NCBI RefSeq assembly: GCF_022848905.1
Contig: NZ_JAFIRA010000012.1
Span: 1 to 64,000 of the forward strand
Direction: 5' to 3'
DNA length: 64,000 nucleotides
Origin: Thermostichus vulcanus str. 'Rupite'
Lineage (GTDB): Bacteria; Cyanobacteriota; Cyanobacteriia; Thermostichales; Thermostichaceae
This document shows, one piece after another, positions 1 to 64,000 of the stretch (positions are counted from its first letter, which is position 1; every line of letters starts with the position of its first letter). The notes under the pieces are model-generated. The model was not told the origin of the DNA. It saw only the letters and a list, made by a program, of their open reading frames with translations, and searched no databases. Both the position numbers and the translations under genes were made by a program.

Positions 1-2
1 AA

Positions 3-140
3 GGTAAGCTTGAGCAAGCGATCGAGCAATTTCGCCTGGCACTAGAAATTTACCCCAACTTCCCCGAGGCCAAAGGAAGTCTGCAACGGCTCCTCTCCAA
101 GCAATCCGAAGAAGTGCATACCGACTTACTACCCCTGTAA
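3..140 (+). CDS. C-terminal end of a TPR-type protein (cut by window edge)
   Basis: Only the last 45 codons are present. The frame reads GKLEQAIEQFRLALEIYPNF near its start, which matches the second half of a tetratricopeptide repeat (A-x-x-x-F-x-x-A-L-x-x-x-P), followed by a polar tail ending HTDLLPL and a TAA stop. TPR repeats mediate protein-protein contacts; the partner and the rest of the protein lie outside the window. The function cannot be named from this piece. Confidence 0.7.
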   Translation, partial: GKLEQAIEQFRLALEIYPNFPEAKGSLQRLLSKQSEEVHTDLLPL

Positions 141-508
141 AGCCGGGATCCCAGAAGTATTACAAGTTAGATTAAGCTACGAAAAAAGAGCGCAGAGCAT
201 GGTACTTTGCCCCCAGCAAAAAAAAGATTCTACTAGCGATAGCAGGGTAAATGCATCTTAAACCCTATTGAGAACTAGGTTCTAGCAGCAACCGATTCCA
301 GAGCGGGTAACGCTGCAAATACGGCATCAGGGTTCCATTCAGTTCCATCATCATGTCTCTGGTCTGCTTCTGATCTAACTGTATTCAGGATCACCAAAAA
401 GTATTTTATTTGGGCCCTATCCTGATCGTGTGCGATTCTGCCCAAAGACACCTCCAAGGGGATTGCGTTAGACTAACGAATGTTGAACAAACGTATCGGA
501 TTGTTCCT
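141..508. other. Intergenic region upstream of msrA
   Basis: No convincing gene seen. It contains an A-rich run near 217-225 and two short minus-strand reading frames without recognisable similarity. It presumably holds the msrA promoter, but no clear -10/-35 pair or operator could be assigned. Confidence 0.4.
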
Positions 509-1168
509 ATGGTGCTCTTTGGATTTGGCAAGAAGCTCTCCCTACCCACCGAACGTGAGGCTTTGCCGGGGCGGGCTGAGCCTATGCCAATTGTTAATCG
601 GCACTTTGTAAACGGCAATCCGTTGCAACCGCCCTTTCCAGAGGGGATGGAGCTGGCCTTGTTTGGTATGGGCTGCTTCTGGGGGGCAGAGCGCAAGTTT
701 TGGCAAGTGCCTGGAGTGTTTAGCACCTCTGTGGGTTATGCTGGTGGGTTTACTCCCAACCCCACCTATCAAGAAGTGTGCAGCGGTCTCACAGGACACA
801 ACGAGGTGGTGCGGGTGGTTTATGACCCGGCTCAGGTCAGCTATAGGCAGTTGCTGAAAGTGTTCTGGGAAAATCACGATCCCACTCAAGGGATGCGCCA
901 AGGCAATGATGTCGGCACTCAGTACCGCTCTGGCATCTATGTTTACTCTAAGGCTCAGCGAGAATGGGCGGAAAAAACTCGGGACATCTATCAAGAGGCG
1001 CTGCAAGCACGGGGTTACGGGAAGATCACCACAGAAATTCTGGATGCACCTGAGTTCTACTACGCCGAAGATTATCATCAGCAGTATTTGGCCAAAAATC
1101 CTGGTGGTTACTGCGGCTTGGGTGGTACCAAGGTCTGTTTGCCCGAGGTTCTGACGGAGTCGGTTTAA
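509..1168 (+). CDS. msrA: Peptide methionine (S)-S-oxide reductase MsrA
   Basis: Reduces the S-epimer of methionine sulfoxide in oxidised proteins, using thioredoxin. The protein is 219 aa from the chosen ATG. The catalytic signature GCFWG is at residues 55-59 (catalytic Cys56), followed by the typical GYAGG and [17 protein letters not shown] stretches. The tail [11 protein letters not shown] has further Cys residues that could act as resolving cysteines. The frame is open to 410, but the ATG at 509 is preferred because the product then starts [14 protein letters not shown], as cyanobacterial MsrA proteins do. It stands alone, facing the convergent acyl-CoA synthetase gene. Confidence 0.95.
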
Positions 1169-1271
1169 GCTCCCACAGGGATCCGTACTCGATTCGATCA
1201 GCGCAGTAGGTGAGGTTCCAGCAGAATATTGGCAAAGCACTGTACCTGAACGGGAGCCGTAAGTCAGTTCT

Positions 1272-3995
1272 TTAAGACTCGGGGAGTGGAGTCAGGGCTA
1301 GGGAAGCATTGAGGATTCCGGGTTCACCTGCAGGTTGCAGTTGGAAGCCGATTCGTTTACACAGACGGCACATGGCTTCGTTCTCCGACAACATCTCCCC
1401 TGTCAAGCGGTTGAGTCCTTCCCAGCGAGCTACTTCTGTCAGATGGGTCAGCAAGGCGGTGCCAATCCCCTGCCGCTGATAGGGATCCGGCACCAGCATG
1501 GCAAACTCTGCCTCAGGGATCCCGTGTTTTTTGGTCAGACGGCAGACCCCTAGAATGGCAGGCTCTGGCTCCAGCCGTTCTGCTACGAGGGCAATCTCAC
1601 GGTCATAGTCGTTGAAACAGATGCGGGTGAGGCGGTCGTGGTCCACGCGGGCACTGTATTTCATGGCGTGGAAATAGCGAAGATAGACGCTCTTGTCGGA
1701 TACGTGTTTATGAAAGGCAATGATCAGGGGTTCGTCTTCCGGGCGAATCGGGCGAATGGTGATGCCATCCCGGAAGGGCCAGGTGTATTGCATCGGGTAA
1801 GGCCGAATCGCTAACGGCACCTGCGGATCCTGCTCGGATCGCAAAATGACGCGGGCATCCAGAGCCAGCAACCCCTCCGGAGAGGCCAGTAGTGGATTGA
1901 TGTCAATCTCCTTGATGCGAGGTTGTTCGGCCACCAATTGGCTGAAGTGCACCAGAAGTTGTTCTAGGGCCTCCAAATCCACCGCTTTGCGGCCCCGTAC
2001 CCCTTTAAGAGCCTTGTAGATGAGGGTGTTCTCCATCATGCGGCGGGCCAGAGTGCTGTTGAGGGGGGGCAGGCCAATGGAGCGATCCTGAAACACCTCC
2101 ACCAGTTGGCCACCGCTGCCAAACACCAACACCGGCCCAAATTGCGGATCCTGACTGCTGCCCAGGATGAGCTCATAGCCATCAGTGCGGATCATCGGCT
2201 GCACCGTCACCCCTTGGAAATGCTCCGGCCCAGCTTTTTCGGTGACATTGCTTTGAATCTGTTGGTAGGCTCGGCGCACCGCTTCTGCATCCGGTAGGTT
2301 GAGCTGCACCCCGCCCACATCGGTTTTGTGGGTCAGGGTATGGGAATAGAGCTTGAGCACCACCGGATACCCGATGCCTTCGGCGGCTCGTACCGCGCCT
2401 TCAGGGCTATCCGCCACCAGGGTGGGCACTACTGGGATCCCGTAGGCGGCGAGGATCCCTTTGGATTCCGCTTCCGTCAGAAGGGTGCGTTGTTCCACCT
2501 CCGCTTGCTGCAGGAGCTGCTCCACTTTGTCCCGCTCGATCTGCTCGTGGGTGGCGAGGGTGGGGGTTTCGTAGAGGGCCTTAAGACTGTAGCTAAACCG
2601 CCAGAGATGGCTGAAGACACGGGCCGCCTGGTCGGGATAGCGATAGGTGGGGATCCCGGCTTGGTTGAGAATGGCTTCGCCCGGATCCACCTCAGCTCCT
2701 CCCATCCAACTGGCCAAAATCGGCTGTCGGGATCCGCTGTTGCGCCAGGTTTCCACCACTTGGGTGGCGGTCCGGGTGGGATCCGTCATCGCTTGCGGGG
2801 TGAGGATGAGCAGACAGCCGTGACTGTCGGGATCCCGCAACACCACTTGCAGGGCTTGGGCAAAGCGCTCCGGCTCTGCATCCCCCAAGATGTCGATGGG
2901 GTTGCCGTGGCTCCAGTGGGGGGGCAAAAACGGATTGAGGGCCTCGACAGTTGTCGGCGAGAGTTCCGTCAGGGATCCACCCGCCCGGATCAGGGCATCG
3001 GTGGCCAATACTCCAGGCCCGCCCGCATTGGTGATAATGGTGAGATAGGGACCCTTAGGTCGGGGTTGCTTAGCCAAGACCTCGGCCATATCGAACAGAT
3101 CTTCGATGTGATCCACCCGCAACACGCCGCAGCGGCGAAAGGCCGCATCCAGTACATCATCGCTGCCGGTCAGGGATCCTGTATGGGAGGCCGCCGCTTG
3201 GGCTGCCGCCTGGGTTCGTCCGGCTTTGATGACGATGATCGGTTTGCTCAAGGCCACTTCGCGGGCCGCTGAGAGAAAGGAGCGGGCATCGCCAATGGAT
3301 TCCATGTAAAGCACAATGCTGTGGGTATGGGGATCGTCCCCCAAATAGTCGATCAGATCGCCCCAGCCCACATCCAGCATGGATCCCAGGGAAATAAAGG
3401 CGCTGAAGCCGACATTTTCTTGCAGGCTCCAATCCAAAATCGAGGTACACAAGGCCCCACTTTGGCTGATAAATCCGACATTGCCAGGGCGGGCCATTTG
3501 GCTGGCAAAGGTGGCATTGAATCCAATGTGGGGGTTTTGGATCCCTAGGCAATTGGGGCCGATGAGGCGCAGTTTTCCCTGGGCAATTTGCTGAATTTGA
3601 TGTTCCAGTTGGATCCCTGCGGCTCCCGTTTCTTTGAAACCGGCGGAGAGAATAATCGCGCCTTTGACTCCAACTTCAACACACTCTTGAACCACAGCAG
3701 GCACCCCAGCGGCAGGAATGGCAATTATCGCCAAATCCACCGGCTCGGGCAAAGATTGAATCCGGTCATAGGCGCGGATTCCCAAGACATTGTGCCGTTT
3801 GGGATTGATGGGATAAACTGTCCCCCCAAAGGGATGGCTGATCAGGTTCCACAAGACCGTTCGCCCCACACTCCCTTCCCGTTCCGTAGCGCCAATCACG
3901 GCAACTGAGCGCGGTGAAAAGATCGGATCTAGGGGATGGGATCCCGTTTTCCACACATCGGTGACAGGGTCTGGGCAGTACAGCATAGCCTTCAC
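1272..3995 (-). CDS. Fused ADP-forming acetyl/acyl-CoA synthetase with C-terminal GNAT domain
   Basis: Family of NDP-forming acyl-CoA synthetases, which make acetate plus ATP from acetyl-CoA, ADP and Pi; related GNAT fusions (Pat/PatZ) are protein lysine acetyltransferases. Order in the 907 aa: CoA-binding Rossmann domain (about 20-145, [16 protein letters not shown]), succinyl-CoA-ligase-like domain (about 165-460), ATP-grasp (about 505-715), GNAT (about 750-890, with RQGIGTALL as the acetyl-CoA loop). The segment [13 protein letters not shown] places a histidine at residue 271, where the phospho-His of active ADP-forming synthetases sits; Pat-type proteins lack it. An active synthetase therefore seems likely, perhaps with a second acetyltransferase activity. 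Start: GTG at 3995 overlaps the ancestral hepT stop (GTGA); an ATG three codons in is the alternative. It sits last in the fermentation block. Confidence 0.85.
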
Positions 3996-4335
3996 TTCTT
4001 GGGTAATGGGGGATCCCTCTCCAGCATGGCTTTGATGGCGGATTCTAACGGCTGAAGATGATTTTGAATGACAGAGGAAATCGTCAAAGGATCAATGGAT
4101 CAATGTCGCCGAGATAGTTGTGCACCAAGATATTACGAAAGCCACTGATGTTTTGCCACGGGATCCCTGGATATAGATCTTTCAATTCAGAGGGCAGTCT
4201 TTGGGTTGATTCTGAAAGAGTTTGCAGATTTCGTAGAGCTGCATCATAGAGGATCTCATCTTGAGTCAAATCTCCCCGCTCTTGAATCCGCCGAATCTTG
4301 GCAATGGCATCCAAAATATGGAATATGGAGGGCAT
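3992..4335 (-). pseudogene. hepT: HepT-type HEPN toxin, truncated by an 8-bp tandem duplication
   Basis: HepT toxins (DUF86/HEPN) are RNases that MntA inactivates by AMPylating a tyrosine in the RX4HXY motif. As it stands the frame gives 83 aa ending GDIDPLIL and stops at 4084. The motif RNILVHNY is intact. The stop is caused by an exact 8-bp duplication on the plus strand (GGATCAAT twice, 4089-4104). Deleting one copy by eye continues the frame as [20 protein letters not shown] and on to a TGA at 3992-3994, giving 111 aa, the usual HepT length, with a typical C-terminal helix. The ancestral stop overlaps the GTG of the next gene. Whether the 83-aa form keeps activity cannot be told. Confidence 0.85.
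4089..4104. repeat. 8-bp exact tandem duplication inside hepT
   Basis: GGATCAAT occurs twice head to tail. It shifts the hepT frame by +8 (2 mod 3) and creates the premature stop. Confidence 0.95.
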
Positions 4336-4353
4336 ACAATCGCCAGGATTTAC

Positions 4354-4644
4354 TCACAAATCAACAGCCTCTTTCAATACACTCTCTCGAATATGTCGAT
4401 TCAGTTCGTGTTCTGGGACAATTTGAACAGGACGGCCCAACAGTTGTGTCAGGCACTCGTTGAGAGATAAACGCTGGGCAAATAGATCGTAGCCAGGCGG
4501 AAAATCTACCAGAAAGTCAACATCACTATCAGAATGCTCTTCCCTCCTAGCAACTGAACCAAAAACTCGAATTTTACGTGCTCCATGTTCCCGACCAAGG
4601 GCTTCGATCTTTTCCTTTTGTGCTCGCAGAGATTCGATCAGCAT
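4354..4644 (-). CDS. mntA: MntA-type nucleotidyltransferase antitoxin
   Basis: Minimal nucleotidyltransferase of 96 aa. The signature GSVARREEHSDSDVDFLVDF (GSx10DxD) carries the two metal-binding aspartates, so it is expected to be catalytic. In characterised MntA-HepT pairs this enzyme transfers AMP to a tyrosine of HepT and neutralises it. The stop lies 18 bp before the hepT ATG, and its ATG follows the DUF2283 stop by two bases, so all three genes form one transcription unit. The antitoxin looks intact although the toxin reading frame is broken. Confidence 0.9.
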   Translation of the reverse strand: MLIESLRAQKEKIEALGREHGARKIRVFGSVARREEHSDSDVDFLVDFPPGYDLFAQRLSLNECLTQLLGRPVQIVPEHELNRHIRESVLKEAVDL

Positions 4645-4646
4645 AG

Positions 4647-4847
4647 CTATCCTCTCAGAGTTTGGTAGTCAATCTCAGGGATCCCTGCCCGTTCTTTGGC
4701 ATGTTCCAGGGTCATGCTGCAAAGCTGACCTTCTTGATCGAAATCCAACAGAGTGTTCTCATCTAAGTCACGAGTCTCGATCGGAGAGTTTTGATTGAAA
4801 ACAATATAGAAGAGAGTGTCGGTAGCTTCAAAGTACTTGATTTGCAT
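4647..4847 (-). CDS. DUF2283 small protein
   Basis: 66 aa from the ATG at 4847, reading MQIKYFEATDTLFYIVFNQN at the start, followed by ETRDLDENTLLDFDQEGQL. This is the DUF2283 pattern (K-Y-x-x-x-D-x-L-Y-I plus L-x-D-x-x-x-x-G). The frame is open further upstream, but earlier starts would run into adhE. DUF2283 genes often sit beside toxin-antitoxin genes; its biochemical role is unknown. It begins 13 bp after adhE and ends 2 bp before mntA. Confidence 0.8.
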   Translation of the reverse strand: MQIKYFEATDTLFYIVFNQNSPIETRDLDENTLLDFDQEGQLCSMTLEHAKERAGIPEIDYQTLRG

Positions 4848-4860
4848 GACACTAGCTCCC

Positions 4861-7491
4861 TCAAGCCAACACAGGATCCTCTTGGTGGTAGAGGGTGGCA
4901 TCCACCTTAAAGCCGCGATAGGCCAGAACGTACAACTCCTTCATATCCCGAATCAGGGGGTAGCGGGGGTTGGCTCCGGTGCATTGGTCGTCAAAGGCTT
5001 GCTCCGCCATGGTTTCCAGGTGATCGTAAAACTCCTGCTCACTTTCGCTGAGGGTTTCCCGAATGGTCATCGGGATCCCGACTTTTTGCTTCAGATCCTC
5101 AATGGCATCGATGAGCCGCATCACCTTTTCATCGTCGTTGGCTCCGCCCAGTTGCAGGTGATCGGCAATCTCGGCATAGCGGTGCTTGGCGTTGGGATAA
5201 CGGTATTGCGGGAAGATGGCCTGTTTGAAGGGGGCATCCGTGGCGTTATAGCGGATCACATGGCTGATCATCAAGGCATTGGCTAACCCATGGGGTACAT
5301 GGAAGGTGGATCCCAGTTTGTGGGCCAGCGAGTGACACACCCCCAAAAAGGCGTTGGCAAAGGCCATCCCGGCGATGGTGGCGGCGTAGTGAACCTTCTC
5401 ACGGGCTTCGGGATCCTCCGCTCCTTTTTGGTAGGCTCGCGGCAGATAGGTGAGCAGCAGCTTGATCGCCTGCAGCGCCAGTCCATCGGTAAAGTCGCTG
5501 GCCATGACCGACACGTAGCTCTCCAGGGCATGGGTGAGGGCATCGATGCCACCATAGGCGGTCAGTCGTCGGGGCATGTTCAAGGTCAAGTCGGGATCCA
5601 CAATGGCCATATTGGGGGTGAGGGCGTAGTCTGCTAGGGGATACTTGATCCCCACCCGGTCGTCGGTGACCACTGCAAAGGGGGTGACTTCCGATCCCGT
5701 GCCAGAAGTCGTGGGAATACAGATCAACTGAGCTTTTTGGCCCAACGCTGGCAACTCATAGACGCGCTTGCGGATATCCATGAAGCGCATCGCCAGCCCC
5801 TCAAACTCCACCTGGGGCTGCTCGTACATCAGCCACATCACCTTGGCCGCATCCATCGGGGATCCCCCGCCAACGGCAATGATCACATCCGGCTGGAAGT
5901 TACGCAGTTGCTCCAGGCCGCGATTGACGTTGCTGAGGGTGGGATCCGGCTCCACATCGTGGTAAACATCCCAGTTCACCTTGATCTCATCCAACACCTG
6001 GGTGATGGGCTGCAACATACCCAAGTCAAAGAGGGGTTTATCGGTGACTAAAAAGGCCCGTTTTTTCCCTTCCAACTCCCGCAAGGCCACCGGCAAACAA
6101 CCCGGCTTGAAATAGATCTTCGGTGGGATCCGGAACCAGAGCATGTTTTCTCGGCGTTGGGTGACGGTTTTGAGATTGAGCAGATGGTGCGGCCCGACAT
6201 TTTCGGAAACCGAGTTGCCTCCCCAGGTACCGCAGCCGAGGGTGAGGGAGGGATCCAACTTGAAGTTGTAGAGATCCCCAATCGCCCCTTGAGAGGAGGG
6301 TGTATTGATCAGGACTCGCGCAGTTTGCAGGGCATTTTCAAAGTAGGCGATATCGTCCCGATTGGCGGGATCCGTGTAGAGGACTGAAGTATGGCCTTTA
6401 CCGCCAAAATTGACCAGTTGCGAAGCAATCTCGACAGCAGCATGAAAATCTTGGGCGCGATAGAGGGCCAAGACCGGGGCTAATTTTTCGTAGGAGAAGG
6501 GTTCCTCAACGCCAACGCTATCCACTTCCCCAATCAACACTTTGGCTTCTTCAGGCACCCGGATCCCAGCCAAGGCTGCGATCGCCTCAACCGGTTGACC
6601 CACTATCGCTGGGTTCAAGCGGCCATCTTTGAGGATAATTTGTCGGACTGCTGCCGTTTGTTCGGCATCCAAAAGGTACGCTCCCCGATTCTGAAACTCA
6701 GCTTTCACCTGTTCATAAATGGCATCCACCACCACTACCGATTGCTCAGAGGCACAGATCATGCCGTTGTCGAAGGTTTTGCTCAACAAAATCGAGCTGA
6801 CTGCCATTGGAATATCCGCACTGGCATCGATCACCGCCGGGGTATTGCCCGCCCCCACCCCTAACGAAGGATGCCCAGAGGAGTAGGCGGCTTTGACCAT
6901 GCCGGGGCCACCGGTAGCCAGGATCAATTTCACCTCAGGGTGCTGCATCAAAGCCTGGGACAGTTCGACCGTGGGTTCATCAATCCAGCCAATCAAGCCT
7001 ACGGGAGCACCCGCAGCCTCAGCAGCCTCCTTAACGATCTTGGCCGCAGCAATGGTACAGCCTTTGGCTCTGGGGTGAGGCGAAAAGATAATGGCGTTAC
7101 GGGTTTTGAGAGCAATCAGTGCTTTGAAAATTGTGGTGGAGGTGGGGTTGGTCACGGGCACAATACCGGCCAGAAGCCCAACTGGTTCAGCAATTTTTTC
7201 GTAACCAAAGCTTTCATCTCGCTCAATCACACCACAGGTTTTTTCATGTTTGTATTTGTTGTAGATATATTCCGAAGCAAAGTGATTTTTGATCACCTTG
7301 TCTTCCACAATGCCCATGCCGGTTTCCTGCACGGCTAGCTTAGCCAACGGGATCCGTTCATTATTGGCCGCCAAGGCTGCCTTGCGGAAGATTTGATCCA
7401 CTTGTTCTTGGGTGAAGGTGGCGTATTGGGCTTGGGCGGCTTTTACCTGTTGGATCAATTCTTCTAGGTCTGCGAGGTTGGATACAGGCAT
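4861..7491 (-). CDS. adhE: Bifunctional acetaldehyde-CoA/alcohol dehydrogenase AdhE
   Basis: Converts acetyl-CoA to acetaldehyde and then ethanol, oxidising two NADH; forms spirosomes in other bacteria. 876 aa. The N-terminal half is a CoA-acylating aldehyde dehydrogenase, with the nucleophile in NGMICASEQS (about residue 245). The C-terminal half is an iron-dependent alcohol dehydrogenase, with GGGSPMDAAK, GTGSEVTPFAVVTD and metal-ligand histidines in the stretches around DALTHALESY, CHSLAHKLGS and HVPHGLANAL. The ATG at 7491 is chosen because the product then starts MPVSNLADLEEL like E. coli AdhE and a GGAGGG ribosome site lies just upstream; a TTG four codons earlier overlaps that site. 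It is co-directional with pflB and pflA. Confidence 0.97.
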   Translation of the reverse strand: MPVSNLADLEELIQQVKAAQAQYATFTQEQVDQIFRKAALAANNERIPLAKLAVQETGMGIVEDKVIKNHFASEYIYNKYKHEKTCGVIERDESFGYEKIAEPVGLLAGIVPVTNPTSTTIFKALIALKTRNAIIFSPHPRAKGCTIAAAKIVKEAAEAAGAPVGLIGWIDEPTVELSQALMQHPEVKLILATGGPGMVKAAYSSGHPSLGVGAGNTPAVIDASADIPMAVSSILLSKTFDNGMICASEQSVVVVDAIYEQVKAEFQNRGAYLLDAEQTAAVRQIILKDGRLNPAIVGQPVEAIAALAGIRVPEEAKVLIGEVDSVGVEEPFSYEKLAPVLALYRAQDFHAAVEIASQLVNFGGKGHTSVLYTDPANRDDIAYFENALQTARVLINTPSSQGAIGDLYNFKLDPSLTLGCGTWGGNSVSENVGPHHLLNLKTVTQRRENMLWFRIPPKIYFKPGCLPVALRELEGKKRAFLVTDKPLFDLGMLQPITQVLDEIKVNWDVYHDVEPDPTLSNVNRGLEQLRNFQPDVIIAVGGGSPMDAAKVMWLMYEQPQVEFEGLAMRFMDIRKRVYELPALGQKAQLICIPTTSGTGSEVTPFAVVTDDRVGIKYPLADYALTPNMAIVDPDLTLNMPRRLTAYGGIDALTHALESYVSVMASDFTDGLALQAIKLLLTYLPRAYQKGAEDPEAREKVHYAATIAGMAFANAFLGVCHSLAHKLGSTFHVPHGLANALMISHVIRYNATDAPFKQAIFPQYRYPNAKHRYAEIADHLQLGGANDDEKVMRLIDAIEDLKQKVGIPMTIRETLSESEQEFYDHLETMAEQAFDDQCTGANPRYPLIRDMKELYVLAYRGFKVDATLYHQEDPVLA

Positions 7492-7551
7492 AGATCCCTC
7501 CAAAGCTAGTCAGCGATTACGAACACAATGGCAACTATGAAGTCTTACATC

Positions 7552-7567
7552 ATCACAGAATCACAGA
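7552..7567. repeat. 8-bp tandem duplication upstream of adhE
   Basis: ATCACAGA twice head to tail, in the 95-bp gap between osmC and adhE. A single 8-bp case is not far above chance; listed because it belongs to a larger class in this window. Confidence 0.8.
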
Positions 7568-7586
7568 GGATAGTGTGATCCCATCT

Positions 7587-7991
7587 CTAAACCCCAGCAG
7601 GAACTTGAATCTCAGTGATCAAGGTTGGGTTGTGGGTGAGAGTGTTGTGAATAATGCAGGCATCGACGGCTTTTTCCAGGCCCTTTTGATGGCGGTCATC
7701 CAACGGGATGCCGGTTTTAACTTGAATGCGAATGTTGTCTAGACGAGTGGGATTGAGGACTTTTTCTGCCGTCACCACCACCTCCAACCCACTTGGATCC
7801 AGCTGTCGCGCTTCCAGATATTTCACGGCATAAAAGCCAACACAGGCCCCCAACGAAGCCAAAAACCATTCCGGCGGGGTCATGCCGCCATCTTGGCCGT
7901 GGTTATCCAGGGGTTGATCGCTCAAGATGCGATGCCCGCGACTTTCGGCTTGAAATTTGACCCCATCTTGATAGGTGATGCGTACATCCAT
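7587..7991 (-). CDS. OsmC/Ohr-family protein
   Basis: 134 aa. OsmC-fold proteins reduce organic hydroperoxides through two cysteines. Both are present: Cys in FLASLGACVGFYAVKYLE and Cys in DACIIHNTLTHNP. The ATG at 7991 has an AGGAG site eight bases upstream; the longer open frame would overlap pflA. It starts 17 bp after pflA stops, so it is probably in the same operon, perhaps protecting the oxygen-sensitive fermentation enzymes (inference). It resembles the YhfA-like subgroup more than Ohr, but substrate specificity cannot be read from the sequence. Confidence 0.85.
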   Translation of the reverse strand: MDVRITYQDGVKFQAESRGHRILSDQPLDNHGQDGGMTPPEWFLASLGACVGFYAVKYLEARQLDPSGLEVVVTAEKVLNPTRLDNIRIQVKTGIPLDDRHQKGLEKAVDACIIHNTLTHNPTLITEIQVPAGV

Positions 7992-8008
7992 ACCAAAACT
8001 CCTAAAAC

Positions 8009-8758
8009 TCAACTGGCCTTGAGGCCCTGATCCCGAAATATCTGCACCACCTTGGCCACTTGTTCTGGCGAGGGTGGCTCCACATCCTTGAGTAGATAGG
8101 GCAGACCCAACTGCTGCCATTTGTATTCCCCCATCTTGTGAAAGGGCAGCACCTCTACTCGCTCGACATTGGATAAAGTCGCTACAAACTGAGCCAATCC
8201 TTTCACATTTTCTTCGGGATCCGTCAGCCCTGGGACAAGCACAAAACGGATCCAGGTAGGCTTGTTAATTTGGGCCAAATGGCGGGCAAATATCAACGTT
8301 GGCTCCAGTGGCACATGGGTGACTTCGCGGTACAGATCTGGCAGAAAAGACTTGATATCCAGCAACACCAAATCCGTATGCTCCAACACAGATTTTGCCG
8401 CTTCAAGCTCCACAAAACCGGATGTATCCAAGGCTGTGTGTAACCCCAATTCATGGCAGCGACGCAAGATCTCGGCAACAAAATGGGGCTGCATCAAGGG
8501 TTCCCCCCCAGTGATCGTGACGCCCCCTTTGCGCAAATAGGGTTTGTACTTTCGTACCTCCGACATCAACTCTTCGACAGTTACTGCTTTCCCGTCATGG
8601 GGATCCCGACAATCGGGGTTATGGCAATACAGACAGCGCAATGGGCACCCCTGAGTAAAAATCACAAAGCGGATCCCAGGGCCATCGACAGTACCACAGG
8701 TCTCGATGGAGTGAATCCGTCCCGTGACTGGAGTAAGGGTGTTGATCACAGTGTCCAT
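8009..8758 (-). CDS. pflA: Pyruvate formate-lyase activating enzyme (radical SAM)
   Basis: Installs the glycyl radical on PflB using S-adenosylmethionine and a [4Fe-4S] cluster. 249 aa, normal for PFL-AE. The cluster-binding CxxxCxxC motif is at Cys38, Cys42 and Cys45 (GCPLRCLYCHNPD), followed by the GGEP motif of radical SAM enzymes in VTITGGEPLMQP. It lies downstream of pflB with only the pentapeptide gene between them. Its leader holds a strong 11-bp-stem inverted repeat. Confidence 0.97.
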   Translation of the reverse strand: MDTVINTLTPVTGRIHSIETCGTVDGPGIRFVIFTQGCPLRCLYCHNPDCRDPHDGKAVTVEELMSEVRKYKPYLRKGGVTITGGEPLMQPHFVAEILRRCHELGLHTALDTSGFVELEAAKSVLEHTDLVLLDIKSFLPDLYREVTHVPLEPTLIFARHLAQINKPTWIRFVLVPGLTDPEENVKGLAQFVATLSNVERVEVLPFHKMGEYKWQQLGLPYLLKDVEPPSPEQVAKVVQIFRDQGLKAS

Positions 8759-8781
8759 GCTTTCATCCTGGATTGCTTTTT

Positions 8782-8809
8782 GAAAACCTCAACCGATCTT
8801 GAGGTTTTC
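8782..8809. promoter_or_regulatory. Inverted repeat in the pflA leader
   Basis: Perfect 11-bp stem (GAAAACCTCAA / TTGAGGTTTTC) around a 6-base loop, ending about 24 bases before the pflA start. There is no T tract on the minus strand, so it is not a simple terminator for the pentapeptide gene. It could be an RNA-stability hairpin or an operator. Confidence 0.55.
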
Positions 8810-8892
8810 TTTCGAATTGATGTTCTTGTGTTAAATCCAATACGGTTTTTGTTTTCCTTCAGAAAAGGAATGTTTTGGGTGATTCTAGGCGG

Positions 8893-8908
8893 CTTACATA
8901 CTTACATA
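8893..8908. repeat. 8-bp tandem duplication at the end of the pentapeptide gene
   Basis: CTTACATA twice head to tail. One copy holds the TAA stop of the pentapeptide gene; deleting a copy leaves the stop unchanged, so this one is neutral. Confidence 0.8.
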
Positions 8909-9276
8909 GATGTGTTGTGCATGCGATGAGCTCTGGGATCAAACTCTTTGGGAAAGTGGGTATAGGTGTCGAAATCTGACTGATCCAGCAAAGCGTCTGC
9001 TAAGACCGCTCCCTGGAAATTGCTGCCAAAGAGTAGACATCCTCGCAAGTCAGCTCCTGATAGGTTAGCGCCACTAAAATCCGCAAAACTGAGATCACAC
9101 CCGCGCAAATTGGCCCTCGTTAGGTTGGCCCCGCTGAAGTCGGCATAGCTCAGATCAGCTCCCGCCAAGTGGATCCCGCGTAGATCAGTGTATTGCAGTT
9201 CAATCTCCTGAAAATCTCGTCGTCCGGATGCATAGTGACGGACAACATCTTCAACACGATAGGCAGTCATGGTCAT
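8902..9276 (-). CDS. Pentapeptide-repeat protein
   Basis: 124 aa. After a 30-aa head the sequence runs as A(D/N)LxX repeats (LAGADLSYADFSGANLTRAN and on through LSGADLRG) for about twelve units, giving a right-handed beta-helix, then a short tail FDPRAHRMHNTSM. No signal peptide or membrane segment. A GAGGAGG site precedes the ATG. It lies between pflB and pflA on the same strand, so it is probably co-transcribed with the fermentation genes. Its function is unknown; such proteins are common in cyanobacteria. Confidence 0.85.
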   Translation of the reverse strand: MTMTAYRVEDVVRHYASGRRDFQEIELQYTDLRGIHLAGADLSYADFSGANLTRANLRGCDLSFADFSGANLSGADLRGCLLFGSNFQGAVLADALLDQSDFDTYTHFPKEFDPRAHRMHNTSM

Positions 9277-9365
9277 AGGGCCTCCTCAATGAATTCATCA
9301 GGGATCCCCTCTTTCGACCCAGCTTGCGGGGAATGACAGGGATCCCTGCTCGCTCAGCTAGATCC

Positions 9366-11639
9366 TCAACAGTGGTGATGGAACGTACGGTTGATGACAT
9401 CCAGCTGCTGTTCACGGGTGAGCTTGATGAAGTTCACCGCGTAACCGGAGACTCGGATCGTCAGTTGTGGATAGAGTTCTGGGTGATCCATGGCATCCAG
9501 CAGGGTCTCACGGCTAAAGACATTCACATTCAGATGGAAGCCTCCGTCCTGCACATAGCCATCCAGCAACCCCACCAGGTTCTCCACCCGCTCCGACTCG
9601 GTGCGGCCCAAGGCCCCCGGCACAATCGAGAAGGTGTTGGAAATGCCATCCTGGGCATCGGCATAGGGCAACTTGGCCACCGAAGCCAGAGAGGCCACTG
9701 CCCCCTTGGTATCCCGCCCATGCATTGGGTTAGCCCCCGGCGCAAAGGGATCCCCGGCTCGCCGGCCATCGGGGGTATTACCCGTCTTTTTGCCGTACAC
9801 CACATTGGAGGTGATGGTGAGGATGGACTGGGTGGGCACGGCATCCCGATAGGTTTTGTGCTTGCGCAGTTCCGCCATAAAGGTTTGCACCAGTTGCACC
9901 GCCAGTTGATCGGCTCGGTCATCGTTGTTGCCATATTTGGGAAAGTCCCCATCAATGACGTAATCGACGGCCAGACCCCGCTCATCCCGGATCACCCGCA
10001 CCCGTGCGTGTTTGATAGCCGAGAGAGAATCCGCCACCACCGACAAACCGGCAATCCCAAAGGCCATCGTCCGCAGGACATCCCGGTCGTGTAGGGCCAT
10101 CTCGATGCGCTCGTAGCAGTATTTGTCGTGCATGTAGTGAATGATGTTCATGGTGTTGACGTAGGTTTTCGCCAACCAAGCCATCATCTGTTGCATGCGG
10201 GGCCAAACTTCCTCGTAGTCCAGCACATCACCAGTAATGGGGGCATAGGCCGGAGCCACCTGTACCCCTGTTTTTTCATCCTTGCCGCCGTTGATGGCGT
10301 AGAGCAGGCATTTGGCCAGGTTCACCCGTGCCCCGAAAAACTGCATCTGCTTGCCAATGCGCATGGCGGAGACACAGCAGGCGATGCCGTAGTCATCCCC
10401 CCAGTAGGGCCGCATCAAGTCGTCATTTTCGTACTGGATGGAGCTGGTTTGAATGGAGACTTTGGCGCAGTAGCGTTTGAAGGGCTCCGGCAGTCGCTCC
10501 GACCAGAGCACCGTTAGGTTGGGTTCAGGAGCAGGGCCGAGGGTGGTGAGGGTATGCAGAACCCGGAAGCTGGTTTGGGTCACCAGGGGGCGCCCGTCGA
10601 TGCCCATGCCACCGATGCACTCCGTCACCCAGGTGGGATCCCCACTGAACAGCTCGTTGTACTCCTGGGTACGCAAAAACCGCACCATGCGCAGCTTCAT
10701 CACAAAGTGGTCGATCAGTTCCTGGGCTTCGGTTTCGGTGAGGATCCCGGCTTGCAGATCCCGCTGGATGTAGATATCCAAAAAGGTGGAAACCCGTCCC
10801 AGGGACATGGCCGCCCCGTTTTGCTCCTTCACCGCCGCCAGGTAGGCCAAATACAGCCACTGGATGGCTTCGCGGGCGTTGGTTGCCGGACGAGACAGAT
10901 CAAACCCATAGCGGGAGCCCAATTCCTTAAGCTCCTGCAGCGCCTTGATCTGCTCGGAGATCTCTTCCCGCAGACGGATGGTGGCCTCGTCCATGACATC
11001 TAGATCAAGGCTCTCTTTTTGCGCCTGTTTGTCGGCAATCAGCCGATCCACCCCGTAGAGAGGCACCCGCCGGTAATCCCCAATGATTCGACCCCGACCA
11101 TAGGCATCTGGCAGTCCTGTGATGATCCCGGAGCGGCGGCAGCGGCGCATCTCTTCGGTATAGGCATCAAAAACCCCGTCGTTGTGGGTTTTGCGATATT
11201 TTGTGAAAATCTCCTCCGTTAGGGGATCCAGTTTGTAGCCGTAGTCCTCCAGGGATCCCTGTACCACGCGAATGCCGCCGAAGGGCATGATGGCCCGTTT
11301 CAGGGGCTTGTCGGTTTGAAGCCCAACAATTTGCTCTAGATCTGGGTCAATGTAACCAGGGGCATGGCTGGTGATGGTGGAGGGTACAGCCGTATCCACA
11401 TCCAGGATCCCCCGTTCCCGTTCCTGCGCCATCAGGTCTTTAACCTTGGCCCACAGTTGCTCTGTGCGCTCGGTGGCCCCCACCAGAAAAGACTCATCGC
11501 CTGTGTAGGGGGTGACATTGCGCTGAATGAAGTCTCTGACATCGATGGTGGTTTGCCAGGATCCGGCTACAAAAGGCTGTGGAGCAACCTGACTGGCGAT
11601 TTCGTGTTCTTGAGGCCGTGATAATACATCGACAACCAT
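9366..11639 (-). CDS. pflB: Formate C-acetyltransferase (pyruvate formate-lyase)
   Basis: Cleaves pyruvate with CoA to acetyl-CoA and formate by a glycyl-radical mechanism under anoxia. 757 aa, full length. The two catalytic cysteines are in [12 protein letters not shown]. The glycyl radical site is Gly732 in [10 protein letters not shown] near the C-terminus, followed by [14 protein letters not shown]. An AGGAGAG site precedes the ATG. It is the first gene of the minus-strand block that continues with pflA and adhE. The enzyme is destroyed by oxygen, so it should act in the dark when the mat is anoxic. Confidence 0.98.
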
Positions 11640-12272
11640 ATCTGCTCTCCTAGGATTGGGTGCAAAGACAGAATCTTTTCAACCAAGAGCAAAGGGACTA
11701 CAGTTGAGATTGCATTTGAGATTGCATTCAGTCCGAAGAATGTGGTCGACATTTCTCAACAATCATGTTGTTTTTTTGCCCTTGGCTTTATCCTGCATAT
11801 ATCCATTCTAGGGCGGCTTTGAGAACCAGCACATTTTGTCAACGTCTATAAAGAAATCTGCAGAATTAGTCCTGATTTGTTGGTAAACACAAAGAAAATT
11901 AGTTTTACAATTTCTTCCAGAGCTTCCTCTAGCAGGATGTAGCTTTTTGCTGGCGACAGCTCACATCGGTTCATGTTCAGCCCGACAGGGATTCTGGGCT
12001 GCCTCAAAATCTCCATGGAGTTGGGAAAAATTGTACTCTCAACTTGATATGCCTTTTACATCAACCTTCGTTCCACACCGTCGATACTCATGGGCAGAAT
12101 GCCAGGATGTGGGAGTGAGTCCGGGTGAGTGGGTTGAGCTTATACTGACAATGAACCCAACCCTGATCTTGTAGATCGTCTTAAATTTTCTCCATTTCCC
12201 TGCTTTGGGTTGGACACTCATCCCTACTCCCTTTTGATGGGCTAGGCGTTGACGGGTTCTAACTGGAGATCT
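11640..12272. promoter_or_regulatory. Divergent pflB-pfkA intergenic region
   Basis: 633 bp with no supported gene. It must hold the promoters of pflB (leftward) and pfkA (rightward). It is AT-rich from about 11,750 to 11,940. No clear FNR (TTGAT-N4-ATCAA) or NtcA (GTA-N8-TAC) site was found by eye. Contains the 11-bp tandem duplication at 11,704-11,725. Confidence 0.5.
11704..11725. repeat. 11-bp exact tandem duplication upstream of pflB
   Basis: TTGAGATTGCA twice, with two further matching bases. It lies about 65-86 bp upstream of the pflB start, in its leader or promoter. Confidence 0.95.
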
Positions 12273-13385
12273 ATGCCAAAGCGTAAGCGGATTGGGATCC
12301 TCACCAGCGGTGGCGACTGTGGCGGCCTGAATGCGGTGACTCGGGCGGTGGTACGCCGGGCACGCGACTATGACATGGAGGTTTTTGGCATCAAAGATGC
12401 GACAGTAGGGCTCATGGCTCGTCCAGTCGAAGCAGAACTGCTGGATGTCAAGCGGGTATCTGGCATTTTGCGCTATGGCGGCACGATTCTGGGTACTGTC
12501 AACAAAGGCAACCCTTTTGCTTTCCCCATGCCCGATGGCAGCCTGGCGGATCGCTCCGCAGAAGTGATCGAGGGCTATCACCGGCTGGGGTTGGATGCGC
12601 TGATTGGGGTGGGCGGGGATGGGAGCTTGGCCATCCTGCGCAAGTTGGCTTTGCAGGGCAATTGGAACTTTGTCGGCGTACCCAAAACCATCGACAATGA
12701 TGTCGGTGCCACCGAGTATTCCGTCGGGTTTAATACGGCCCTGAGTGTTGCGGTGGAAGCCCTGGATCAACTGACCTACACCGCCATTAGCCATAGTCGG
12801 GTCATGGTCATGGAGGTGATGGGGCGAGATGCCGGTCACATTGCTATTAGTGCCGGAATTGCCGGTGGAGCCCACGTCATCTTGATCCCAGAGATTCCCT
12901 ATACCTTGGAGAATGTCTGCAAAAAAATCATCGACCGTAAAGAACGGGGCAATAACTTCAGCATTGTGGTAGTGGCTGAGGCGGTTAAAACCGAATCCGG
13001 TGCACCCATCACCTACACCAACAGCCTGGGGCAGTGTCTCTATGGTGGCATTGGTCAGTATATTGGCAACGAGATTGCCCTGCGCACCGGCATTGAAACC
13101 CGAGTGATGATCCTGGGTCATTTGCAGCGGGGGGGAACCCCCTCTCCTTTGGATCGGCTGCTGGGGGCGGCCTTTGGGGTAGCGGCAGTGGATTTGATCG
13201 CCCGTGGTCAATTTGACTGTATGGTGGCTTGGCAAAATCGGCGTGTGGTGGCTGTCCCTTTGGCGGAGGCGGTGGCTCAGTATCGAGGTGTGGAGGTGGA
13301 TGGCGCTTTGGTGGCGACGGCGATAGGCTTGAATACTTATGTTGGCGAGTTGGATCCCCATCGTTTTCCCAGCCCTCTACCTTAG
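12273..13385 (+). CDS. pfkA: 6-phosphofructokinase
   Basis: Phosphorylates fructose 6-phosphate in glycolysis. 370 aa from the ATG at 12,273, which has a GGAG site at the right spacing; a TTG eight codons upstream also lies in frame. Motifs: GILTSGGDCGGLNAVTRAVV (phosphate loop), GVGGDGS (Gly after GGD, typical of ATP users), PKTIDNDV (Lys as in many PPi-dependent and mixed-clade enzymes, where E. coli has PGTIDND), and MEVMGRDAGHIA. The donor nucleotide is therefore not certain. It diverges from pflB, linking sugar breakdown with fermentation. Confidence 0.93.
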   Translation: MPKRKRIGILTSGGDCGGLNAVTRAVVRRARDYDMEVFGIKDATVGLMARPVEAELLDVKRVSGILRYGGTILGTVNKGNPFAFPMPDGSLADRSAEVIEGYHRLGLDALIGVGGDGSLAILRKLALQGNWNFVGVPKTIDNDVGATEYSVGFNTALSVAVEALDQLTYTAISHSRVMVMEVMGRDAGHIAISAGIAGGAHVILIPEIPYTLENVCKKIIDRKERGNNFSIVVVAEAVKTESGAPITYTNSLGQCLYGGIGQYIGNEIALRTGIETRVMILGHLQRGGTPSPLDRLLGAAFGVAAVDLIARGQFDCMVAWQNRRVVAVPLAEAVAQYRGVEVDGALVATAIGLNTYVGELDPHRFPSPLP

Positions 13386-13781
13386 CTAGGATCCCTCCGG
13401 CAAAAAAGAAACATGGGCAGAAACGATCTTCCAGCCAATATCGGGAAATTTGTACCACATCTGGCTTTGGCGGCCCAAACGCGGGATCCCGTTCACGGGG
13501 CGGCGAAACTCTAGGGTGACCGAACCACAGTCTTCTCCAAAGGTGACCACCTCCAGCCGCAGCATCTCACGGGCCAAGTTCATGGCGGGGCGTTGTTTGC
13601 GAAAAGCCTCGATTTCTTCCCCCCCGTAGAGGTTTTCTCCGACTCCAAACCGCACCACCTGCGGCCCATCCCAAAATAGACGGGTCAGGGTGGGTACATC
13701 ATTGCAGGTAAGGGCCGTTTCGTACTGTTGATAGAGGGCCGTTAACTCTGCCACCACCTCGGGACGATTCACCACAGTCAT
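13386..13781 (-). CDS. HpxZ/AtzH-like NTF2-fold protein (DUF3225)
   Basis: 131 aa with the SnoaL/NTF2-like pattern: an N-terminal helix (VVAELTALYQQYETALTCND), LFWDGPQVVRFGVGENLYG, and a C-terminal strand FPDIGWKIVSAHVSF. This matches the HpxZ/AtzH group, found near amidases of oxalurate and allophanate breakdown. No amidase is adjacent here. Its stop abuts the pfkA stop with no spacer, so transcripts converge. Its function in this organism is unknown. Confidence 0.75.
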   Translation of the reverse strand: MTVVNRPEVVAELTALYQQYETALTCNDVPTLTRLFWDGPQVVRFGVGENLYGGEEIEAFRKQRPAMNLAREMLRLEVVTFGEDCGSVTLEFRRPVNGIPRLGRQSQMWYKFPDIGWKIVSAHVSFLPEGS

Positions 13782-13879
13782 GGGTCAAACTCTTCACCTC
13801 TCAACAAGGGCCTTGTCATCCTAAGGGGACAAGGGTTTACGGAAGGTTCTTAGAGAACAACAGGATCCCTGCCTCTGGT

Positions 13880-14902
13880 CTACGCACCCAGCAAAGCCTG
13901 TAAAGATCCCACATCGCAGTGATACACCTGGTGATGTTCGGCATACCCCTTCAGCTCCACCGCCTGTTGCAAGAAACAGGAAGCAGGCTGCCCCAGTTGT
14001 TTGACCAAGCAGGCATAGCTATCCTGGCTGATGGCCAAATCGGCATTGAGGGCGCGGGTGGAACTTTCGATACGGAAGGCCAAATTGACCGTATCCCCAA
14101 GAGCGGTGTATTCCTGACGGGTGTTGTTGCCCACCTGACGGACAATGGCTGAACCAGTATTGACCCCGGCCCCCAGGCGAATCGGGGAAGGGAGCGGAAA
14201 TTCGTGGTTCAGTTGCTCGGTCATCTGAAAAAGCTTGACCAAGGCCCGCAGCACCGACTTCACATCCGGGTTCACCTCCAGCTGTCCCGCCCCAAATGGA
14301 GCGGTATTGGCCTGAGGTGCATGAAACCAAACCGCCATAATCGCATCGCCGATGTACTTATCGACGGTGCCGCCATGCTGCTGAATGATATCGCCGCCGC
14401 GCCGGAACCAATCCCCCATCACCTGGGAAAGCAGGCGTTCGTCCAGTTGTTGGGTCAATTGTCCATATCCCCGCACATCCACCACCGCCACCGAGATCAG
14501 CCAGCGGGTTTGTAAAACTAGGGTGTCGGACTGTTTGGGTCCCACCGAGGGGCTAGGCTCTGGACTGGCCAGGGATCCGCTGCGAAACTCGATCTCCGAT
14601 TGCCCCAGGGTGAGGTGATCCCCATCTTGCAGGAGGGTGGGAATGCTGACCCGGCGATTGTTGACAAACGATCCGTTACGGCTGCCCAGATCAATCAGAT
14701 AAATGCTGTTGTCATCTAGGTATTGCAGCAGAGCATGTTGGCGGGAAACGCTGGGATCCGTCAGTACAATGGCATTGTCTTCATCGCGGCCCAACGTCCA
14801 AGCCGTAGCTCCAGCCAAAATATGCTTCCTCTGGCTGCCATCGGGCTCTTTCAAAAGCACATAAGGAGCAGCAGTGGTGGCAGATTGGCTCATGATGCTC
14901 AT
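13880..14902 (-). CDS. FHA-domain class III adenylate/guanylate cyclase
   Basis: 340 aa. The N-terminal FHA domain (about 30-105) has GRDEDNAIVL, SVSRQHALL and DLGSRNGSFVNNRRV, the phosphothreonine-binding residues. The C-terminal class III cyclase domain (about 130-325) has a first metal-binding Asp in SVAVVDVRGYGQLT, the second in DKYIGDAIMAVW, and ALGDTVNLAFRIES as the dimer-interface segment. It is predicted to make cAMP (or cGMP) in response to a phosphorylated partner. No membrane segment is seen. A second ATG three codons downstream is possible. Confidence 0.88.
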   Translation of the reverse strand: MSIMSQSATTAAPYVLLKEPDGSQRKHILAGATAWTLGRDEDNAIVLTDPSVSRQHALLQYLDDNSIYLIDLGSRNGSFVNNRRVSIPTLLQDGDHLTLGQSEIEFRSGSLASPEPSPSVGPKQSDTLVLQTRWLISVAVVDVRGYGQLTQQLDERLLSQVMGDWFRRGGDIIQQHGGTVDKYIGDAIMAVWFHAPQANTAPFGAGQLEVNPDVKSVLRALVKLFQMTEQLNHEFPLPSPIRLGAGVNTGSAIVRQVGNNTRQEYTALGDTVNLAFRIESSTRALNADLAISQDSYACLVKQLGQPASCFLQQAVELKGYAEHHQVYHCDVGSLQALLGA

Positions 14903-15070
14903 GACTCAGATACTCGTGGGTTCGTGGGCATGACCGCACCTTAATACGATACCTTGACCGCCCCAAGATGAGCCCCATGTACAGTTCCCTCAACCCTAGA
15001 GGTACTCAGTGCAGGGTTGGCGGGGGACTGACCTGACCGGTATGATTTTGTGTAGATACATTAAGGATGT

Positions 15071-15556
15071 ATGGTGGAGCCTTCCCATCCCATTCCTGTG
15101 GAGCAGCAGCCGCTACAACAGTACGAAGAGTTGCGGGAAGCTTTTCCCTTTTGCTGGCCGGTGTTGGAATGGATCCCCTATCTCAAACGGATCTTGGGGG
15201 TTTGGGGAGGGGTGTTAATCTTGATTTCCCCCATAGTTTGGAGCAGCTTTGCCGGAGATTGGGGCCATTTTGCTTCGGGATCCCTGTTGGGGGCCAATGC
15301 CCTGCTGAGTTTGGTGCTGATGCATCTGTATTTGGGGTGGGCCTACATTCGGCGACGCTTGGTGCAGGTGCGGATCCCCTACGAAGAAAGCGGCTGGTAC
15401 GACGGGGCGATGTATGTCAAATCTGAAGAAGAAGTGGCTCAGCATCGGTTGGTCGTTAGTTATCAGATCGACCCTGTTTTGCGGCGAGTGCGGCGAAGCT
15501 TCTGGGGGGTGCTGGGGCTGAGTGGGTTGGTGGCCTTGTGTTGGCCGCTTTGGTAA
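15071..15556 (+). CDS. Ycf36/CGLD27-like membrane protein (DUF1230)
   Basis: 161 aa. It begins with PVEQQPLQQYEELREAFPF, has two hydrophobic segments (about 41-60 and 68-90), then the family hallmark RIPYEESGWYDG, and a third hydrophobic stretch at the C-terminus. DUF1230 proteins are conserved in cyanobacteria, algae and plants (Ycf36 in red algal plastids); roles in iron or photosynthetic membranes have been proposed for plant members. The ATG at 15,071 follows an AAGGA site. Confidence 0.85.
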   Translation: MVEPSHPIPVEQQPLQQYEELREAFPFCWPVLEWIPYLKRILGVWGGVLILISPIVWSSFAGDWGHFASGSLLGANALLSLVLMHLYLGWAYIRRRLVQVRIPYEESGWYDGAMYVKSEEEVAQHRLVVSYQIDPVLRRVRRSFWGVLGLSGLVALCWPLW

Positions 15557-15596
15557 GAAACGGTTGTCTTGGTGTTTTTGATTGGGATCCCAAACT

Positions 15597-16529
15597 GTGC
15601 ATATCACCTCTGATCTGGCTCAAACCTTGCGACCCACCGCTGTCGCCATTGGGAATTTTGATGGGTTGCACCTTGGCCATCAGAGGGTACTGCGGCCTAT
15701 TCAAGAGTCTGAACGGGGAGTACGCACTGTCCTCACCTTTCATCCTCACCCACAGGAGGTCTTGACGGGGCGCTCCCAACTGTTGCTCACCCCCCCCACA
15801 GAAAAGCTAGCCCTGTTGGCTCAAATGGGCTTTGAACAAGTAATTTTGTTCCCCTTTACCGCTGCCTTTGCCCGCCAAAATCCTCAAGAATTTATTCGGG
15901 ACATTCTGGAGCAGGGTTTACGAGCCCGTCATCTCAGTGTGGGATGGGATTTCTGCTTTGCCCATCGCCGCTCCGGCAATGCCCAAACCCTGCAAACCTG
16001 GGGATCCGACCATTGCATTCCGGTGGAGGTGATCCCAGAAACCCAATTTCATGGGGAACGGGTCAGTAGCTCACGCATTCGCGCGGCTTTGGCTACCGGA
16101 GAGGTGTCAACAGCAGCGGATCTGTTGGGACGTCCCTACCGACTGATCGGGGAGGTGGTGCAGGGGGATCAACGGGGCCGCCAACTGGGCTTTCCCACCG
16201 CCAACTTGCGGTTGCCCCCGGAGAAATTTTTGCCTCGGGATGGGGTGTACAGCGTTTGGGTGTATTTGCCGGGCGCTGTTCAGGCTTTACCGGGTGTGAT
16301 GAACATTGGACATCGTCCTACGTTTGCGGGCCTGCAACATACTGTTGAGGTGCATCTACTGGATTGGGCTGGGGATTTGTACGGGCAAGAGTTACAGGTG
16401 GTACTAGAAGGCTTTATTCGTACAGAGCGGCGCTTCCCTGGTGTGGCGGAGTTGATCGAACAAATTCAGCAGGATTGTCAAACAGCACGGATACAACTGG
16501 GCTTGGCTGAGCAGGTTTGGGTGAATTGA
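15597..16529 (+). CDS. ribF: Bifunctional riboflavin kinase/FAD synthetase
   Basis: Phosphorylates riboflavin to FMN and adenylates it to FAD. The N-terminal adenylyltransferase has GNFDGLHLGHQ (HxGH-type) and the later VSSSRIRAAL motif; the C-terminal kinase has GRQLGFPTANL and GVYSVWV ... PGVMNIGHRPTF. 310 aa from the GTG at 15,597, chosen because the product then starts MHITSDLAQTLRPTAVAIGN, as cyanobacterial RibF proteins do; a TTG five codons earlier is possible. It lies shortly downstream of the ycf36-like gene and may be co-transcribed. Confidence 0.94.
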   Translation: MHITSDLAQTLRPTAVAIGNFDGLHLGHQRVLRPIQESERGVRTVLTFHPHPQEVLTGRSQLLLTPPTEKLALLAQMGFEQVILFPFTAAFARQNPQEFIRDILEQGLRARHLSVGWDFCFAHRRSGNAQTLQTWGSDHCIPVEVIPETQFHGERVSSSRIRAALATGEVSTAADLLGRPYRLIGEVVQGDQRGRQLGFPTANLRLPPEKFLPRDGVYSVWVYLPGAVQALPGVMNIGHRPTFAGLQHTVEVHLLDWAGDLYGQELQVVLEGFIRTERRFPGVAELIEQIQQDCQTARIQLGLAEQVWVN

Positions 16530-16554
16530 CCAACTGTTGTTTACCTACAGCCCT

Positions 16555-16752
16555 TTAATGCTCCGCAGTCGCGTGTCGCATAGCATTAGCGTTGCGTAGC
16601 AACAATGCCTACGGCAGGCTGCGCCACCCCAAAAGTGAATGCGGGTTTGCCACAACAACGGTAGTTTCCATCATCGATTTCAAAAGGGCTAGAGTGCTCC
16701 GCACCGCTGGCGCGAAAGGGATTGACCCCGTGCTAGGTGACTAGCGGTCGCG
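16555..16752. repeat. Hairpin-rich dispersed repeats between ribF and the DUF2079 gene
   Basis: Several short palindromes in a row: GTTGC-gta-GCAAC (same stem as in copies near 32,715, 60,770 and 61,350), GCCT-acggc-AGGC, and GC-rich pieces rich in GCGCTAGCG and CCGC. The last piece runs into the 3' end of the DUF2079 gene and encodes its final residues (RPFAPRAR). It looks like a composite of REP-type elements. Confidence 0.65.
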
Positions 16753-18207
16753 CTAGCGTGCCCTTGGCGCAAAGGGCCGTAAACGGGAGTATAGGTATAC
16801 CCCATCCCGGTGATAGAGCAGCTGAAATTGTTCTTGGCGCTGCAGTTCCCTGACCAAAGCCTTAGAAAACTCACCACTGCTTTGCCATCCTGGAAAACGA
16901 GTGTTTAACAAAACATAATCAAAGAGATCCCATTGCATTGAGGTAAGTCCCTGAGACATTCTGCTCTCATCAGTGAAGTAGATCACCGAGCGATGGCTCA
17001 GATGGGGACTGAGTTCATGGGTTGTTAACACCCCCCCGTCAGAAGTGATCTGAGCAATAGCCTGTCGAGTTGCCTGCCAAGTCTCTAAAGAATTGAGATA
17101 AATTGACCCGAAAAAACCATATTTTCCCAAAGCTAGAAAAGCCAAAATTGACCATGCCAAACTCATTCTCATAAAACGAATATTCAACGAAATTGTCCTC
17201 AGGTTTTCGATGGTCGCTAAGATTAAAAAGGGAATGATGGGCAAGGCATAATGGTGAACGAGATCTCGATAAGCAGGATTGCTAGACAAAATATTAAGAA
17301 CCAATGTGGGTAAGGCTGGGAACAAGGGATCCCAATGTCGCCAAGAAAGACCCCAAATCAAGGGTGAAATCAGCAAGAATAGGTAAAATAGAGTGTCCAG
17401 AGAAACCAAACGACTCCCGACAAGCCTTGGCTTGAAAAATAGGTTCTGGACAACCTCAACCACCGAGTGGCCGAGATAACTATAGTGAGAGATCGCTGCC
17501 GGAGCATCACCACTAAATTGAGGAATAACCCAGAACACTGCAATAACAAACCACACCGATCCCAGCACCACAGCCATCCACCCGGCCACTTGACATCGCT
17601 TTTGCCAGAGATCCTCAACTCGACGATGTTCCCAAATCAATAGCCAGATCCCCAAGGCAATGACAGTCAAGGACAAGACAGCCTTGCAACTGAGGATACC
17701 GACTAGACAGAGGTAGAAGACTCCCACTTGACCAGCACGTACAGCCAACACCGCTGCCAGCATCAGGGGAACAGCCAAGACCTCTGGATGAAAGTCAAAA
17801 AGGTTGGCATTGAAAATGGCTGGATAAACTAAGTAAGCTCCTGCAATGAACAGAGCTTGCCTGTGACCGATGGTTGCTTGTAAGGCAAGGTGGTAGGTTG
17901 GCAGTGCCCCTAAAGCCAGTGCTAAGGCTTGGATCCCAAACAGCCAGTAGACAGAGGGAAAAATTCGATAAAGCAAGCTGATAGGATAAAGAATAAAGGC
18001 AGCATGATCTCCAAGAATATGGATCCCTCGAATGGTGGAAAAAGGCACTTCTCCACGACTGATTAGATAAACAGATTGATCGAAAATACCAAGATCGTAG
18101 CCCCCAGATTGAAACAAATGATGTCGCACTACACTACAGCCCAACAAAATAATCCAGGCGCAGGTTATCATCAGGAACAATGATCGTTTTGAAGAGATGT
18201 TCTTCAT
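16753..18207 (-). CDS. DUF2079 polytopic membrane protein
   Basis: 484 aa with about ten hydrophobic segments. Family marks are SGGYDLGIFDQSVY near residue 40, HILGDHAAFILYPISLLYRI, and LFDFHPEVLAVPLML, placing charged residues between membrane helices as in GT-C-type glycosyltransferases, to which DUF2079 is distantly related. The substrate is unknown. The ATG at 18,207 is preferred to a TTG three codons upstream. GGATCC sites are sparser than in the flanking genes. The last few codons lie within a repeat. Confidence 0.8.
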   Translation of the reverse strand: MKNISSKRSLFLMITCAWIILLGCSVVRHHLFQSGGYDLGIFDQSVYLISRGEVPFSTIRGIHILGDHAAFILYPISLLYRIFPSVYWLFGIQALALALGALPTYHLALQATIGHRQALFIAGAYLVYPAIFNANLFDFHPEVLAVPLMLAAVLAVRAGQVGVFYLCLVGILSCKAVLSLTVIALGIWLLIWEHRRVEDLWQKRCQVAGWMAVVLGSVWFVIAVFWVIPQFSGDAPAAISHYSYLGHSVVEVVQNLFFKPRLVGSRLVSLDTLFYLFLLISPLIWGLSWRHWDPLFPALPTLVLNILSSNPAYRDLVHHYALPIIPFLILATIENLRTISLNIRFMRMSLAWSILAFLALGKYGFFGSIYLNSLETWQATRQAIAQITSDGGVLTTHELSPHLSHRSVIYFTDESRMSQGLTSMQWDLFDYVLLNTRFPGWQSSGEFSKALVRELQRQEQFQLLYHRDGVYLYSRLRPFAPRAR

Positions 18208-18369
18208 GAAACTCAAATCAGTTTGGCTTCAGATAGGGTGACGATATCCCCAGCAGGGATCCCTTTTTGTCACCTTAATGTCGAAAGAAGGATCGCACTC
18301 TAATTTTTGATTGAGAATTTCGACCAACAAACAAAAGCTATGATAGCATACAGCCATAAATTTGATCTC

Positions 18370-18651
18370 TTGATCGTGTTCGTGCTCGAAGGCAAACTCA
18401 GAGGTTCCGTGAAGCAGTTTGCGGTCATTGACGAAATGATTCGCACGACTGGCTTGATCAGCTGGCTTGATCAGAAATAGTTGTATTCGGCACCAGGTGA
18501 ATAATCATGGTGTGGGCAATATGACCTGTCAACCCTCTGCGGGGTTTTGGCAAAAGAGTATGAATGGGTGAAGAAACTTAACTCTCAAGCCCGTCAAGTC
18601 TCGGCTGAAAGAGCGTGGCAATGCATTAAACGTTTCTATGATAATTACAAA
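18370..18651 (+). pseudogene. tnpB: TnpB (IS200/IS605-type) N-terminal remnant
   Basis: Three frames together read as a TnpB N-terminus. VFVLEGKLRGSVKQFAVIDE then MIRTTGLI; after removing one copy of a 13-bp duplication, RNSCIRHQVNNHGVG; after adding one base near 18,515, YDLSTLCGVLAKEYEWVKKL and then NSQARQVSAERAWQCIKRFYDN. The catalytic RuvC-like part is absent: the sequence leaves the family after KRFYDNYKN and meets the MFS gene leader. No tnpA or guide RNA end was found. It is clearly dead. Confidence 0.85.
18449..18474. repeat. 13-bp exact tandem duplication in the tnpB remnant
   Basis: CTGGCTTGATCAG twice head to tail. Removing one copy rejoins TGLI to RNSCIRH, the expected TnpB order. 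Confidence 0.95.
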
Positions 18652-18695
18652 AATCCATGTACCCCAACGCGATTAGAGTCACCTAAGAGATTCCT

Positions 18696-19907
18696 ATGCC
18701 TGATTCACCCAGTGCCCTGCGCTTTATTCTGCTGTTGGGGATCGTCAGTTTGTGTGCGGATGCCACTTATGAAGGGGCGCGCAGCATTTCGGGTGCTTTT
18801 TTGGGATCCCTGGGGGCCAGTGGCACCGTCGTGGGCCTGGTGGCTGGCGGCGGCGAGTTGTTGGCCTACGGATTGCGCCTCGGGATTGGGGTTTTGAGCG
18901 ATCGCACGGGGCGCTACTGGCAGCTCACCACCCTGGGCTATGTCATCAATACACTGGTGATCCCTGCTCTGGCTGGGGTGGCCCAATGGCCCCTGGCGGC
19001 TTTGCTGCTGTTGGCAGAACGAACGGGCAAAGGGATCCGCACGCCCCCGCGTGATGTGTTGCTTTCTCATGCCGCTATGCAGGTGGGCCGAGGCTTTGGG
19101 TTTGGGCTGCACGAGGCCATGGATCAAATTGGGGCCGTAGGGGGACCGCTGTTGGTGGTGGCGATGCTCTGGGCTGGGCAAGGGTTTCGCAGTGGGTTTC
19201 TGGTACTCGGGATCCCGGCCTTGATCGGGTTAGGGGTCTTGCTGCTGGGGCAACAGCTTTATCCCAACCCGAGAGCTTTTGAACCGGATCCCCCGTCTGC
19301 CGTTCCCGTCAGTGGGCCGGAGGCCACAGCCAAAGGGCTGCCAGGACTGTTTTGGATTTACCTGCTTTCTGCTGGCTGTGTGGCGATGGGCTTTGCGGAT
19401 TTCCCCTTGATTGCTTTGCATCTGCAGCAGGTGAATGGGCAGGGGAGCGCGGGAGTAGGGATAGGGATCCCCCTGCTGTATGCTCTGGCGATGGGGGTGG
19501 ACGCGGTGGCGGCCCTGATCTGTGGGCGGCTGTTTGATCGGGTCGGTCTGTGGAGCTTGTTGGGGGCGGTGTTGTTGGCCTGTGGCTTTGCGCCTCTGGC
19601 TTTTTCTGGGCGCTACGACCTGACGGTGCTGGGCATGGTGCTGTGGGGGATTGGCATGGGAGCACAGGAGTCGATCATGAAAGCGGCTGTAGCGGGTATG
19701 GTGCCTCCAGAATGCCGAGGGGTGGCCTTTGGCCTGTTTACCAGTGGCTACGGGTTGGCTTGGTTCTTGGGCAGCACCCTCATGGGCCTTCTCTACGATC
19801 TGTCCTTGCGCAGCTTGGTGATCTTCTCTGTGGCAGCACAAGGGTTGGGGGCGGTCATTCTGGTGGCCCTATTGCTGTCTTCTCCAGGATCCCAGCTCCG
19901 AGGATGA
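18696..19907 (+). CDS. Major facilitator superfamily transporter
   Basis: 403 aa with about twelve hydrophobic segments. The loop between helices 2 and 3 reads RLGIGVLSDRTGRY, the MFS motif (G-x-x-x-D-R-x-G-R), and a matching loop ICGRLFDRVGLWS occurs in the second half. A charged stretch ERTGKGIRTPPRDVLLS follows helix 4. The substrate cannot be named. It starts 45 bp after the tnpB remnant, so its promoter region may derive from the insertion. Its stop lies 2 bp from the convergent EAL gene. Confidence 0.85.
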   Translation: MPDSPSALRFILLLGIVSLCADATYEGARSISGAFLGSLGASGTVVGLVAGGGELLAYGLRLGIGVLSDRTGRYWQLTTLGYVINTLVIPALAGVAQWPLAALLLLAERTGKGIRTPPRDVLLSHAAMQVGRGFGFGLHEAMDQIGAVGGPLLVVAMLWAGQGFRSGFLVLGIPALIGLGVLLLGQQLYPNPRAFEPDPPSAVPVSGPEATAKGLPGLFWIYLLSAGCVAMGFADFPLIALHLQQVNGQGSAGVGIGIPLLYALAMGVDAVAALICGRLFDRVGLWSLLGAVLLACGFAPLAFSGRYDLTVLGMVLWGIGMGAQESIMKAAVAGMVPPECRGVAFGLFTSGYGLAWFLGSTLMGLLYDLSLRSLVIFSVAAQGLGAVILVALLLSSPGSQLRG

Positions 19908-19909
19908 GG

Positions 19910-21050
19910 CTAGGGATGTGAGCGAGCGGCGGTGCAAGGGATCCCCGCATCTTCTCGGGCAGTAGTACGGACGGGAACTGCAGCGGGTTTGCCGATCAAA
20001 AACCCTTGCACCAGATCTACGCCATGCTCTTGAACCCATTGCAACTCTGCCGGGGTTTCGACTCCTTCTGCAACGGTGGTGATCCCCAAGCTTTGCGCCA
20101 GTTCTAGGATCTTTTGGGCGATGGCGGCCTTGTAGGGATCCCGATCCACCCCCTGGATCAACTGCATATCCAGCTTGATCAAGTCCGGGTGTAATTGATG
20201 GATCAAGTTCAAGGAAGCATAGCCAGAGCCGAGATCGTCCAGGGCCATACGAAAGCCCGCCTGCCGATAAAACTGCAAGATCTCCTGTAAATGGCGGTAA
20301 ATGGCGGATATCTTGGCTGCGATCCGATTCATTCACCTCAAACACCACCCGCTCCGGCGGGATCCCGGCCCGATGGATGGCCCAAACGGTGGAGCGCAGA
20401 CAAAAGGCGGGATCGTAAATGGCGGTGGGGTTGAAGTTAATGAACAGATCCCCCTCTAACTTCTGTAGGGTTGCGGCTTGAATGGCGGAGCGACGGGCAG
20501 CCAAATCCAACTGGTAGAGCAGGTGAGCCTCCCGTGCCATCTCAAACAATGGGCCGGGGCTGATCCAATTCCCATCACCATCAGTCCCCCGCACCAGGGC
20601 TTCATGAGCCACCACCTGTTTGGGATCCCGAGCACAGACAATCGGCTGAAAATGGCTGGTGAGTCGATTCTCTGCCAAAACCTGCAATAGAAGCTCCGCA
20701 TGGGCACGGTGTAACAACTGCGTCAACGGCTCCACCCGCCCACAATCCTGCCAGCGTGGCTCCACATCCCCCGGCAAAAACAAGGCGCGACTGGAGTGCA
20801 TTTCTTCGCGAGCTAGGATCCCGGCAATGCGTTCCAACGTGGATTTAAGACTGCCCTCCGCAATGGAGATGGCCAATCCCAGATCCTCCAAGGCTTGGAC
20901 ATCTGACTGTGCAAGCGTTTGGGCCTCTATCGGCTGTGCAGTTAGAGCATGCAGCAGTTTACTGTGGCTATGGGGGATCGGCACCCAAAGAAACAACCGT
21001 CCCCGCCCTTGCGGTAGGGTTGGCAGAGTTTCACAGGCGGAACAGGGCAT
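19910..21050 (-). pseudogene. EAL-domain c-di-GMP phosphodiesterase, frameshifted by a 10-bp duplication
   Basis: The first frame (from 21,050) has an N-terminal region of about 120 aa, then EAL domain start VVAHEALVRG, FINFNPTAIYDP and VVFEVNESDRSQDIRHL, after which it goes out of frame. The remainder is in another frame: LQEILQFYRQAGF, ALDDLGSGYASL, LIKLDMQLI, TVAEGVETPAEL, VQGFLIGKP. All EAL metal-binding and catalytic residues are present across the two frames. The break is an exact 10-bp duplication (20,288-20,307); deleting one copy gives a single 376-aa protein reading QDIRHLQEILQFYR. As written it cannot make a whole EAL domain unless slippage or reversion occurs. Confidence 0.9.
20288..20307. 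repeat. 10-bp exact tandem duplication in the EAL gene
   Basis: TAAATGGCGG twice head to tail on the plus strand; it shifts the minus-strand EAL frame by +1. Confidence 0.95.
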
Positions 21051-21192
21051 AGGAAGACTGCTGAGAGACTCACGCTCAAGTTATGTATCTCATTTTACCA
21101 GGATGTCTTAATGCACCGGGGGAAATTTCGGAGAAAAGTCCATCGGTAAAATTTGCAGTCAAAAAGTGTAGGCCAGTTGAGGACATTCCAGA

Positions 21193-21220
21193 TGAATTAC
21201 ATCAAGTGAATTACATCAAG
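21193..21220. repeat. 14-bp exact tandem duplication, intergenic
   Basis: TGAATTACATCAAG twice head to tail, between the EAL gene and the ABC permease gene, downstream of the latter's stop. Confidence 0.95.
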
Positions 21221-21307
21221 GATGATCTCCCGCTGACGCGATCGGCAGGCCAAACCCTGAACCGCTCAGCATCCCCGCTGATCCCCAGGGATCCCAGAGC
21301 CAAAGCA

Positions 21308-22231
21308 TTACTTGCTGTAAGCCTTGCCCAGGGCTGCCGGTGGGCGGGCCTGACGAATCCGACTCAACATTCCCGAGAGCACCAACATGGTCAACACAAA
21401 GGGCAAAGCCTGAATCAAAACCGGCGGCATCACATCCCCCCCCTGCAGTTGAATGGCCAGGGCATCGGTGGCCCCAAACAGCAGGGTAGAACCCAGAATG
21501 CCCAGAGGGTGCCATTTGCCAAAGATCATGGCGGCTAGAGAGATAAAACCCTTTCCCGCCGACATATTGCGGACAAATTGGTTCAAAAAGCCAATCGAGA
21601 GATAAGCTCCCGCCAAGCCCCCCAGCAGACCGGAGAGCATCACCGCCCCATAGCGCATGCGCAGAATATCCACCCCCACCGTATCGGCAGCCTGAGGGTG
21701 TTCCCCGACTGCCCGTAGCCGCAGGCCCCAAGGGGTTTTGAACAACAACCACCAAGACACCGGCACCAAGGCAAAGGCCAGATACACCAAGGGGCTAAAA
21801 CCATTCCACAGTGGCAACCGATTCACCACTTCCTGGGAGTTGGTGGTGTTGCCGTAGAAAGATTGCAGCACCAGTGAGGGAACGCTCAGGGCCAACAGGT
21901 TAATGGCAGTGCCGCTGACAATTTGATCGGCTTTGTAGTGAATGCACACCAAAGCATGGACAAAGGCAATCGCCACGCCCCCCAAGGCCCCCGCCAGCAG
22001 CCCCACCCAAGGGATCCAAGCCACCTGTGCCGCCGGAGTTTGCGCCAGGATGGGAGCCTCCAGTTGTTGGGTGGTCACCGCTGCCGCCAATGCCCCAAAC
22101 AGCATAATCCCTTCCAGAGCGATATTGACCACACCGCTGCGTTCGGAGTACATGCCTCCTAAGGCCGTGAGCAAGAGCGGGGTAGTGGAGCGAAGCGTGG
22201 CGGGAATCAGGGCTAAGAAAGGGATAGACAT
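21308..22231 (-). CDS. Nucleoside-type ABC transporter permease (NupQ/YufQ-like)
   Basis: 307 aa, eight or so hydrophobic segments, BPD_transp_2 family. It reads TLRSTTPLLLTALGGMYSER then SGVVNIALEGIMLFGALAA, the typical start of the second permease of BMP-dependent nucleoside importers. IMLFGA and GLAGAYLSIG are family positions. It lies 24 bp downstream of the larger permease gene. The ATPase and the binding lipoprotein that complete such systems are not in the window. The substrate (nucleosides or related bases) is inferred from the family. Confidence 0.85.
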   Translation of the reverse strand: MSIPFLALIPATLRSTTPLLLTALGGMYSERSGVVNIALEGIMLFGALAAAVTTQQLEAPILAQTPAAQVAWIPWVGLLAGALGGVAIAFVHALVCIHYKADQIVSGTAINLLALSVPSLVLQSFYGNTTNSQEVVNRLPLWNGFSPLVYLAFALVPVSWWLLFKTPWGLRLRAVGEHPQAADTVGVDILRMRYGAVMLSGLLGGLAGAYLSIGFLNQFVRNMSAGKGFISLAAMIFGKWHPLGILGSTLLFGATDALAIQLQGGDVMPPVLIQALPFVLTMLVLSGMLSRIRQARPPAALGKAYSK

Positions 22232-22255
22232 GGGGGTCTTCTGCTCAGAGGGAGG

Positions 22256-24262
22256 TCAAGATTGCGGTTGGGGGGCGGAAGGGGGGTTAGACTCCGGGAT
22301 CCCTTCTTTTTCTACAGGTGAGGTCATAGCCCTTTGCGCATCCATTTCCACCTGCGCCGCTTGTAAGGGATCCGTAAAATAGGTGGGCAACAGTCCGCCG
22401 GCAGCAATGAACAAGACGATCAAGGCTTGTAACGTCGTGACCAATTCCCGACTGATGCCCAGTTCCAAATTCAGTTGCAGCCCCCCCGTCAACAGCACCC
22501 CGAACAAAAGGGCGGTGAGGGTAATCCCCAGCGGTGAGTTTTGTCCCATCAAGGCCACGGCAATCCCATCAAAACCAACATTGGCAGGCAGAGACTGTTT
22601 AAGGCGATATTCCTCAATGCCCGCTCCCAACACATAGTGGGTCGCCGCCAACCCCGCCAACGCGCCAGAAACGGCCATGGCCAAGATCCGCTTCTGACCC
22701 AAGTTCACCCCGGCATACTCCGCCGCTTTCGGGGAAAGGCCCATGGCCCGCAGCTCATAGCCCTCAATCGTCCGCCACAGGTAAACATTCACCACTGCCA
22801 CCGCCAAGAGGGCAATTAGAAATGCCCCATTCAAGCGGATGGCCGCCAACCCTGCCGGAACTTCCACCGGCCAACCGGGTAGGATTCCCCCCAGCAGATA
22901 GCCCAGCACCCCCGCCCCCAGGGATGCAATCAGCCGCTTTTGAATCGATACACCTTTCCAGAGCAGGTAAACCCCCACTCCCGCCACCAGAGCCAGGGGC
23001 CAAGCCCAGGACAGTTCTCCCGCACCGGATCCCTGTAATCCCAGCAACTCCAACAGGGTCGGGATCCGCGACTCGGGGCGAATTTCATAGCTGCGGGCTT
23101 CTGGGCCAGGGGCTTTGAAGGGCAACGTGACCGGATACCCAAAGAAACGGTACTGGTTGGCGGAAATTAAGAACAAAAAGATCGAGGCGGCGATGTAATT
23201 CATCATGATCGTGTTGATCACCTCGTGGGTGCCAAAACGGGCCTTCAACCAACCGGGGATCCCGCCCCAAAAAGCCCCACCCGCCGCCGCCGCCAAAATT
23301 GACAGGGGCAACGTCAACCAACCTGGCCCCGGCACGTACACCCCCACCAGCATCGTGGCAATGGCTCCCATCGTCAGTTGCCCAGGAGCGCCGATATTGA
23401 ACAAGCCCGCCTGAAAGCCGAAGGCCACTGCCAACCCCGTAAAAATCAAAGGAGTAGCTAAGAGCAAACTCTGGAACAACCCGGACCAATGGGTGAGGGG
23501 GCTAAACAACAACTGAAACGTGTAGGTGATCAAATCCAACTTGGTGGTCAAGTTCAGGAAAGGGGTGAGATCTGGCGAGGCCCCTAAGCCAGGACGCAAC
23601 ATCCACACCACCAGCGCTCCGACAGCCACCGCCAACCCCAATGCACTGAGAGGTACCACAATCTGCCGCCGCCGCACCAAAAAGGCTTTTCCCCCCGGCA
23701 GTTGCAGCCGCCCCAACAGCAACAGCAGCAGGGCATAGGCCAAGCTGGCATAACTGGCCAAGGAAGGGCTAAACCGTCGCAACGGCAAGCGAGCCGGCAG
23801 GATCCCTTCCGCCAAGGCCACCCCATTCACCGCCCCGATTGCCCCATAAAAGCGCAGCAACCCCAGCCCAAACAGCAGCAGCCCAGCTATTCCCAAGCTG
23901 TACAGCCAACGGGCCCGCAACTGCCGCTCCCGGATCAACAGAGCCAAACTGGAGCCTAGCGCCAACAGCACCCAAGCCCAACTGAACCCCGGGATCCAAC
24001 CCACCGCCAACGTATCCGGGATCCCCAAATTCTGAGGATCGAGCAGGCCAAAGGTTCCCGCCAGCACCCCTGCTCCACCAAACTCCCGTTTCAGGACCCA
24101 CCAGGGGCAGAGCAAAAACAGCAAAACAGCGATCAGATTGGCCAGCAACAGCAGCATAGGCGGAGATGCGTAAGGAGCAAAGAGAAGGGATCCCGATAAC
24201 AATAGCAACCGGTTCTCTTCGCAGCTACCCAGTTCATGCCTCTTCCACTGCCACCGGTTCAC
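22256..24262 (-). CDS. Nucleoside-type ABC transporter permease with long N-terminal extension (NupP/YufP-like)
   Basis: 668 aa, about twice the usual length. From about residue 265 it is a normal permease: SLLLATPLIFTGLAVAFGFQ, then AGLFNIGAPGQLTMGAIATM, FGTHEVINTIMMNYIAA and GLSPKAAEYAGVN. The first 260 residues add five or more hydrophobic helices with no recognised domain, and the C-terminus adds a polar tail. The GTG start overlaps the stop of the serine hydrolase gene (GTGA), suggesting translational coupling; an internal ATG (residue 36) is an alternative start. Confidence 0.82.
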   Translation of the reverse strand: MNRWQWKRHELGSCEENRLLLLSGSLLFAPYASPPMLLLLANLIAVLLFLLCPWWVLKREFGGAGVLAGTFGLLDPQNLGIPDTLAVGWIPGFSWAWVLLALGSSLALLIRERQLRARWLYSLGIAGLLLFGLGLLRFYGAIGAVNGVALAEGILPARLPLRRFSPSLASYASLAYALLLLLLGRLQLPGGKAFLVRRRQIVVPLSALGLAVAVGALVVWMLRPGLGASPDLTPFLNLTTKLDLITYTFQLLFSPLTHWSGLFQSLLLATPLIFTGLAVAFGFQAGLFNIGAPGQLTMGAIATMLVGVYVPGPGWLTLPLSILAAAAGGAFWGGIPGWLKARFGTHEVINTIMMNYIAASIFLFLISANQYRFFGYPVTLPFKAPGPEARSYEIRPESRIPTLLELLGLQGSGAGELSWAWPLALVAGVGVYLLWKGVSIQKRLIASLGAGVLGYLLGGILPGWPVEVPAGLAAIRLNGAFLIALLAVAVVNVYLWRTIEGYELRAMGLSPKAAEYAGVNLGQKRILAMAVSGALAGLAATHYVLGAGIEEYRLKQSLPANVGFDGIAVALMGQNSPLGITLTALLFGVLLTGGLQLNLELGISRELVTTLQALIVLFIAAGGLLPTYFTDPLQAAQVEMDAQRAMTSPVEKEGIPESNPPSAPQPQS

Positions 24263-25377
24263 GAAAGCCCTTTTAGAATGGCCTGATGCGCCGCCACCCG
24301 AAAGGCCTGAAACCCATTGTCCTGCCGACCGTGGTAAACGGCATTGGTAAGCAGCGCCACCACCAGCTGCCGCTGCGGATCAATCCACAGGGATGTTCCA
24401 GTAAACCCCGTATGACCAAAGGCGGCTGGGCTAAAGGGGTAACTACTGGCCAAGGGATCCGAAGAGCGTAAGGCAAACCCCAAGCCCCGACCTTCCACCT
24501 GCTCGCGGGTCATTTCAGCCACGGTTTCCGGTTGCAGCAGGGATCCCCGCAAAAAACTTTCCCCAAAGGCAGCCACCTCCAGCGCAGTCGCAAACAACCC
24601 GGCATGGGGGGCAATACCACCCAGACGAGCGGCATTTTCATCGTGAACTTGCCCGCAGAGGCGGCGCTGTCGCCAGAGACACCACTCGGTTGGGGCACAG
24701 GGAGGGGGGGGGACGGGGGGATTCCAGGGATCCCCTGGGTAAAACCGGGTGTGACGGAGACCCAGGGGTTGCAACACCTGCCCTTGCAAAATCAAATCCA
24801 GACTTTTGCCCAGCAAGCGTTCTAGACCCAACCCCAATAGGATGAAGCCGATGTCGCTATACACCACACGGGATCCTGGCCTGTAGGAAAAGAAAGTGTG
24901 CAAGGCCATCTGACGGGCCGATGCCGCATCCGGCTCTCGAAATAAAGGGCGCCAGGCGGGTAAGCCGGACGTGTGGGTAAGCAACTGCCGCCAGCTCACC
25001 TGATCCACCCCAATCGGGATCCCAGTCTCCGGCTCTAGGTCAATCCATTTCCCCGGTTGCAACGGATCCTCATAAGGGTGTAGGGGGCGGGATCCTTGTA
25101 GCTCCGGCAAAAGCCGGCTGACCGGCTGATCCAGTTGCAACGCCCCAGTTTCCACCAGGGCCATGCAGGCGGTGGCGGTGTAGAGCTTGGTGAGGGAGGC
25201 CAAATCAAAACAGGTCTCCAGCTGCACAGGTTGCCTGTCGGCCCCCGGATCCAGGCATCCAAAAGCACGGGCAAACAGGAGTTTCCCCCCCTGCCGAATC
25301 GCCACTTGCGCTGCTGGAAAAAGTCCCGGTATCGCAGAATGGATCAGAGTTTCTAGGGGTGTGGGATCCCAGGGCAC
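24259..25377 (-). CDS. Serine hydrolase of the beta-lactamase class C family
   Basis: 372 aa. The catalytic SxxK is in DLASLTKLYTA, the second motif is VYSDIGF (YSD in place of YxN), and the third is GHTGFTGTSLW (HTG). It resembles EstB/penicillin-binding-protein-like esterases and peptidases; the substrate is unknown. No signal peptide is seen, so it may be cytoplasmic. It begins with GTG and runs into the permease genes with a 4-base overlap, so the three form an operon. Confidence 0.83.
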   Translation of the reverse strand: MPWDPTPLETLIHSAIPGLFPAAQVAIRQGGKLLFARAFGCLDPGADRQPVQLETCFDLASLTKLYTATACMALVETGALQLDQPVSRLLPELQGSRPLHPYEDPLQPGKWIDLEPETGIPIGVDQVSWRQLLTHTSGLPAWRPLFREPDAASARQMALHTFFSYRPGSRVVYSDIGFILLGLGLERLLGKSLDLILQGQVLQPLGLRHTRFYPGDPWNPPVPPPPCAPTEWCLWRQRRLCGQVHDENAARLGGIAPHAGLFATALEVAAFGESFLRGSLLQPETVAEMTREQVEGRGLGFALRSSDPLASSYPFSPAAFGHTGFTGTSLWIDPQRQLVVALLTNAVYHGRQDNGFQAFRVAAHQAILKGLS

Positions 25378-25508
25378 CGGCTGCCATCTCCCGTTTGTAT
25401 TGGGTTGGTGTCTGGCTTCTGGGTCTTGTAACAGCGCCTACAAAAGCCTATGAATTCCCTAGATAGGATGCCACCACGAAATGGGTTTTGGCCGCAAGAG
25501 GATCCCCG

Positions 25509-26453
25509 GTGCGCATTGAGCTGTTGCAGACCTTCTTGAAAGTGGTGGAAACGGGCAGTTTTTTGGCTACCGCCCGTGTCAGTGGCTTGACCCAATCGGC
25601 CATTAGCCGCCAAATCCAAGCCTTAGAAGAAGAAGTGGGTACCCTCTTGTTGCATCGCAAAAGTCCGGTGGTGCTCACAGTGGCAGGGGAGCGATTGTTG
25701 CCTCATGCTCGCCGGATGTGTCAAGAGTGGCAACGGGCCCAGGAGAGTATTTCGGAATTGCTGCAGGGCAAACAAACGGAATTGTGTATTGCCGGGATCC
25801 ATTCCCTGATTGCCCATCAGTTGCCGCCGGTGCTGCAACAGTTTTGTCGGGAATACCCGGAGGTGCAGTTACGGGTGACAGCCTTGGGTAGTGACCGCGC
25901 TTTGAAGGTCTTGAAAGATGGCCTGGTGGATTTGGCGTTGGTGATGGATAACCCGCTCCTGACCCGTGGCGGAGAACTGGTGGTGGAGCCGCTGTATTCT
26001 GAGCCGATTCAGGTGTTGATGACCGCCACCCATCCCCTCAGTCAATACGAACGGATCCCTTGGTCGGTGTTGGCGGAGTATCCGCAGGCGGTGTTTAAGG
26101 ATGGCTACGCGATGCGCTCTTTGGTGGGATCCCATTTGGCTGCACAGGGTCTGACTTTGAAAGCCGCTTTGGAGCTGAATACCCTCGATGCCTTTCGCGG
26201 TGTCGTGCGGCAGGGACAGTTGATCGCCTTGTTGCCCCAATCGGCACTGGTGGATTGTTACGCCGATGCAGAGTTGCAGGTCAGACCCACAGAAGCACCC
26301 CTGTTGGAGCGGAAAGTGGTCATGGTCACCACCACCGACCGTTACCGGATCCCGCCGATTCAGCGTTTTTTGCAGTTGGCCGCCCAGTTGATCCGCTCGA
26401 CAGCAGAGGCAACGTCACCCCATCTATCCGCTAAGCTGTTGCAGACTTTGTAA
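25509..26453 (+). CDS. LysR-family transcriptional regulator
   Basis: 314 aa from the GTG at 25,509, which has an AGAGG site upstream. The N-terminal winged helix-turn-helix reads LLQTFLKVVETGSFLATARV then SGLTQSAISRQIQALEEEVG. The rest is a periplasmic-binding-like effector domain. It is divergent from the serine hydrolase-permease operon (132 bp between starts), so that operon is a likely target in the usual LysR arrangement. The effector is unknown. Confidence 0.88.
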   Translation: MRIELLQTFLKVVETGSFLATARVSGLTQSAISRQIQALEEEVGTLLLHRKSPVVLTVAGERLLPHARRMCQEWQRAQESISELLQGKQTELCIAGIHSLIAHQLPPVLQQFCREYPEVQLRVTALGSDRALKVLKDGLVDLALVMDNPLLTRGGELVVEPLYSEPIQVLMTATHPLSQYERIPWSVLAEYPQAVFKDGYAMRSLVGSHLAAQGLTLKAALELNTLDAFRGVVRQGQLIALLPQSALVDCYADAELQVRPTEAPLLERKVVMVTTTDRYRIPPIQRFLQLAAQLIRSTAEATSPHLSAKLLQTL

Positions 26454-26467
26454 CAGTCACTGTCTCT

Positions 26468-27517
26468 ATGAGCTTCTCTATGAGCCATGAATTTCGGGAA
26501 CTGTTAAAAAAAATCGGCAGTGGCACCCATACCCACAAAGATCTCACCCGTGCCGAAGCGGCCACCGCTACCCGCTTACTCCTGACGGGTGAGGCAACAC
26601 CGGCCCAGATCGGTGCCTTTTTAATTGCCCATCGTATCAAACGCCCCACAGCAGAAGAATTGGCGGGCATGCTCGATGCCTACGAAGAATATGGGCCACT
26701 CCTGCCGAAACGGGATCTGCCAGGCCCATTGATCATCTTTGGGCACCCCTATGATGGACGCTCCCGCACCGCTCCGGTAGGGGTTTTGGTGGCGTTACTA
26801 CTGGCCACAGCGGGATCAGCCGTCTTGTTGCATGGTTCGGGGCTGTGTCCCACCAAGTATGGGCTGCCCCTAGAAGCCCTCTGGCGGGGGTTAGGCGTGG
26901 AATGGCGGGGTTTGTCCTTGGAACGGGTGGGCCAACTGTTGGAACAAACCGGCTTGGGGTTCTTATATTTGCCCGATTGCTTTCCCCAAGCCCAAGCCCT
27001 GATGGACTATCGGGATCAAATTGGCAAGCGCCCTCCTCTGGCTACCCTTGAGCTGGTTTGGGCTCCCTATGACGGCCCTTTTCACCTGATTGCTGGGTAT
27101 GTGCATCCCCCCACCGAGGCGACGATGGTACAGCTTTTTGCCCTGCGCGGGATCCCTACCTTTACCACTGTCAAAGGGCTGGAGGGCAGTTGTGATCTAC
27201 CGCGGGATCGGACAGCCATTCTCAACCATGCCGGAAAAAGACTGCTCTTGAAAGCCCACGATTACGCCCTGGCTGGCTCAGAAATCCCCTTGGGCAGCCC
27301 GGAGGATCTGATCCGGCAGATGCAGCACATGTTGGCGGGCCAACCCTGCGAACTGACTCCTGCCGCGCTGTGGAATGGAGGTAGCTACCTCTGGCACCTC
27401 GGCCATGCCCCATCCCTCGAAGAGGGGATCCAACTGGCTCGGGAATTGTTCTGCTCTGGGCGGGTGATGGACAAGGTGCGGCAATTGACTCACCTCGTCC
27501 AACCTTCCTACCTCTAG
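26468..27517 (+). CDS. Anthranilate phosphoribosyltransferase-like protein (TrpD2 type)
   Basis: 349 aa. The helical N-terminal domain reads LTRAEAATATRLLLTGEATP then AQIGAFLIAHRIKRPTAEEL, as in TrpD. The phosphoribosyl pyrophosphate loop differs: DGRSRTAP stands where TrpD has GTGGDG, so it is unlikely to be the tryptophan enzyme. TrpD2/YbiB relatives bind nucleic acid; cyanobacteria keep such a paralogue. Two ATGs lie 12 bp apart in a near-perfect 12-bp repeat; the first is used here. It lies 14 bp downstream of the LysR gene. Confidence 0.82.
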   Translation: MSFSMSHEFRELLKKIGSGTHTHKDLTRAEAATATRLLLTGEATPAQIGAFLIAHRIKRPTAEELAGMLDAYEEYGPLLPKRDLPGPLIIFGHPYDGRSRTAPVGVLVALLLATAGSAVLLHGSGLCPTKYGLPLEALWRGLGVEWRGLSLERVGQLLEQTGLGFLYLPDCFPQAQALMDYRDQIGKRPPLATLELVWAPYDGPFHLIAGYVHPPTEATMVQLFALRGIPTFTTVKGLEGSCDLPRDRTAILNHAGKRLLLKAHDYALAGSEIPLGSPEDLIRQMQHMLAGQPCELTPAALWNGGSYLWHLGHAPSLEEGIQLARELFCSGRVMDKVRQLTHLVQPSYL

Positions 27518-27837
27518 GGGCCCAAAGGGATCCCTGCCTGGAAAATCCCCTGATGGAGGCACTGCACAACCTGTAGCATAAGTGCTACGCAAAGCTACAC
27601 AAACATTGAAGATGCCCTGCCATTGAACGTCATCTGTTTTTGGCAGAGGGAGAGGCAGCACCGGAATCGGGGGCTCAACAGGGAGAGGGATCTTGGGGCG
27701 GGATCCCTTTCTTTATCGCCCCTTCCAAAAGAGATTCCAGACTGGGATCCCAGACCTATATTTTTGAAGCAAAAAACTGAAGTAAAAAAGGCCCTCCTTG
27801 GGAGAGCCAATGGAACTCTAACAAGAACTAGAAGGCA
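27518..27837. other. Intergenic region between convergent genes
   Basis: No gene seen. Contains a short perfect hairpin (GTAGCA-taag-TGCTAC, 27,573-27,588) and a rho-independent terminator for the DUF4912 gene. Confidence 0.6.
27784..27808 (-). terminator. Rho-independent terminator of the DUF4912 gene
   Basis: On the minus strand GGCTCTCC-CAA-GGAGGGCC (one G-T wobble) is followed by six T residues, about 30 bp after the stop codon. Confidence 0.85.
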
Positions 27838-29118
27838 TTAGGGCAGCAGCTCCTCCACGGCCTCTTCCTTGGTATTGGTGCGGCGAGACAGTGTCCTACG
27901 GTCAAAGGTAAGGTGAATCTCCCGGTTTTGTTCGCCATCCACAGCTACAGCAAAGATGGGGAAGTCGATATTGCCATCCGGGAAAGCCATGTGGAAGCGG
28001 AAAGTACCGTCTGGGTTCAGCTGGATCTGCCGCCCACCAATGGTGACCGTCGCATCGGGTTCAGTAGCCCCGTAAACGATCAACTCCGCATCCGCCACCA
28101 ACCAGAACTTGCGGGAGCGCTGCGGCATCACCTCAGAAGCCCCGGAGAACAGGCCCAAGCCCGAGCCGGAGGCCATCCAGGGAGCAGCAGGCACCTCTGA
28201 CATGGACATCGACATCATGCCCACCCCAGACGGAATGACAAACGAGCTGAGGGTTTCTTCCGGCAACATCTGGCGGCTACCCATCTGATGGCTACCAAAC
28301 AGGGATCCGGCCACCCGCATTGATTCAAAGCCACCCACCATCTCAAAGAAGCGATCACTGACCGTTCCTTGCTGAGGTTCATTGCCTTTGTAGGCCACGA
28401 CACCCAGACCAGTCGCACTGCGCTTGTAGGGTTCATTGAGTTGATACAGGGTGCGACCTTGCAGGGCCATATCGAAGGGCACCGTCAGGAATTGCTCCTC
28501 AAACCAGTCGGAGGGATAAACCGGGGGCACCGCCACAGCAGCAGAGCGGGCCAAGACCAACCAACGGCCATCTCCAGCTCGGTAACCAATTTCCACAATG
28601 TAGGAACGATCGCTTACCGGGATCGGCAGGTACCATTCCCGCGCCAATTCATCACAGGGATATTCCTGCATACTGTGGGCGGGTTGGTAGTTGAAATCAA
28701 TGTCCGTGACATCGTAAAGGCGCAAAGCCAACTGCTGGCCCCCTTCCCGGCGCTTGCTTTCTTTAGCATCGTTGGGAACATCCCAATAGGTATAAGCCCA
28801 CTGGGGATCCCGCGGCAGCAGCACAATGCGGCTCTCCCCATAGCCACCGGGTAAATCTCCTAGAGCTTGGTCTACATCTGCTAGGTGCAGCTTGGTATCG
28901 GTTTGGCTATTAAATTTTGCTCCACTCACAGGTTCTTGTCCTCTAGGCTCAGGCATTGCATCGGTGGGACGACCACTTCGAATAGCCTGTGCCTCTCGGA
29001 TAGCGAGCACCAGCTGATCCTTGGTCATGCGGCTGTATTTGGGAATTTCGTACCGAGCTGCTTCTTCTCGCAACTGCCGGATGGTCATTTCCTCTAGTGG
29101 GATCCGCTCTTGTGGCAT
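27838..29118 (-). CDS. DUF4912 protein with N-terminal Rho-N/SAP-like motif
   Basis: 426 aa. The first 45 residues (EEMTIRQLREEAARYEIPKY then SRMTKDQLVLAI) form a Rho-N/SAP-like helix-extended-loop-helix. The DUF4912 domain follows (about 90-215): RIVLLPRDPQWAYTYWDVP, LALRLYDVTDIDF, REWYLPIPVSDRSYIVEIGY. The C-terminal third has a low-complexity Met/Ser-rich linker and a carbohydrate-module-like region (VYGATEPDATVTIGGRQIQL). The function is unknown; the architecture is common in cyanobacteria. Confidence 0.85.
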   Translation of the reverse strand: MPQERIPLEEMTIRQLREEAARYEIPKYSRMTKDQLVLAIREAQAIRSGRPTDAMPEPRGQEPVSGAKFNSQTDTKLHLADVDQALGDLPGGYGESRIVLLPRDPQWAYTYWDVPNDAKESKRREGGQQLALRLYDVTDIDFNYQPAHSMQEYPCDELAREWYLPIPVSDRSYIVEIGYRAGDGRWLVLARSAAVAVPPVYPSDWFEEQFLTVPFDMALQGRTLYQLNEPYKRSATGLGVVAYKGNEPQQGTVSDRFFEMVGGFESMRVAGSLFGSHQMGSRQMLPEETLSSFVIPSGVGMMSMSMSEVPAAPWMASGSGLGLFSGASEVMPQRSRKFWLVADAELIVYGATEPDATVTIGGRQIQLNPDGTFRFHMAFPDGNIDFPIFAVAVDGEQNREIHLTFDRRTLSRRTNTKEEAVEELLP

Positions 29119-29515
29119 GGTCGGGGTCTCCTGTCCTCAACAAATCGGGCGTTGTGCGAACATTCAAGCTTCTCTTTGGGAAAGGCCAATACCCGCTTGA
29201 GCCAAGTATGGCCCCCGGCTCGCTGACGTGAATGGCCTACTTTTTCGCTCTCCAGCCGCTGATAACCGGAGGTTGGGGATCAACGGGGATCAAAGAAATA
29301 ATGAACTTATGTTTACGTATTTTTGTCTGAGGGTCAAGAGCTTGGGGATCACTCGGGATCAAATCAGGTTTTGTCTCGTTAAAAGGTCAATCTGATGTAA
29401 GGATTGAGGATCCACGGCTGCATCTCTCGGAGGGTTGGATTGCGCGGGATCCCCTGCCAGATAAGTGTTGGGTCAGTAGGATGGGGGAGAGTGAGTGGCA
29501 AAGTGAGGTGCGCGG
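29119..29515. promoter_or_regulatory. Divergent intergenic region, DUF4912 / secreted protein
   Basis: 397 bp with no gene seen. Three GGGATCA-type sequences occur at 29,275-29,362, two of them at a 10-bp period (GGGGATCAA twice), which could be direct-repeat operator sites or another small duplication. The promoters of both flanking genes must lie here. Confidence 0.4.
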
Positions 29516-30442
29516 ATGCAGGGATGGAATCGGCAAATAACCGTCAACATTGGCCGGTTTTTTTCAGCAAGTTTGGCGTTGGGTTTTGCCGCCGCAACAG
29601 GAAATGGCCTCTGGCCCACTAACTTGAGCGGAACGGCTCATGCGCAAGCCTTGTTTCCCAGTACTGCCCCCACACCCCGAGTCATTGACCGCCTGCAAGG
29701 GGGATCCCTGCCAGCCGCTTCGCCAGCAGTGGAGCCTGTTGTCGAGCAACCCATCTCACAACCCATTCAGAACTCCGTCCCGCTGACGCCCTCGGAAGAA
29801 GCCCCTTGGCGTGTGGTGGGATCCGATGCAGTGGTGGATCCCGTAGAGCCACCGGATGCGGAGCTGGCGGAAGGCCCTGTCTTTAATTTGGATCTGTTAC
29901 AACAATTTGGCACCAGCCCCGGGGGTAGTGGGTCGGGATCCCGGCAGGGAGAGGTGACTGGCCCCGGTACCGGTCAGAGTGGTGTGCGCGGCTCCAGTCC
30001 AGGGGCGGGGGTTGGTTCCGGCCAAGGGCCAGGTGGGGGAACAGGGTTAGAAGCGGGGGCCCAACAGCGGGGGCCACAAACCACAGGGCTGATTGTGGAT
30101 GCCCGTGGCCTAGATTTCCTCCCCAGCCAGTCGATGCGCCTGTTCGACCCCGATGGCAACCAGGTGTATACCCCTGTCAATCTCAGCCAAGACCTGAATG
30201 CGGCCTTTGTGGGCAGCGAGGGCACTGCCGCCTATGCCACTTCTGAAGAGCAGGCCCGCTCGCTGGTGAATCGCATTGGGGAACGCCCCCATCTCATTCG
30301 TGCCGTTCGCACTCTTGGCTATGACTTGGTGATCACGGCTGAAGATGCCTTTAGCCTGCGCCAGATGAACGAGGTGGATGGATTCTTGAATAACTTTGCG
30401 GTGGTGGTGATTTGGGATGCCAATCAGGCCAGCTTGCCTTGA
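29516..30442 (+). CDS. Secreted protein with Pro/Gly-rich linker and conserved C-terminal domain
   Basis: 308 aa. A signal peptide is likely (FFSASLALGFAAATGN ... AHAQA). Residues 50-190 are low-complexity, rich in Pro, Gly, Ser and Gln. The C-terminal 110 residues are folded: TTGLIVDARGLDFLPSQSMR then LFDPDGNQVYTP, with IRAVRTLGYDLVITAEDA. This pattern resembles FlgT/LPP20-like domains of secreted proteins, but the assignment is tentative. It precedes the GT9 gene by 89 bp on the same strand. Confidence 0.7.
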   Translation: MQGWNRQITVNIGRFFSASLALGFAAATGNGLWPTNLSGTAHAQALFPSTAPTPRVIDRLQGGSLPAASPAVEPVVEQPISQPIQNSVPLTPSEEAPWRVVGSDAVVDPVEPPDAELAEGPVFNLDLLQQFGTSPGGSGSGSRQGEVTGPGTGQSGVRGSSPGAGVGSGQGPGGGTGLEAGAQQRGPQTTGLIVDARGLDFLPSQSMRLFDPDGNQVYTPVNLSQDLNAAFVGSEGTAAYATSEEQARSLVNRIGERPHLIRAVRTLGYDLVITAEDAFSLRQMNEVDGFLNNFAVVVIWDANQASLP

Positions 30443-30531
30443 GGGTCTGGGATCCTTAAAAGCACAGGAACAAGCAAAAGGGCGGATGATGTTAGCCTAA
30501 CGGCTGTCCTTACTCTCGTGATGCTTTCCCC

Positions 30532-31653
30532 ATGCAACGGTTCGCTGATCAGCCTTTGCGAGAACGTCCTCATATCGCTGTGTTTTCCTCCACCAAAGTG
30601 GGGAACTTCGTCGTCACGATTCCGTTGCTGCGGGGCCTCAAGGAGAAATACCCCGGTTGTGTGCTGGATTTTTTCGGCAGCGAAATCACCCACGACTTTG
30701 AAATCCACTGCCCCTACATCGACTTTAGTTTTCCGCTCTACAATCGCCGCCCTGATTATCTGGAGGCCCTGACCACAGCGGTACGGGAACGGGTGACCCA
30801 AGCAGGCCCCTATGATCTGGCGGTGAATTGCGATGAATTTAGCGAATTGAACCTGGTGGCAGTGACGGCGCTCCGACCGCAGTACATTGCGGGCGCGGGC
30901 CTAACCTTGGACTTCCGGCGCAAGCTGGAAGCGGGATCCGATCCTGTGCAACGGATGCTTCAGGAGGACAACTGGAACAGCCCCGAGTTTTTGCACCGCT
31001 ACCGAGATCTGCTCACCAGCAACTACATCGCCGAGATTTTTTGTCGTCTGGCCTATGTCGAGACGGATTTTTTCCGCTTGGAGCTGCCCAGTCGGGATCC
31101 CGACTTTGCGGTGCCCGATGTCTTGGTTCACATCACCACCACCCGCAGCGCCAAAATGTGGCGGCTGGATTACTGGAAACAGGTGATCGAGTGGTGTGAG
31201 GGACAGGGGTTGCAGGTGGGCTTGATCGGCAGTGCCCCGGATGTGCAGCGCGCGCTCTATCATGCGGGCAGTAGCGAGGATGACCTACTGGCCCAGACCG
31301 GGATGATCGACCTGCGGGGCAAAACCTCTCTGATTGAGCTGGCGGGGGCACTGAAACGAGCTAAGGTGTGCATTTCTGTAGATGCTGGCCCGATGCACAT
31401 CGCGGCGGCGGTGGGTTGTCCGACCATTGCTTTGTTTGGCAACGATGCCGACGGAGACGGGGCTAGCCCAGTCCGGCTGTGGGCACCTCGCATGCCCCAC
31501 GTGTACATTACCCAAACAACGTACAAATGTCGGCTCTGCCTGGAGAACAAATTTAAGAACGAAGGCTGCCTGGTGGAAGGACACCCCTGCATGGCCCATC
31601 TCCCCCCCGAAACCGTGATTCGCTACTTGCAGGAGATCCTGCAGAAATCCTGA
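30532..31653 (+). CDS. Glycosyltransferase family 9 (heptosyltransferase-like)
   Basis: 373 aa. GT9 enzymes transfer heptose or related sugars to lipopolysaccharide. Visible marks: KVGNFVVTIPLLRGLKEKYP at the N-terminus, GLIGSAPDVQRAL in the middle, and DLRGKTSLIELAGALKRAKV followed by CISVDAGPMHIAAAVGCPTI and ALFG, the nucleotide-sugar site. A cysteine-rich stretch (KCRLCLENKFKNEGC) near the C-terminus may bind a metal. The acceptor is unknown. Confidence 0.87.
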   Translation: MQRFADQPLRERPHIAVFSSTKVGNFVVTIPLLRGLKEKYPGCVLDFFGSEITHDFEIHCPYIDFSFPLYNRRPDYLEALTTAVRERVTQAGPYDLAVNCDEFSELNLVAVTALRPQYIAGAGLTLDFRRKLEAGSDPVQRMLQEDNWNSPEFLHRYRDLLTSNYIAEIFCRLAYVETDFFRLELPSRDPDFAVPDVLVHITTTRSAKMWRLDYWKQVIEWCEGQGLQVGLIGSAPDVQRALYHAGSSEDDLLAQTGMIDLRGKTSLIELAGALKRAKVCISVDAGPMHIAAAVGCPTIALFGNDADGDGASPVRLWAPRMPHVYITQTTYKCRLCLENKFKNEGCLVEGHPCMAHLPPETVIRYLQEILQKS

Positions 31654-31757
31654 ACTCAGTATCTTTTGTATCTGTTTTTTGCGGAGGAGCACAGTCCAGT
31701 CCAATAGGGATCCCCTTAGGCTAATTATTTAGCGCTTAAAACATTTGGGTGTGAGCT

Positions 31758-32696
31758 GTGGTGTTCGGGACGTGGTATCGCCGTCAGATGGGCCGCTTCG
31801 GAGAACTGAGCCAGGTAGAGGCTTGGCAAGGGGTTGCCCTGATGTTGTTGGCCACCGGCTGTTTTGCCTCTTTGGGGGCGATTATCCGGCTTAACTCTCC
31901 TGCGATTCATCCGTTTCAAATTGTCTTTTTGCGAAATCTGTTTGGGTTTCTTACCCTTTCGCCCTTGCTACTCCAGGCCGGGATCCAGTCTTTACGGACC
32001 ACCAAGATCGGTCTTTACCTGTCGCGCGGGGTGATCAGCACGGTGGGGATGTTGCTTTCCTTTTGGGCCGCCAGTATTTTACCTTTGGCGGAGGCGACGG
32101 CGCTGAGCTTTACCCAGTTGTTGTTTGCCAGCTTGATTGCGGTGTTGGTTTTACAGGAACGGATGCGGCCTTATCGTTGGCTGGCTCTGGGCCTTGGGTT
32201 TGCCGGAGCTTTGGTGATGTTGAGGCCAGGGTTTCAGGAGGGATCCCTGGGTATCGGGCTCACCTTGATCGCTTCGGCCCTCTTCGCCTGGGTGACAATC
32301 GTGATCAAAATGCTATCCCGCACCGAGTCCAGCATCACGATTACGGCCTACATGGGCCTATTGCAAACCCCCATGTCGTTTCTAGCCGCCGTTTGGGTTT
32401 GGACTTGGCCCTCTCCTGAGCAATGGCTGTGGATGGTGGCCATGGGGTTGCTGGGGACGATCGGGCAGGTGGCCCTTACCCAAGCCTATAAGTTGGCGGA
32501 TGTCACAACGGTAATGCCCCTGGATTTCTCGCGATTGATCTGGGCTAGCCTGATCGGATTTTGGGTGTTTGCTGAGATCCCGGATTGGTGGACCTGTTTG
32601 GGCGGAGCGCTTATCTTTGCCGGCGCCACATCGGGGGTATACGGGGAGGCTCGCTGGAGAATGCTGCAAACCCAGGCTCGTACCAGTGGTGTTTAG
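31758..32696 (+). CDS. EamA/DMT-family transporter
   Basis: 312 aa with ten hydrophobic segments in two EamA repeats (about 22-155 and 170-300). Features include NSPAIHPFQIVFLRNLFGF, ALSFTQLLFASLIAVLVLQE and GQVALTQAYKLADVTTVMPL. The substrate is unknown; members export amino acids or other metabolites. GTG start, with an ATG ten codons downstream as an alternative. Confidence 0.85.
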   Translation: MVFGTWYRRQMGRFGELSQVEAWQGVALMLLATGCFASLGAIIRLNSPAIHPFQIVFLRNLFGFLTLSPLLLQAGIQSLRTTKIGLYLSRGVISTVGMLLSFWAASILPLAEATALSFTQLLFASLIAVLVLQERMRPYRWLALGLGFAGALVMLRPGFQEGSLGIGLTLIASALFAWVTIVIKMLSRTESSITITAYMGLLQTPMSFLAAVWVWTWPSPEQWLWMVAMGLLGTIGQVALTQAYKLADVTTVMPLDFSRLIWASLIGFWVFAEIPDWWTCLGGALIFAGATSGVYGEARWRMLQTQARTSGV

Positions 32697-32778
32697 CTTG
32701 TGCGGCGAAGCCCCTGGCTTGTTGCTACGCAACGCTTACGCGACCAGACACGGGGAGGGAAGCCTACCCCTCAAGGCA

Positions 32779-32812
32779 GGCGATGACCCTCCGGGTCGTG
32801 CGGAGCACGATG
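32779..32812. repeat. 34-bp double-hairpin repeat, copy 1
   Basis: Two adjacent hairpins, GACCC-tcc-GGGTC then CGTGC-gga-GCACG, flanked by GGCGAT and GATG. It differs from the copy in ruvC (38,889-38,922) at three of 34 positions, two of which exchange an A-T for a G-C pair in the same stem. A third hairpin (GTTGC-tac-GCAAC) lies upstream near 32,721. Confidence 0.85.
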
Positions 32813-32867
32813 CCCTCGACGGGCTTGAGCCTGCCAACAATCTCTCGGAATGACAGATGACCTATCG

Positions 32868-33022
32868 CTACTTGGCTTTCGGTTCAGGCAGGGTATTAAT
32901 CCACGCTCTGACAACCTCTGACATTGATCTGACATTGAGATGTCGAGCCTTTCGGCTTCAGCTTTTAGCTTTGCAAGTTCAATGTCTGTCAGGCGAATGG
33001 GTAGTGTGTTTGTTCTTACCAT
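32868..33022 (-). pseudogene. Ribbon-helix-helix antitoxin-like gene, frameshifted by an 11-bp duplication
   Basis: The N-terminus MVRTNTLPIRLTDIELAKLK and then AEAERLDISMS fits a ribbon-helix-helix DNA-binding protein. After SMS the frame runs into nonsense (DQCQRLSERG and on into repeats). Deleting one copy of the 11-bp duplication restores SMSEVVRAWINTLPEPKAK and a TAG at 32,868-32,870, giving 47 aa. No toxin gene is adjacent. The upstream region has three direct repeats that could be its operator. Confidence 0.8.
32917..32938. repeat. 11-bp exact tandem duplication in the RHH gene
   Basis: TCTGACATTGA twice head to tail; it breaks the minus-strand frame. Confidence 0.95.
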
Positions 33023-33026
33023 ACCA

Positions 33027-33059
33027 CTATACAATCTGCTATACATAAGCTATACATAA
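33027..33059. promoter_or_regulatory. Three direct CTATACA repeats upstream of the RHH gene
   Basis: CTATACA occurs at 33,027, 33,039 and 33,050 (spacings 12 and 11). The last two are part of an exact 11-bp tandem duplication (GCTATACATAA, 33,038-33,059). RHH repressors often bind repeats at about one helical turn, so this may be an operator. Confidence 0.5.
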
Positions 33060-33445
33060 TAAATAAAATAAAAATAAAATAATGGATACCTAATCATCTT
33101 ATAGGGATGTGGACGGATGGCGCGAATAGCTTTAATTGTGCGAATGGAATGCACTGGGGACGAAATTAAATCTTGCAAAAAATTAAATCTTGCAAAGCTG
33201 AGAAGATTTAGGAATTGGTCAAGAAGCTAGAACCTGGCTTGAAATTGGTCAAGAAAAGCTGTGAAAAGAAGTTCCCGAATTTGTGCGTTGAATGACATTC
33301 AGTAGACCCGAAAGGAGTTGACCACAAAGAGTCAAGCGAGGCTCTCCCGGACTTATGGTGATCAAGGATTACTAAGGCTAGAAAGCTGCTAATAACCTAG
33401 CTCTGAGGTTAGTCATGTTGGTAAACCCATGCCCTTGTCGTTTGA
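33060..33445. other. Unassigned degenerate region
   Basis: AT-rich, no intact gene. Contains an exact 17-bp duplication and an imperfect repeat AATTGGTCAAGAA (near 33,212 and 33,243). Short frames such as ARIALIVRMECTGDEIKSCK look like pieces of a former gene but could not be identified. Probably mobile-element debris. Confidence 0.4.
33163..33196. repeat. 17-bp exact tandem duplication
   Basis: AAATTAAATCTTGCAAA twice head to tail; the longest duplication unit of this class in the window. Confidence 0.95.
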
Positions 33446-33903
33446 TTAGCTTATCACATGAAATCTGTCATAGACAATATGTGCTTTGGGAAATACCGGC
33501 TTGACTACCCTGGCAAATCCAGCCCCTATATCGATGCTAACCTCTTCGATATTCAGCCTCTCTTCCTCTGTCCATAGGCTTTCTAGATATTCAGTAAGCT
33601 CTTCCGCCTTGTGAACATCAATCACCTCAATGAGACAATGATTCTCCAGATCGCTGATAACTCTCACATATTGATTATGCCCTTTTCGCATGCTTATCTC
33701 GTCGATACTGATTTTCTTGAGCTGAAACCCTTGGGCTTTTTTGCTTGTCGCTGCTCAAACTGACAGTTGAATATTCCTTCAAAATGAGGACAAATCCTCT
33801 CGTTAGTATTCAGCTCTAGTTTGAGGACAACGCGGTGTTCTAACTCTACAAACTCTTGGGTTTTGACTCCAGCAAGACCCAATAACTTATCAAAAGAAAC
33901 CAA
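33446..33903 (-). pseudogene. ISL3-type transposase, N-terminal half, frameshifted
   Basis: The first piece reads LDKLLGLAG-like ISL3 starts (VSFDKLLGLAGVKTQEFVEL) and CPHFEG near a degenerate zinc-finger position. About one base is missing near 33,740; after that the frame reads LKKISIDEISMRKGHNQYVR and VSIDIGAGFARVVKPVFPKA and HIVYDRFHVIS, the DDE region of ISL3 transposases. It stops there, so the C-terminal half with the last acidic residue is lost. No terminal inverted repeats were found. Confidence 0.75.
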
Positions 33904-33991
33904 TGTTCGTCATGGAACTCAGTATCTCATTATACTATCGACACCAAAATGTCAGGAGAGCCAATCAAGACCAAGATAAGTCAAGACTAAA

Positions 33992-34712
33992 TCAAGACTG
34001 ATTCCAGTATCCTTTTCTTCGAATTCGCAACAACACCTGGGCAACCAAGGTCAAAACTGGTAACTCAATCAGGGGGCCGATCACCAAAGCTAACGGGATC
34101 AGTGGACGCTCAGTAAAAGCAGAAGCAGCAATCGCCAGAGAGAGTGGAGAATTGCGAGCCAAAGTGGTACAGGTTAAACAGGCTAACTCCTCGTACGTTA
34201 AATCTAAAAAACGGCAAAAAAAGAATCCACAGCAATCCAGTCAGTAGATTTTCAGGATTTAACTCAACCAGATCTCCTGCTAAAAATAACAGATAAACTG
34301 GCAAAAGTAGGATTTGCAGAATCCAGTTGAGGGGCAACAGGGCGGTGGCCAGTACCACATCCCCACCTGCTATCCCTGTAAACACCAGATACCAGTCTGT
34401 GCAAGAGGTTACCATCAGCAGGATCAGGCCAACCCACAAATCCGGCTGATCCGACAAAAAAAGAGCCCCCAGTCCCCAAGCCAAAGCTGGGGTCCAGAGA
34501 AAGTTGATGAACAAACTTGCCCACACCACTTGGGAGGCATAATACATTTGCTTGAATTTCTGAATCGGAATTCCCAGGAAAGTCAGATAGAGCAGCAAAG
34601 CTAGCAGCGGTTGAATAAAGCTCCCCAGAATCTTTTCAGAATTCGACCACCCTGTGAGCGCCAGACCCCCCAAAACCGACAACATGACAAACAAAGGTTG
34701 GGCTTTTTCCAT
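33992..34712 (-). pseudogene. ACR3/bile-acid-symporter-type transporter, internally deleted and frameshifted
   Basis: The first 165 residues are a normal N-terminal half: SFIQPLLALLLYLTFLGIPI, YYASQVVWASLFINFLWTPA, LILLMVTSCTDWYLVFTGIA. Near 34,200 the frame shifts. In another frame the sequence continues [20 protein letters not shown] then LAIAASAF and [20 protein letters not shown] to a TGA at 33,992, which is the C-terminus of the family. About 80 residues normally found in between are missing. So both a deletion and a frameshift have occurred. The ancestral protein may have exported arsenite or another small ion. Confidence 0.75.
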
Positions 34713-34746
34713 TTCTCAAGGTCGGTAATAAAGGCTTACCAAAAAT

Positions 34747-35934
34747 CTAACGATTGGTCAGGGTAGATAAAGAAGGCAGGATATCCTCTCGAAAGGGGAC
34801 CTCATTTTGATTAACGTTTTCCAGCTCAGCCAACATGAGAGGATTGACTCGATTCAGGTAGGGTATCAACACTTGTTGTAGTCGTGGGTGATAGAAACGA
34901 TGGTAGCTGTAGACAGGTGTAGCGGGAAATCCGCGCCGAATTTTATGGGATCCCCCAGCACCAGGATCGAAATTACGGATCCCTTCTTGAATCGCAAGTG
35001 CAATCGGCTCATAATAGCAAACATTAAAATGTAGGAACTTAACTTCTTCCCGACAGCCCCAGTAGCGTCCAAACAACCGCTCCCCCTTGCGTATACAGAA
35101 GGACATCCCCACCACATCACCTGCCCGTTCTCCTGCTACCAAAACCACGCGATCCCGATAGTGGGAGTGTAAAGATTCAAAAAAACGACGGTTAAGATAT
35201 TTGCTCCAATTCCAAAACTGGGCGCAGGTATTGCTGTAAAAGTCATACATCAGTGAGAGAAGCCGTGGCGAGATGTTATCTCCAGTATAAATATTCAGTT
35301 GAAGGCCACTTTTCTCCATGGCTGCTCGTTCTCGTTTGATATTCCGTCTTTGATTGGCATTAAATTGACTCAAAAAGTCTTCGTAAGAGCTATAGCCAGG
35401 ATTGTGCCATTGGTAGTTATGGGTAATGCGGGGAATAAATCCATCCGCTTCCAGTTGTGACCGCCAGTCCAGATCCACATAAAGTAAACTGAAAACGGAA
35501 ATATCATTCTCTTGGCAAAAGTGATCAATCGCCATTAACATTAGCGGCCACAGTTCTGCTTCCGAATGCTCGGGATGAACGAGAATGCGATAGCCGGTGG
35601 CCGGAGTAAACGGGGCCATGCCGATCAGTTTTGGGTAATAACGTTCCCCCAGTTGGCTGGCGACTGAAGCCCATTCTTGGTCAAAAACAAATTCCCCCTG
35701 GCTGTGGCTTTTCAAATACAGCGGAGCAGCAGCAATCAACTGGCCTTCCGATTCCACCAAGAGATGGCAGGGCATCCACCCGGTTTTCCGGCTGGCAGAT
35801 CCTGAGCTTTCTAAACTGTGCAGCCATTCGTATTCCAAAAAGGGAGAGGTGCGCTCCGTTTCCAGCGCTTTCCAGCTGGCTGCTGGGATCTCGCGGATAT
35901 CGTGGCACCAACGCAACTTCAAACGGGTTGACAT
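34747..35934 (-). CDS. FemAB/GNAT-type acyl- or aminoacyl-transferase (COG3146-like)
   Basis: 395 aa. It matches the uncharacterised family annotated as peptidoglycan biosynthesis/recognition proteins, with two GNAT-like halves as in FemAB. Recognisable blocks are SPFLEYEWLHSLESSGSAS, FNANQRRNIKRERAAMEKSG, FYSNTCAQFWNWSKYLNRRF and GRYWGCREEVKFLHFNVCYY. FemAB proteins use aminoacyl-tRNA; COG3146 members have no proven substrate. It starts 16 bp inside the preceding small gene and forms an operon with the ATP-grasp and esterase genes. Confidence 0.8.
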   Translation of the reverse strand: MSTRLKLRWCHDIREIPAASWKALETERTSPFLEYEWLHSLESSGSASRKTGWMPCHLLVESEGQLIAAAPLYLKSHSQGEFVFDQEWASVASQLGERYYPKLIGMAPFTPATGYRILVHPEHSEAELWPLMLMAIDHFCQENDISVFSLLYVDLDWRSQLEADGFIPRITHNYQWHNPGYSSYEDFLSQFNANQRRNIKRERAAMEKSGLQLNIYTGDNISPRLLSLMYDFYSNTCAQFWNWSKYLNRRFFESLHSHYRDRVVLVAGERAGDVVGMSFCIRKGERLFGRYWGCREEVKFLHFNVCYYEPIALAIQEGIRNFDPGAGGSHKIRRGFPATPVYSYHRFYHPRLQQVLIPYLNRVNPLMLAELENVNQNEVPFREDILPSLSTLTNR

Positions 35935-36107
35935 TGGCCTGCTCGAATCAATCCAACCCGTCGTGCCATTGCTTCAGCTTGGCTGGAGAAAGGTCCCCAA
36001 TGCTCCTGCTGGCTCAACAAGGGATCCTCAGCAGAAAGGGACAGCACCTGACAGGATCCCTGCGGCTGCTTGATCACATACCATTCCGAAACGGGATCTG
36101 AAACCAT
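35919..36107 (-). CDS. Small conserved cyanobacterial protein
   Basis: 62 aa from the ATG at 36,107, with an AGGGAG site eight bases upstream. It reads MVSDPVSEWYVIKQPQGSCQ at the start and EHWGPFSSQAEAMARRVGLI then RAGQCQPV at the end, a pattern I recognise from small cyanobacterial proteins without known function. It overlaps the FemAB-like start by 16 bases, so translation is probably coupled. Confidence 0.7.
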   Translation of the reverse strand: MVSDPVSEWYVIKQPQGSCQVLSLSAEDPLLSQQEHWGPFSSQAEAMARRVGLIRAGQCQPV

Positions 36108-36164
36108 GCTGCTACTCCCTTGCAAAGACAGAACCTCCCCGACGGGGCCTATCTTCCCTTGATT

Positions 36165-37223
36165 CTAGTCGGGATCCCGAGGCTCGTAGTAGCGGTTGGC
36201 TAGCTCTAGGGCTGCCTGAAACTTTTGCTCACGGCTGAGATCAGAACGACGGGCAATATGAGCGAAGGTATTGATGTCCGGGGGCAGAAAGTCGAAAGAG
36301 CGCTGTTCCCGTACAATCTCGACTACCAAGTCACAAAGGGCCTGCTGATAATCATTGTAAAAAATTTCTCCCAAGGCTTTCAGACGGCCATCGGGCACAG
36401 GATTATTAAAATCAATGGCTTGGAGTTCTCCCTGTTCATCGATAAACATCTCTACAGAGTTCATCTCATAGCCCAAAACCCGATTGATAATCCGACAGGT
36501 ATCAATCACTTTTCTTCCTAACTCCGGGGTTAGAAACTCGGGATCAAAAATATATTCACTGGCATCTAGCTTGCGAAAGATATACTTGATCGGGATGATT
36601 TTACGACCAATACACAAAGCTCTGATTTGCCAAGGGTAGGGAGTTTTCACCTTCTCCTGTAGCATCATCACCTGAGATCCCGAATGGTTGTACAAATACA
36701 GCAGTTGATCGAGGTTATAGGCCAGTTCTACCCCAATCGCCTCCCGTCCTTCCGCAGGTTTGATGACAATGGGCCAGCCCAGTTCTTCAATCATTCCTTG
36801 CCAATCGAAAAATTTGTGGTACTTAAAATCGTCTCCTTGGAGAGCGGGGGCTTCTTTCGGGGGCAAGATATAGGTTTTTGGAATGGAGATACCCAAGTCT
36901 TTAACTACCATATAGGCAGCATCTTTGTTCCGCAGATAATAATAGAAACTGAAGGGATTATTGATGATATAAACGCCTTGAAAAGCAAAGCCCATAAACA
37001 AGCCAATTGCCTGTGGGTATAGATAGCTAAAGCGATCCAAGATCAGGCGATATTTGGTGCGGTAATCCAGATCAACCTCGTGAATGGTGACATGTTCGGC
37101 TCGGATCTTATAGGTTTGGCCATTGACAGCAGCGATGGGCGGGAGAGCATTGAGCCGCTCCACGGTTTCATCCCCAAAGGGCTCGCTAAAGTGCAAACTG
37201 CCAATCCAGTAGTCTTCCGTCAT
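36165..37223 (-). CDS. ATP-grasp ligase
   Basis: 352 aa from the ATG at 37,223, which follows a GAAGGGAAG site. ATP-grasp marks: a lysine in GWPIVIKPAEGREAIGVELA, QEKVKTPYPWQIRALCIGRK, and the metal-binding end EMFIDEQGELQAIDFNNPVP. Such enzymes join a carboxylate to an amine or thiol with acyl-phosphate formation (RimK/glutathione-synthetase style). The substrate is unknown. It lies between the esterase and the FemAB-like gene, which suggests a shared pathway that activates and modifies an amino acid or peptide. Confidence 0.82.
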   Translation of the reverse strand: MTEDYWIGSLHFSEPFGDETVERLNALPPIAAVNGQTYKIRAEHVTIHEVDLDYRTKYRLILDRFSYLYPQAIGLFMGFAFQGVYIINNPFSFYYYLRNKDAAYMVVKDLGISIPKTYILPPKEAPALQGDDFKYHKFFDWQGMIEELGWPIVIKPAEGREAIGVELAYNLDQLLYLYNHSGSQVMMLQEKVKTPYPWQIRALCIGRKIIPIKYIFRKLDASEYIFDPEFLTPELGRKVIDTCRIINRVLGYEMNSVEMFIDEQGELQAIDFNNPVPDGRLKALGEIFYNDYQQALCDLVVEIVREQRSFDFLPPDINTFAHIARRSDLSREQKFQAALELANRYYEPRDPD

Positions 37224-37252
37224 GGTCTTCCCTTCACTCCTCACATGGGATC

Positions 37253-37984
37253 CTACGCGAAGGCACGGATTTGCGCTTGCCACGTGGGCCAGTCGTGATC
37301 CCCTTCCCAGACTTCCAGTTGATGGGGGATGCCGTTGCGGTTGAGAACTTCTGACAGACGCAGATTATCGCTAAGGCAGTGGTCATGGTGCGCCGTTAAC
37401 AACTTGAGATCCGTATTGCGCCCCCCCAATTGATCCCACAGTTGCCGGCTCATGTTGGACATGTAAGCGAGCGGGTTGATAAAATACAGCTCCTGTTCCG
37501 CCTGTTTGGGATCCCAGCCGGTAATGGATCCCAGCGCTGCTACATCGTAAGGCCCACCCAAAGCCAGACAACGGCGGACCAACCCCGGATGCCGACAGGT
37601 GAGATTGACCGCATGGGTTGCACCTAGCGAAAACCCGGCTACCACCAAAAAATCGTTTTGGGCTTCGTCCCTGACATAGGGGATCAGCTCCTCCACCCAG
37701 TGTTGCTCCAGCAACAACCATTGATCCCGCCGTTGTGGCAATTCCAGTTTACGGTTGAAAAAGGTTTCCCAGTCTAGGGTTTCTACACAAAAGGCTTGCA
37801 GATAGCCCTGCTCCAGATGATGGCTAAGGCTGGCAATAATGCCTCGATCTTCTAGGTCGAAGAAGCGGCCATTGCTGGTGGGCAGACAGATCAGTGGGTA
37901 ACCCTGATGCCCGAAGTGGAGCATCTCCATCTCCCGGCCCAAAATCCGAGAGGGGAAGCGCAAGTACTGACGGGAATAGGACAT
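37253..37984 (-). CDS. Alpha/beta-hydrolase, esterase-like
   Basis: 243 aa. The nucleophile elbow is GFSLGATHAVN (GxSxG), with a likely acid in LTAHHDHCLSDN and histidine in EGDHDWPTW near the C-terminus. It resembles the esterase D/Fes-type group. No signal peptide. It is the first gene of a four-gene minus-strand cassette and ends 29 bp before the ATP-grasp start. The natural ester or amide substrate is unknown. Confidence 0.82.
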   Translation of the reverse strand: MSYSRQYLRFPSRILGREMEMLHFGHQGYPLICLPTSNGRFFDLEDRGIIASLSHHLEQGYLQAFCVETLDWETFFNRKLELPQRRDQWLLLEQHWVEELIPYVRDEAQNDFLVVAGFSLGATHAVNLTCRHPGLVRRCLALGGPYDVAALGSITGWDPKQAEQELYFINPLAYMSNMSRQLWDQLGGRNTDLKLLTAHHDHCLSDNLRLSEVLNRNGIPHQLEVWEGDHDWPTWQAQIRAFA

Positions 37985-38114
37985 GGGAACCAGAGGAGGG
38001 ATCCTCCGAAGATATACCAGGCTTTGTCTACCAAAAGCAGGGTGAGATCCGCCCAGGTGAGGATCCGAGTCATTCCAATCTGTTCAAGGGCAGCTCAAAA
38101 GGTCAGCCTCAGGC

Positions 38115-38762
38115 TCAGGAAATTTCTGTGAACAGATCCTTGAGGGCGGTGCGAGCGGCCAGGTGCTTACGGGTGGACTCAAGAATTTCTTCTTCCCGTT
38201 GCAGGCGGCTCTCGGTACTGAGCATTTCTAGTAGAGCCTGTTGCTCTTGAGGAGCACCATGAAAGTGACCAGCAATCCAATAGGACAACTCCGTTGGGGT
38301 GGTGGGCAGTTGATCCGGCAGTTCGGTATCCCGTTCCATCAGCTTGCCCGAGAGGCGTACCACATCTTCTAGTAGAGTGGAGACTTGCCGCACCAAGCCT
38401 TGTAAATCAGAAGTCGTCGGCTCATCCTCGATCCACTCCACCAACCCCACCCGGAAGGGTTTTTCCCGTACATAGTCCAGAAGGCGGAAGCGCTGCTGTC
38501 CAAGGGTCAGAATATCCATGCGGTCATCCGGCAACCGTTGTACCTGCAACACTTCGGCACAACAGCCCACCCGCACCGGGGATCCCTTCTGAGGATCAAA
38601 CATCAGCACCCCAAAGCGCCGATCCGTCTCCAAGACGGTGTTAATCATCATGCGGTAACGGGGCTCAAAAATGTGCAATGGCAGAGGGCGGCCTGGAAAC
38701 AGCACCACCTCTGGTAGCGGAAACAACGGCAGCTCACGAACATCCAGTGAAGAGGAAGGCAT
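38115..38762 (-). CDS. LON N-terminal-domain protein
   Basis: 215 aa. Matches the Lon substrate-binding domain without the ATPase or protease: LPLFPLPEVVLFPGRPLPLH then IFEPRYRMM, FGVLMFDP, DILTLGQQRFRLLDYVREKP. Stand-alone LON proteins are common in cyanobacteria and plastids; the role is not settled. The gene lies between the esterase cassette and ruvC on the same strand. Confidence 0.88.
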   Translation of the reverse strand: MPSSSLDVRELPLFPLPEVVLFPGRPLPLHIFEPRYRMMINTVLETDRRFGVLMFDPQKGSPVRVGCCAEVLQVQRLPDDRMDILTLGQQRFRLLDYVREKPFRVGLVEWIEDEPTTSDLQGLVRQVSTLLEDVVRLSGKLMERDTELPDQLPTTPTELSYWIAGHFHGAPQEQQALLEMLSTESRLQREEEILESTRKHLAARTALKDLFTEIS

Positions 38763-38801
38763 AGCGTCTGTGCTTTTCGTTGTAATGAGTCTAGCCCATC
38801 T

Positions 38802-38821
38802 TCTTTACCGATCTTTACCGA
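38802..38821. repeat. 10-bp exact tandem duplication upstream of the LON-domain gene
   Basis: TCTTTACCGA twice head to tail, 40-60 bp upstream of the LON gene start, in its leader or promoter. Confidence 0.95.
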
Positions 38822-38877
38822 ATCTCAGACCGATGGGGAGAGAGGATTTTTGATGCCTATGAACCTATTCTATGCAC

Positions 38878-39408
38878 CTATGATATGGGGCGATGGCCCT
38901 CCGGGCCGTGCGTAGCACGATGGTGCCAAACGGTGAGGGCAATGGCCAGGGCATCGGCAGCGTCATCCGGGCGGGGCAAGCTCGGCAAGTTCAGTTCCCG
39001 GGCCACCGCAGTTTGGACAGCATGTTTGTCGGCACGTCCATACCCGGTGAGGCTTTGTTTCACTTGCGCGGGCGTAAACTCTATTGGCAGCAGTTGATGC
39101 TGCGCCAAGACCAGCAAAATCACCCCACGGGCCTGAGCCACGGCAATGGTGTTGCCCATTTTGTAGAAGAAAAGTTTTTCGAGCCCCACCTGTTGGGGGC
39201 GCAGTTGGCGCAGCAGTTGATCCAGATCATCGTGCAACGTTTGTAGGCGTTCTGGCATCGATTGTTGGCTAGAGGTGCTGATCACGCCGTAATCGACCGG
39301 TTTTAAGCCCGTGGATCCCGCCAGAATGCAGCCAAAACCCATGGTGCCCAGACCCGGATCAAGACCTAGGATCAACTGATCTGCTGCTGCAAGGGGCTGC
39401 TGGTGCAA
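38878..39408 (-). CDS. ruvC: Holliday junction resolvase RuvC with repeat-derived C-terminus
   Basis: Cleaves Holliday junctions with RuvAB. 176 aa. Catalytic acids are visible in [15 protein letters not shown] (Asp), [20 protein letters not shown] (Glu) and [15 protein letters not shown] (Asp-Asp). The last dozen residues ([13 protein letters not shown]) are encoded by a 34-bp double-hairpin repeat that also occurs at 32,779, so the natural end of the protein has been replaced or extended. The active site is not affected. It starts 13 bp downstream of pgsA. Confidence 0.93.
38889..38922. repeat. 34-bp double-hairpin repeat, copy 2 (inside ruvC)
   Basis: Hairpins GGCCC-tcc-GGGCC and CGTGC-gta-GCACG. 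Compared with the copy at 32,779 both partners of one stem pair have changed (G-C here, A-T there), which supports selection or descent as a structured element. Confidence 0.88.
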
Positions 39409-39421
39409 AGGGTCGGGTGGT

Positions 39422-40027
39422 TTACGCAGAGGTGCTCTCCTTATCCAGTCTGGATCTGGGATCCGGCTCTAGCTCAGCAGGGTCGTTGCGCAGATACATC
39501 AACCCCGAGAGTAAGGTCAGAACCACCGCCAGCCAAAAACAGGGGATCCCTACCGGCCATCCTAAGATCAACAGAGCAATCGCCAGAATTTGGGTTACCG
39601 TCTTTGCCTTGCCCCAGAGGTTGGCCCCACGAATCTGGGTTTGATTGACCCGCCAACCGGCAATGGCCAGTTCTCGTCCCACAATCAAAAACACCCCCCA
39701 GGCCGGGATCCGCCCCAACTCCAGCAAACTGAGCAGTGGCGCCAGCACCAGCAGCTTATCCACCAAGGGATCCAGAAACTTGCCCACCTCCGTCACCAAC
39801 CCATAGCGCCGCGCCAAGTATCCATCCAACCAATCGGTGGCCGCCGCTAGCAGAAAAGCCCAAAAGGCCAAGCCTTCTCCTGCTGGGGATCCCCAACTTA
39901 ACCCCAGCAAAATAAACGGGATCCCGGCCAAGCGCAGCAGGGTAATGGCGGTGGGTAGGTTTACCCAGGCCAGCTTAGGTCTCTGGCCGAGAATACCGCT
40001 CTCCACGTTGGCTTCGCCTGAATTCAT
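39422..40027 (-). CDS. pgsA: CDP-diacylglycerol-glycerol-3-phosphate 3-phosphatidyltransferase
   Basis: Makes phosphatidylglycerol phosphate, the committed step to phosphatidylglycerol, which photosystems need. 201 aa with about five hydrophobic segments. The CDP-alcohol signature D-x2-DG-x2-AR-x8-G-x3-D-x3-D is complete in [18 protein letters not shown] then [10 protein letters not shown]. Its ATG overlaps the stop of the nucleoside hydrolase gene (ATGA), indicating coupling. Confidence 0.93.
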
Positions 40028-40959
40028 TGATAACGGCCCAATCGCTCGGTGAGCAGATCGTAAAAGCCCTGGGCATTTACCCCAAAGGCCACCTGGGCAT
40101 TGGCCGGCTGGCCACTGGCTCCCCAGCGATCCACCACTGTGCGGCCCAAGTTGAGGGGGCTGGCAGTTTCCACTTCCACATAACAGGGCTGGGTCTGGAA
40201 CAGGTGTGGTTCTAGCAAATAGGCAATCACACAGGGGTCATGCAACGGCCCACCGGGCAATCCATAGCGCTCGATATCGAACTTGCCATAAAAGGTCAGC
40301 ATAGCAGCCACTGTCTGCCCTACTTTTGTACCCAAGGCGCGAATCCGCTCAATCCGCTCTGGAGTACTGATCACCTGGTGGGTCACATTCAATCCCAACA
40401 TTACCACTCGCCGGATCCCAGCACTGAGCACCACCTGTGCCGCATGGGGATCCGTGAGGATGTTGAACTCGGCTGCCGGGGTAACATTGCCCTCAAAAGC
40501 GGATCCGCCCATGAACACCAGTGCCTCAATGTGATCGACAATCTGCGGCTGCTGCACCAAAGCCACCGCCAAGTTGGTCATCGGGCCGAGCAACGCCAAG
40601 GTAATCGGCGCCGGAGCGGCCATTAGGGTGTCGATGAGATACTGAACAGCGTGGATGGATCCCAGTGGCATTTTCGGCTCCGGCAGATCCGCTCCATCAA
40701 TCCCGGTTTTGCCATGCACCTGTTCGGCGGTTTCCAGAGGACGCAGCAATGGACGCGGGCAGCCGGCATAGACCCCCACTTGCGGATGACCAGCCAACTC
40801 ACAGATGCGCCGCGCATTGCTACTGGTTTGCTGCACCGAAACATTCCCCGCCACTGTGGTGATCCCCAGCAGCTGCAACTCCGGCGAGGCCAAAGCCAAC
40901 AACAGGGCCACCGCATCATCCTGTCCCGGGTCACAATCGATGATCAGGGGACGCACCAT
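40024..40959 (-). CDS. Nucleoside hydrolase (IunH family)
   Basis: 311 aa. Hydrolyses ribonucleosides to base and ribose. The calcium-binding N-terminus is LIIDCDPGQDDAVALL, followed by GNVSVQQTSSNARRICELAG, ALLGPMTNLAVAL, and HDPCVIAYLLEP with the C-terminal metal-site Asp. Base specificity cannot be read. It is the first gene of a nucleoside hydrolase-pgsA-ruvC run on the minus strand. Confidence 0.92.
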   Translation of the reverse strand: MVRPLIIDCDPGQDDAVALLLALASPELQLLGITTVAGNVSVQQTSSNARRICELAGHPQVGVYAGCPRPLLRPLETAEQVHGKTGIDGADLPEPKMPLGSIHAVQYLIDTLMAAPAPITLALLGPMTNLAVALVQQPQIVDHIEALVFMGGSAFEGNVTPAAEFNILTDPHAAQVVLSAGIRRVVMLGLNVTHQVISTPERIERIRALGTKVGQTVAAMLTFYGKFDIERYGLPGGPLHDPCVIAYLLEPHLFQTQPCYVEVETASPLNLGRTVVDRWGASGQPANAQVAFGVNAQGFYDLLTERLGRYQ

Positions 40960-41034
40960 AGGGATCCCAACCGGAACTCACTTACCCCCTAGTGTAGGAG
41001 GCAACGGCAACAGCGGTACGCACCGGATCCCTTG

Positions 41035-41064
41035 TTGGACTCTAAGGTATTGGACTCTAAGGTA
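41035..41064. repeat. 15-bp exact tandem duplication upstream of kaiA
   Basis: TTGGACTCTAAGGTA twice head to tail, in the leader or promoter of kaiA. If translation began at the far-upstream TTG it would encode a repeated LDSKV, but a start there is unlikely. Confidence 0.95.
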
Positions 41065-41163
41065 AACCGAAGCGGTTCCTCAGGCTATGGTTGCCCTTCT
41101 ATCCCCGTAGGCAAGCTTCCCAGCCAGATTTACAATCGAAAATGGCCTTCTGTTTGCTCCTCA

Positions 41164-42189
41164 TTGACCCCCCCCAGTACACAGCCACTGCGTATTTGCC
41201 TGCTGCAAGCCTGGGATCCACCTGATGGGGAGCCGCTGGCTTGTGAATCCCTCCTGCCCCCTGAACGCTTTGCCAGCGAAAGTTTCCGCGAACCCGATCT
41301 CTTCCTAGAACATCTGCACCAGCAAAATGGCGGCATCGACTGCCTGGTCTTGCTGGTGGATCCGAGCCGACTGGATCAGCTGGAGCATATCGGCAATCAA
41401 CTGTGTGAATGGGGACTCCTGTTGCCCACTGTTTTGGCGCTGGTTTTTCAACCCTCAGAACCTGAGCCTGGCCCAGAAGAAGCAATCCGTGTCCCGGATC
41501 CTGCGCGAACCACCCAAGCGCCATCTACCTCCTCTCAGACTGCCAGCGCTAATGCCCTCCTCAAACGGGAGCAATTTTTTTACCACAACGCCACCTTGGT
41601 GCGTTCCCTAGCGCCGCGAGATCTGCTGGTTCATACCCACCGCAGCGGGATCTCTCCTCTAGAACTGTTGATCGAGCGGGCCATCGCCTTGTTTCTCCAG
41701 GTTTCCCCCACCTGCGGTCTGCCGCAGGGGCAAGTGCGTCCGAAGGGGCAAGCCTACCTGACCTATAGCAACCAGCAACAGCAGCGGCTGGCAGAAAAGC
41801 TTCGGGAACGGCTGGGCTATGCCGGAGTGTATTATCATCGTGACCCGGAGCTGTTTTATCGACGCCTTTCTGAGCCGGAGCGACGGGCCTTAATGCAAAG
41901 GCTGCGGGGTCTGTACCAAACCATCGTCCTGGAATACTTCCAGTCTCCGGAAACCGCCAATGCCCGCATCGATGAACTGGTGGCCCTGGCCTTTTTTGCC
42001 GATATTGGCGCTGCCCAACTGTTGGAGTTACACATGGGCTTAATGGAGGATTTTGCCAAACAACTGAAATTGGAGGGCCGCAGTGAGGAGATCCTGCTGG
42101 ACTATCGCATTACCCTGATCGATGTGATGGCCCACCTGAGCGAAATGTACCGCCGCTCCATTCCCAAACCCGCGCCGAGGGATCCCTGA
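41164..42189 (+). CDS. kaiA: Circadian clock protein KaiA
   Basis: Stimulates KaiC autophosphorylation. The N-terminal pseudo-receiver is visible in [13 protein letters not shown] through [21 protein letters not shown] Pro/Glu/Ser/Thr-rich linker of about 45 residues follows ([20 protein letters not shown] and on). The conserved four-helix C-terminal domain reads [40 protein letters not shown] and [20 protein letters not shown]. The start is uncertain: the frame is open back to 41,032 with no ATG, and the TTG at 41,164 is used because it lies just before the receiver domain. The kaiB ATG follows the stop by two bases. Confidence 0.9.
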
Positions 42190-42191
42190 AT

Positions 42192-42500
42192 ATGTCTGCC
42201 GAAGCTCGCAAAGCCTATGTTCTCAAGCTCTACGTGGCGGGCAACACCCCCAATTCCCTGCGTGCCCTCAATACCCTGCAAGACATTTTGGAAAAAGAGT
42301 TTCGCGGCGTGTACAGCCTCAAGGTGATCGATGTCTTGAAAAATCCGCAACTGGCAGAGGAAGATAAGATCTTGGCAACGCCAACTTTGGCCAAAATCCT
42401 GCCGCCGCCGGTACGAAAGATCATTGGCGACCTGTCAAACCGGGAGAAAGTGCTGATTGGCCTAGATCTGCTCTACGAAGAACTGGACGAAGAGGCTTGA
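42192..42500 (+). CDS. kaiB: Circadian clock protein KaiB
   Basis: 102 aa, thioredoxin-like fold-switching protein that binds KaiC at night and sequesters KaiA. Typical sequence: [20 protein letters not shown], then [20 protein letters not shown] and [20 protein letters not shown]. The acidic tail [11 protein letters not shown] is also typical. It is tightly packed between kaiA and kaiC. Confidence 0.98.
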
Positions 42501-42528
42501 AACGCGCCATGGGAGTGAGGAGAGTGTG

Positions 42529-44160
42529 ATGAATCAGCCATTTGGGCCTTCTGAGCCACAAGAGCCGCAGGCGCAGGATAAAGCAGCGGAAGTCTCTACC
42601 GCTCCCCCTCAACCCAGCCGCCGCATGGGACTTTTGGAGCCGCGCGGGATCCCGAAAAAGCCCACTGGCATTGAAGGCTTCGACGACATCAGCCACGATG
42701 GCCTACCGTTGGGGCGAACCACCCTAGTCAGTGGCACCTCCGGCACTGGCAAAACCCTGTTTGCTACTCAATTTCTCTACAACGGCATTGTTCAGTACCA
42801 AGAGCCGGGCATCTTCGTCACCTTTGAGGAGACCCCCGCCGATATCATCCGCAATGCCTCCAGCTTTGGCTGGGATTTGCAATCGCTCATCGACAAAGGC
42901 CAACTGTTTATTCTCGACGCTTCCCCGGATCCGGAAGGCTATGAGGTCAGCGGCAATTTCGATCTCTCCGCTCTGATCGAGCGCATTCAGTACGCCATTC
43001 GTAAGTACAAAGCCAAACGGGTCTCCATCGACTCAGTGACTGCTATCTTTCAGCAATACGACCCTGCCGGCATCGTGCGACGGGAGCTGTTTCGCCTCAC
43101 CGCTCGCCTCAAGCAGGCCAATGTCACCACTGTCATGACCACTGAACGCACCGATGAGTACGGCCCGATTGCTCGCTTTGGGGTGGAAGAATTTGTCTCC
43201 GACAACGTTGTGGTCTTGCGCAACATCTTGGAAGGAGAAAAACGACGGCGCACCATCGAAATCTTGAAGCTGCGGGGCACCACCCACATGAAGGGAGAAT
43301 ATCCCTTCACCATCACCAACGATGGCATCAATATCTTCCCGTTGGGGGCAATGCAACTGACGCAGCGCTCCTCGAATGTCCGAGTGTCCTCCGGCATCGA
43401 AAAGCTGGACGAAATGTGCGGCGGCGGGTTCTTCAAGGACTCGATCATCCTGGCCACAGGTGCCACCGGTACCGGCAAAACCTCACTAGTGAGCAAGTTC
43501 CTGGAACGAGGCTGTCTGGATGGGGAGCGGTGCATTCTTTTTGCCTACGAAGAATCGCGGGCCCAGCTTTCCCGCAATGCCTCCTCTTGGGGTATCGACC
43601 TAGAAGAGTTCGAGCGGCAGGGCCTCCTAAAGATCATCTGCGCCTATCCCGAGTCCGCGGGCTTGGAAGATCACCTCCAGAAGATCAAAACCGAGATGAT
43701 GGCCTTCAAGCCCTCTCGCATTGCCATCGACTCCCTTTCGGCACTAGCGCGGGGGGTGAGCCAGAATGCCTTTCGTCAGTTTGTGATTGGGGTCACCGGC
43801 CTGGCCAAACAGGAGGAGATCACCGGCTTTTTCACCAATACCACCGACCAATTCATGGGATCCCATTCCATCACTGAATCCCACATCTCCACCATCACCG
43901 ACACGATTATTTTGCTGCAATACGTCGAGATCCGCGGCGAGATGGCCCGTGCCCTCAATGTTTTCAAAATGCGTGGCTCCTGGCACGACAAAGGCATCCG
44001 CGAGTACTTGATCTCCAATGCCGGCATCCAAATCCGTGACTCCTTCCGGGGCTATGAGCGCATCATCAGCGGATCCCCGACCCGCATCAATGTCGATGAG
44101 AAAAACGAGCTCTCCCGCATTGTGCAAAATGTGCAAGCCCTCGATGACGATGGATTTTGA
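42529..44160 (+). CDS. kaiC: Circadian clock ATPase/autokinase KaiC
   Basis: 543 aa, the core oscillator. It has duplicated RecA-like CI and CII domains with Walker A GTSGTGKT (69-76) and GATGTGKT, catalytic Glu pairs in TFEETPADI and AYEESRAQL, and the phosphorylation site Ser-Thr in ESHISTITDTIILLQ. About 25 extra residues precede CI compared with the S. elongatus protein, rich in Pro, Gln and Glu. The ATG at 42,529 follows a GAGGAGAG site; a GTG one codon earlier is possible. The tail ends SRIVQNVQALDDDGF. Confidence 0.98.
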   Translation: MNQPFGPSEPQEPQAQDKAAEVSTAPPQPSRRMGLLEPRGIPKKPTGIEGFDDISHDGLPLGRTTLVSGTSGTGKTLFATQFLYNGIVQYQEPGIFVTFEETPADIIRNASSFGWDLQSLIDKGQLFILDASPDPEGYEVSGNFDLSALIERIQYAIRKYKAKRVSIDSVTAIFQQYDPAGIVRRELFRLTARLKQANVTTVMTTERTDEYGPIARFGVEEFVSDNVVVLRNILEGEKRRRTIEILKLRGTTHMKGEYPFTITNDGINIFPLGAMQLTQRSSNVRVSSGIEKLDEMCGGGFFKDSIILATGATGTGKTSLVSKFLERGCLDGERCILFAYEESRAQLSRNASSWGIDLEEFERQGLLKIICAYPESAGLEDHLQKIKTEMMAFKPSRIAIDSLSALARGVSQNAFRQFVIGVTGLAKQEEITGFFTNTTDQFMGSHSITESHISTITDTIILLQYVEIRGEMARALNVFKMRGSWHDKGIREYLISNAGIQIRDSFRGYERIISGSPTRINVDEKNELSRIVQNVQALDDDGF

Positions 44161-44198
44161 ACAGTTGCTGAGTTCTATTCCTCTGGTAGGAGGCCGAC

Positions 44199-44864
44199 AT
44201 GGCTACCTATGCCACTCCCGAGATGGCATCTACGGAACGCTCCCCGCTTCTTGGAGAAGAACGTGTTGTCCTCAATGACATCAGTTGGCAGACATTTGAG
44301 CGATTGCTGACAGAAGCAGGGGAAGGGCGAAATACCCGTTTCCACTACTGGCAAGGGAGGTTAGAAATCATGTCTCCCCTTGCTCCTCACGAAGGCAGCA
44401 ATCGCTTCCTGGAAAGTTTGATCGTGGTTATTGCCGAAGAGTGGAACCTGAATTTGCGCCAACTCGGCTCCTGGACGATGCGGCGATCTGATTTGCAGAT
44501 GGGGGCAGAGCCTGACTCTTGCTACTACATTCAACATGAGCCGCTCATCCGCCACAAAGAGGAAATTGACTTGGCTGTTGATCCGCCCCCAGACCTGGTG
44601 TTGGAAATCGACATCACCCATCCCTCCAAGCGACGCCTCCCCATTTACGCCAAGCTGGGGGTTCCAGAGGTGTGGACTTACAACGGACGCACTGTGCAAT
44701 ATTTCCAACGTCAAGATGACACCTACCTCCCTATTGCCCAAAGCCTGAGTTTCCCCAGTTTGCCAGCGTCTATCCTTCAGGAATTTCTGGAGAAGCGCTA
44801 CGGTATTGGGGAAATAGAAGCGATTCGACAGTTTCGGGAGTGGGCTCGTCAACAGATTCGTTAA
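44199..44864 (+). CDS. Uma2-family endonuclease-like protein (DUF820)
   Basis: 221 aa. The restriction-endonuclease-like (PD-(D/E)xK) core is visible: GRLEIMSPLAPHEGSNRFLE, GAEPDSCYYI (Asp) and PPDLVLEIDITHPSKRR (Asp and Glu), then AKLGVPEVWTYNG. The family is greatly expanded in cyanobacteria; its biological substrate is unknown. An AGGAGG site precedes the ATG. It lies just after kaiC, but no functional link is known. Confidence 0.88.
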   Translation: MATYATPEMASTERSPLLGEERVVLNDISWQTFERLLTEAGEGRNTRFHYWQGRLEIMSPLAPHEGSNRFLESLIVVIAEEWNLNLRQLGSWTMRRSDLQMGAEPDSCYYIQHEPLIRHKEEIDLAVDPPPDLVLEIDITHPSKRRLPIYAKLGVPEVWTYNGRTVQYFQRQDDTYLPIAQSLSFPSLPASILQEFLEKRYGIGEIEAIRQFREWARQQIR

Positions 44865-45020
44865 TCAGATGCCTCAAGCTACGCAGTGGACTCCAAAACG
44901 AGCGAACCCTGAGCCGCGTAGGACTTGAACCGGATCCCTGGCGGTGTCGGGTCAGTTAACACAAGCATTTCCCGACAGTCAACGGCAAATCGGTGGTAAC
45001 CCCCGAATAAATTGGGTAGT

Positions 45021-46178
45021 ATGCGTCTAGCAGTGGCGCAAAGGGCGGTATTTCCCGGAGTGTTTAGCTTTCTCGGCGGTTCCAAAACCCAAACCATGCT
45101 TGGGGTGGATATCAACCCTGAGCGCATCTCGGTCGCCCAACTGAAAAAGCAGGGCAATGGTCGCTATCGTCTGGCCCACTACCACAGTGTGGAAATGCCA
45201 GAAGGGGCGATGATCGAAGGGCGCATCCTCGATCCGGGCACGATTGGCTTGGCCCTCATGAATTTACTGAATGAAAACAAAATCCCCACCAACTTGCCGA
45301 CCGCAACGGCAGTACCTGTACGGGAAGCGATTGTTCGTTTAATTCGTTTGCCTGCTGATCTGCCTGCTGACGAGTTGCGTCGGGTGGTGCTGGAGCAAGA
45401 AGCTGAGCTTTACATCCCCTATCCGCGGGATCAAGCGGATGTCGATTACCAACCCTTGGGTCTGGATCTTTCCCAGGACGGCATTGAACGCATTGAAGTG
45501 CTGTTGGTGGCCATCCCCAAAGAGGTGGTAGACAACTACCTGGAAGTGCTGCAAGCGGCCAACTTGAAGGTGCGCTGTGTGGAGCTGGCTAGCTTCTCTC
45601 TCATTCGCACCATTCGTGAACAACTGACACAATATGGCCCGCAAGAGGCGGTGTTGCTGAGTTCGATTGGCTATGAGAGCAGCGAGATCAGCATCTTGGT
45701 GAACGGGATCCCGCAATTTACCCGCACCGTTAATATCGGCACCATTCATATGCGGCAGGTCTTGGCCCAATCGCTGAACCTGCCGATTAGCCGGACAGGG
45801 GATTTGTTGCAATCTCTCAAATTGCCCCTGATTAGCCCCACCGATGTTCTGTCAACCGGAGAACAACCCATTACTACCAATCCAGGGGTCGCCGCTGTAA
45901 CGCGGGTTATCTCCGATTTGGCGGATGAGATCAAGCGCTCCATTGACTTTTTCATCAATACAGAAAGCAGTGCTCCAGTCGTAAAAGTGCTCCTGGCTGG
46001 CCCTGGCGCTAGCATTGGGCAAATGGATGGGTTCTTGTCCCAATCCCTGAGTATGGCGGTGGAATTGGCGGATCCCTTTGGCAACATTGCGGTACCGGAT
46101 TCCCTAGAATTGCCCTTAGAAGAGCGCCCAGCGATGGGAGTAGCTCTGGGATTGGCTCTGCGGGAATACACCAAGTAG
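45021..46178 (+). CDS. pilM: Type IV pilus assembly protein PilM
   Basis: 385 aa, actin-like cytoplasmic ATPase fold that binds the PilN tail. Marks: TMLGVDINPERISVAQLKKQ, LPADELRRVVLEQEAELYIP, VLLSSIGYESSEISILVNGI and VKVLLAGPGASIGQMDGFLS. The start is uncertain: ATG at 45,021 or a GTG at 45,060, which would put the start nearer the family's usual position. First gene of pilMNOQ. Confidence 0.94.
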   Translation: MRLAVAQRAVFPGVFSFLGGSKTQTMLGVDINPERISVAQLKKQGNGRYRLAHYHSVEMPEGAMIEGRILDPGTIGLALMNLLNENKIPTNLPTATAVPVREAIVRLIRLPADLPADELRRVVLEQEAELYIPYPRDQADVDYQPLGLDLSQDGIERIEVLLVAIPKEVVDNYLEVLQAANLKVRCVELASFSLIRTIREQLTQYGPQEAVLLSSIGYESSEISILVNGIPQFTRTVNIGTIHMRQVLAQSLNLPISRTGDLLQSLKLPLISPTDVLSTGEQPITTNPGVAAVTRVISDLADEIKRSIDFFINTESSAPVVKVLLAGPGASIGQMDGFLSQSLSMAVELADPFGNIAVPDSLELPLEERPAMGVALGLALREYTK

Positions 46179-46252
46179 AGGACAACCCAGAGATGGGTCA
46201 GCCCAGGGTAAATCGGAAAAAGTGGATGTAAATCGAGAGGCGCTCAGGAGAT

Positions 46253-46960
46253 ATGTACACACCGGATATTAACTTCCTTAAAGAAAGGCCGGATGCCATC
46301 ACCACCGTTCGCACGGGTGGAGGAGCTGTTGTTGCTCCTGGTGCTGGCGGGGGATCCCAGAATTGGATCCCGGCCATTGGCCTTGGAGCCGTCGCTGCTG
46401 CTGTGGCAATTGGGGCTTTTCTCTATTTCCAAGACAGCTTTACCCGGCAGCTCCAAACCCTTCAAGCCGAGCAAACCCGTCTGAATAACGAACTAAGCAC
46501 CGCCAATGCGGAACTGGCTCGTTTGCAGGCCCTCGATCAAGAATTGCAAACCATTCGTGCCCAAACCCAAGGGTTTCGCTCTTTTCTGGGATCCGTCCAG
46601 CCTTGGTCGGCTATTCTTGAAGACTTCCGCCGTAGGGTTCCAGGTCAAGGGGTATGGATAACAGGAATCAGTGCCTCCGGTGATACTCTCAGCGTACAAG
46701 GGGGAGCGCTGGATTTTCCTCTCGTCAATGACTTTTTGTTGACCCTGTTAGACTCTAACTTTGTTACAGGGGCAGTCATCAACACTGCCTCCAAAGTGGA
46801 TGGTACCCAGACTACTGAACCCAGTGTCAACTATGGCCTGACTGTAACGGTACGCACCCTGGGGGATCCCGATCCAGAGTTTACTCGTGAGTTGGAGTTG
46901 CGGGGTGCCACTGGCTTGGTTGAGAAGATCAGAATTTTGCGTCAAGTGGAGACGAACTAA
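46253..46960 (+). CDS. pilN: Type IV pilus assembly protein PilN
   Basis: 235 aa. A short cytoplasmic N-terminus (MYTPDINFLKERPD) carries the family's IN-(F/L)-L motif that docks on PilM. One membrane helix (about 41-62), a coiled-coil (LQTLQAEQTRLNNELSTANA and on) and a periplasmic ferredoxin-like domain follow. AGGAG lies upstream of the ATG. Its stop overlaps the pilO start (TAATG). Confidence 0.92.
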   Translation: MYTPDINFLKERPDAITTVRTGGGAVVAPGAGGGSQNWIPAIGLGAVAAAVAIGAFLYFQDSFTRQLQTLQAEQTRLNNELSTANAELARLQALDQELQTIRAQTQGFRSFLGSVQPWSAILEDFRRRVPGQGVWITGISASGDTLSVQGGALDFPLVNDFLLTLLDSNFVTGAVINTASKVDGTQTTEPSVNYGLTVTVRTLGDPDPEFTRELELRGATGLVEKIRILRQVETN

Positions 46961-47667
46961 TGGCTGGACAATACCCAGTAGACAGTATCTACGACGAACA
47001 GGTTGCAGTAGCTCCGGCAGGCCCTCCAGTTTTGTTGGGGATAGAGCTAACCCCGATCCGGATTGGATTGCTCATTGGGGCCTTGGGTATTGGTACAGCG
47101 GGGGTTTTGGCCTTTACCCAACTGCGCCCACTGATTGAGCAAGTACAAGCAACGGAAGAGGACGTAGCCAATAAAACCACACAACTACAGGGGGTACAGG
47201 GTCAGATTGCCAGCTTGCAGGATGTACCCAATCAGATCGAGAGGGCTCGCGTGGAGCAGCAACAGATCAGTGCGTTGCTCTCCACTCCCGAGAATGCTGA
47301 CACCCAGTTGCTTGATTTGAATCGTCTGGTTCAAGGGCAGATTGGCAGCGAGTTGCGCAGTTTTAACCCTTCTCCCTTAGGGCCGGCTTCCTCGGCAAAT
47401 CCTGAAGTTCCAGCCATTATTGCCCCGGCCATTCAGGTGCAAACCACTCGTGTCAACTTGCATGGCCCATTTACTGACATAATCAACCTGATGGGGGATG
47501 TAGAGCGTTTGCGGACACTGTTCCGGGTCAGCAATATCACATTACAACCCATCCCGGATACCGGCGAGTTGAATAGTTCATTTGACCTGATTGCCTACAT
47601 CTACAACAGTGAGATTCCTTTGGGTACCGCTCCAGCACCTGCAGGAGGAGAAACGCCGACTCCCTAA
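46960..47667 (+). CDS. pilO: Type IV pilus assembly protein PilO
   Basis: 235 aa. One membrane helix (about 30-50), a coiled-coil (EQVQATEEDVANKTTQLQGV and on) and a periplasmic domain with a Pro-rich end, as in PilO. Forms a heterodimer with PilN and contacts PilQ through PilP in other bacteria; no pilP is seen here, as is usual in cyanobacteria. Overlaps pilN by one base. Confidence 0.91.
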   Translation: MAGQYPVDSIYDEQVAVAPAGPPVLLGIELTPIRIGLLIGALGIGTAGVLAFTQLRPLIEQVQATEEDVANKTTQLQGVQGQIASLQDVPNQIERARVEQQQISALLSTPENADTQLLDLNRLVQGQIGSELRSFNPSPLGPASSANPEVPAIIAPAIQVQTTRVNLHGPFTDIINLMGDVERLRTLFRVSNITLQPIPDTGELNSSFDLIAYIYNSEIPLGTAPAPAGGETPTP

Positions 47668-47716
47668 CCCAGTGAGTGGCTGGCATAATCGATAACTCGC
47701 TCAACTGTTGGTATAG

Positions 47717-47748
47717 AAAAGGATCCTGCAGCAACAGGATCCTTTTTT
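47717..47748 (+). terminator. Rho-independent terminator after pilO
   Basis: AAAAGGATCCTG and CAGGATCCTTTT form a perfect 12-bp stem with a 6-base loop, ending in a T run. The stem contains the GGATCC palindrome twice. It separates pilMNO from pilQ. Confidence 0.9.
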
Positions 47749-47965
47749 GGCGGATGGGTAAAAGGTAGGAGGAAATCGGCGACAAAGCACAGGTAGTGTT
47801 TCTTAATCGAAGATCTGGGGAAAATTTTCTATGAACTTGCTACAGGTAGTGGCAAACCTCAAGATTTCGGGTTTGATTAGGGAAGCACTGGGTGAGCGAG
47901 TCAGAGGAGCACCCGTGGTGAGGTTAAGCAAGAACACGGTAGGGCGAACTGAGTGAGGTGTGAGG

Positions 47966-50002
47966 ATGATGAACCGTCGAGTAGCTTATGGGTGTGCATT
48001 GAGCTTGATCCTGTCATTGCCCATGTTGGCTATGGAAAGTCGGGTTGATGAAGCTGTAGCTCAACAGTTGACCTCCGCAAACCCCCAAAGCATCAGCCGC
48101 ATCAAGGATATCCGTTTGGTGCCCAACGGCAACCGGATGAAACTCGAGATTGACACAGTGGGGGGAACTCGCCCGCAGGTGTTCTTTACCCAGCAGGGCC
48201 AATCCTGGATCGGCGATATCACCAATGCTCAGTTGGATATGGGCCAAGGTAGCTATCGCCAAGAGTCGCCATTGCCTGGGGTGAGCTTTATCGAAGCCAA
48301 GCAAGTGGGTAGTGATAGTGTGCGGGTGCAAATTGCTGGCACGTCAGCAGCTCCCCAAGGATTACTGGCTCAACGTAGCCCCACTCAATTGGTTTTCGAC
48401 TTTGAAGGGTTGCCCTCCGCTCAAGTGGCTGCCGCTCCCAGCCCAGCGACAATGCCAGTCGTGGCTCCCCCAGCTCCTGTTTCACAACCTCCAGCACCAC
48501 AACCTATCGCTCAAAGTCCCACCCAAATACCTCCCCAACCCTCTGCAGGTGCTCCTGCCACTCCTGTCCCGCAGATGATTTCCCAGGTTCCAGCAGTAGG
48601 TCAACTCAATCAACCCCAATTGCCTCCAGGAGCTCTGCCCAATGAATCTCAATTCCAAGGGCGGGCCATTGCGCCTCCTTCTGGAGATATTGCAGTAGGT
48701 ACGATTTTGCCAAGCCCTCCCACAGTTGATCTGGGTTCCAATGCCAAGATCACCTTAACCTTGAAGGATGCCCCAGTAGGCGATGTTTTGAGCCTGTTAG
48801 TGCGCCGGGCAGGATTGAACGTGGTGTTGAACGATGTTCCCCCAGACTTGACGATTTCATTGGATGTGAATGAATCACCCTTACAGGAAACGTTTAACTT
48901 CATCTTGCGGCTGAAAGAATTACAGGCCCAGCGGAGAGAGCAAACCGTATTTATTGGGACTAATTTACCAGGGATCACAGAGCGATTGGTTCGCAACTAT
49001 CGTATTAACCAAGCTGTTGCTACTGAGCTTGCACCCAAGTTGAGTGCAGTTTTGAATGCTGTAACCCCTGGGAGTCCCGCCCAAGTTGAGATTGATGAGC
49101 GAACCAACTCTATTACAGTCATTGGCACATCCCAGCAGCAAGATATAGCAGCGGCGCAAATTGCCCAATTGGATGTGCGCAAACGTCAAGTTTTAATTTC
49201 GGTGAGAGCTGTTGACATCCAGTTAGACAATAATGAAAGCCTATCCGTTGGCTTGGGAGGAGCTTCGGGTAACTTTGCACTTGGAACCTTTGGTGGAGGC
49301 AACTTCGGCGGAACACCACTTAACCAACCTGCAGGATCTTCTGTGGAGTCTGTTGGTCCTCTAGATTCATCTGGTTCTATAAGCGGTGTATTTAATTCTC
49401 TGAATAGGCTTCAGCAATCACTTGCTCTGCGCGTTGATGCTGCAATTACCAATCAAACCGGGAAAGTATTAACTGATCCTAAAGTTGTTGTGGCGGATGG
49501 ATCCTCTAGCCGAGTTAGTATCGGTTCAACTGTACCTGTAAACGTTGAAACTATTACCATACCGCTAGGAGACAATCAGCAGTCCATTACCCAGCGTTTG
49601 GTTCGTGAAGATGCTGGGGTTATTCTGGATGTCTCGGAAGTTAGGGTGGATGACAACGGATTCGTCACTTTGACTATTCAACCAGAAATTTCCATCCCTG
49701 TGCCTGCAGGCGTGCTCGAAGGTGGAGATTTCGCAGGCATCCAACTTTTTAACATTGAAAAGAGACAACTTGAAGCATCTCAACTGAGGTTGAGGGATGG
49801 TCAAACATTCATCATTGCTGGTTTAATTGAAGATAGAGATATAGTTGATGTGAGGAAAGTGCCATTATTGGGTGATCTACCTTTGCTGGGCTCTCTGTTC
49901 CGTTCTCAGAGTGTTAACAACAGTCGTAGTGAGGTAGTGTTTATGCTAACTCCTTATATTATGAATGATGATGTTGCTTTTGGGTTGGTTTCTAATCCCT
50001 GA
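47966..50002 (+). CDS. pilQ: Type IV pilus secretin PilQ
   Basis: 678 aa outer-membrane secretin through which the pilus leaves the cell. A signal peptide is seen (MMNRRVAYGCALSLILSLPM). An AMIN domain follows (ISRIKDIRLVPNGNRMKLEI), then a Pro/Gln/Ala-rich linker (about 155-230), secretin N-domains (KITLTLKDAPVGDVLSLLVR) and the secretin barrel (ALRVDAAITNQTGKVLTDPK, RQLEASQLRLRDGQTFIIAG, VPLLGDLPLLGSLFRS). The ATG at 47,966 is used; a GTG two codons upstream is possible. GGATCC is rare in its second half, unlike in the flanking genes. Confidence 0.95.
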   Translation: MMNRRVAYGCALSLILSLPMLAMESRVDEAVAQQLTSANPQSISRIKDIRLVPNGNRMKLEIDTVGGTRPQVFFTQQGQSWIGDITNAQLDMGQGSYRQESPLPGVSFIEAKQVGSDSVRVQIAGTSAAPQGLLAQRSPTQLVFDFEGLPSAQVAAAPSPATMPVVAPPAPVSQPPAPQPIAQSPTQIPPQPSAGAPATPVPQMISQVPAVGQLNQPQLPPGALPNESQFQGRAIAPPSGDIAVGTILPSPPTVDLGSNAKITLTLKDAPVGDVLSLLVRRAGLNVVLNDVPPDLTISLDVNESPLQETFNFILRLKELQAQRREQTVFIGTNLPGITERLVRNYRINQAVATELAPKLSAVLNAVTPGSPAQVEIDERTNSITVIGTSQQQDIAAAQIAQLDVRKRQVLISVRAVDIQLDNNESLSVGLGGASGNFALGTFGGGNFGGTPLNQPAGSSVESVGPLDSSGSISGVFNSLNRLQQSLALRVDAAITNQTGKVLTDPKVVVADGSSSRVSIGSTVPVNVETITIPLGDNQQSITQRLVREDAGVILDVSEVRVDDNGFVTLTIQPEISIPVPAGVLEGGDFAGIQLFNIEKRQLEASQLRLRDGQTFIIAGLIEDRDIVDVRKVPLLGDLPLLGSLFRSQSVNNSRSEVVFMLTPYIMNDDVAFGLVSNP

Positions 50003-50013
50003 CGGGGCGAGAG

Positions 50014-50142
50014 GATAATCTGGCCTATATTCGCCGCAATGGCAACAGTGTGGATCGCCTGGGCCACTTTAGCCCCCACGAAATTCAAATTCTGCGCACC
50101 TGGATTATTCAGGATCAGGCTGCTGAAACCCTCTCAGGATAG
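50014..50142 (+). pseudogene. Unidentified gene remnant after pilQ
   Basis: Directly after the pilQ stop one frame reads DNLAYIRRNGNSVDRLGHFS then PHEIQILRTWIIQDQAAETL, ending SG and TAG. It has protein-like composition but no start codon, so it looks like the C-terminal piece of a lost gene. I could not identify the family. Confidence 0.4.
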
Positions 50143-50217
50143 AACGAACTGCGACTCAGCAGGGATCCCTGGATGGGCCAGCGACCTATGATAGGAACTG
50201 AGAAGTCCGAAAGCTGT

Positions 50218-50679
50218 ATGACAACTTCCACAGAGGATCGGCTGGATCGCATTGAACGTGTTGTAGAAACTTTGGTTAACCAGCAGGGGGAAGTGCTGGG
50301 GCACGTTGATCAGCTGTCGCAGCGAATGAATAGCTTGACCGATCGAGTGGATAACTTGACCGATCGCGTAGATAACCTCACCGATCGGGTAGATAACCTC
50401 ACCGATCGGGTAGATAACCTCACCGACCGGGTAGATAACCTCACCGATCGGGTAGATAACCTTACCGACCGGGTGGATGATCTGGCTGGGCAAGTGGGTG
50501 GACTCTCCCAGAGTGTGAATAAGCTGTCCAGCGATGTTGATAAGTTAGGCTTCAAGTTTGATGCTTCCCAGTCTGTTGGTGAGCGGCTAGAACGGCTAGC
50601 AACCAGTTTGATTGCTGGAGCCACCATCAGCATTATTGCCGGGGTCATCCTTGTGCTGCTCAGAGAGGGATCCCGCTAA
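50218..50679 (+). CDS. Heptad-repeat coiled-coil protein with C-terminal membrane anchor
   Basis: 153 aa from the ATG at 50,218. A helical head (DRLDRIERVVETLVNQQGEV) is followed by seven copies of the heptad LTDRVDN, then further heptads (GGLSQSVNKLSSDVDKL), and a single membrane helix (LIAGATISIIAGVILVLL) close to the C-terminus. It should form a long parallel coiled coil anchored at its C-terminal end. The repeats are 21-bp near-identical units in the DNA. The function is unknown; relatives are common as hypothetical proteins in cyanobacteria. Confidence 0.8.
   Translation: MTTSTEDRLDRIERVVETLVNQQGEVLGHVDQLSQRMNSLTDRVDNLTDRVDNLTDRVDNLTDRVDNLTDRVDNLTDRVDNLTDRVDDLAGQVGGLSQSVNKLSSDVDKLGFKFDASQSVGERLERLATSLIAGATISIIAGVILVLLREGSR
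50335..50481 (+). repeat. 21-bp tandem repeat, seven copies
   Basis: Each unit encodes LTDRVDN (LTDRVDD in the last). The core GATAACCTCACCGATCGGGT is shared by the central units, with few third-base changes, so copy number may vary between strains. Confidence 0.95.
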
Positions 50680-50688
50680 ATCCTCAAC

Positions 50689-50720
50689 AAAAAAGGGATC
50701 CGAACCAATGGGGGATCCCT
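50689..50720 (-). terminator. Rho-independent terminator of the DUF2854 gene
   Basis: On the minus strand AGGGATCC and GGATCCCT pair around an 11-12-base loop, followed by six T residues. Two GGATCC palindromes form the stem. It lies about 125 bp after the DUF2854 stop. Confidence 0.75.
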
Positions 50721-50846
50721 GGATATCCTTCCTCTAGTGTTTCAGTCCTCAACACACTCGTGTGAGTTGAGCCGATTGTAGGATCCCAGTTGTGAAAAAG
50801 CCGTGAAATCGTAAGGTTAGGGTGAGCGAATTAGATTAAGCCTTTC

Positions 50847-51413
50847 TTAAGTGGTTGAGGATATCGGCTGAGCGATGAGTGCCAATTGCACTTGGTTCTC
50901 TTGGGGTTGCGTCAGTTGCACCTTCACATCTCGGCCAAAGAAACCTTGCATTTTTTTCTGGTAGCTTTCCTGCCACTGCTCGAAGGAAACAGCGGGAGAA
51001 TCGAACAGAAGCACCAAAGTGTACTGCCCATCTCGCAGTTCTTCTTGGTACCCCTTCACCTTGGGTAGATCCGCTTCCAGTGGGCCCCGCAAACCCAGAA
51101 ACTCTAGGGCATCCTCGAGGTGGGCGTTGGCCCCGTAGCTGTACTTGGTAATGTCGGCGCGCACTTGCTTTTGAATTTCTGTGGCTTGCTGGTTGCGAGC
51201 TTGAACCACCTCCGCAGAGGCAGGGACGAGAGCAGGTACCGGCTTGAGCTCGACCACTTTCATGGTTACCCCGCCCAACAGCAACGGGATCCCGGCGAAA
51301 ATACCGATTAAGTTCAGGGTCGGGTCATTGTAGTTGATGAAGCCCCAGACGGTGGCGGCGACTCCGGCGAATAAGATGAGGGTGCTGATGGGGAGAGGCA
51401 ATTTTTCAAACAT
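50847..51413 (-). CDS. DUF2854 membrane protein
   Basis: 188 aa. Two hydrophobic segments near the N-terminus (PISTLILFAGVAATVWGFIN and NLIGIFAGIPLLLGGVTMKV), then a soluble domain with ADITKYSYGANAHLEDALEF and LGLR. DUF2854 proteins occur in cyanobacteria and plants; the function is unknown. It stands alone on the minus strand. Confidence 0.85.
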   Translation of the reverse strand: MFEKLPLPISTLILFAGVAATVWGFINYNDPTLNLIGIFAGIPLLLGGVTMKVVELKPVPALVPASAEVVQARNQQATEIQKQVRADITKYSYGANAHLEDALEFLGLRGPLEADLPKVKGYQEELRDGQYTLVLLFDSPAVSFEQWQESYQKKMQGFFGRDVKVQLTQPQENQVQLALIAQPISSTT

Positions 51414-51566
51414 AGGGCGCCAAGTTGGGGGAGATCAGAAGCAACCTGAAAACCCAGGCTAGCAGGAAAATGACCCAAAGCCGTAGATCCAGCTCTGGCA
51501 GTGGACTTCACCCCACTTGGGATGGATAATGGCTTCACATTGCCTTTTTGTGTGTAGGGGTGGCCT

Positions 51567-53096
51567 GTGGTTCTGTCAAAAGCATTCCGTCGCTTACGCT
51601 CGCTTGATCGTAAGAGCCAAGAACGTGCGCCGCTATTTGAGGCCATCCGTCACTATTGCAGTTTAGATAAAGCCCCTTTTCACACACCCGGTCATAAACA
51701 GGGGCGCGGGATCCCGGCTGATTTGCTGGCGTTGTTGGGAGAAAACGTCTTCCGGGCCGATTTAACCGAATTGCCGGAAGTGGACAACCTGCACGACCCG
51801 GATGGAGTAATTCTGGAAGCCCAAACCTTGGCCGCAGAAGCTTATGGAGCAGACCGCAGCTGGTTTTTGGTCAATGGCTCCACCTGTGGTGTGGAAACGC
51901 TGGTGATGTCGGTGTGCGATCCGGGGGACAAGATTTTGTTGCCTCGCAACTGCCACAAGTCTGCCATTGCCGGGGTGATCCTCTCAGGAGCAGTGCCTGC
52001 TTATATTGAGCCGGATTTCGACCTAGAACTGGGCATTGCCCACGGCATTACCCCAAGCGGACTAGAACAAGCCCTTCAGGAACACCCCGATGCCAAGGGA
52101 GTTTTGGTGGTGAGCCCCACCTATTATGGGGTGTGCTGTGATCTGCAATCGCTGGCTACCATTGCCCATGCCCATGGCTTACCTTTGTTGGTGGATGAAG
52201 CCCATGGCCCTCATTTTGCCTTTCACCCGGAGTTGCCTTTGTCTGCCCTAGAGGCGGGTGCGGATCTGGTGGTGCAGTCCACCCATAAGGTGATCTCAGG
52301 CATGACCCAAGCTTCTCTGCTCCACCTCAAGGGATCCCGTATTAACCCCAACCGGGTGCGCAACATTCTGCAACTGCTGCAATCCACCAGCCCCAACTAT
52401 GTGTTGATGATGTCCCTGGATGTGGCCCGACGGCAGATGGCCCTGGAGGGCGAAACCCTGCTCAGCCAAACCCTGGCTTTAGCCGATCAAGCCCGTACCC
52501 GCCTGAATCAGATTCCTGGCATTCACTGTTTTGGGTCAGAACGGATTGGCTCTACGCCGGGTTTTTTTGAGTTTGACCGCACCCGCCTGACGGTAACCGT
52601 GTCGGAGTTGGGGCAGTTTGGGTTCGATGCCCACGACTGGGTGAACGACCATTTTCATGTGCAGCCGGAGATGTCAACTCTGCACAATGTTGTTTTCATC
52701 CTCAGCATTGGTAATACTCCAAGGGACGTTGACCGGCTGGTGGAGAGCTTCACTGCTTTGTCCGAGCACTCTCAGGGATCCCCTCAATCCCAAACGATGG
52801 CGGACAAAATGCAGCGACTCTCTTTGTTGCAGCGCCCCCCTCTGGCTCCCCGGCGGCTTTCTCCCCGCGAAGCCTTTTTTGCGCCGATTCACCGCATTCC
52901 GTTCCAACAGGCGGTTGGCCACATTTGTGCTGAGATCATTTCTCCCTATCCACCCGGGATCCCGATTTTGGTGCCGGGAGAGGAGGTGACCCAAGAGGCG
53001 GTGGACTATTTATTGTTGGTGCATGAGGCAGGCGGGTTTATCAATGGCCCGGAGGATGTGCGCTTGCAAACCCTGAAGGTGGTCAAGCTGGACTAG
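51567..53096 (+). CDS. PLP-dependent Orn/Lys/Arg decarboxylase-family protein
   Basis: 509 aa, fold-type I. FHTPGHKQGRG near residue 40, NGSTCGVETLVMSVCDPGDK, LVDEAHGPHFAFHP (Asp and His for the cofactor), and the Schiff-base lysine in QSTHKVISGMTQASLLHLKG. The C-terminal small domain follows. It may be an arginine or lysine decarboxylase feeding polyamine synthesis; the exact substrate cannot be told. The GTG start follows an AGGGG site. Confidence 0.9.
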   Translation: MVLSKAFRRLRSLDRKSQERAPLFEAIRHYCSLDKAPFHTPGHKQGRGIPADLLALLGENVFRADLTELPEVDNLHDPDGVILEAQTLAAEAYGADRSWFLVNGSTCGVETLVMSVCDPGDKILLPRNCHKSAIAGVILSGAVPAYIEPDFDLELGIAHGITPSGLEQALQEHPDAKGVLVVSPTYYGVCCDLQSLATIAHAHGLPLLVDEAHGPHFAFHPELPLSALEAGADLVVQSTHKVISGMTQASLLHLKGSRINPNRVRNILQLLQSTSPNYVLMMSLDVARRQMALEGETLLSQTLALADQARTRLNQIPGIHCFGSERIGSTPGFFEFDRTRLTVTVSELGQFGFDAHDWVNDHFHVQPEMSTLHNVVFILSIGNTPRDVDRLVESFTALSEHSQGSPQSQTMADKMQRLSLLQRPPLAPRRLSPREAFFAPIHRIPFQQAVGHICAEIISPYPPGIPILVPGEEVTQEAVDYLLLVHEAGGFINGPEDVRLQTLKVVKLD

Positions 53097-53151
53097 CTGG
53101 AACTGGGTTTAGTGGGGATCCCTAGTCTACATCTGCACCTCTGCCCAATTC

Positions 53152-54630
53152 TCATGAATGGGCCCTCGCGGTTTGCGGTTGGGGGAGAGCCGGTAAGGAA
53201 CCTTCCATGGAGCTAGGCTGGCGGATGATCTTCACCCGATCCACCCGCGGCCCTTCCATCCGCACCACCTGAAACTCTAGGTCTTGATAGGTGAACTTTT
53301 CGCCGGTACGGGGGATCTTCTGCATGTGGTAGATCAAGAAGCCCCCCAGGGTCTGGTAATCCTCATGGAGGGGGAGGTTGAGGCCACGGCGCTCGTTGAT
53401 TTCTTCGATATCCAACTGGGCTTGAATCAAAAGGGTCGATTCGTCAAGGTCTTGGATATCCGGTTCTTTCTCGTCTGGATCCGGGCCATCCGAGAGCTTG
53501 CCCACAATCTCCTCCACCAAATCTTGAATGGTGATCAGGCCCGCTGTACCGCCAAACTCATCTACCACCACCACCATCGCCCAGTGCTGCTGCTTCATCT
53601 GGGGCAACAATTCGGCGATCAGTTTGTTTTCCGGCTCGAAGTGGGCCTCGCGAATGAACTCGGTGATCGGGCTTTGCAGTTCCAGGGATCCCTTGGCCAA
53701 CTGACCGACCAATTCTTTGACATGGATCAAGCCGCGAATGTCGTCCAAAGATTCGCCAAAAACGGGGTAACGGGAATGCCCTGACTCCGCCACCTCCGCC
53801 AATACCTCTTGAACCGTTGCGGTTTCGGGGACCGCATCAATGCTGGTACGCGGGATCATCACCTCACTGGCGACGGTCTCGCCAAACTCGAAAATGTTGC
53901 TGAGGAGTTCTCGTTCTTCTGCCTCAATGTTGCCGGACTCTACCGACGAGGCGATCAACAGTTGCAGCTCCTCCACCGTCATGGTGCTGTAAAAAGAGCT
54001 GTCCTCTGGGATCCGCGCCCCCAAGAATCGCAACACACAGCGGGAGGAAAAGCGTGGCAGTTCCACAAAGGGCTGCAACAGACGACTGACCAAGCGGTTT
54101 AACCAGGCCAAGCGCAACGCAATCGGCTCTGAATAGAGAATAGCCAGAGTTTTCGGGATCAGCTCCCCCGCCACAATTTGAAAATAGGTGAGCAACGAAA
54201 ACACCACCACCACCGACAGCCCCTGCACTAGGGCCACATCCATCCCTTGCAGCCAAGTTAACTGGCTTAAAGCCAGAAACAGAGTGGGTGCAACTTTGGT
54301 GGCTCCAATCCAACCCAGCAATACACTGGCCAGGGTAATGCCCAACTGCGTGGTGGAGAGGGAATATTCCAGTTGTTCCTGTGCTTTCTGGACTAGGGCT
54401 GCCTGACGGTTCCCCTCGCTGGCCAACTGCAACATGCGCGAGCGCCGTGCCGACACCAACGAAAACTCGACTGCGACAAAAAAAGCATTAATGGCTAAAA
54501 GACCGATGACCCAGAGGAGGCTAAAGGAGGCATCTCCCCAGGAAAGTTCAGTTTCGGGGAAGGCAGCCGCAGCCGCCAACGATAAAGGAGGGTCGTCCAT
54601 CAGGGGGGCAGCGAGACGGATAGAGAGCAT
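53152..54630 (-). CDS. CNNM/HlyC-CorC-family membrane protein (DUF21-CBS-CorC_HlyC)
   Basis: 492 aa. The DUF21 membrane domain has about four helices (LLAINAFFVAVEFSLVSARR, TTQLGITLASVLLGWIGATK), then two CBS domains (VMIPRTSIDAVPETATVQEV and MVVVVDEFGGTAGLITIQDL) and a C-terminal transporter-associated domain (LGGFLIYHMQKIPRTGEKFT). Characterised relatives move magnesium or regulate it; the label haemolysin is historical. Confidence 0.9.
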   Translation of the reverse strand: MLSIRLAAPLMDDPPLSLAAAAAFPETELSWGDASFSLLWVIGLLAINAFFVAVEFSLVSARRSRMLQLASEGNRQAALVQKAQEQLEYSLSTTQLGITLASVLLGWIGATKVAPTLFLALSQLTWLQGMDVALVQGLSVVVVFSLLTYFQIVAGELIPKTLAILYSEPIALRLAWLNRLVSRLLQPFVELPRFSSRCVLRFLGARIPEDSSFYSTMTVEELQLLIASSVESGNIEAEERELLSNIFEFGETVASEVMIPRTSIDAVPETATVQEVLAEVAESGHSRYPVFGESLDDIRGLIHVKELVGQLAKGSLELQSPITEFIREAHFEPENKLIAELLPQMKQQHWAMVVVVDEFGGTAGLITIQDLVEEIVGKLSDGPDPDEKEPDIQDLDESTLLIQAQLDIEEINERRGLNLPLHEDYQTLGGFLIYHMQKIPRTGEKFTYQDLEFQVVRMEGPRVDRVKIIRQPSSMEGSLPALPQPQTARAHS

Positions 54631-54742
54631 TCTAGCTTAGGGCGTTCTAGTTGCTCTCCTGGGTAAAAAGCAAGGGATCCCCCCTCAGCGGGCCCCATCC
54701 AGGCGGTCAGGCAGGGTCTTAATCTGTCAGTCTTAGTCAGGA

Positions 54743-55024
54743 TCAGTCGTCAATATCGACAATATCGCCGCTGTTGGCATCGATCTTCACCTCAATATCA
54801 TTGGTGAACTCAATTTCCCAAATCAGCCGCCCATCTTTTCGTTCCAGTTCCACTTCTTTGATCACACCATTGGGAACTACACCCCGTGCGATCTGAATCG
54901 CCTCCTCAGTGCGGATGGCAGGAGCAGAGGATTGAGCCACTGCGGGCTCGTTAGCAACACCCAACAGCAGCATAGGGCCACTCAGGAGCACAGCACTGAT
55001 CCAAGAGATTAGATAATGTTTCAT
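54743..55024 (-). CDS. PepSY-domain secreted protein
   Basis: 93 aa. A signal peptide (HYLISWISAVLLSGPMLLLG ... AVAQS) precedes one PepSY domain: RTEEAIQIARGVVPNGVIKE, then RLIWEIEFTNDIEVKIDANS and an acidic end (GDIVDIDD). PepSY domains are thought to inhibit peptidases or bind metals; no peptidase gene is adjacent. It is probably periplasmic. Confidence 0.85.
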   Translation of the reverse strand: MKHYLISWISAVLLSGPMLLLGVANEPAVAQSSAPAIRTEEAIQIARGVVPNGVIKEVELERKDGRLIWEIEFTNDIEVKIDANSGDIVDIDD

Positions 55025-55128
55025 GCCTAGCTATCCAAAAAAAGACACATTATTCATCTTAGGATCGGAGAGAGCTTGCTACAAGGAGCCTTGCCGTTCA
55101 ACGCACTGAGCTGAAGGGAAGCACTCCG

Positions 55129-55671
55129 GTGGCTGGATCCCTGTTTGGACTGCTGCTCATGAGCCTAGTGGGGACGTTTCTGCTTTGGCCACAAAGGTTG
55201 ATCCTCCGCTACCGCAAGACCTGGATGGGCCCTTTGGGTTGGAGGGGGTGTTGGCACCTGCCGATGGGACAAAGGCTACGGGTCAATCGCCACGGCTGGC
55301 ATTGGCGTTGGGGATCCCTGTCTAGGCACGGGCGCTGGCCGACACGAATGGGGGGTCGTTGCTCCCCCACCGATTGGCCTCGCTACTGGCCTTATCTGCT
55401 GGATATCGGTAAACAGCTCTCCCTCAAATCCTGGCAGGGAGGGGTGGAGATTGGCTTTGCGGATCCCGCAGTAACGGGGCAATGTTTAGGGCTGATTGCA
55501 GCCTTACCCCCTCAGTGGTCTCAACACATTCGCCTCACGTTTACCCGCGTCGGTTGGCAGGGTCAGGGATCCCTGTTTATCCAGTTTCCTGGCTGGAGAA
55601 TGCTGGGGCCGGGCCTAAAGTTAGGGTGGCAACTTTGGCAAGCCAGCCATCAGCTCAGAAAGAGACTTTAG
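55129..55671 (+). CDS. DUF2953-like protein
   Basis: 180 aa. One N-terminal hydrophobic helix (SLFGLLLMSLVGTFLLWP), a Trp/Arg-rich middle, then VEIGFADPAVTGQCLGLIAA, the GxxDPAxTGxxxG hallmark of DUF2953 (sporulation YtfI-like) proteins. The function in cyanobacteria is unknown. The GTG start has a GAAGGGAA site upstream. It converges with the thioredoxin-like gene. Confidence 0.7.
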   Translation: MAGSLFGLLLMSLVGTFLLWPQRLILRYRKTWMGPLGWRGCWHLPMGQRLRVNRHGWHWRWGSLSRHGRWPTRMGGRCSPTDWPRYWPYLLDIGKQLSLKSWQGGVEIGFADPAVTGQCLGLIAALPPQWSQHIRLTFTRVGWQGQGSLFIQFPGWRMLGPGLKLGWQLWQASHQLRKRL

Positions 55672-55709
55672 CAACTGCTCAACATCCGCAGGTTGGGGAT
55701 CCCTTGTCC

Positions 55710-56294
55710 CTAACCGAAATAGGTGGGTTCGTTGCCGGGTTTCCACTTGATGTTGCAGCCTAGGCTGGGTTTCTGATCCGGATCGATGGGTTTGCCCGCC
55801 AAAAGGTTATCCAAGGCAGCGCGCAGGTCTTTACCGGTCACCGGAATATCCGTCAGGCTAGGGCGGCTGTCATCCAGTTGGCCTCGGTACACCAACTTGC
55901 GCTCAGCATTGAACAGGAAGAAGTCGGGGGTACAGGCGGCGGTGTACGCTTTGGCCACCTCTTGAGTTTCGTCGTAGCAAAACGGGAAGGTAAAGCCCAA
56001 GGTTTCTGCCATTTTTTTTAGGTTTTCTGGGCGATCATCCGGATATTTCTCGGCATCATTGGCACTGATGGCCACGATCCCGACACCGCGATCCTTATAG
56101 TCTTTGCCGAGGCGGGCCAATTCTTCCTGGACATGCTTCACATAGGGGCAATGTTCACAAATGAACATCACCAAGAGGGCAGGTTTATCGGCAAAGCTAG
56201 TCAGAGAGATGGTTTTGCCAGTCACCACATCCGGCAAACTAAAGTCAGGAGCTGGGGTCTCCAAGGCCAGCATGGTTGAGGGGGTGCGAGCCAT
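55710..56294 (-). CDS. Thioredoxin-fold AhpC/TSA-family protein
   Basis: 194 aa from the ATG at 56,294, which has a GGAG site; an earlier start would give 21 extra residues without similarity. The fold is clear: LETPAPDFSLPDVVTGKTIS, LLVMFICEHCPYVKHVQEEL (CxxC), GVGIVAISANDAEKYPDDRP and YTAACTPDFFLFNAERKLVY. The C-terminus SLGCNIKWKPG is typical of a cyanobacterial subgroup of predicted thiol-disulfide oxidoreductases. No signal peptide, so cytoplasmic. Confidence 0.87.
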   Translation of the reverse strand: MARTPSTMLALETPAPDFSLPDVVTGKTISLTSFADKPALLVMFICEHCPYVKHVQEELARLGKDYKDRGVGIVAISANDAEKYPDDRPENLKKMAETLGFTFPFCYDETQEVAKAYTAACTPDFFLFNAERKLVYRGQLDDSRPSLTDIPVTGKDLRAALDNLLAGKPIDPDQKPSLGCNIKWKPGNEPTYFG

Positions 56295-56492
56295 ACGGGG
56301 TCTCCAACGGTAAGATTCCTTTTCATCATGCTCCCAGATGAAGACAAAAGTTGGCAAACGGGATCCCTACCTGACCCTCCCCTGCTTGAAGGGATCCCTC
56401 CGACCCGGTTAAGGTAGGGGCAGATTCACAATTTGTAACTTGCCACTTTAACGCGTAACGATCTCGACCAAAGCTGAGCTTTGCCCATTGTC

Positions 56493-57302
56493 ATGTTGGA
56501 TGTTGTCCCTGCTGGATGGGTGGATACCCACGTCCACCTCAACTACCCCGATTTTGCTGAGGATTTGCCTGAGGTTGCCCAACGCTGGCGCGAAGCCGGG
56601 ATCCACCGATTGGTTCATTCCTGTGTCACGCCGGAGGAATTTCCGCAGTTACAGGCGATTGCCGACCAATATCCGGAGGTGTTTTTGTCGGTGGGGCTTC
56701 ATCCTCTGGAGGCCCGCCAGTGGCAGCCGGACATGGCCGCTCAAATTGCCCAGTTGGCAGCTGCGGATCCGCGTGTGGTGGCGATTGGGGAGACAGGGCT
56801 GGATTTTTACAAGTCAGACCCAGCCGATATTGAGCTGCAAAAGCAAGCCTTTCAAGCCCAGATTGCCATTGCCCAAAGCCAAGATTTAGCCCTGATCATC
56901 CATTGTCGGGATGCGGCTGAAGCCACCCACCAAATGTTGTCCCAGGCGATTGCCGAAGCAGGGCCGGTGCGGGCGGTGATGCATTGCTGGAGTGGATCCC
57001 CGGCGGAAACGCGGGAGTTTGTGGCGCTGGGTTGTTTTGTGAGCTTTAGCGGCATTGTTACCTTCAAGAATGCACAGCTTGTGCGGGATTCTGCCTTGGA
57101 AGTGCCTCTGTCGCAACTCCTAATCGAGACCGACTGCCCTTTTCTTGCTCCGACTCCCTTTCGTGGCAAACGCAATGAGCCTGCCTATGTGGAGCGGGTT
57201 GCCCATACCCTGGCGGACTTGTTACATATCTCTCCCGAGCAACTGGCGGAACAAACCAGCCAGAATGCCGCCCAATTGTTTCGCCTGCCGATACTGGCGT
57301 AG
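56493..57302 (+). CDS. tatD: TatD-family metal-dependent DNase
   Basis: 269 aa. Metal ligands are visible: VDTHVHLNYPDF (HxH), GETGLDF (Glu), LIIHCRDA (His), AVMHCWSG (His) and LIETDCPFLAP (Asp). TatD/YcfH enzymes are 3'-5' DNases or tRNA-editing-like hydrolases. The ATG at 56,493 is used; a TTG four codons upstream also lies in frame. Confidence 0.93.
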   Translation: MLDVVPAGWVDTHVHLNYPDFAEDLPEVAQRWREAGIHRLVHSCVTPEEFPQLQAIADQYPEVFLSVGLHPLEARQWQPDMAAQIAQLAAADPRVVAIGETGLDFYKSDPADIELQKQAFQAQIAIAQSQDLALIIHCRDAAEATHQMLSQAIAEAGPVRAVMHCWSGSPAETREFVALGCFVSFSGIVTFKNAQLVRDSALEVPLSQLLIETDCPFLAPTPFRGKRNEPAYVERVAHTLADLLHISPEQLAEQTSQNAAQLFRLPILA

Positions 57303-57459
57303 TCATTCCCTGACAACATACGTGTTTATACGGATTAATATATCCCTATTCGATACAATCTTTAACGCCATTTGAGGGGCTGGCATTCTATGCTGGAAAA
57401 AGGGGAAAACGCTGGATCCCTGTCAGCAGGCCCTCTCCCCTTTACACAGGCTTGCGATT

Positions 57460-60021
57460 ATGAGTGTTGAGATTCCATCTTCTAATGTCCGGCTCCACCG
57501 AGATGCCCTGATCAACCGCATTACCAATCAAATTCGGCAATCTTTGCAACTCAACCAAATTTTGACCGCCACCGTCGAGGAAGTGCGCTCCTTTCTGGGC
57601 ACGGATCGGGTCAAGGTCTACCGCTTTGATCCGGAGGGCCATGGCAAGGTGATTGCAGAGTCGATCCGCGAGGGTCGCCTTCCCTCTCTGCGGGGGCTTT
57701 CTTTCCCGGCCAGCGATATTCCCCCTCAGGCTCGCCAACTGTTTCGACGCGCTCAAGTCCGGGTGATCGTGGATGTGGAGGCCCAGAGTCGCTCCATTAG
57801 CCAGCCGGAATACTTGACTTTACCCACCAAGGTTCAGCCCTTACCCGACCACGAGCTACCCCAGCGACCGGTGGATCCCTGTCACATCCACTATCTGAAA
57901 GGTATGGGGGTGGCTTCTTCTTTGGCCATTCCCCTAATGCATCATCAGCACCTCTGGGGACTGTTGGTCTCCCATCATGCCGAACCGCGAGCTTATTCGA
58001 ATGAAGAACTGCAAGTGGTGCAGTTGGTGGCGGATCAAGTTTCTATCGCCATTGCCCAGGCAGAATTGCTGGAGCAAGCTCAACAAAAGGCCCAACAGGA
58101 AAGTTTAATCAATCAGATCGCAGCTCTTTTGCATTCTCCGGTTCACCCCAGTTCCACCTTGACGACCGTGCTAGAGCAGCTGACCGCTGGGTTACACGGG
58201 ATTGGCGCTCGGCTACAAATCTTCACTTCAGAGGGATCCACTCTACATAGCCACGGCCTACAACCCCCAACTGGCTATGAGGATTGGCTGCAAGAACAGC
58301 TTCAGAAGCAGACCCTTCTGCCTGCGCAGCAGGATCAGTCAGGACTGGCCAAAGTTTGGATGTTGTCCAACTTGAAACCATGGCTCCACTTTTTTGAGCC
58401 CATCCAGCAAACGCCCATTCGTGGCTTGATCCTGTTACAGCTCCGTTGGAATGACCAACAGGTGGGTTGGCTGAGCGTGTTTCGTGGGGCGGTGTATGTG
58501 GAAACCCACTGGGCTGGGTATCGGAGCACGGAGGGCTTTGCAGAAGGGGATCCCCGACAGCGATTGCCCCAGATTTCGTTTGAGGCGTGGCGAGAGTTGA
58601 AAATTAATGAGTCCCCCCTTTGGTCGCCGGCAGATGTGGAATTGCTGAGTCGAGTTGGGGTCCATTTGGCCATGTCCATCGCCCAAAACCAGCTCTACCA
58701 ACAGATTCAGACCCTGAATATTCATCTCGAAAAACAGGTGCAAGAGCGGACGGCAGCCCTACGACGTTCTTTGGAAATGGAGGCTCTGATCAAGCGCATC
58801 ACTGATCAAGTGCGGGATAGCTTGGATGAAGCCAAGATTTTGCGGGCGGTGGTGCAAGAACTGGCCTTGGGATTGCCGATTGAGTGTTGCGATATTTGCC
58901 TTTATGACCCCGTTGCGGGAGAAGCCACGGTTCGCTACGAGTACACCGCCACCTTGCCTGCCGCAGGAGGGCTGACAATCCCCATGGCAGAACATCCAGC
59001 CCTTTACCAACAGCTGCAATCGGGGCAGATGAGCCAGTTTTGTGATCTGCCGGGACAAGGGTTAATTCCTTCTCGGCAAAAGGTCGCGGTGTTGTTGTGT
59101 CCATTGCGGGATGATCAGGGGGTGTTGGGAGATCTAGGGCTGGTCAAGAGATCCGAACACAGCTTCGATGAGTTGGAAATGCAGTTGGTGCAGCAGGTGG
59201 CCAACCATTGTGCCATCGCCATTCGTCAAGCCCGTCTCTACCAAACCTCCCTAGAACAAGTGGAGGAGCTAGAACGCCTCAATCAGCTCAAAGATGACTT
59301 TCTCAGCACGGTCTCTCATGAGTTGCGTACCCCGATCACCAACATGAAGATGGCGATTCACCTGCTCAAAAGCACCAAAAATCCTCAGAAGCGCTCCAGC
59401 TATTTAACCGTCTTGGAAACAGAATGTGAGCGAGAAACGGAACTGGTGAACGATTTGCTGGATCTGCAGCGGTTGGAGTTGGGATCCAAAGTCCTAACGT
59501 TAGAGGAGATCCCGCTGGCGGGTTGGTTGCCCTCTCTGCTGTATCCCTTTCTGGAACGAGCCAAGTCAGTTCAGCAGGATCTCCAGTGGCAAATTGATCC
59601 AAATGTGGGCAAGGTGGTCACGGATCAGGCTAGTTTGGCACGGGTGATCCAAGAGTTGGTGAACAATGCCTGTAAGTACACCCCCCCAAAACACCGTATT
59701 CAAGTCAAGGCTTACCGACTGCCTCCTGGCTTGGTGTACATTCAAGTGATCAACGAGGGGATCGAGATTCCTCCCCAGGAGCAAGAACGAATCTTTGAAA
59801 AGTTTTACCGAATACCCAACGGGGATCCCTGGAAACGGGGGGGAACGGGGTTGGGCCTCGCTTTGGTGAAACAGTTGATGGAACGGCTCAAGGGCAGTGT
59901 GGCGGTGGAAAGTGGTTATGGCAAAACTTGCTTTACGTTGGTTCTGCCTCAGGGATCCCTACCCACGTATGTCTCCCCCTTGATCCGCGGTGGTTCGCTG
60001 CCGCTACGCGCCTGCCCATGA
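57460..60021 (+). CDS. PAS-less phytochrome histidine kinase (GAF-PHY-GAF-HisKA-HATPase)
   Basis: 853 aa. The N-terminal GAF domain starts within 20 residues of the N-terminus, so there is no PAS domain and no knot. It carries FPASDIPPQARQLF (Asp86) and the bilin-binding DPCHIHYLKGMGV (Cys141, His142), and closely resembles SyA-/SyB-Cph1 of hot-spring Synechococcus. A PHY domain follows (about 215-400) with a tongue PQISFEAW (370-377) where most phytochromes have PRxSF. Then a coiled coil, a second GAF (about 440-590), HisKA with the phospho-acceptor His620 in STVSHELRTPITNMK, and HATPase with NNACKYTPP and GGTGLGLALVKQ. It is predicted to be a red/far-red sensor kinase. No response regulator is adjacent. 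Confidence 0.93.
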   Translation: MSVEIPSSNVRLHRDALINRITNQIRQSLQLNQILTATVEEVRSFLGTDRVKVYRFDPEGHGKVIAESIREGRLPSLRGLSFPASDIPPQARQLFRRAQVRVIVDVEAQSRSISQPEYLTLPTKVQPLPDHELPQRPVDPCHIHYLKGMGVASSLAIPLMHHQHLWGLLVSHHAEPRAYSNEELQVVQLVADQVSIAIAQAELLEQAQQKAQQESLINQIAALLHSPVHPSSTLTTVLEQLTAGLHGIGARLQIFTSEGSTLHSHGLQPPTGYEDWLQEQLQKQTLLPAQQDQSGLAKVWMLSNLKPWLHFFEPIQQTPIRGLILLQLRWNDQQVGWLSVFRGAVYVETHWAGYRSTEGFAEGDPRQRLPQISFEAWRELKINESPLWSPADVELLSRVGVHLAMSIAQNQLYQQIQTLNIHLEKQVQERTAALRRSLEMEALIKRITDQVRDSLDEAKILRAVVQELALGLPIECCDICLYDPVAGEATVRYEYTATLPAAGGLTIPMAEHPALYQQLQSGQMSQFCDLPGQGLIPSRQKVAVLLCPLRDDQGVLGDLGLVKRSEHSFDELEMQLVQQVANHCAIAIRQARLYQTSLEQVEELERLNQLKDDFLSTVSHELRTPITNMKMAIHLLKSTKNPQKRSSYLTVLETECERETELVNDLLDLQRLELGSKVLTLEEIPLAGWLPSLLYPFLERAKSVQQDLQWQIDPNVGKVVTDQASLARVIQELVNNACKYTPPKHRIQVKAYRLPPGLVYIQVINEGIEIPPQEQERIFEKFYRIPNGDPWKRGGTGLGLALVKQLMERLKGSVAVESGYGKTCFTLVLPQGSLPTYVSPLIRGGSLPLRACP

Positions 60022-60416
60022 CGGATCCCAGACCCGATCAAGAGGATGTAACGTTGCAGTTGGCTGTCCAGCAGTTTAACCGGGGGGAATTTTACGCCTG
60101 CCATGACAGCCTAGAAGCCCTGTGGATGGAGGCGGTTGAGCCGGAGCGGCGCTTTTACCAAGGGCTATTGCAAACGGCGGTGGCTTACTATCACCTCACC
60201 AACCAGAACCGGCGCGGTTGCATGATCCTACTGGGGGAAGCCAATGGCAAACTGGCAGATTATTTGCCCACCTACGCCGGTTGGGATGTGCTCTCTCTGT
60301 GGCGAGCCAACCAAACCAACCTACGACAGCTGTCTCAACTGCCTGAGGGGGATCCCTTGCCGGGTCTGACCATCCCTACTCTGGAGTCAGTCGAAAACAA
60401 GACTGAGGAGCCTTAA
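60018..60416 (+). CDS. DUF309 protein
   Basis: 132 aa. The family motif is FNRGEFYACHDSLEALWMEA, with RRFYQGLLQTAVAYYHLTNQ following. DUF309 proteins are small helical proteins in cyanobacteria and plastids with no established function. The ATG overlaps the phytochrome stop (ATGA), so the two are probably translated together, which may point to a link with light signalling (inference). Confidence 0.85.
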   Translation: MTDPRPDQEDVTLQLAVQQFNRGEFYACHDSLEALWMEAVEPERRFYQGLLQTAVAYYHLTNQNRRGCMILLGEANGKLADYLPTYAGWDVLSLWRANQTNLRQLSQLPEGDPLPGLTIPTLESVENKTEEP

Positions 60417-60574
60417 CGCTTGGGACGACGGATTTTACGCTCCATCTCATTGCGCCGCCGCCGATCCCGCCAATCGATGAAGGTGATATAACCAACACCT
60501 AAGGTCACCACTGCCAACAGCAAAAAGATGCTGCCATAGGCGATTTGGGTGAAGAGGGGAAGCTCGGTTTCCAT
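60413..60574 (-). CDS. Small single-helix membrane protein next to petN
   Basis: 53 aa: METELPLFTQIAYG, a hydrophobic helix (SIFLLLAVVTLGVGYITF), then a very basic tail (IDWRDRRRRNEMERKIRRPKR). It starts 27 bp after petN on the same strand, so it is probably co-transcribed with that cytochrome b6f gene and may sit in the thylakoid membrane. I cannot match it to a named photosynthetic subunit. Its stop overlaps the DUF309 stop on the other strand. Confidence 0.7.
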   Translation of the reverse strand: METELPLFTQIAYGSIFLLLAVVTLGVGYITFIDWRDRRRRNEMERKIRRPKR

Positions 60575-60601
60575 GTCACTTTCAAGGGGTATCCCTATCG
60601 A

Positions 60602-60691
60602 TTACATGCCGTTGCGACCCCAAACCACGAGGGCAATCGAGAGGACAAAGAAGGTAGGAACCGCAATCCAGCCGAGGGTAATGATGTCCAT
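60602..60691 (-). CDS. petN: Cytochrome b6-f complex subunit PetN
   Basis: 29 aa, the usual length. It begins [20 protein letters not shown] and ends LVVWGRNGM, matching the PetN pattern (MDI-x-TLGW ... MVVWGRNG). It is the smallest subunit of the b6f complex, one membrane helix, needed for complex stability. Upstream on the same strand lies only a hairpin repeat. Confidence 0.95.
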
Positions 60692-60748
60692 GGGTAAGCT
60701 GAGTACCAGTACAAAGTGATCTCATTTTACGGGATGGGATCCCTTGCT

Positions 60749-60795
60749 GCTCGCGTCTTCGCGTCAGCGTTGCGGAGCAACAGCGGGACGGAGTC
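60749..60795. repeat. 47-bp hairpin repeat, intergenic copy
   Basis: Contains GTTGC-gga-GCAAC at its centre. It matches the copy at 61,327-61,373 at 46 of 47 positions by eye. It lies about 60 bp upstream of petN. Confidence 0.93.
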
Positions 60796-60886
60796 CTTTC
60801 GGCATCCGCGAATACCTTTGCTGGGCATAGGCTGGATAAAGTAGGGGTACGCCAAAAACTCCAAAGCTGAACAAGGTGGGATCCCA

Positions 60887-61132
60887 ATGACCCTGGAAAT
60901 GTTGCCGCTGATCGCCGCTGTGATCATTGCTGCCTTTCTGCTGTTTTTTTGGGTACGGGTGGTTCGAGAGGCTGTCTGGACAACGGTAGGGATTGTGATC
61001 ATTCTGGCGGTGCTGTTCGTGGTTTTTAATATCGGCCCGCGGCAGGTGCTCCAGGAGTTACGGGATCCCTTTGCTTTTGTGGAGCGGGTGTGGGATGTGA
61101 TCATCGGTTGGTTCAAGGCTCTTTTCCCCTGA
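60887..61132 (+). CDS. Small hydrophobic membrane protein
   Basis: 81 aa. Two adjacent hydrophobic helices (LPLIAAVIIAAFLLFFWVRV and TTVGIVIILAVLFVVFNIGP), then an amphipathic tail (ERVWDVIIGWFKALFP). An AAGGTGGG site lies upstream of the ATG. It is likely to be a real gene on composition, but I do not recognise the family. Confidence 0.65.
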   Translation: MTLEMLPLIAAVIIAAFLLFFWVRVVREAVWTTVGIVIILAVLFVVFNIGPRQVLQELRDPFAFVERVWDVIIGWFKALFP

Positions 61133-61227
61133 TTATCTTGAGGGGATCCCGCAAGCAATACCCATCCGATGGGCCTGCTCTGTTGTTGATGAACGGTATC
61201 ATAAGGCCAGCTTTCACGATCTTTCCC

Positions 61228-61851
61228 ATGCCCTCTGACCCCGAATGGCCGGATGTCCCTAGCCCGCTGCTGCCCACGGATCCCGCAGAAGAAGATCCTG
61301 GGCTGGAAGAGGGGATCCCGATTCCCGCTCGCGTCTTGGCGTCAGCGTTGCGGAGCAACAGCGGGACGGAGTCGTCAGATATTCAGATTGAAGTGGTGGA
61401 TTTGGGGGAGCGTCGCCGCCAGCTGCGGGGCAGTGTGCCCATTCCTGTCGAGCGGGAACGAATTTGGCAGGTGTTGACCGATTACGACCATCTGGCAGAG
61501 TTTATTCCCAATTTGGTGGAAAGTCGGGTCATTGGCCATGAAAATGGCCGCAAGTTGGTCCGCCAAGTGGGATCCCAAAAGCTCTTATTTGCCCAGTTTT
61601 CCGCCACAGTGGTTCTGGCGATTGAGGAGATTTTTCCCCAACAGGTACGCTTTCAAAAAACCCAGGGGGATTTTCTCCTGTTCGAGGGATTTTGGGATTT
61701 GAGCCCTTGCCCGGCAGACCAGACTCTGCTGACCTATCACCTAGAGGTCAAACCTCCCCGCAGAATGCCCATTGGCATGGTGGAACGGCGTATCCGGCAA
61801 GATTTGGCTGTCAACCTGCAAGCCATCCGCGAGCGATCCCTGAGTTTGTGA
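61228..61851 (+). CDS. SRPBCC/START-like protein with repeat-encoded insert
   Basis: 207 aa. The folded part begins near residue 50: IQIEVVDLGERRRQLRGSVP, then RIWQVLTDYDHLAEFIPNLV and SRVIGHENGRKLVRQVGSQK, typical of the polyketide-cyclase/COQ10-type family common in cyanobacteria and plants. Residues 34-49 (ARVLASALRSNSGTES) are encoded by a 47-bp repeat present almost unchanged in the nearby intergenic region, so the repeat has entered or been captured in frame before the domain. An earlier ATG at 61,189 is possible. Confidence 0.8.
   Translation: MPSDPEWPDVPSPLLPTDPAEEDPGLEEGIPIPARVLASALRSNSGTESSDIQIEVVDLGERRRQLRGSVPIPVERERIWQVLTDYDHLAEFIPNLVESRVIGHENGRKLVRQVGSQKLLFAQFSATVVLAIEEIFPQQVRFQKTQGDFLLFEGFWDLSPCPADQTLLTYHLEVKPPRRMPIGMVERRIRQDLAVNLQAIRERSLSL
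61327..61373. repeat. 47-bp hairpin repeat inside the SRPBCC gene
   Basis: Same element as at 60,749, one mismatch. It is read as part of the protein and does not break the frame. Confidence 0.93.
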
Positions 61852-62000
61852 ATCCGGGTGTGATTCTAGTCCTCTTTCCATGGAACTTCCGGATAGAAGT
61901 CTTGGCGGGATCCCTCCAGAAGGGCTTGAAATCCACAAATCTTTCCATTCTAAGCTGGGGTGAAGTGCCAGAGTGGAGAAAGAGGTGCTCAGGGAGAGGG

Positions 62001-63383
62001 ATGATGGGGCAAGATGCACAGTCGGGGCAACTGGTCAGCCTTAACCCCGCCACCGGGGAGGTTTTGGGCCGCTACCCAGTTTTTGACTCCCGGAAGATTC
62101 AAACCTGTATCGCACAAGCGCAGGAGCGGTTTCAGGAGTATCGCTGGATCCCGTTTGCCCAGCGGGCCGCTTGGATGGAGCGGGTAGCGGAGATTCTGTT
62201 GGAGCGAAAAGCCGAGTTTGGCCGCCTGATCACCCTGGAGATGGGCAAAACCTTAGCCTCTGCCATTGCAGAGGTGGAAAAATCCGCCTGGGTATGCCGG
62301 TACTACGCCGAAACAGCAGCGGGGTTTCTGGCGGAACAACTGGTGGCCAGTGATGCCAGCTGCAGCGGCATCCGCTACCAACCCTTGGGGGTGATTTTGG
62401 CGGTGATGCCCTGGAACTTCCCCTTTTGGCAGGTGTTTCGCTGTGCAGCTCCGGCCTTGATGGCGGGCAATACGCTCTTGCTCAAGCATGCCTCCAATGT
62501 GCCCCAATCGGCTTTGTGCCTGGAGGCGATCTTCCGGGAGGCGGGATTTCCGCAAGGGGTCTTTCAAACGCTGTTGATTAGTGCAGCGCAGGTGGCGGAA
62601 GTGGTAGCGGATGAACGGGTGCGGGGGGCCGCCCTCACGGGTAGCGAAGCGGCGGGATCCAGTTTGGCCCGTTTGGCCGGTCAACACCTGAAAAAGACGG
62701 TGCTGGAATTGGGGGGGAGCGATCCCTTCATCGTCTTGCCCAGTGCCGATTTGGAGGCGGCAGTCTCTACAGCCGTCACGGCGCGTCTGATCAGCAATGG
62801 CCAATCCTGCATCGCTGCCAAACGATTTATTGTGCACAGCACCATCGCCGAGTCTTTTACCGCCGCCCTGGTGGAGCGATTCCGCCAACTCAAAGTCGGG
62901 GATCCCCTGGATCCGCAAACCGAAGTAGGGCCTTTGGCTACCCCGAGCATTTTGCAGGAAGTGGATGGGCAGGTGCAGGCTCTGGTGCAGGCGGGGGCTA
63001 AGGTCTGGGTGGGTGGATCCCCGCTGGGGGGCAATTTCTACCTACCCACGGTCTTGAGCGGGATCCCTGCCGAGCATCCGGTGGCGCAGCAGGAGGTGTT
63101 TGGCCCGGTGGCGCTGCTGTTTGAAGTGCCGGACCTGGAGGCGGCAATCCGTCTGGCCAACAGTACCCCGTTTGGGTTGGGAGCCAGCGCCTGGACCACT
63201 GACCCAAACGAGCAGGAGCGCCTGCTGATGGAGATTGAGGCGGGATCCGTCTTTATCAATGGTCTGGTCAAGTCTGACCCCCGCTTGCCCTTCGGCGGCA
63301 TTAAACGTTCTGGCTATGGGCGGGAACTGAGCCGGGAAGGGATCCTGGAATTTGTTAACATCAAAACCTTTTGGGTGAAGTAA
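62001..63383 (+). CDS. NAD(P)-dependent aldehyde dehydrogenase, succinate-semialdehyde type (Sad/YneI-like)
   Basis: 460 aa. Oxidises succinic semialdehyde to succinate, the last step of the cyanobacterial bypass of 2-oxoglutarate dehydrogenase and of GABA breakdown. Catalytic Glu in KKTVLELGGSDPFIVL, catalytic Cys in NGQSCIAAKRFIVHS, and the cofactor region GVILAVMPWNFPFWQVFRCA. The pattern GQSCIAAKRF is typical of the Sad/YneI group. The frame is open far upstream, but an AGGGAG site just before the ATGs at 62,001 and 62,004 fixes the start region. The S4 gene overlaps its stop. Confidence 0.9.
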   Translation: MMGQDAQSGQLVSLNPATGEVLGRYPVFDSRKIQTCIAQAQERFQEYRWIPFAQRAAWMERVAEILLERKAEFGRLITLEMGKTLASAIAEVEKSAWVCRYYAETAAGFLAEQLVASDASCSGIRYQPLGVILAVMPWNFPFWQVFRCAAPALMAGNTLLLKHASNVPQSALCLEAIFREAGFPQGVFQTLLISAAQVAEVVADERVRGAALTGSEAAGSSLARLAGQHLKKTVLELGGSDPFIVLPSADLEAAVSTAVTARLISNGQSCIAAKRFIVHSTIAESFTAALVERFRQLKVGDPLDPQTEVGPLATPSILQEVDGQVQALVQAGAKVWVGGSPLGGNFYLPTVLSGIPAEHPVAQQEVFGPVALLFEVPDLEAAIRLANSTPFGLGASAWTTDPNEQERLLMEIEAGSVFINGLVKSDPRLPFGGIKRSGYGRELSREGILEFVNIKTFWVK

Positions 63384-63682
63384 TGGAGGAGCAGATGGAA
63401 CCGGAGGACTCCACTGCATCTGCGGCAGCGGATTCTTTTATCGTGCCCCGCACGACGCGTAGCGTCATCAAACTGGATCAATTCCTGAAGCTAACGGGAG
63501 TTGTCCCCACTGGCGGGCAGGCGAAGCAGTTGATCCTGACGGGGCAGGTGCAGGTGAACGGCCAAGTGGAAACCCGGCGGGGGCGCAAGCTGCGCTTTGG
63601 GGATGAAGTGGTGGCGCTAGGACAGCTTTGGCAAGTGCGCTGGGATACCGAGGTGGATCCGGATCCCTCCCCCACCGATTAG
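63383..63682 (+). CDS. S4-domain RNA-binding protein
   Basis: 99 aa. The S4 motif is IKLDQFLKLTGVVPTGGQAK then LILTGQVQVNGQVETRRGRK and LRFGDEV, as in YbcJ/RlbA-type small S4 proteins thought to bind ribosomal RNA. About 30 polar residues precede it and an acidic tail follows. Its ATG overlaps the aldehyde dehydrogenase stop (TAATG). Confidence 0.87.
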   Translation: MEEQMEPEDSTASAAADSFIVPRTTRSVIKLDQFLKLTGVVPTGGQAKQLILTGQVQVNGQVETRRGRKLRFGDEVVALGQLWQVRWDTEVDPDPSPTD

Positions 63683-63702
63683 AGCCATGAGGAGGGCGGT
63701 AC

Positions 63703-64000
63703 CTAATGCAAGGGGATGAGGAGCAGCATTGCTAAGGCCCCAACTCCTCCTGCCACCAAAAATTGCCACTCCAACCCCCATACCAGGCAAACGATGCCAG
63801 CCAAAATTTGGATCCCCCCTGTGATCCAGTAGGGGCGCCGGGGCGGATCCACCATGCCATTTAACCAATGGCCCAGCCCCATCTGAAACAGCCAAAACAC
63901 CCCCAAATACTGGCTGAGGGATGCTAAAGCAGTACGACCGACAAACGGCAACACCGACAGAACCATGCCCAGTGCGATCACCAGTGTCCACACCAAGCCG
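63703..64000 (-). CDS. Small membrane protein, probably cut by window edge
   Basis: At least 97 aa with three hydrophobic stretches (LVIALGMVLSVLPFVGRTAL; YLGVFWLFQMGLGHWL; QILAGIVCLVWGLEWQFLVA and GGVGALAMLLLIPL). The reading frame is open to the end of the window, so the true start may lie outside. No family recognised. Confidence 0.6.
   Translation of the reverse strand, partial: GLVWTLVIALGMVLSVLPFVGRTALASLSQYLGVFWLFQMGLGHWLNGMVDPPRRPYWITGGIQILAGIVCLVWGLEWQFLVAGGVGALAMLLLIPLH

Follow-up and report, generated by a model that had tools for sequence, protein, structure and literature searches.

Within the window, the whole stretch of 64,000 nucleotides from Thermostichus vulcanus str. 'Rupite' (contig NZ_JAFIRA010000012.1) that was analysed here, four consecutive genes are best explained, with a probability of roughly 0.55, as two tandem units: a two-enzyme amide-ligase/esterase module with probable gamma-glutamyl-like chemistry (unit 1) and an older, separate resident (unit 2; Table 1). 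In unit 1, the ATP-grasp protein would activate a carboxylate with ATP as an acyl phosphate and couple it to an amine, most likely so that glutamate or another amino acid is attached to a small molecule or a short peptide. The CE1-type esterase would cleave an ester or thioester bond in either the substrate or the product of this ligase. Unit 2, which pairs a 62-aa protein with a FemAB-like one, would be older in the order and lie downstream of unit 1 by happenstance; elsewhere in cyanobacteria the FemAB-like protein works without unit 1.

Table 1. Positions in the window and assignment of the four genes.
Feature	Position	Strand	Description
Esterase	37253-37984	-	CE1-type serine esterase (alpha/beta hydrolase), 243 aa; unit 1
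ATP-grasp ligase	36165-37223	-	ATG start; RimK/LysX/ArgX fold (predicted), 352 aa; unit 1
62-aa conserved cyanobacterial protein	35919-36107	-	62 aa, ATG start; unit 2
FemAB-like protein	34747-35934	-	PF04339, 395 aa; unit 2

The esterase and ATP-grasp genes are 29 nt apart, the ATP-grasp and 62-aa genes 57 nt apart, and the 62-aa ORF overlaps the FemAB-like gene by 16 nt, in agreement with the four same-strand genes, two gaps and one overlap described earlier from the sequence alone (hereafter the sequence-only reading). An in-frame GTG at 37283 would be an alternative start of the ATP-grasp gene, which would then run into the esterase gene. The spacing alone would permit one transcript for the four genes; a terminator scan returned 3 terminator-like sites (vs 3.9 in shuffles) and a promoter scan 9 promoter-like sites (vs 3.4 in shuffles), three of which lie on the strand of the genes, every one within the ATP-grasp gene; these sites were given no weight. 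The order of all four genes is common to relatives of the window's genome, and the three large genes (esterase, ATP-grasp and FemAB-like) are under purifying selection, with dN/dS values of 0.02-0.11 in all computable pairs of the six genomes of the genus and no internal stops. This shared order and the low dN/dS of the three large genes argue that the four are not chance ORFs.

Unit 2 is independent of unit 1. The FemAB call of the sequence-only reading was right, the protein matching PF04339 (FemAB_like) with 480.8 bits (cut-off 27) over positions 2-369 of the 369 of the profile; a sequence search of the PDB gave no solved relative for it. Its gene is a near-universal, single-copy core gene of cyanobacteria: it is present in all nine genomes of the window's order, matches over the cut-off occur in 90 of the 194 genomes of the phylum, and the 20 genomes listed of the 101 that have no match all lie beyond the window's class. 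The ATP-grasp protein, in contrast, occurs in merely 16 of the 194, with only two of these in the window's class, both of them from the window's genus. The 62-aa protein, for which the profile search gave no family match, occurs in 38 of the 194 phylum genomes. Its gene usually neighbours that of an S41 protease and adjoins the FemAB-like gene in just 2 of the 37 genomes compared, both from the window's genus. In addition, the two genes of unit 2 are adjacent in the sister genomes G194 and G195, from which unit 1 is absent, and the 62-aa gene is broken in two of the six genomes of the genus (G197 and G200). The contrast in distribution between the FemAB-like and ATP-grasp genes, the rare adjacency within unit 2 and the decay of the 62-aa gene all speak against the single four-gene system that had been proposed from the sequence. 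Such a pathway, in which the ATP-grasp and FemAB-like proteins would add residues in turn, the esterase would trim and the 62-aa protein would be the carrier or substrate, accords with the common strand, the close spacing and the order of the three large genes, which is kept in all genus genomes read. However, it is distinctly improbable, as the FemAB-like gene is core in cyanobacteria without esterase and ATP-grasp, unit 2 stands without unit 1 in the sister genomes, and the other three genes are intact where the 62-aa gene is broken.

Specific roles of the 62-aa protein in the ligase reaction were also considered. That of a LysW-like carrier was dropped because the protein is common where the ATP-grasp protein is absent. 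A graspetide-like RiPP system, with the 62-aa protein as a ribosomal precursor modified by the ATP-grasp protein, could be suspected from the small ORF directly 3' of the ATP-grasp gene and from graspetide ligases at ranks 4, 15 and 16 of the Foldseek search with the predicted model. Yet among the 36 phylum genomes that have the 62-aa protein besides the two of the genus, only G007 carries a distant ATP-grasp relative, and the ATP-grasp gene is intact in the two genus members whose 62-aa gene has decayed, a decay that argues against a peptide precursor. The graspetide/RiPP reading, to which we give hardly any credence, was rejected on this distribution and decay, and no dedicated precursor was found beside the ligase.

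In the profile search, the ATP-grasp protein of unit 1 falls below every cut-off in Pfam and NCBIfam; it scores 34 bits against rimK_fam (TIGR00768), under the curated cut-off of 143.4, and matches the LysX_arch profile weakly, far under its curated cut-off. A sequence search of the PDB gave no close solved relative (best E 0.0056). The predicted model (pLDDT 92.4, pTM 0.89) aligns with RimK (PDB 5zct) at Z 23.9 and an rmsd of 2.6 over 265 residues, and residues E258, D271 and N274 are invariant across 75 sequences. By its modelled fold, the protein appears to be a RimK/LysX/ArgX-type ligase unclaimed by any curated family. The esterase matches PF00756 (Esterase) with 44 bits (cut-off 22) and has a weak match in the PDB sequence search (3.1e-05). 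The structure closest to its predicted model (pLDDT 95.1) is an alkaline esterase (Z 24.6), followed by S-formylglutathione hydrolases (Z 20-24) and feruloyl esterases with tied structural scores. Ser119, within the GxSxG motif, and His230 are invariant among 42 sequences, and D201 is found in 90% or more of them.

Within the window's order, the esterase and the ATP-grasp protein are each present in all six genomes of the genus and in none of the three other genomes (L042/G200, L043/G198, L044/G035 and L115/G050 are each apparently one genome, and none of them enters the six twice; the trees of both proteins include L042 and L043 and exclude G200 and G198). The pair recurs in G227, with the two genes adjacent and 28 nt apart, while broken remnants of it are found in the kin of this genome; G008 has the esterase (63%) and no ATP-grasp gene beside it. 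G209, G227 and G219 we take to be Gloeobacter-like, and the window's genus is presumably Thermostichus-like; among photosynthetic cyanobacteria, the Thermostichus-like and Gloeobacter-like groups count as the deepest branches. The G+C content of the G227 locus, 0.602, is in line with the 60.54% printed for Gloeobacter kilaueensis.

In the wider survey, the best 80 of 130 ATP-grasp relatives were counted, comprising 2 from the genus, 11 from clade a, to which the window's ATP-grasp protein belongs, and 67 from clade b; loci that are not on the tree were assigned to a clade from the identity gap among relatives. Six of the 80 ATP-grasp loci were set aside for want of a clean ORF. Esterase ORFs were discarded if their length was out of bounds, if they were downstream or on the opposite strand, or if they lay more than 1 kb away. 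The upstream test omits loci with too short a flank, of which there were 6 among the 67 of clade b and 1 among the 11 of clade a. Of the 61 usable clade-b loci among these best 80 of 130, 39 have a related same-strand esterase no more than 1 kb upstream; they cover six other phyla. Esterase density in this upstream region exceeds that of the remaining flanks by a factor of 38 (44 matches in 62.5 kb vs 14 in 752 kb), the loci being related and hence not independent. In clade a, none of the 10 usable non-cyanobacterial loci among the best 80 of 130 has an upstream esterase; even in the clade of the window's ATP-grasp protein, therefore, the pairing does not hold throughout. That two widespread kinds of enzyme merely came to lie side by side by chance would fit this null count and the solitary esterase of G008, but it too is quite unlikely, since the same order and tight spacing are repeated in two cyanobacterial lineages and six other phyla. 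The pair appears to belong to a small-molecule pathway not yet described. In this respect the sequence-only reading, which had proposed an undescribed pathway and looked to conservation of the neighbourhood as its test, holds for the esterase/ATP-grasp pair and not for all four genes, whose association is lost outside the genus.

In other phyla, relatives of both enzymes, arranged in the same order, are often part of a larger cluster. Among the best 80 of 130 relatives, a GSP_synth-like second ATP-grasp lies downstream in 36 of 63 loci, a GCS2 partner (a YbdK-type carboxylate-amine ligase) is present in 35 of 57 and a C26 gamma-glutamyl hydrolase in 22 of 53; one GCS2 example reaches 541 bits against the carboxylate-amine ligase equivalog (cut-off 371) and one C26 example 202.6 bits. 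From the presence of a second ATP-grasp, a YbdK-type ligase and C26, the chemistry probably consists in both making and breaking gamma-glutamyl or similar amide conjugates, and the larger cluster would seem to encode a pathway for gamma-glutamyl conjugates that is still undescribed; no description or published name of it was found in the portion of the literature that the search covered. Long starred branches set clades a and b well apart in the tree, so that their chemistry may differ. In the window's genome no second ATP-grasp of the cluster type was found (the best match reaches 35.8 bits and spans 112 of 451 positions, vs 469.5, 617.9 and 741.5 bits for the best matches in three other genomes). 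A YbdK-type (TIGR02050) GCS2 was not found either, two GCS2 genes having been compared: the first is gshA_cyano (610 bits), on another contig, and the second, whose family was not assigned, scores 22.3 bits vs 176.4.

These data bear on a role in thiol metabolism, in which the ligase would carry out the last step towards a gamma-glutamyl thiol similar to glutathione, with the esterase hydrolysing S-formyl or S-acyl thiols. The structures nearest to the esterase model include S-formylglutathione hydrolases, and GCS2 is a common partner in other phyla, but feruloyl esterases score equally, the NCBIfam matches include no S-formylglutathione hydrolase model, and the genome already has gshA_cyano, which makes this role rather unlikely. 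Glutathione synthesis proper was rejected because this gene lies on another contig. Another possibility, unlikely as well, is that the pair is the remnant, as its first two genes, of an undescribed early-cyanobacterial amide-conjugate pathway that is being lost and is kept only in the two deepest photosynthetic branches, the product being a small metabolite dispensable to crown cyanobacteria. The full pathway would in that case comprise two ATP-grasp ligases, a YbdK-type ligase, a C26 hydrolase and a CE1 esterase.

If a gamma-glutamyl-type conjugate is the product of the pair and the cluster, several phyla that have received little study would have a metabolite class of their own that is new, for which cultured cyanobacteria offer ready-made test genes. 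The patchy survival of the pair in two deep lineages would also open part of the early metabolism of cyanobacteria to testing. In annotation, a core FemAB-like gene can now be told apart from the accessory pair that abuts it.

With respect to known systems, the ATP-grasp protein of the window resembles the RimK/LysX/ArgX ligases in its predicted fold (Z 21.5-23.9 over 260-265 residues) and differs from them in being only 13-18% identical and in an extra C-terminal helical part that the model places past about residue 310; no gene with the look of a substrate protein was noticed next to it. The esterase shares its fold, GxSxG nucleophile and invariant His with CE1 esterases (feruloyl esterase, S-formylglutathione hydrolase/esterase D and antigen 85), although its identity to the solved members listed is at most 20% and, unlike them, it has a ligase as its genomic partner. 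The Gemmatimonadota/Chloroflexota cluster (esterase, ATP-grasp, GSP_synth-like ATP-grasp, YbdK-type GCS2 and C26) has an esterase directly upstream of the ATP-grasp gene on the same strand, as in the window, whereas the ATP-grasp protein of the window belongs to another clade, with 27-32% identity to clade b. Finally, a further close case is that of the amidoligase pathways predicted by Iyer and colleagues in 2009, whose gene neighbourhoods reportedly bring ATP-grasp, GCS2-like and GNAT-like ligases together with hydrolases.

The four genes that a sequence-only reading had grouped into one cassette of unknown product are confirmed, all on the - strand with positions and spacing as proposed (see table). 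The FemAB-like protein matches PF04339 (FemAB_like, 480.8 bits) and the esterase PF00756 (Esterase, 44 bits), both above the Pfam cut-off, whereas the ATP-grasp protein reaches no cut-off in Pfam or NCBIfam (top weak match rimK_fam, 34 of 143.4 bits) and the 62-aa protein has no family match in either collection. The proposal that these genes form a single new biochemical system is only partly supported: the esterase-ATP-grasp pair and a larger cluster found in relatives suggest such a system for these two genes, while the FemAB-like and small genes occur independently of the pair.

Features of the four-gene stretch and of other parts of the window
Feature	Position	Strand	Remarks
Lon substrate-binding-domain protein gene			130 nt upstream of the esterase gene; ruvC beyond
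Esterase gene	37253-37984	-	29-nt gap to the next gene
ATP-grasp gene	36165-37223	-	57-nt gap to the next gene
62-aa protein gene	35919-36107	-	16-nt overlap with the next gene
FemAB-like gene	34747-35934	-	last of the four
SBF/ACR3-like transporter ORF	34110-34712		early stop at 200 aa; looks like a frameshifted gene, sequence downstream seems continued in another frame
Two short ORFs	33446-33903	-	possible fragments of a broken transposase
Skewed region	20001-24000		strong local AT skew (0.16-0.26), negative GC skew; most of the window differs

Within the genus the four genes form a unit by position, and this set falls apart outside it. The order esterase, ATP-grasp, FemAB is kept in all six genus genomes, in which these three genes contain no internal stops and have dN/dS values between 0.02 and 0.11 wherever a pair could be computed (for ATP-grasp, two pairs are saturated). 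The small gene is whole in four of the genomes (G000, G177, G198 and G199) and broken or eroded in the other two (G197 and G200), so that the neighbourhood conservation on which the single-cassette proposal depended holds in the genus, with the small gene decayed in 2/6, but not outside. FemAB is present in all nine genomes sampled from the order, and esterase and ATP-grasp occur in the same six, all of one genus. In two of the three order members from outside the genus (G194 and G195), FemAB directly follows the small gene, in G195 with the same 16-nt overlap as in the window, and esterase and ATP-grasp are absent at this locus. Because these genomes carry both genes without the first two, small gene and FemAB are the older pair in the order, beside which esterase and ATP-grasp either arrived later, upstream, or were lost. 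Across 194 phylum genomes, FemAB_like exceeds the cut-off in 90, with one main copy each, and every no-match genome among those listed (20 of 101) is outside the window's class. The small protein is present in 38/194, and its gene adjoins FemAB only in the two genus genomes (37 genomes with both positions compared). ATP-grasp occurs in 16/194, in the window's class only in the two genus members, and esterase in 17/194, four of them in this class.

The FemAB-like and small genes are thus neighbours with lives of their own. In 6/7 regions read from other cyanobacteria (L131, L132, L134, L135, L136 and L137; Pfam run on one), an S41 (Ctp-type) protease gene lies within ~170 nt of the small gene, and this C-terminal processing protease is a possible functional partner of the 62-aa orphan protein. 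The FemAB-like gene adjoins a RibD_C-type reductase gene in 5/7 cyanobacterial regions read, and single regions contain a FolB, PTPS or pterin-binding-like DUF4346 gene nearby (neighbours noted in L138, L139, L140, L141 and L143; domain searches covered examples in L138, L140 and L143, the remainder being assigned by eye). These neighbours hint at a connection with pterins or flavins rather than with the cell wall.

The esterase-ATP-grasp pair recurs in a second cyanobacterial lineage. Among 388 genomes of the window's class, ATP-grasp was found in 8 and esterase in 13 (G143 giving a marginal match only), and G227 is the only genome beyond the genus with both enzymes, adjacent and in the same order with a 28-nt gap (61% and 73% identity). 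Three congeners (G209, G219 and G245) retain esterase fragments of about 41-53 residues only, and G254, of the same family, an ATP-grasp fragment of 45 residues only; these are Gloeobacter-like genomes. The G219 fragment (L184, 6540-6854) is a remnant in place, since it abuts an alpha-amylase gene (L184, 5027-6568) that also flanks the intact esterase of G227 (L182; that copy identified by Pfam, their sameness by eye). G008 has an esterase (63% identity) without ATP-grasp, and the distant esterase of G212 (36%) groups with Chloroflexota sequences.

Scanning 84,980 species genomes gave 130 ATP-grasp relatives, the best 80 of which were analysed in a maximum-likelihood tree of 84 rows. In this tree, clade a (17 rows, support 99/99) holds the genus, G227, Sericytochromatia, Planctomycetota, Wallbacteria, Cloacimonadota, a UBP17 bacterium and Gemmatimonadota, and clade b (64 rows, 100/97) Chloroflexota, Gemmatimonadota, Myxococcota and others. 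The proteins of the genus and G227 form a single group within clade a (100/100). Outside cyanobacteria, 0/10 usable clade-a loci of this set have an upstream esterase. In two Gemmatimonadota clade-a loci (L051 and L054), ATP-grasp is followed almost without gaps by an S51 (cyanophycinase-like) gene and a PF00756 enterochelin-esterase-like gene, possibly a separate make-and-break peptide cassette. Two Wallbacteria loci contain a relative of the GSP_synth-like second ATP-grasp of clade b. In four Cloacimonadota and UBP17 loci (L048, L049, L050 and L053), the clade-a gene is divergent from a second ATP-grasp (~430 aa), with a ~320-aa protein between both (one tested, without Pfam match).

The larger cluster is found in clade b. 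In the same best 80 of 130 relatives, 39/61 loci with enough flank carry a homologous esterase upstream, on the same strand and no more than 1 kb away. A GSP_synth-like ATP-grasp follows in 36/63 and GCS2 in 35/57, and 22/53 contain a C26 hydrolase; esterase, second ATP-grasp and GCS2 occur together in 21/67. Esterase ORF density in this upstream kilobase is 38x that of other flanks, the loci being related. By phylum, taken from record titles and the tree for these 80, the upstream esterase occurs in Chloroflexota (17/21), Gemmatimonadota (18/25), Myxococcota and 'delta' records (2/14), Planctomycetota (1/3), Actinomycetota (1/1) and Acidobacteriota (1/1). In a 49-row tree, the cyanobacterial esterases (genus, G227 and G008) form a single long-branched clade (100/100) that stands separate from the partners in clade b, and the agreement in outline with the ATP-grasp tree fits co-inheritance of the two sequences, without proving it.

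The predicted ATP-grasp model (pLDDT 92.4, pTM 0.89) is confident, and the solved folds nearest to it, at Z 21.5-23.9 and an rmsd of 2.5-2.8 across 260-265 residues, are RimK, ArgX and LysX, families that also lead in Foldseek. These enzymes make an acyl phosphate that is then coupled to an amine, glutamate often being added. Residues E258, D271 and N274, invariant across 75 sequences, are probably the metal ligands; the Asn of ATP-grasp proteins usually lies two residues after the Asp, here three. The esterase model (pLDDT 95.1) is a CE1-type hydrolase with feruloyl esterases, S-formylglutathione hydrolases and antigen 85 all at Z 20-24, and its bond can therefore be named only as an ester or thioester. 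The GCS2 example examined scores 541 bits against an equivalog for YbdK-type carboxylate-amine ligases, and the C26 example is a PF07722 protein (202.6 bits; nearest NCBIfam model gamma-glutamyl-GABA hydrolase, 142 of 266 bits). Because of these partners the pair and the larger cluster would be expected to act in the chemistry of amide conjugates, gamma-glutamyl or similar. The cluster-type second ATP-grasp is absent from the window's genome and a YbdK-type ligase was not found among its two GCS2 genes, so the cyanobacteria would run no more than a portion of such a pathway, or put it to a derived use.

In all, the interest of the stretch lies in the esterase-ATP-grasp pair and the larger cluster of its relatives, which, as far as the literature searched reaches, form a previously undescribed variant among amidoligase-type systems.
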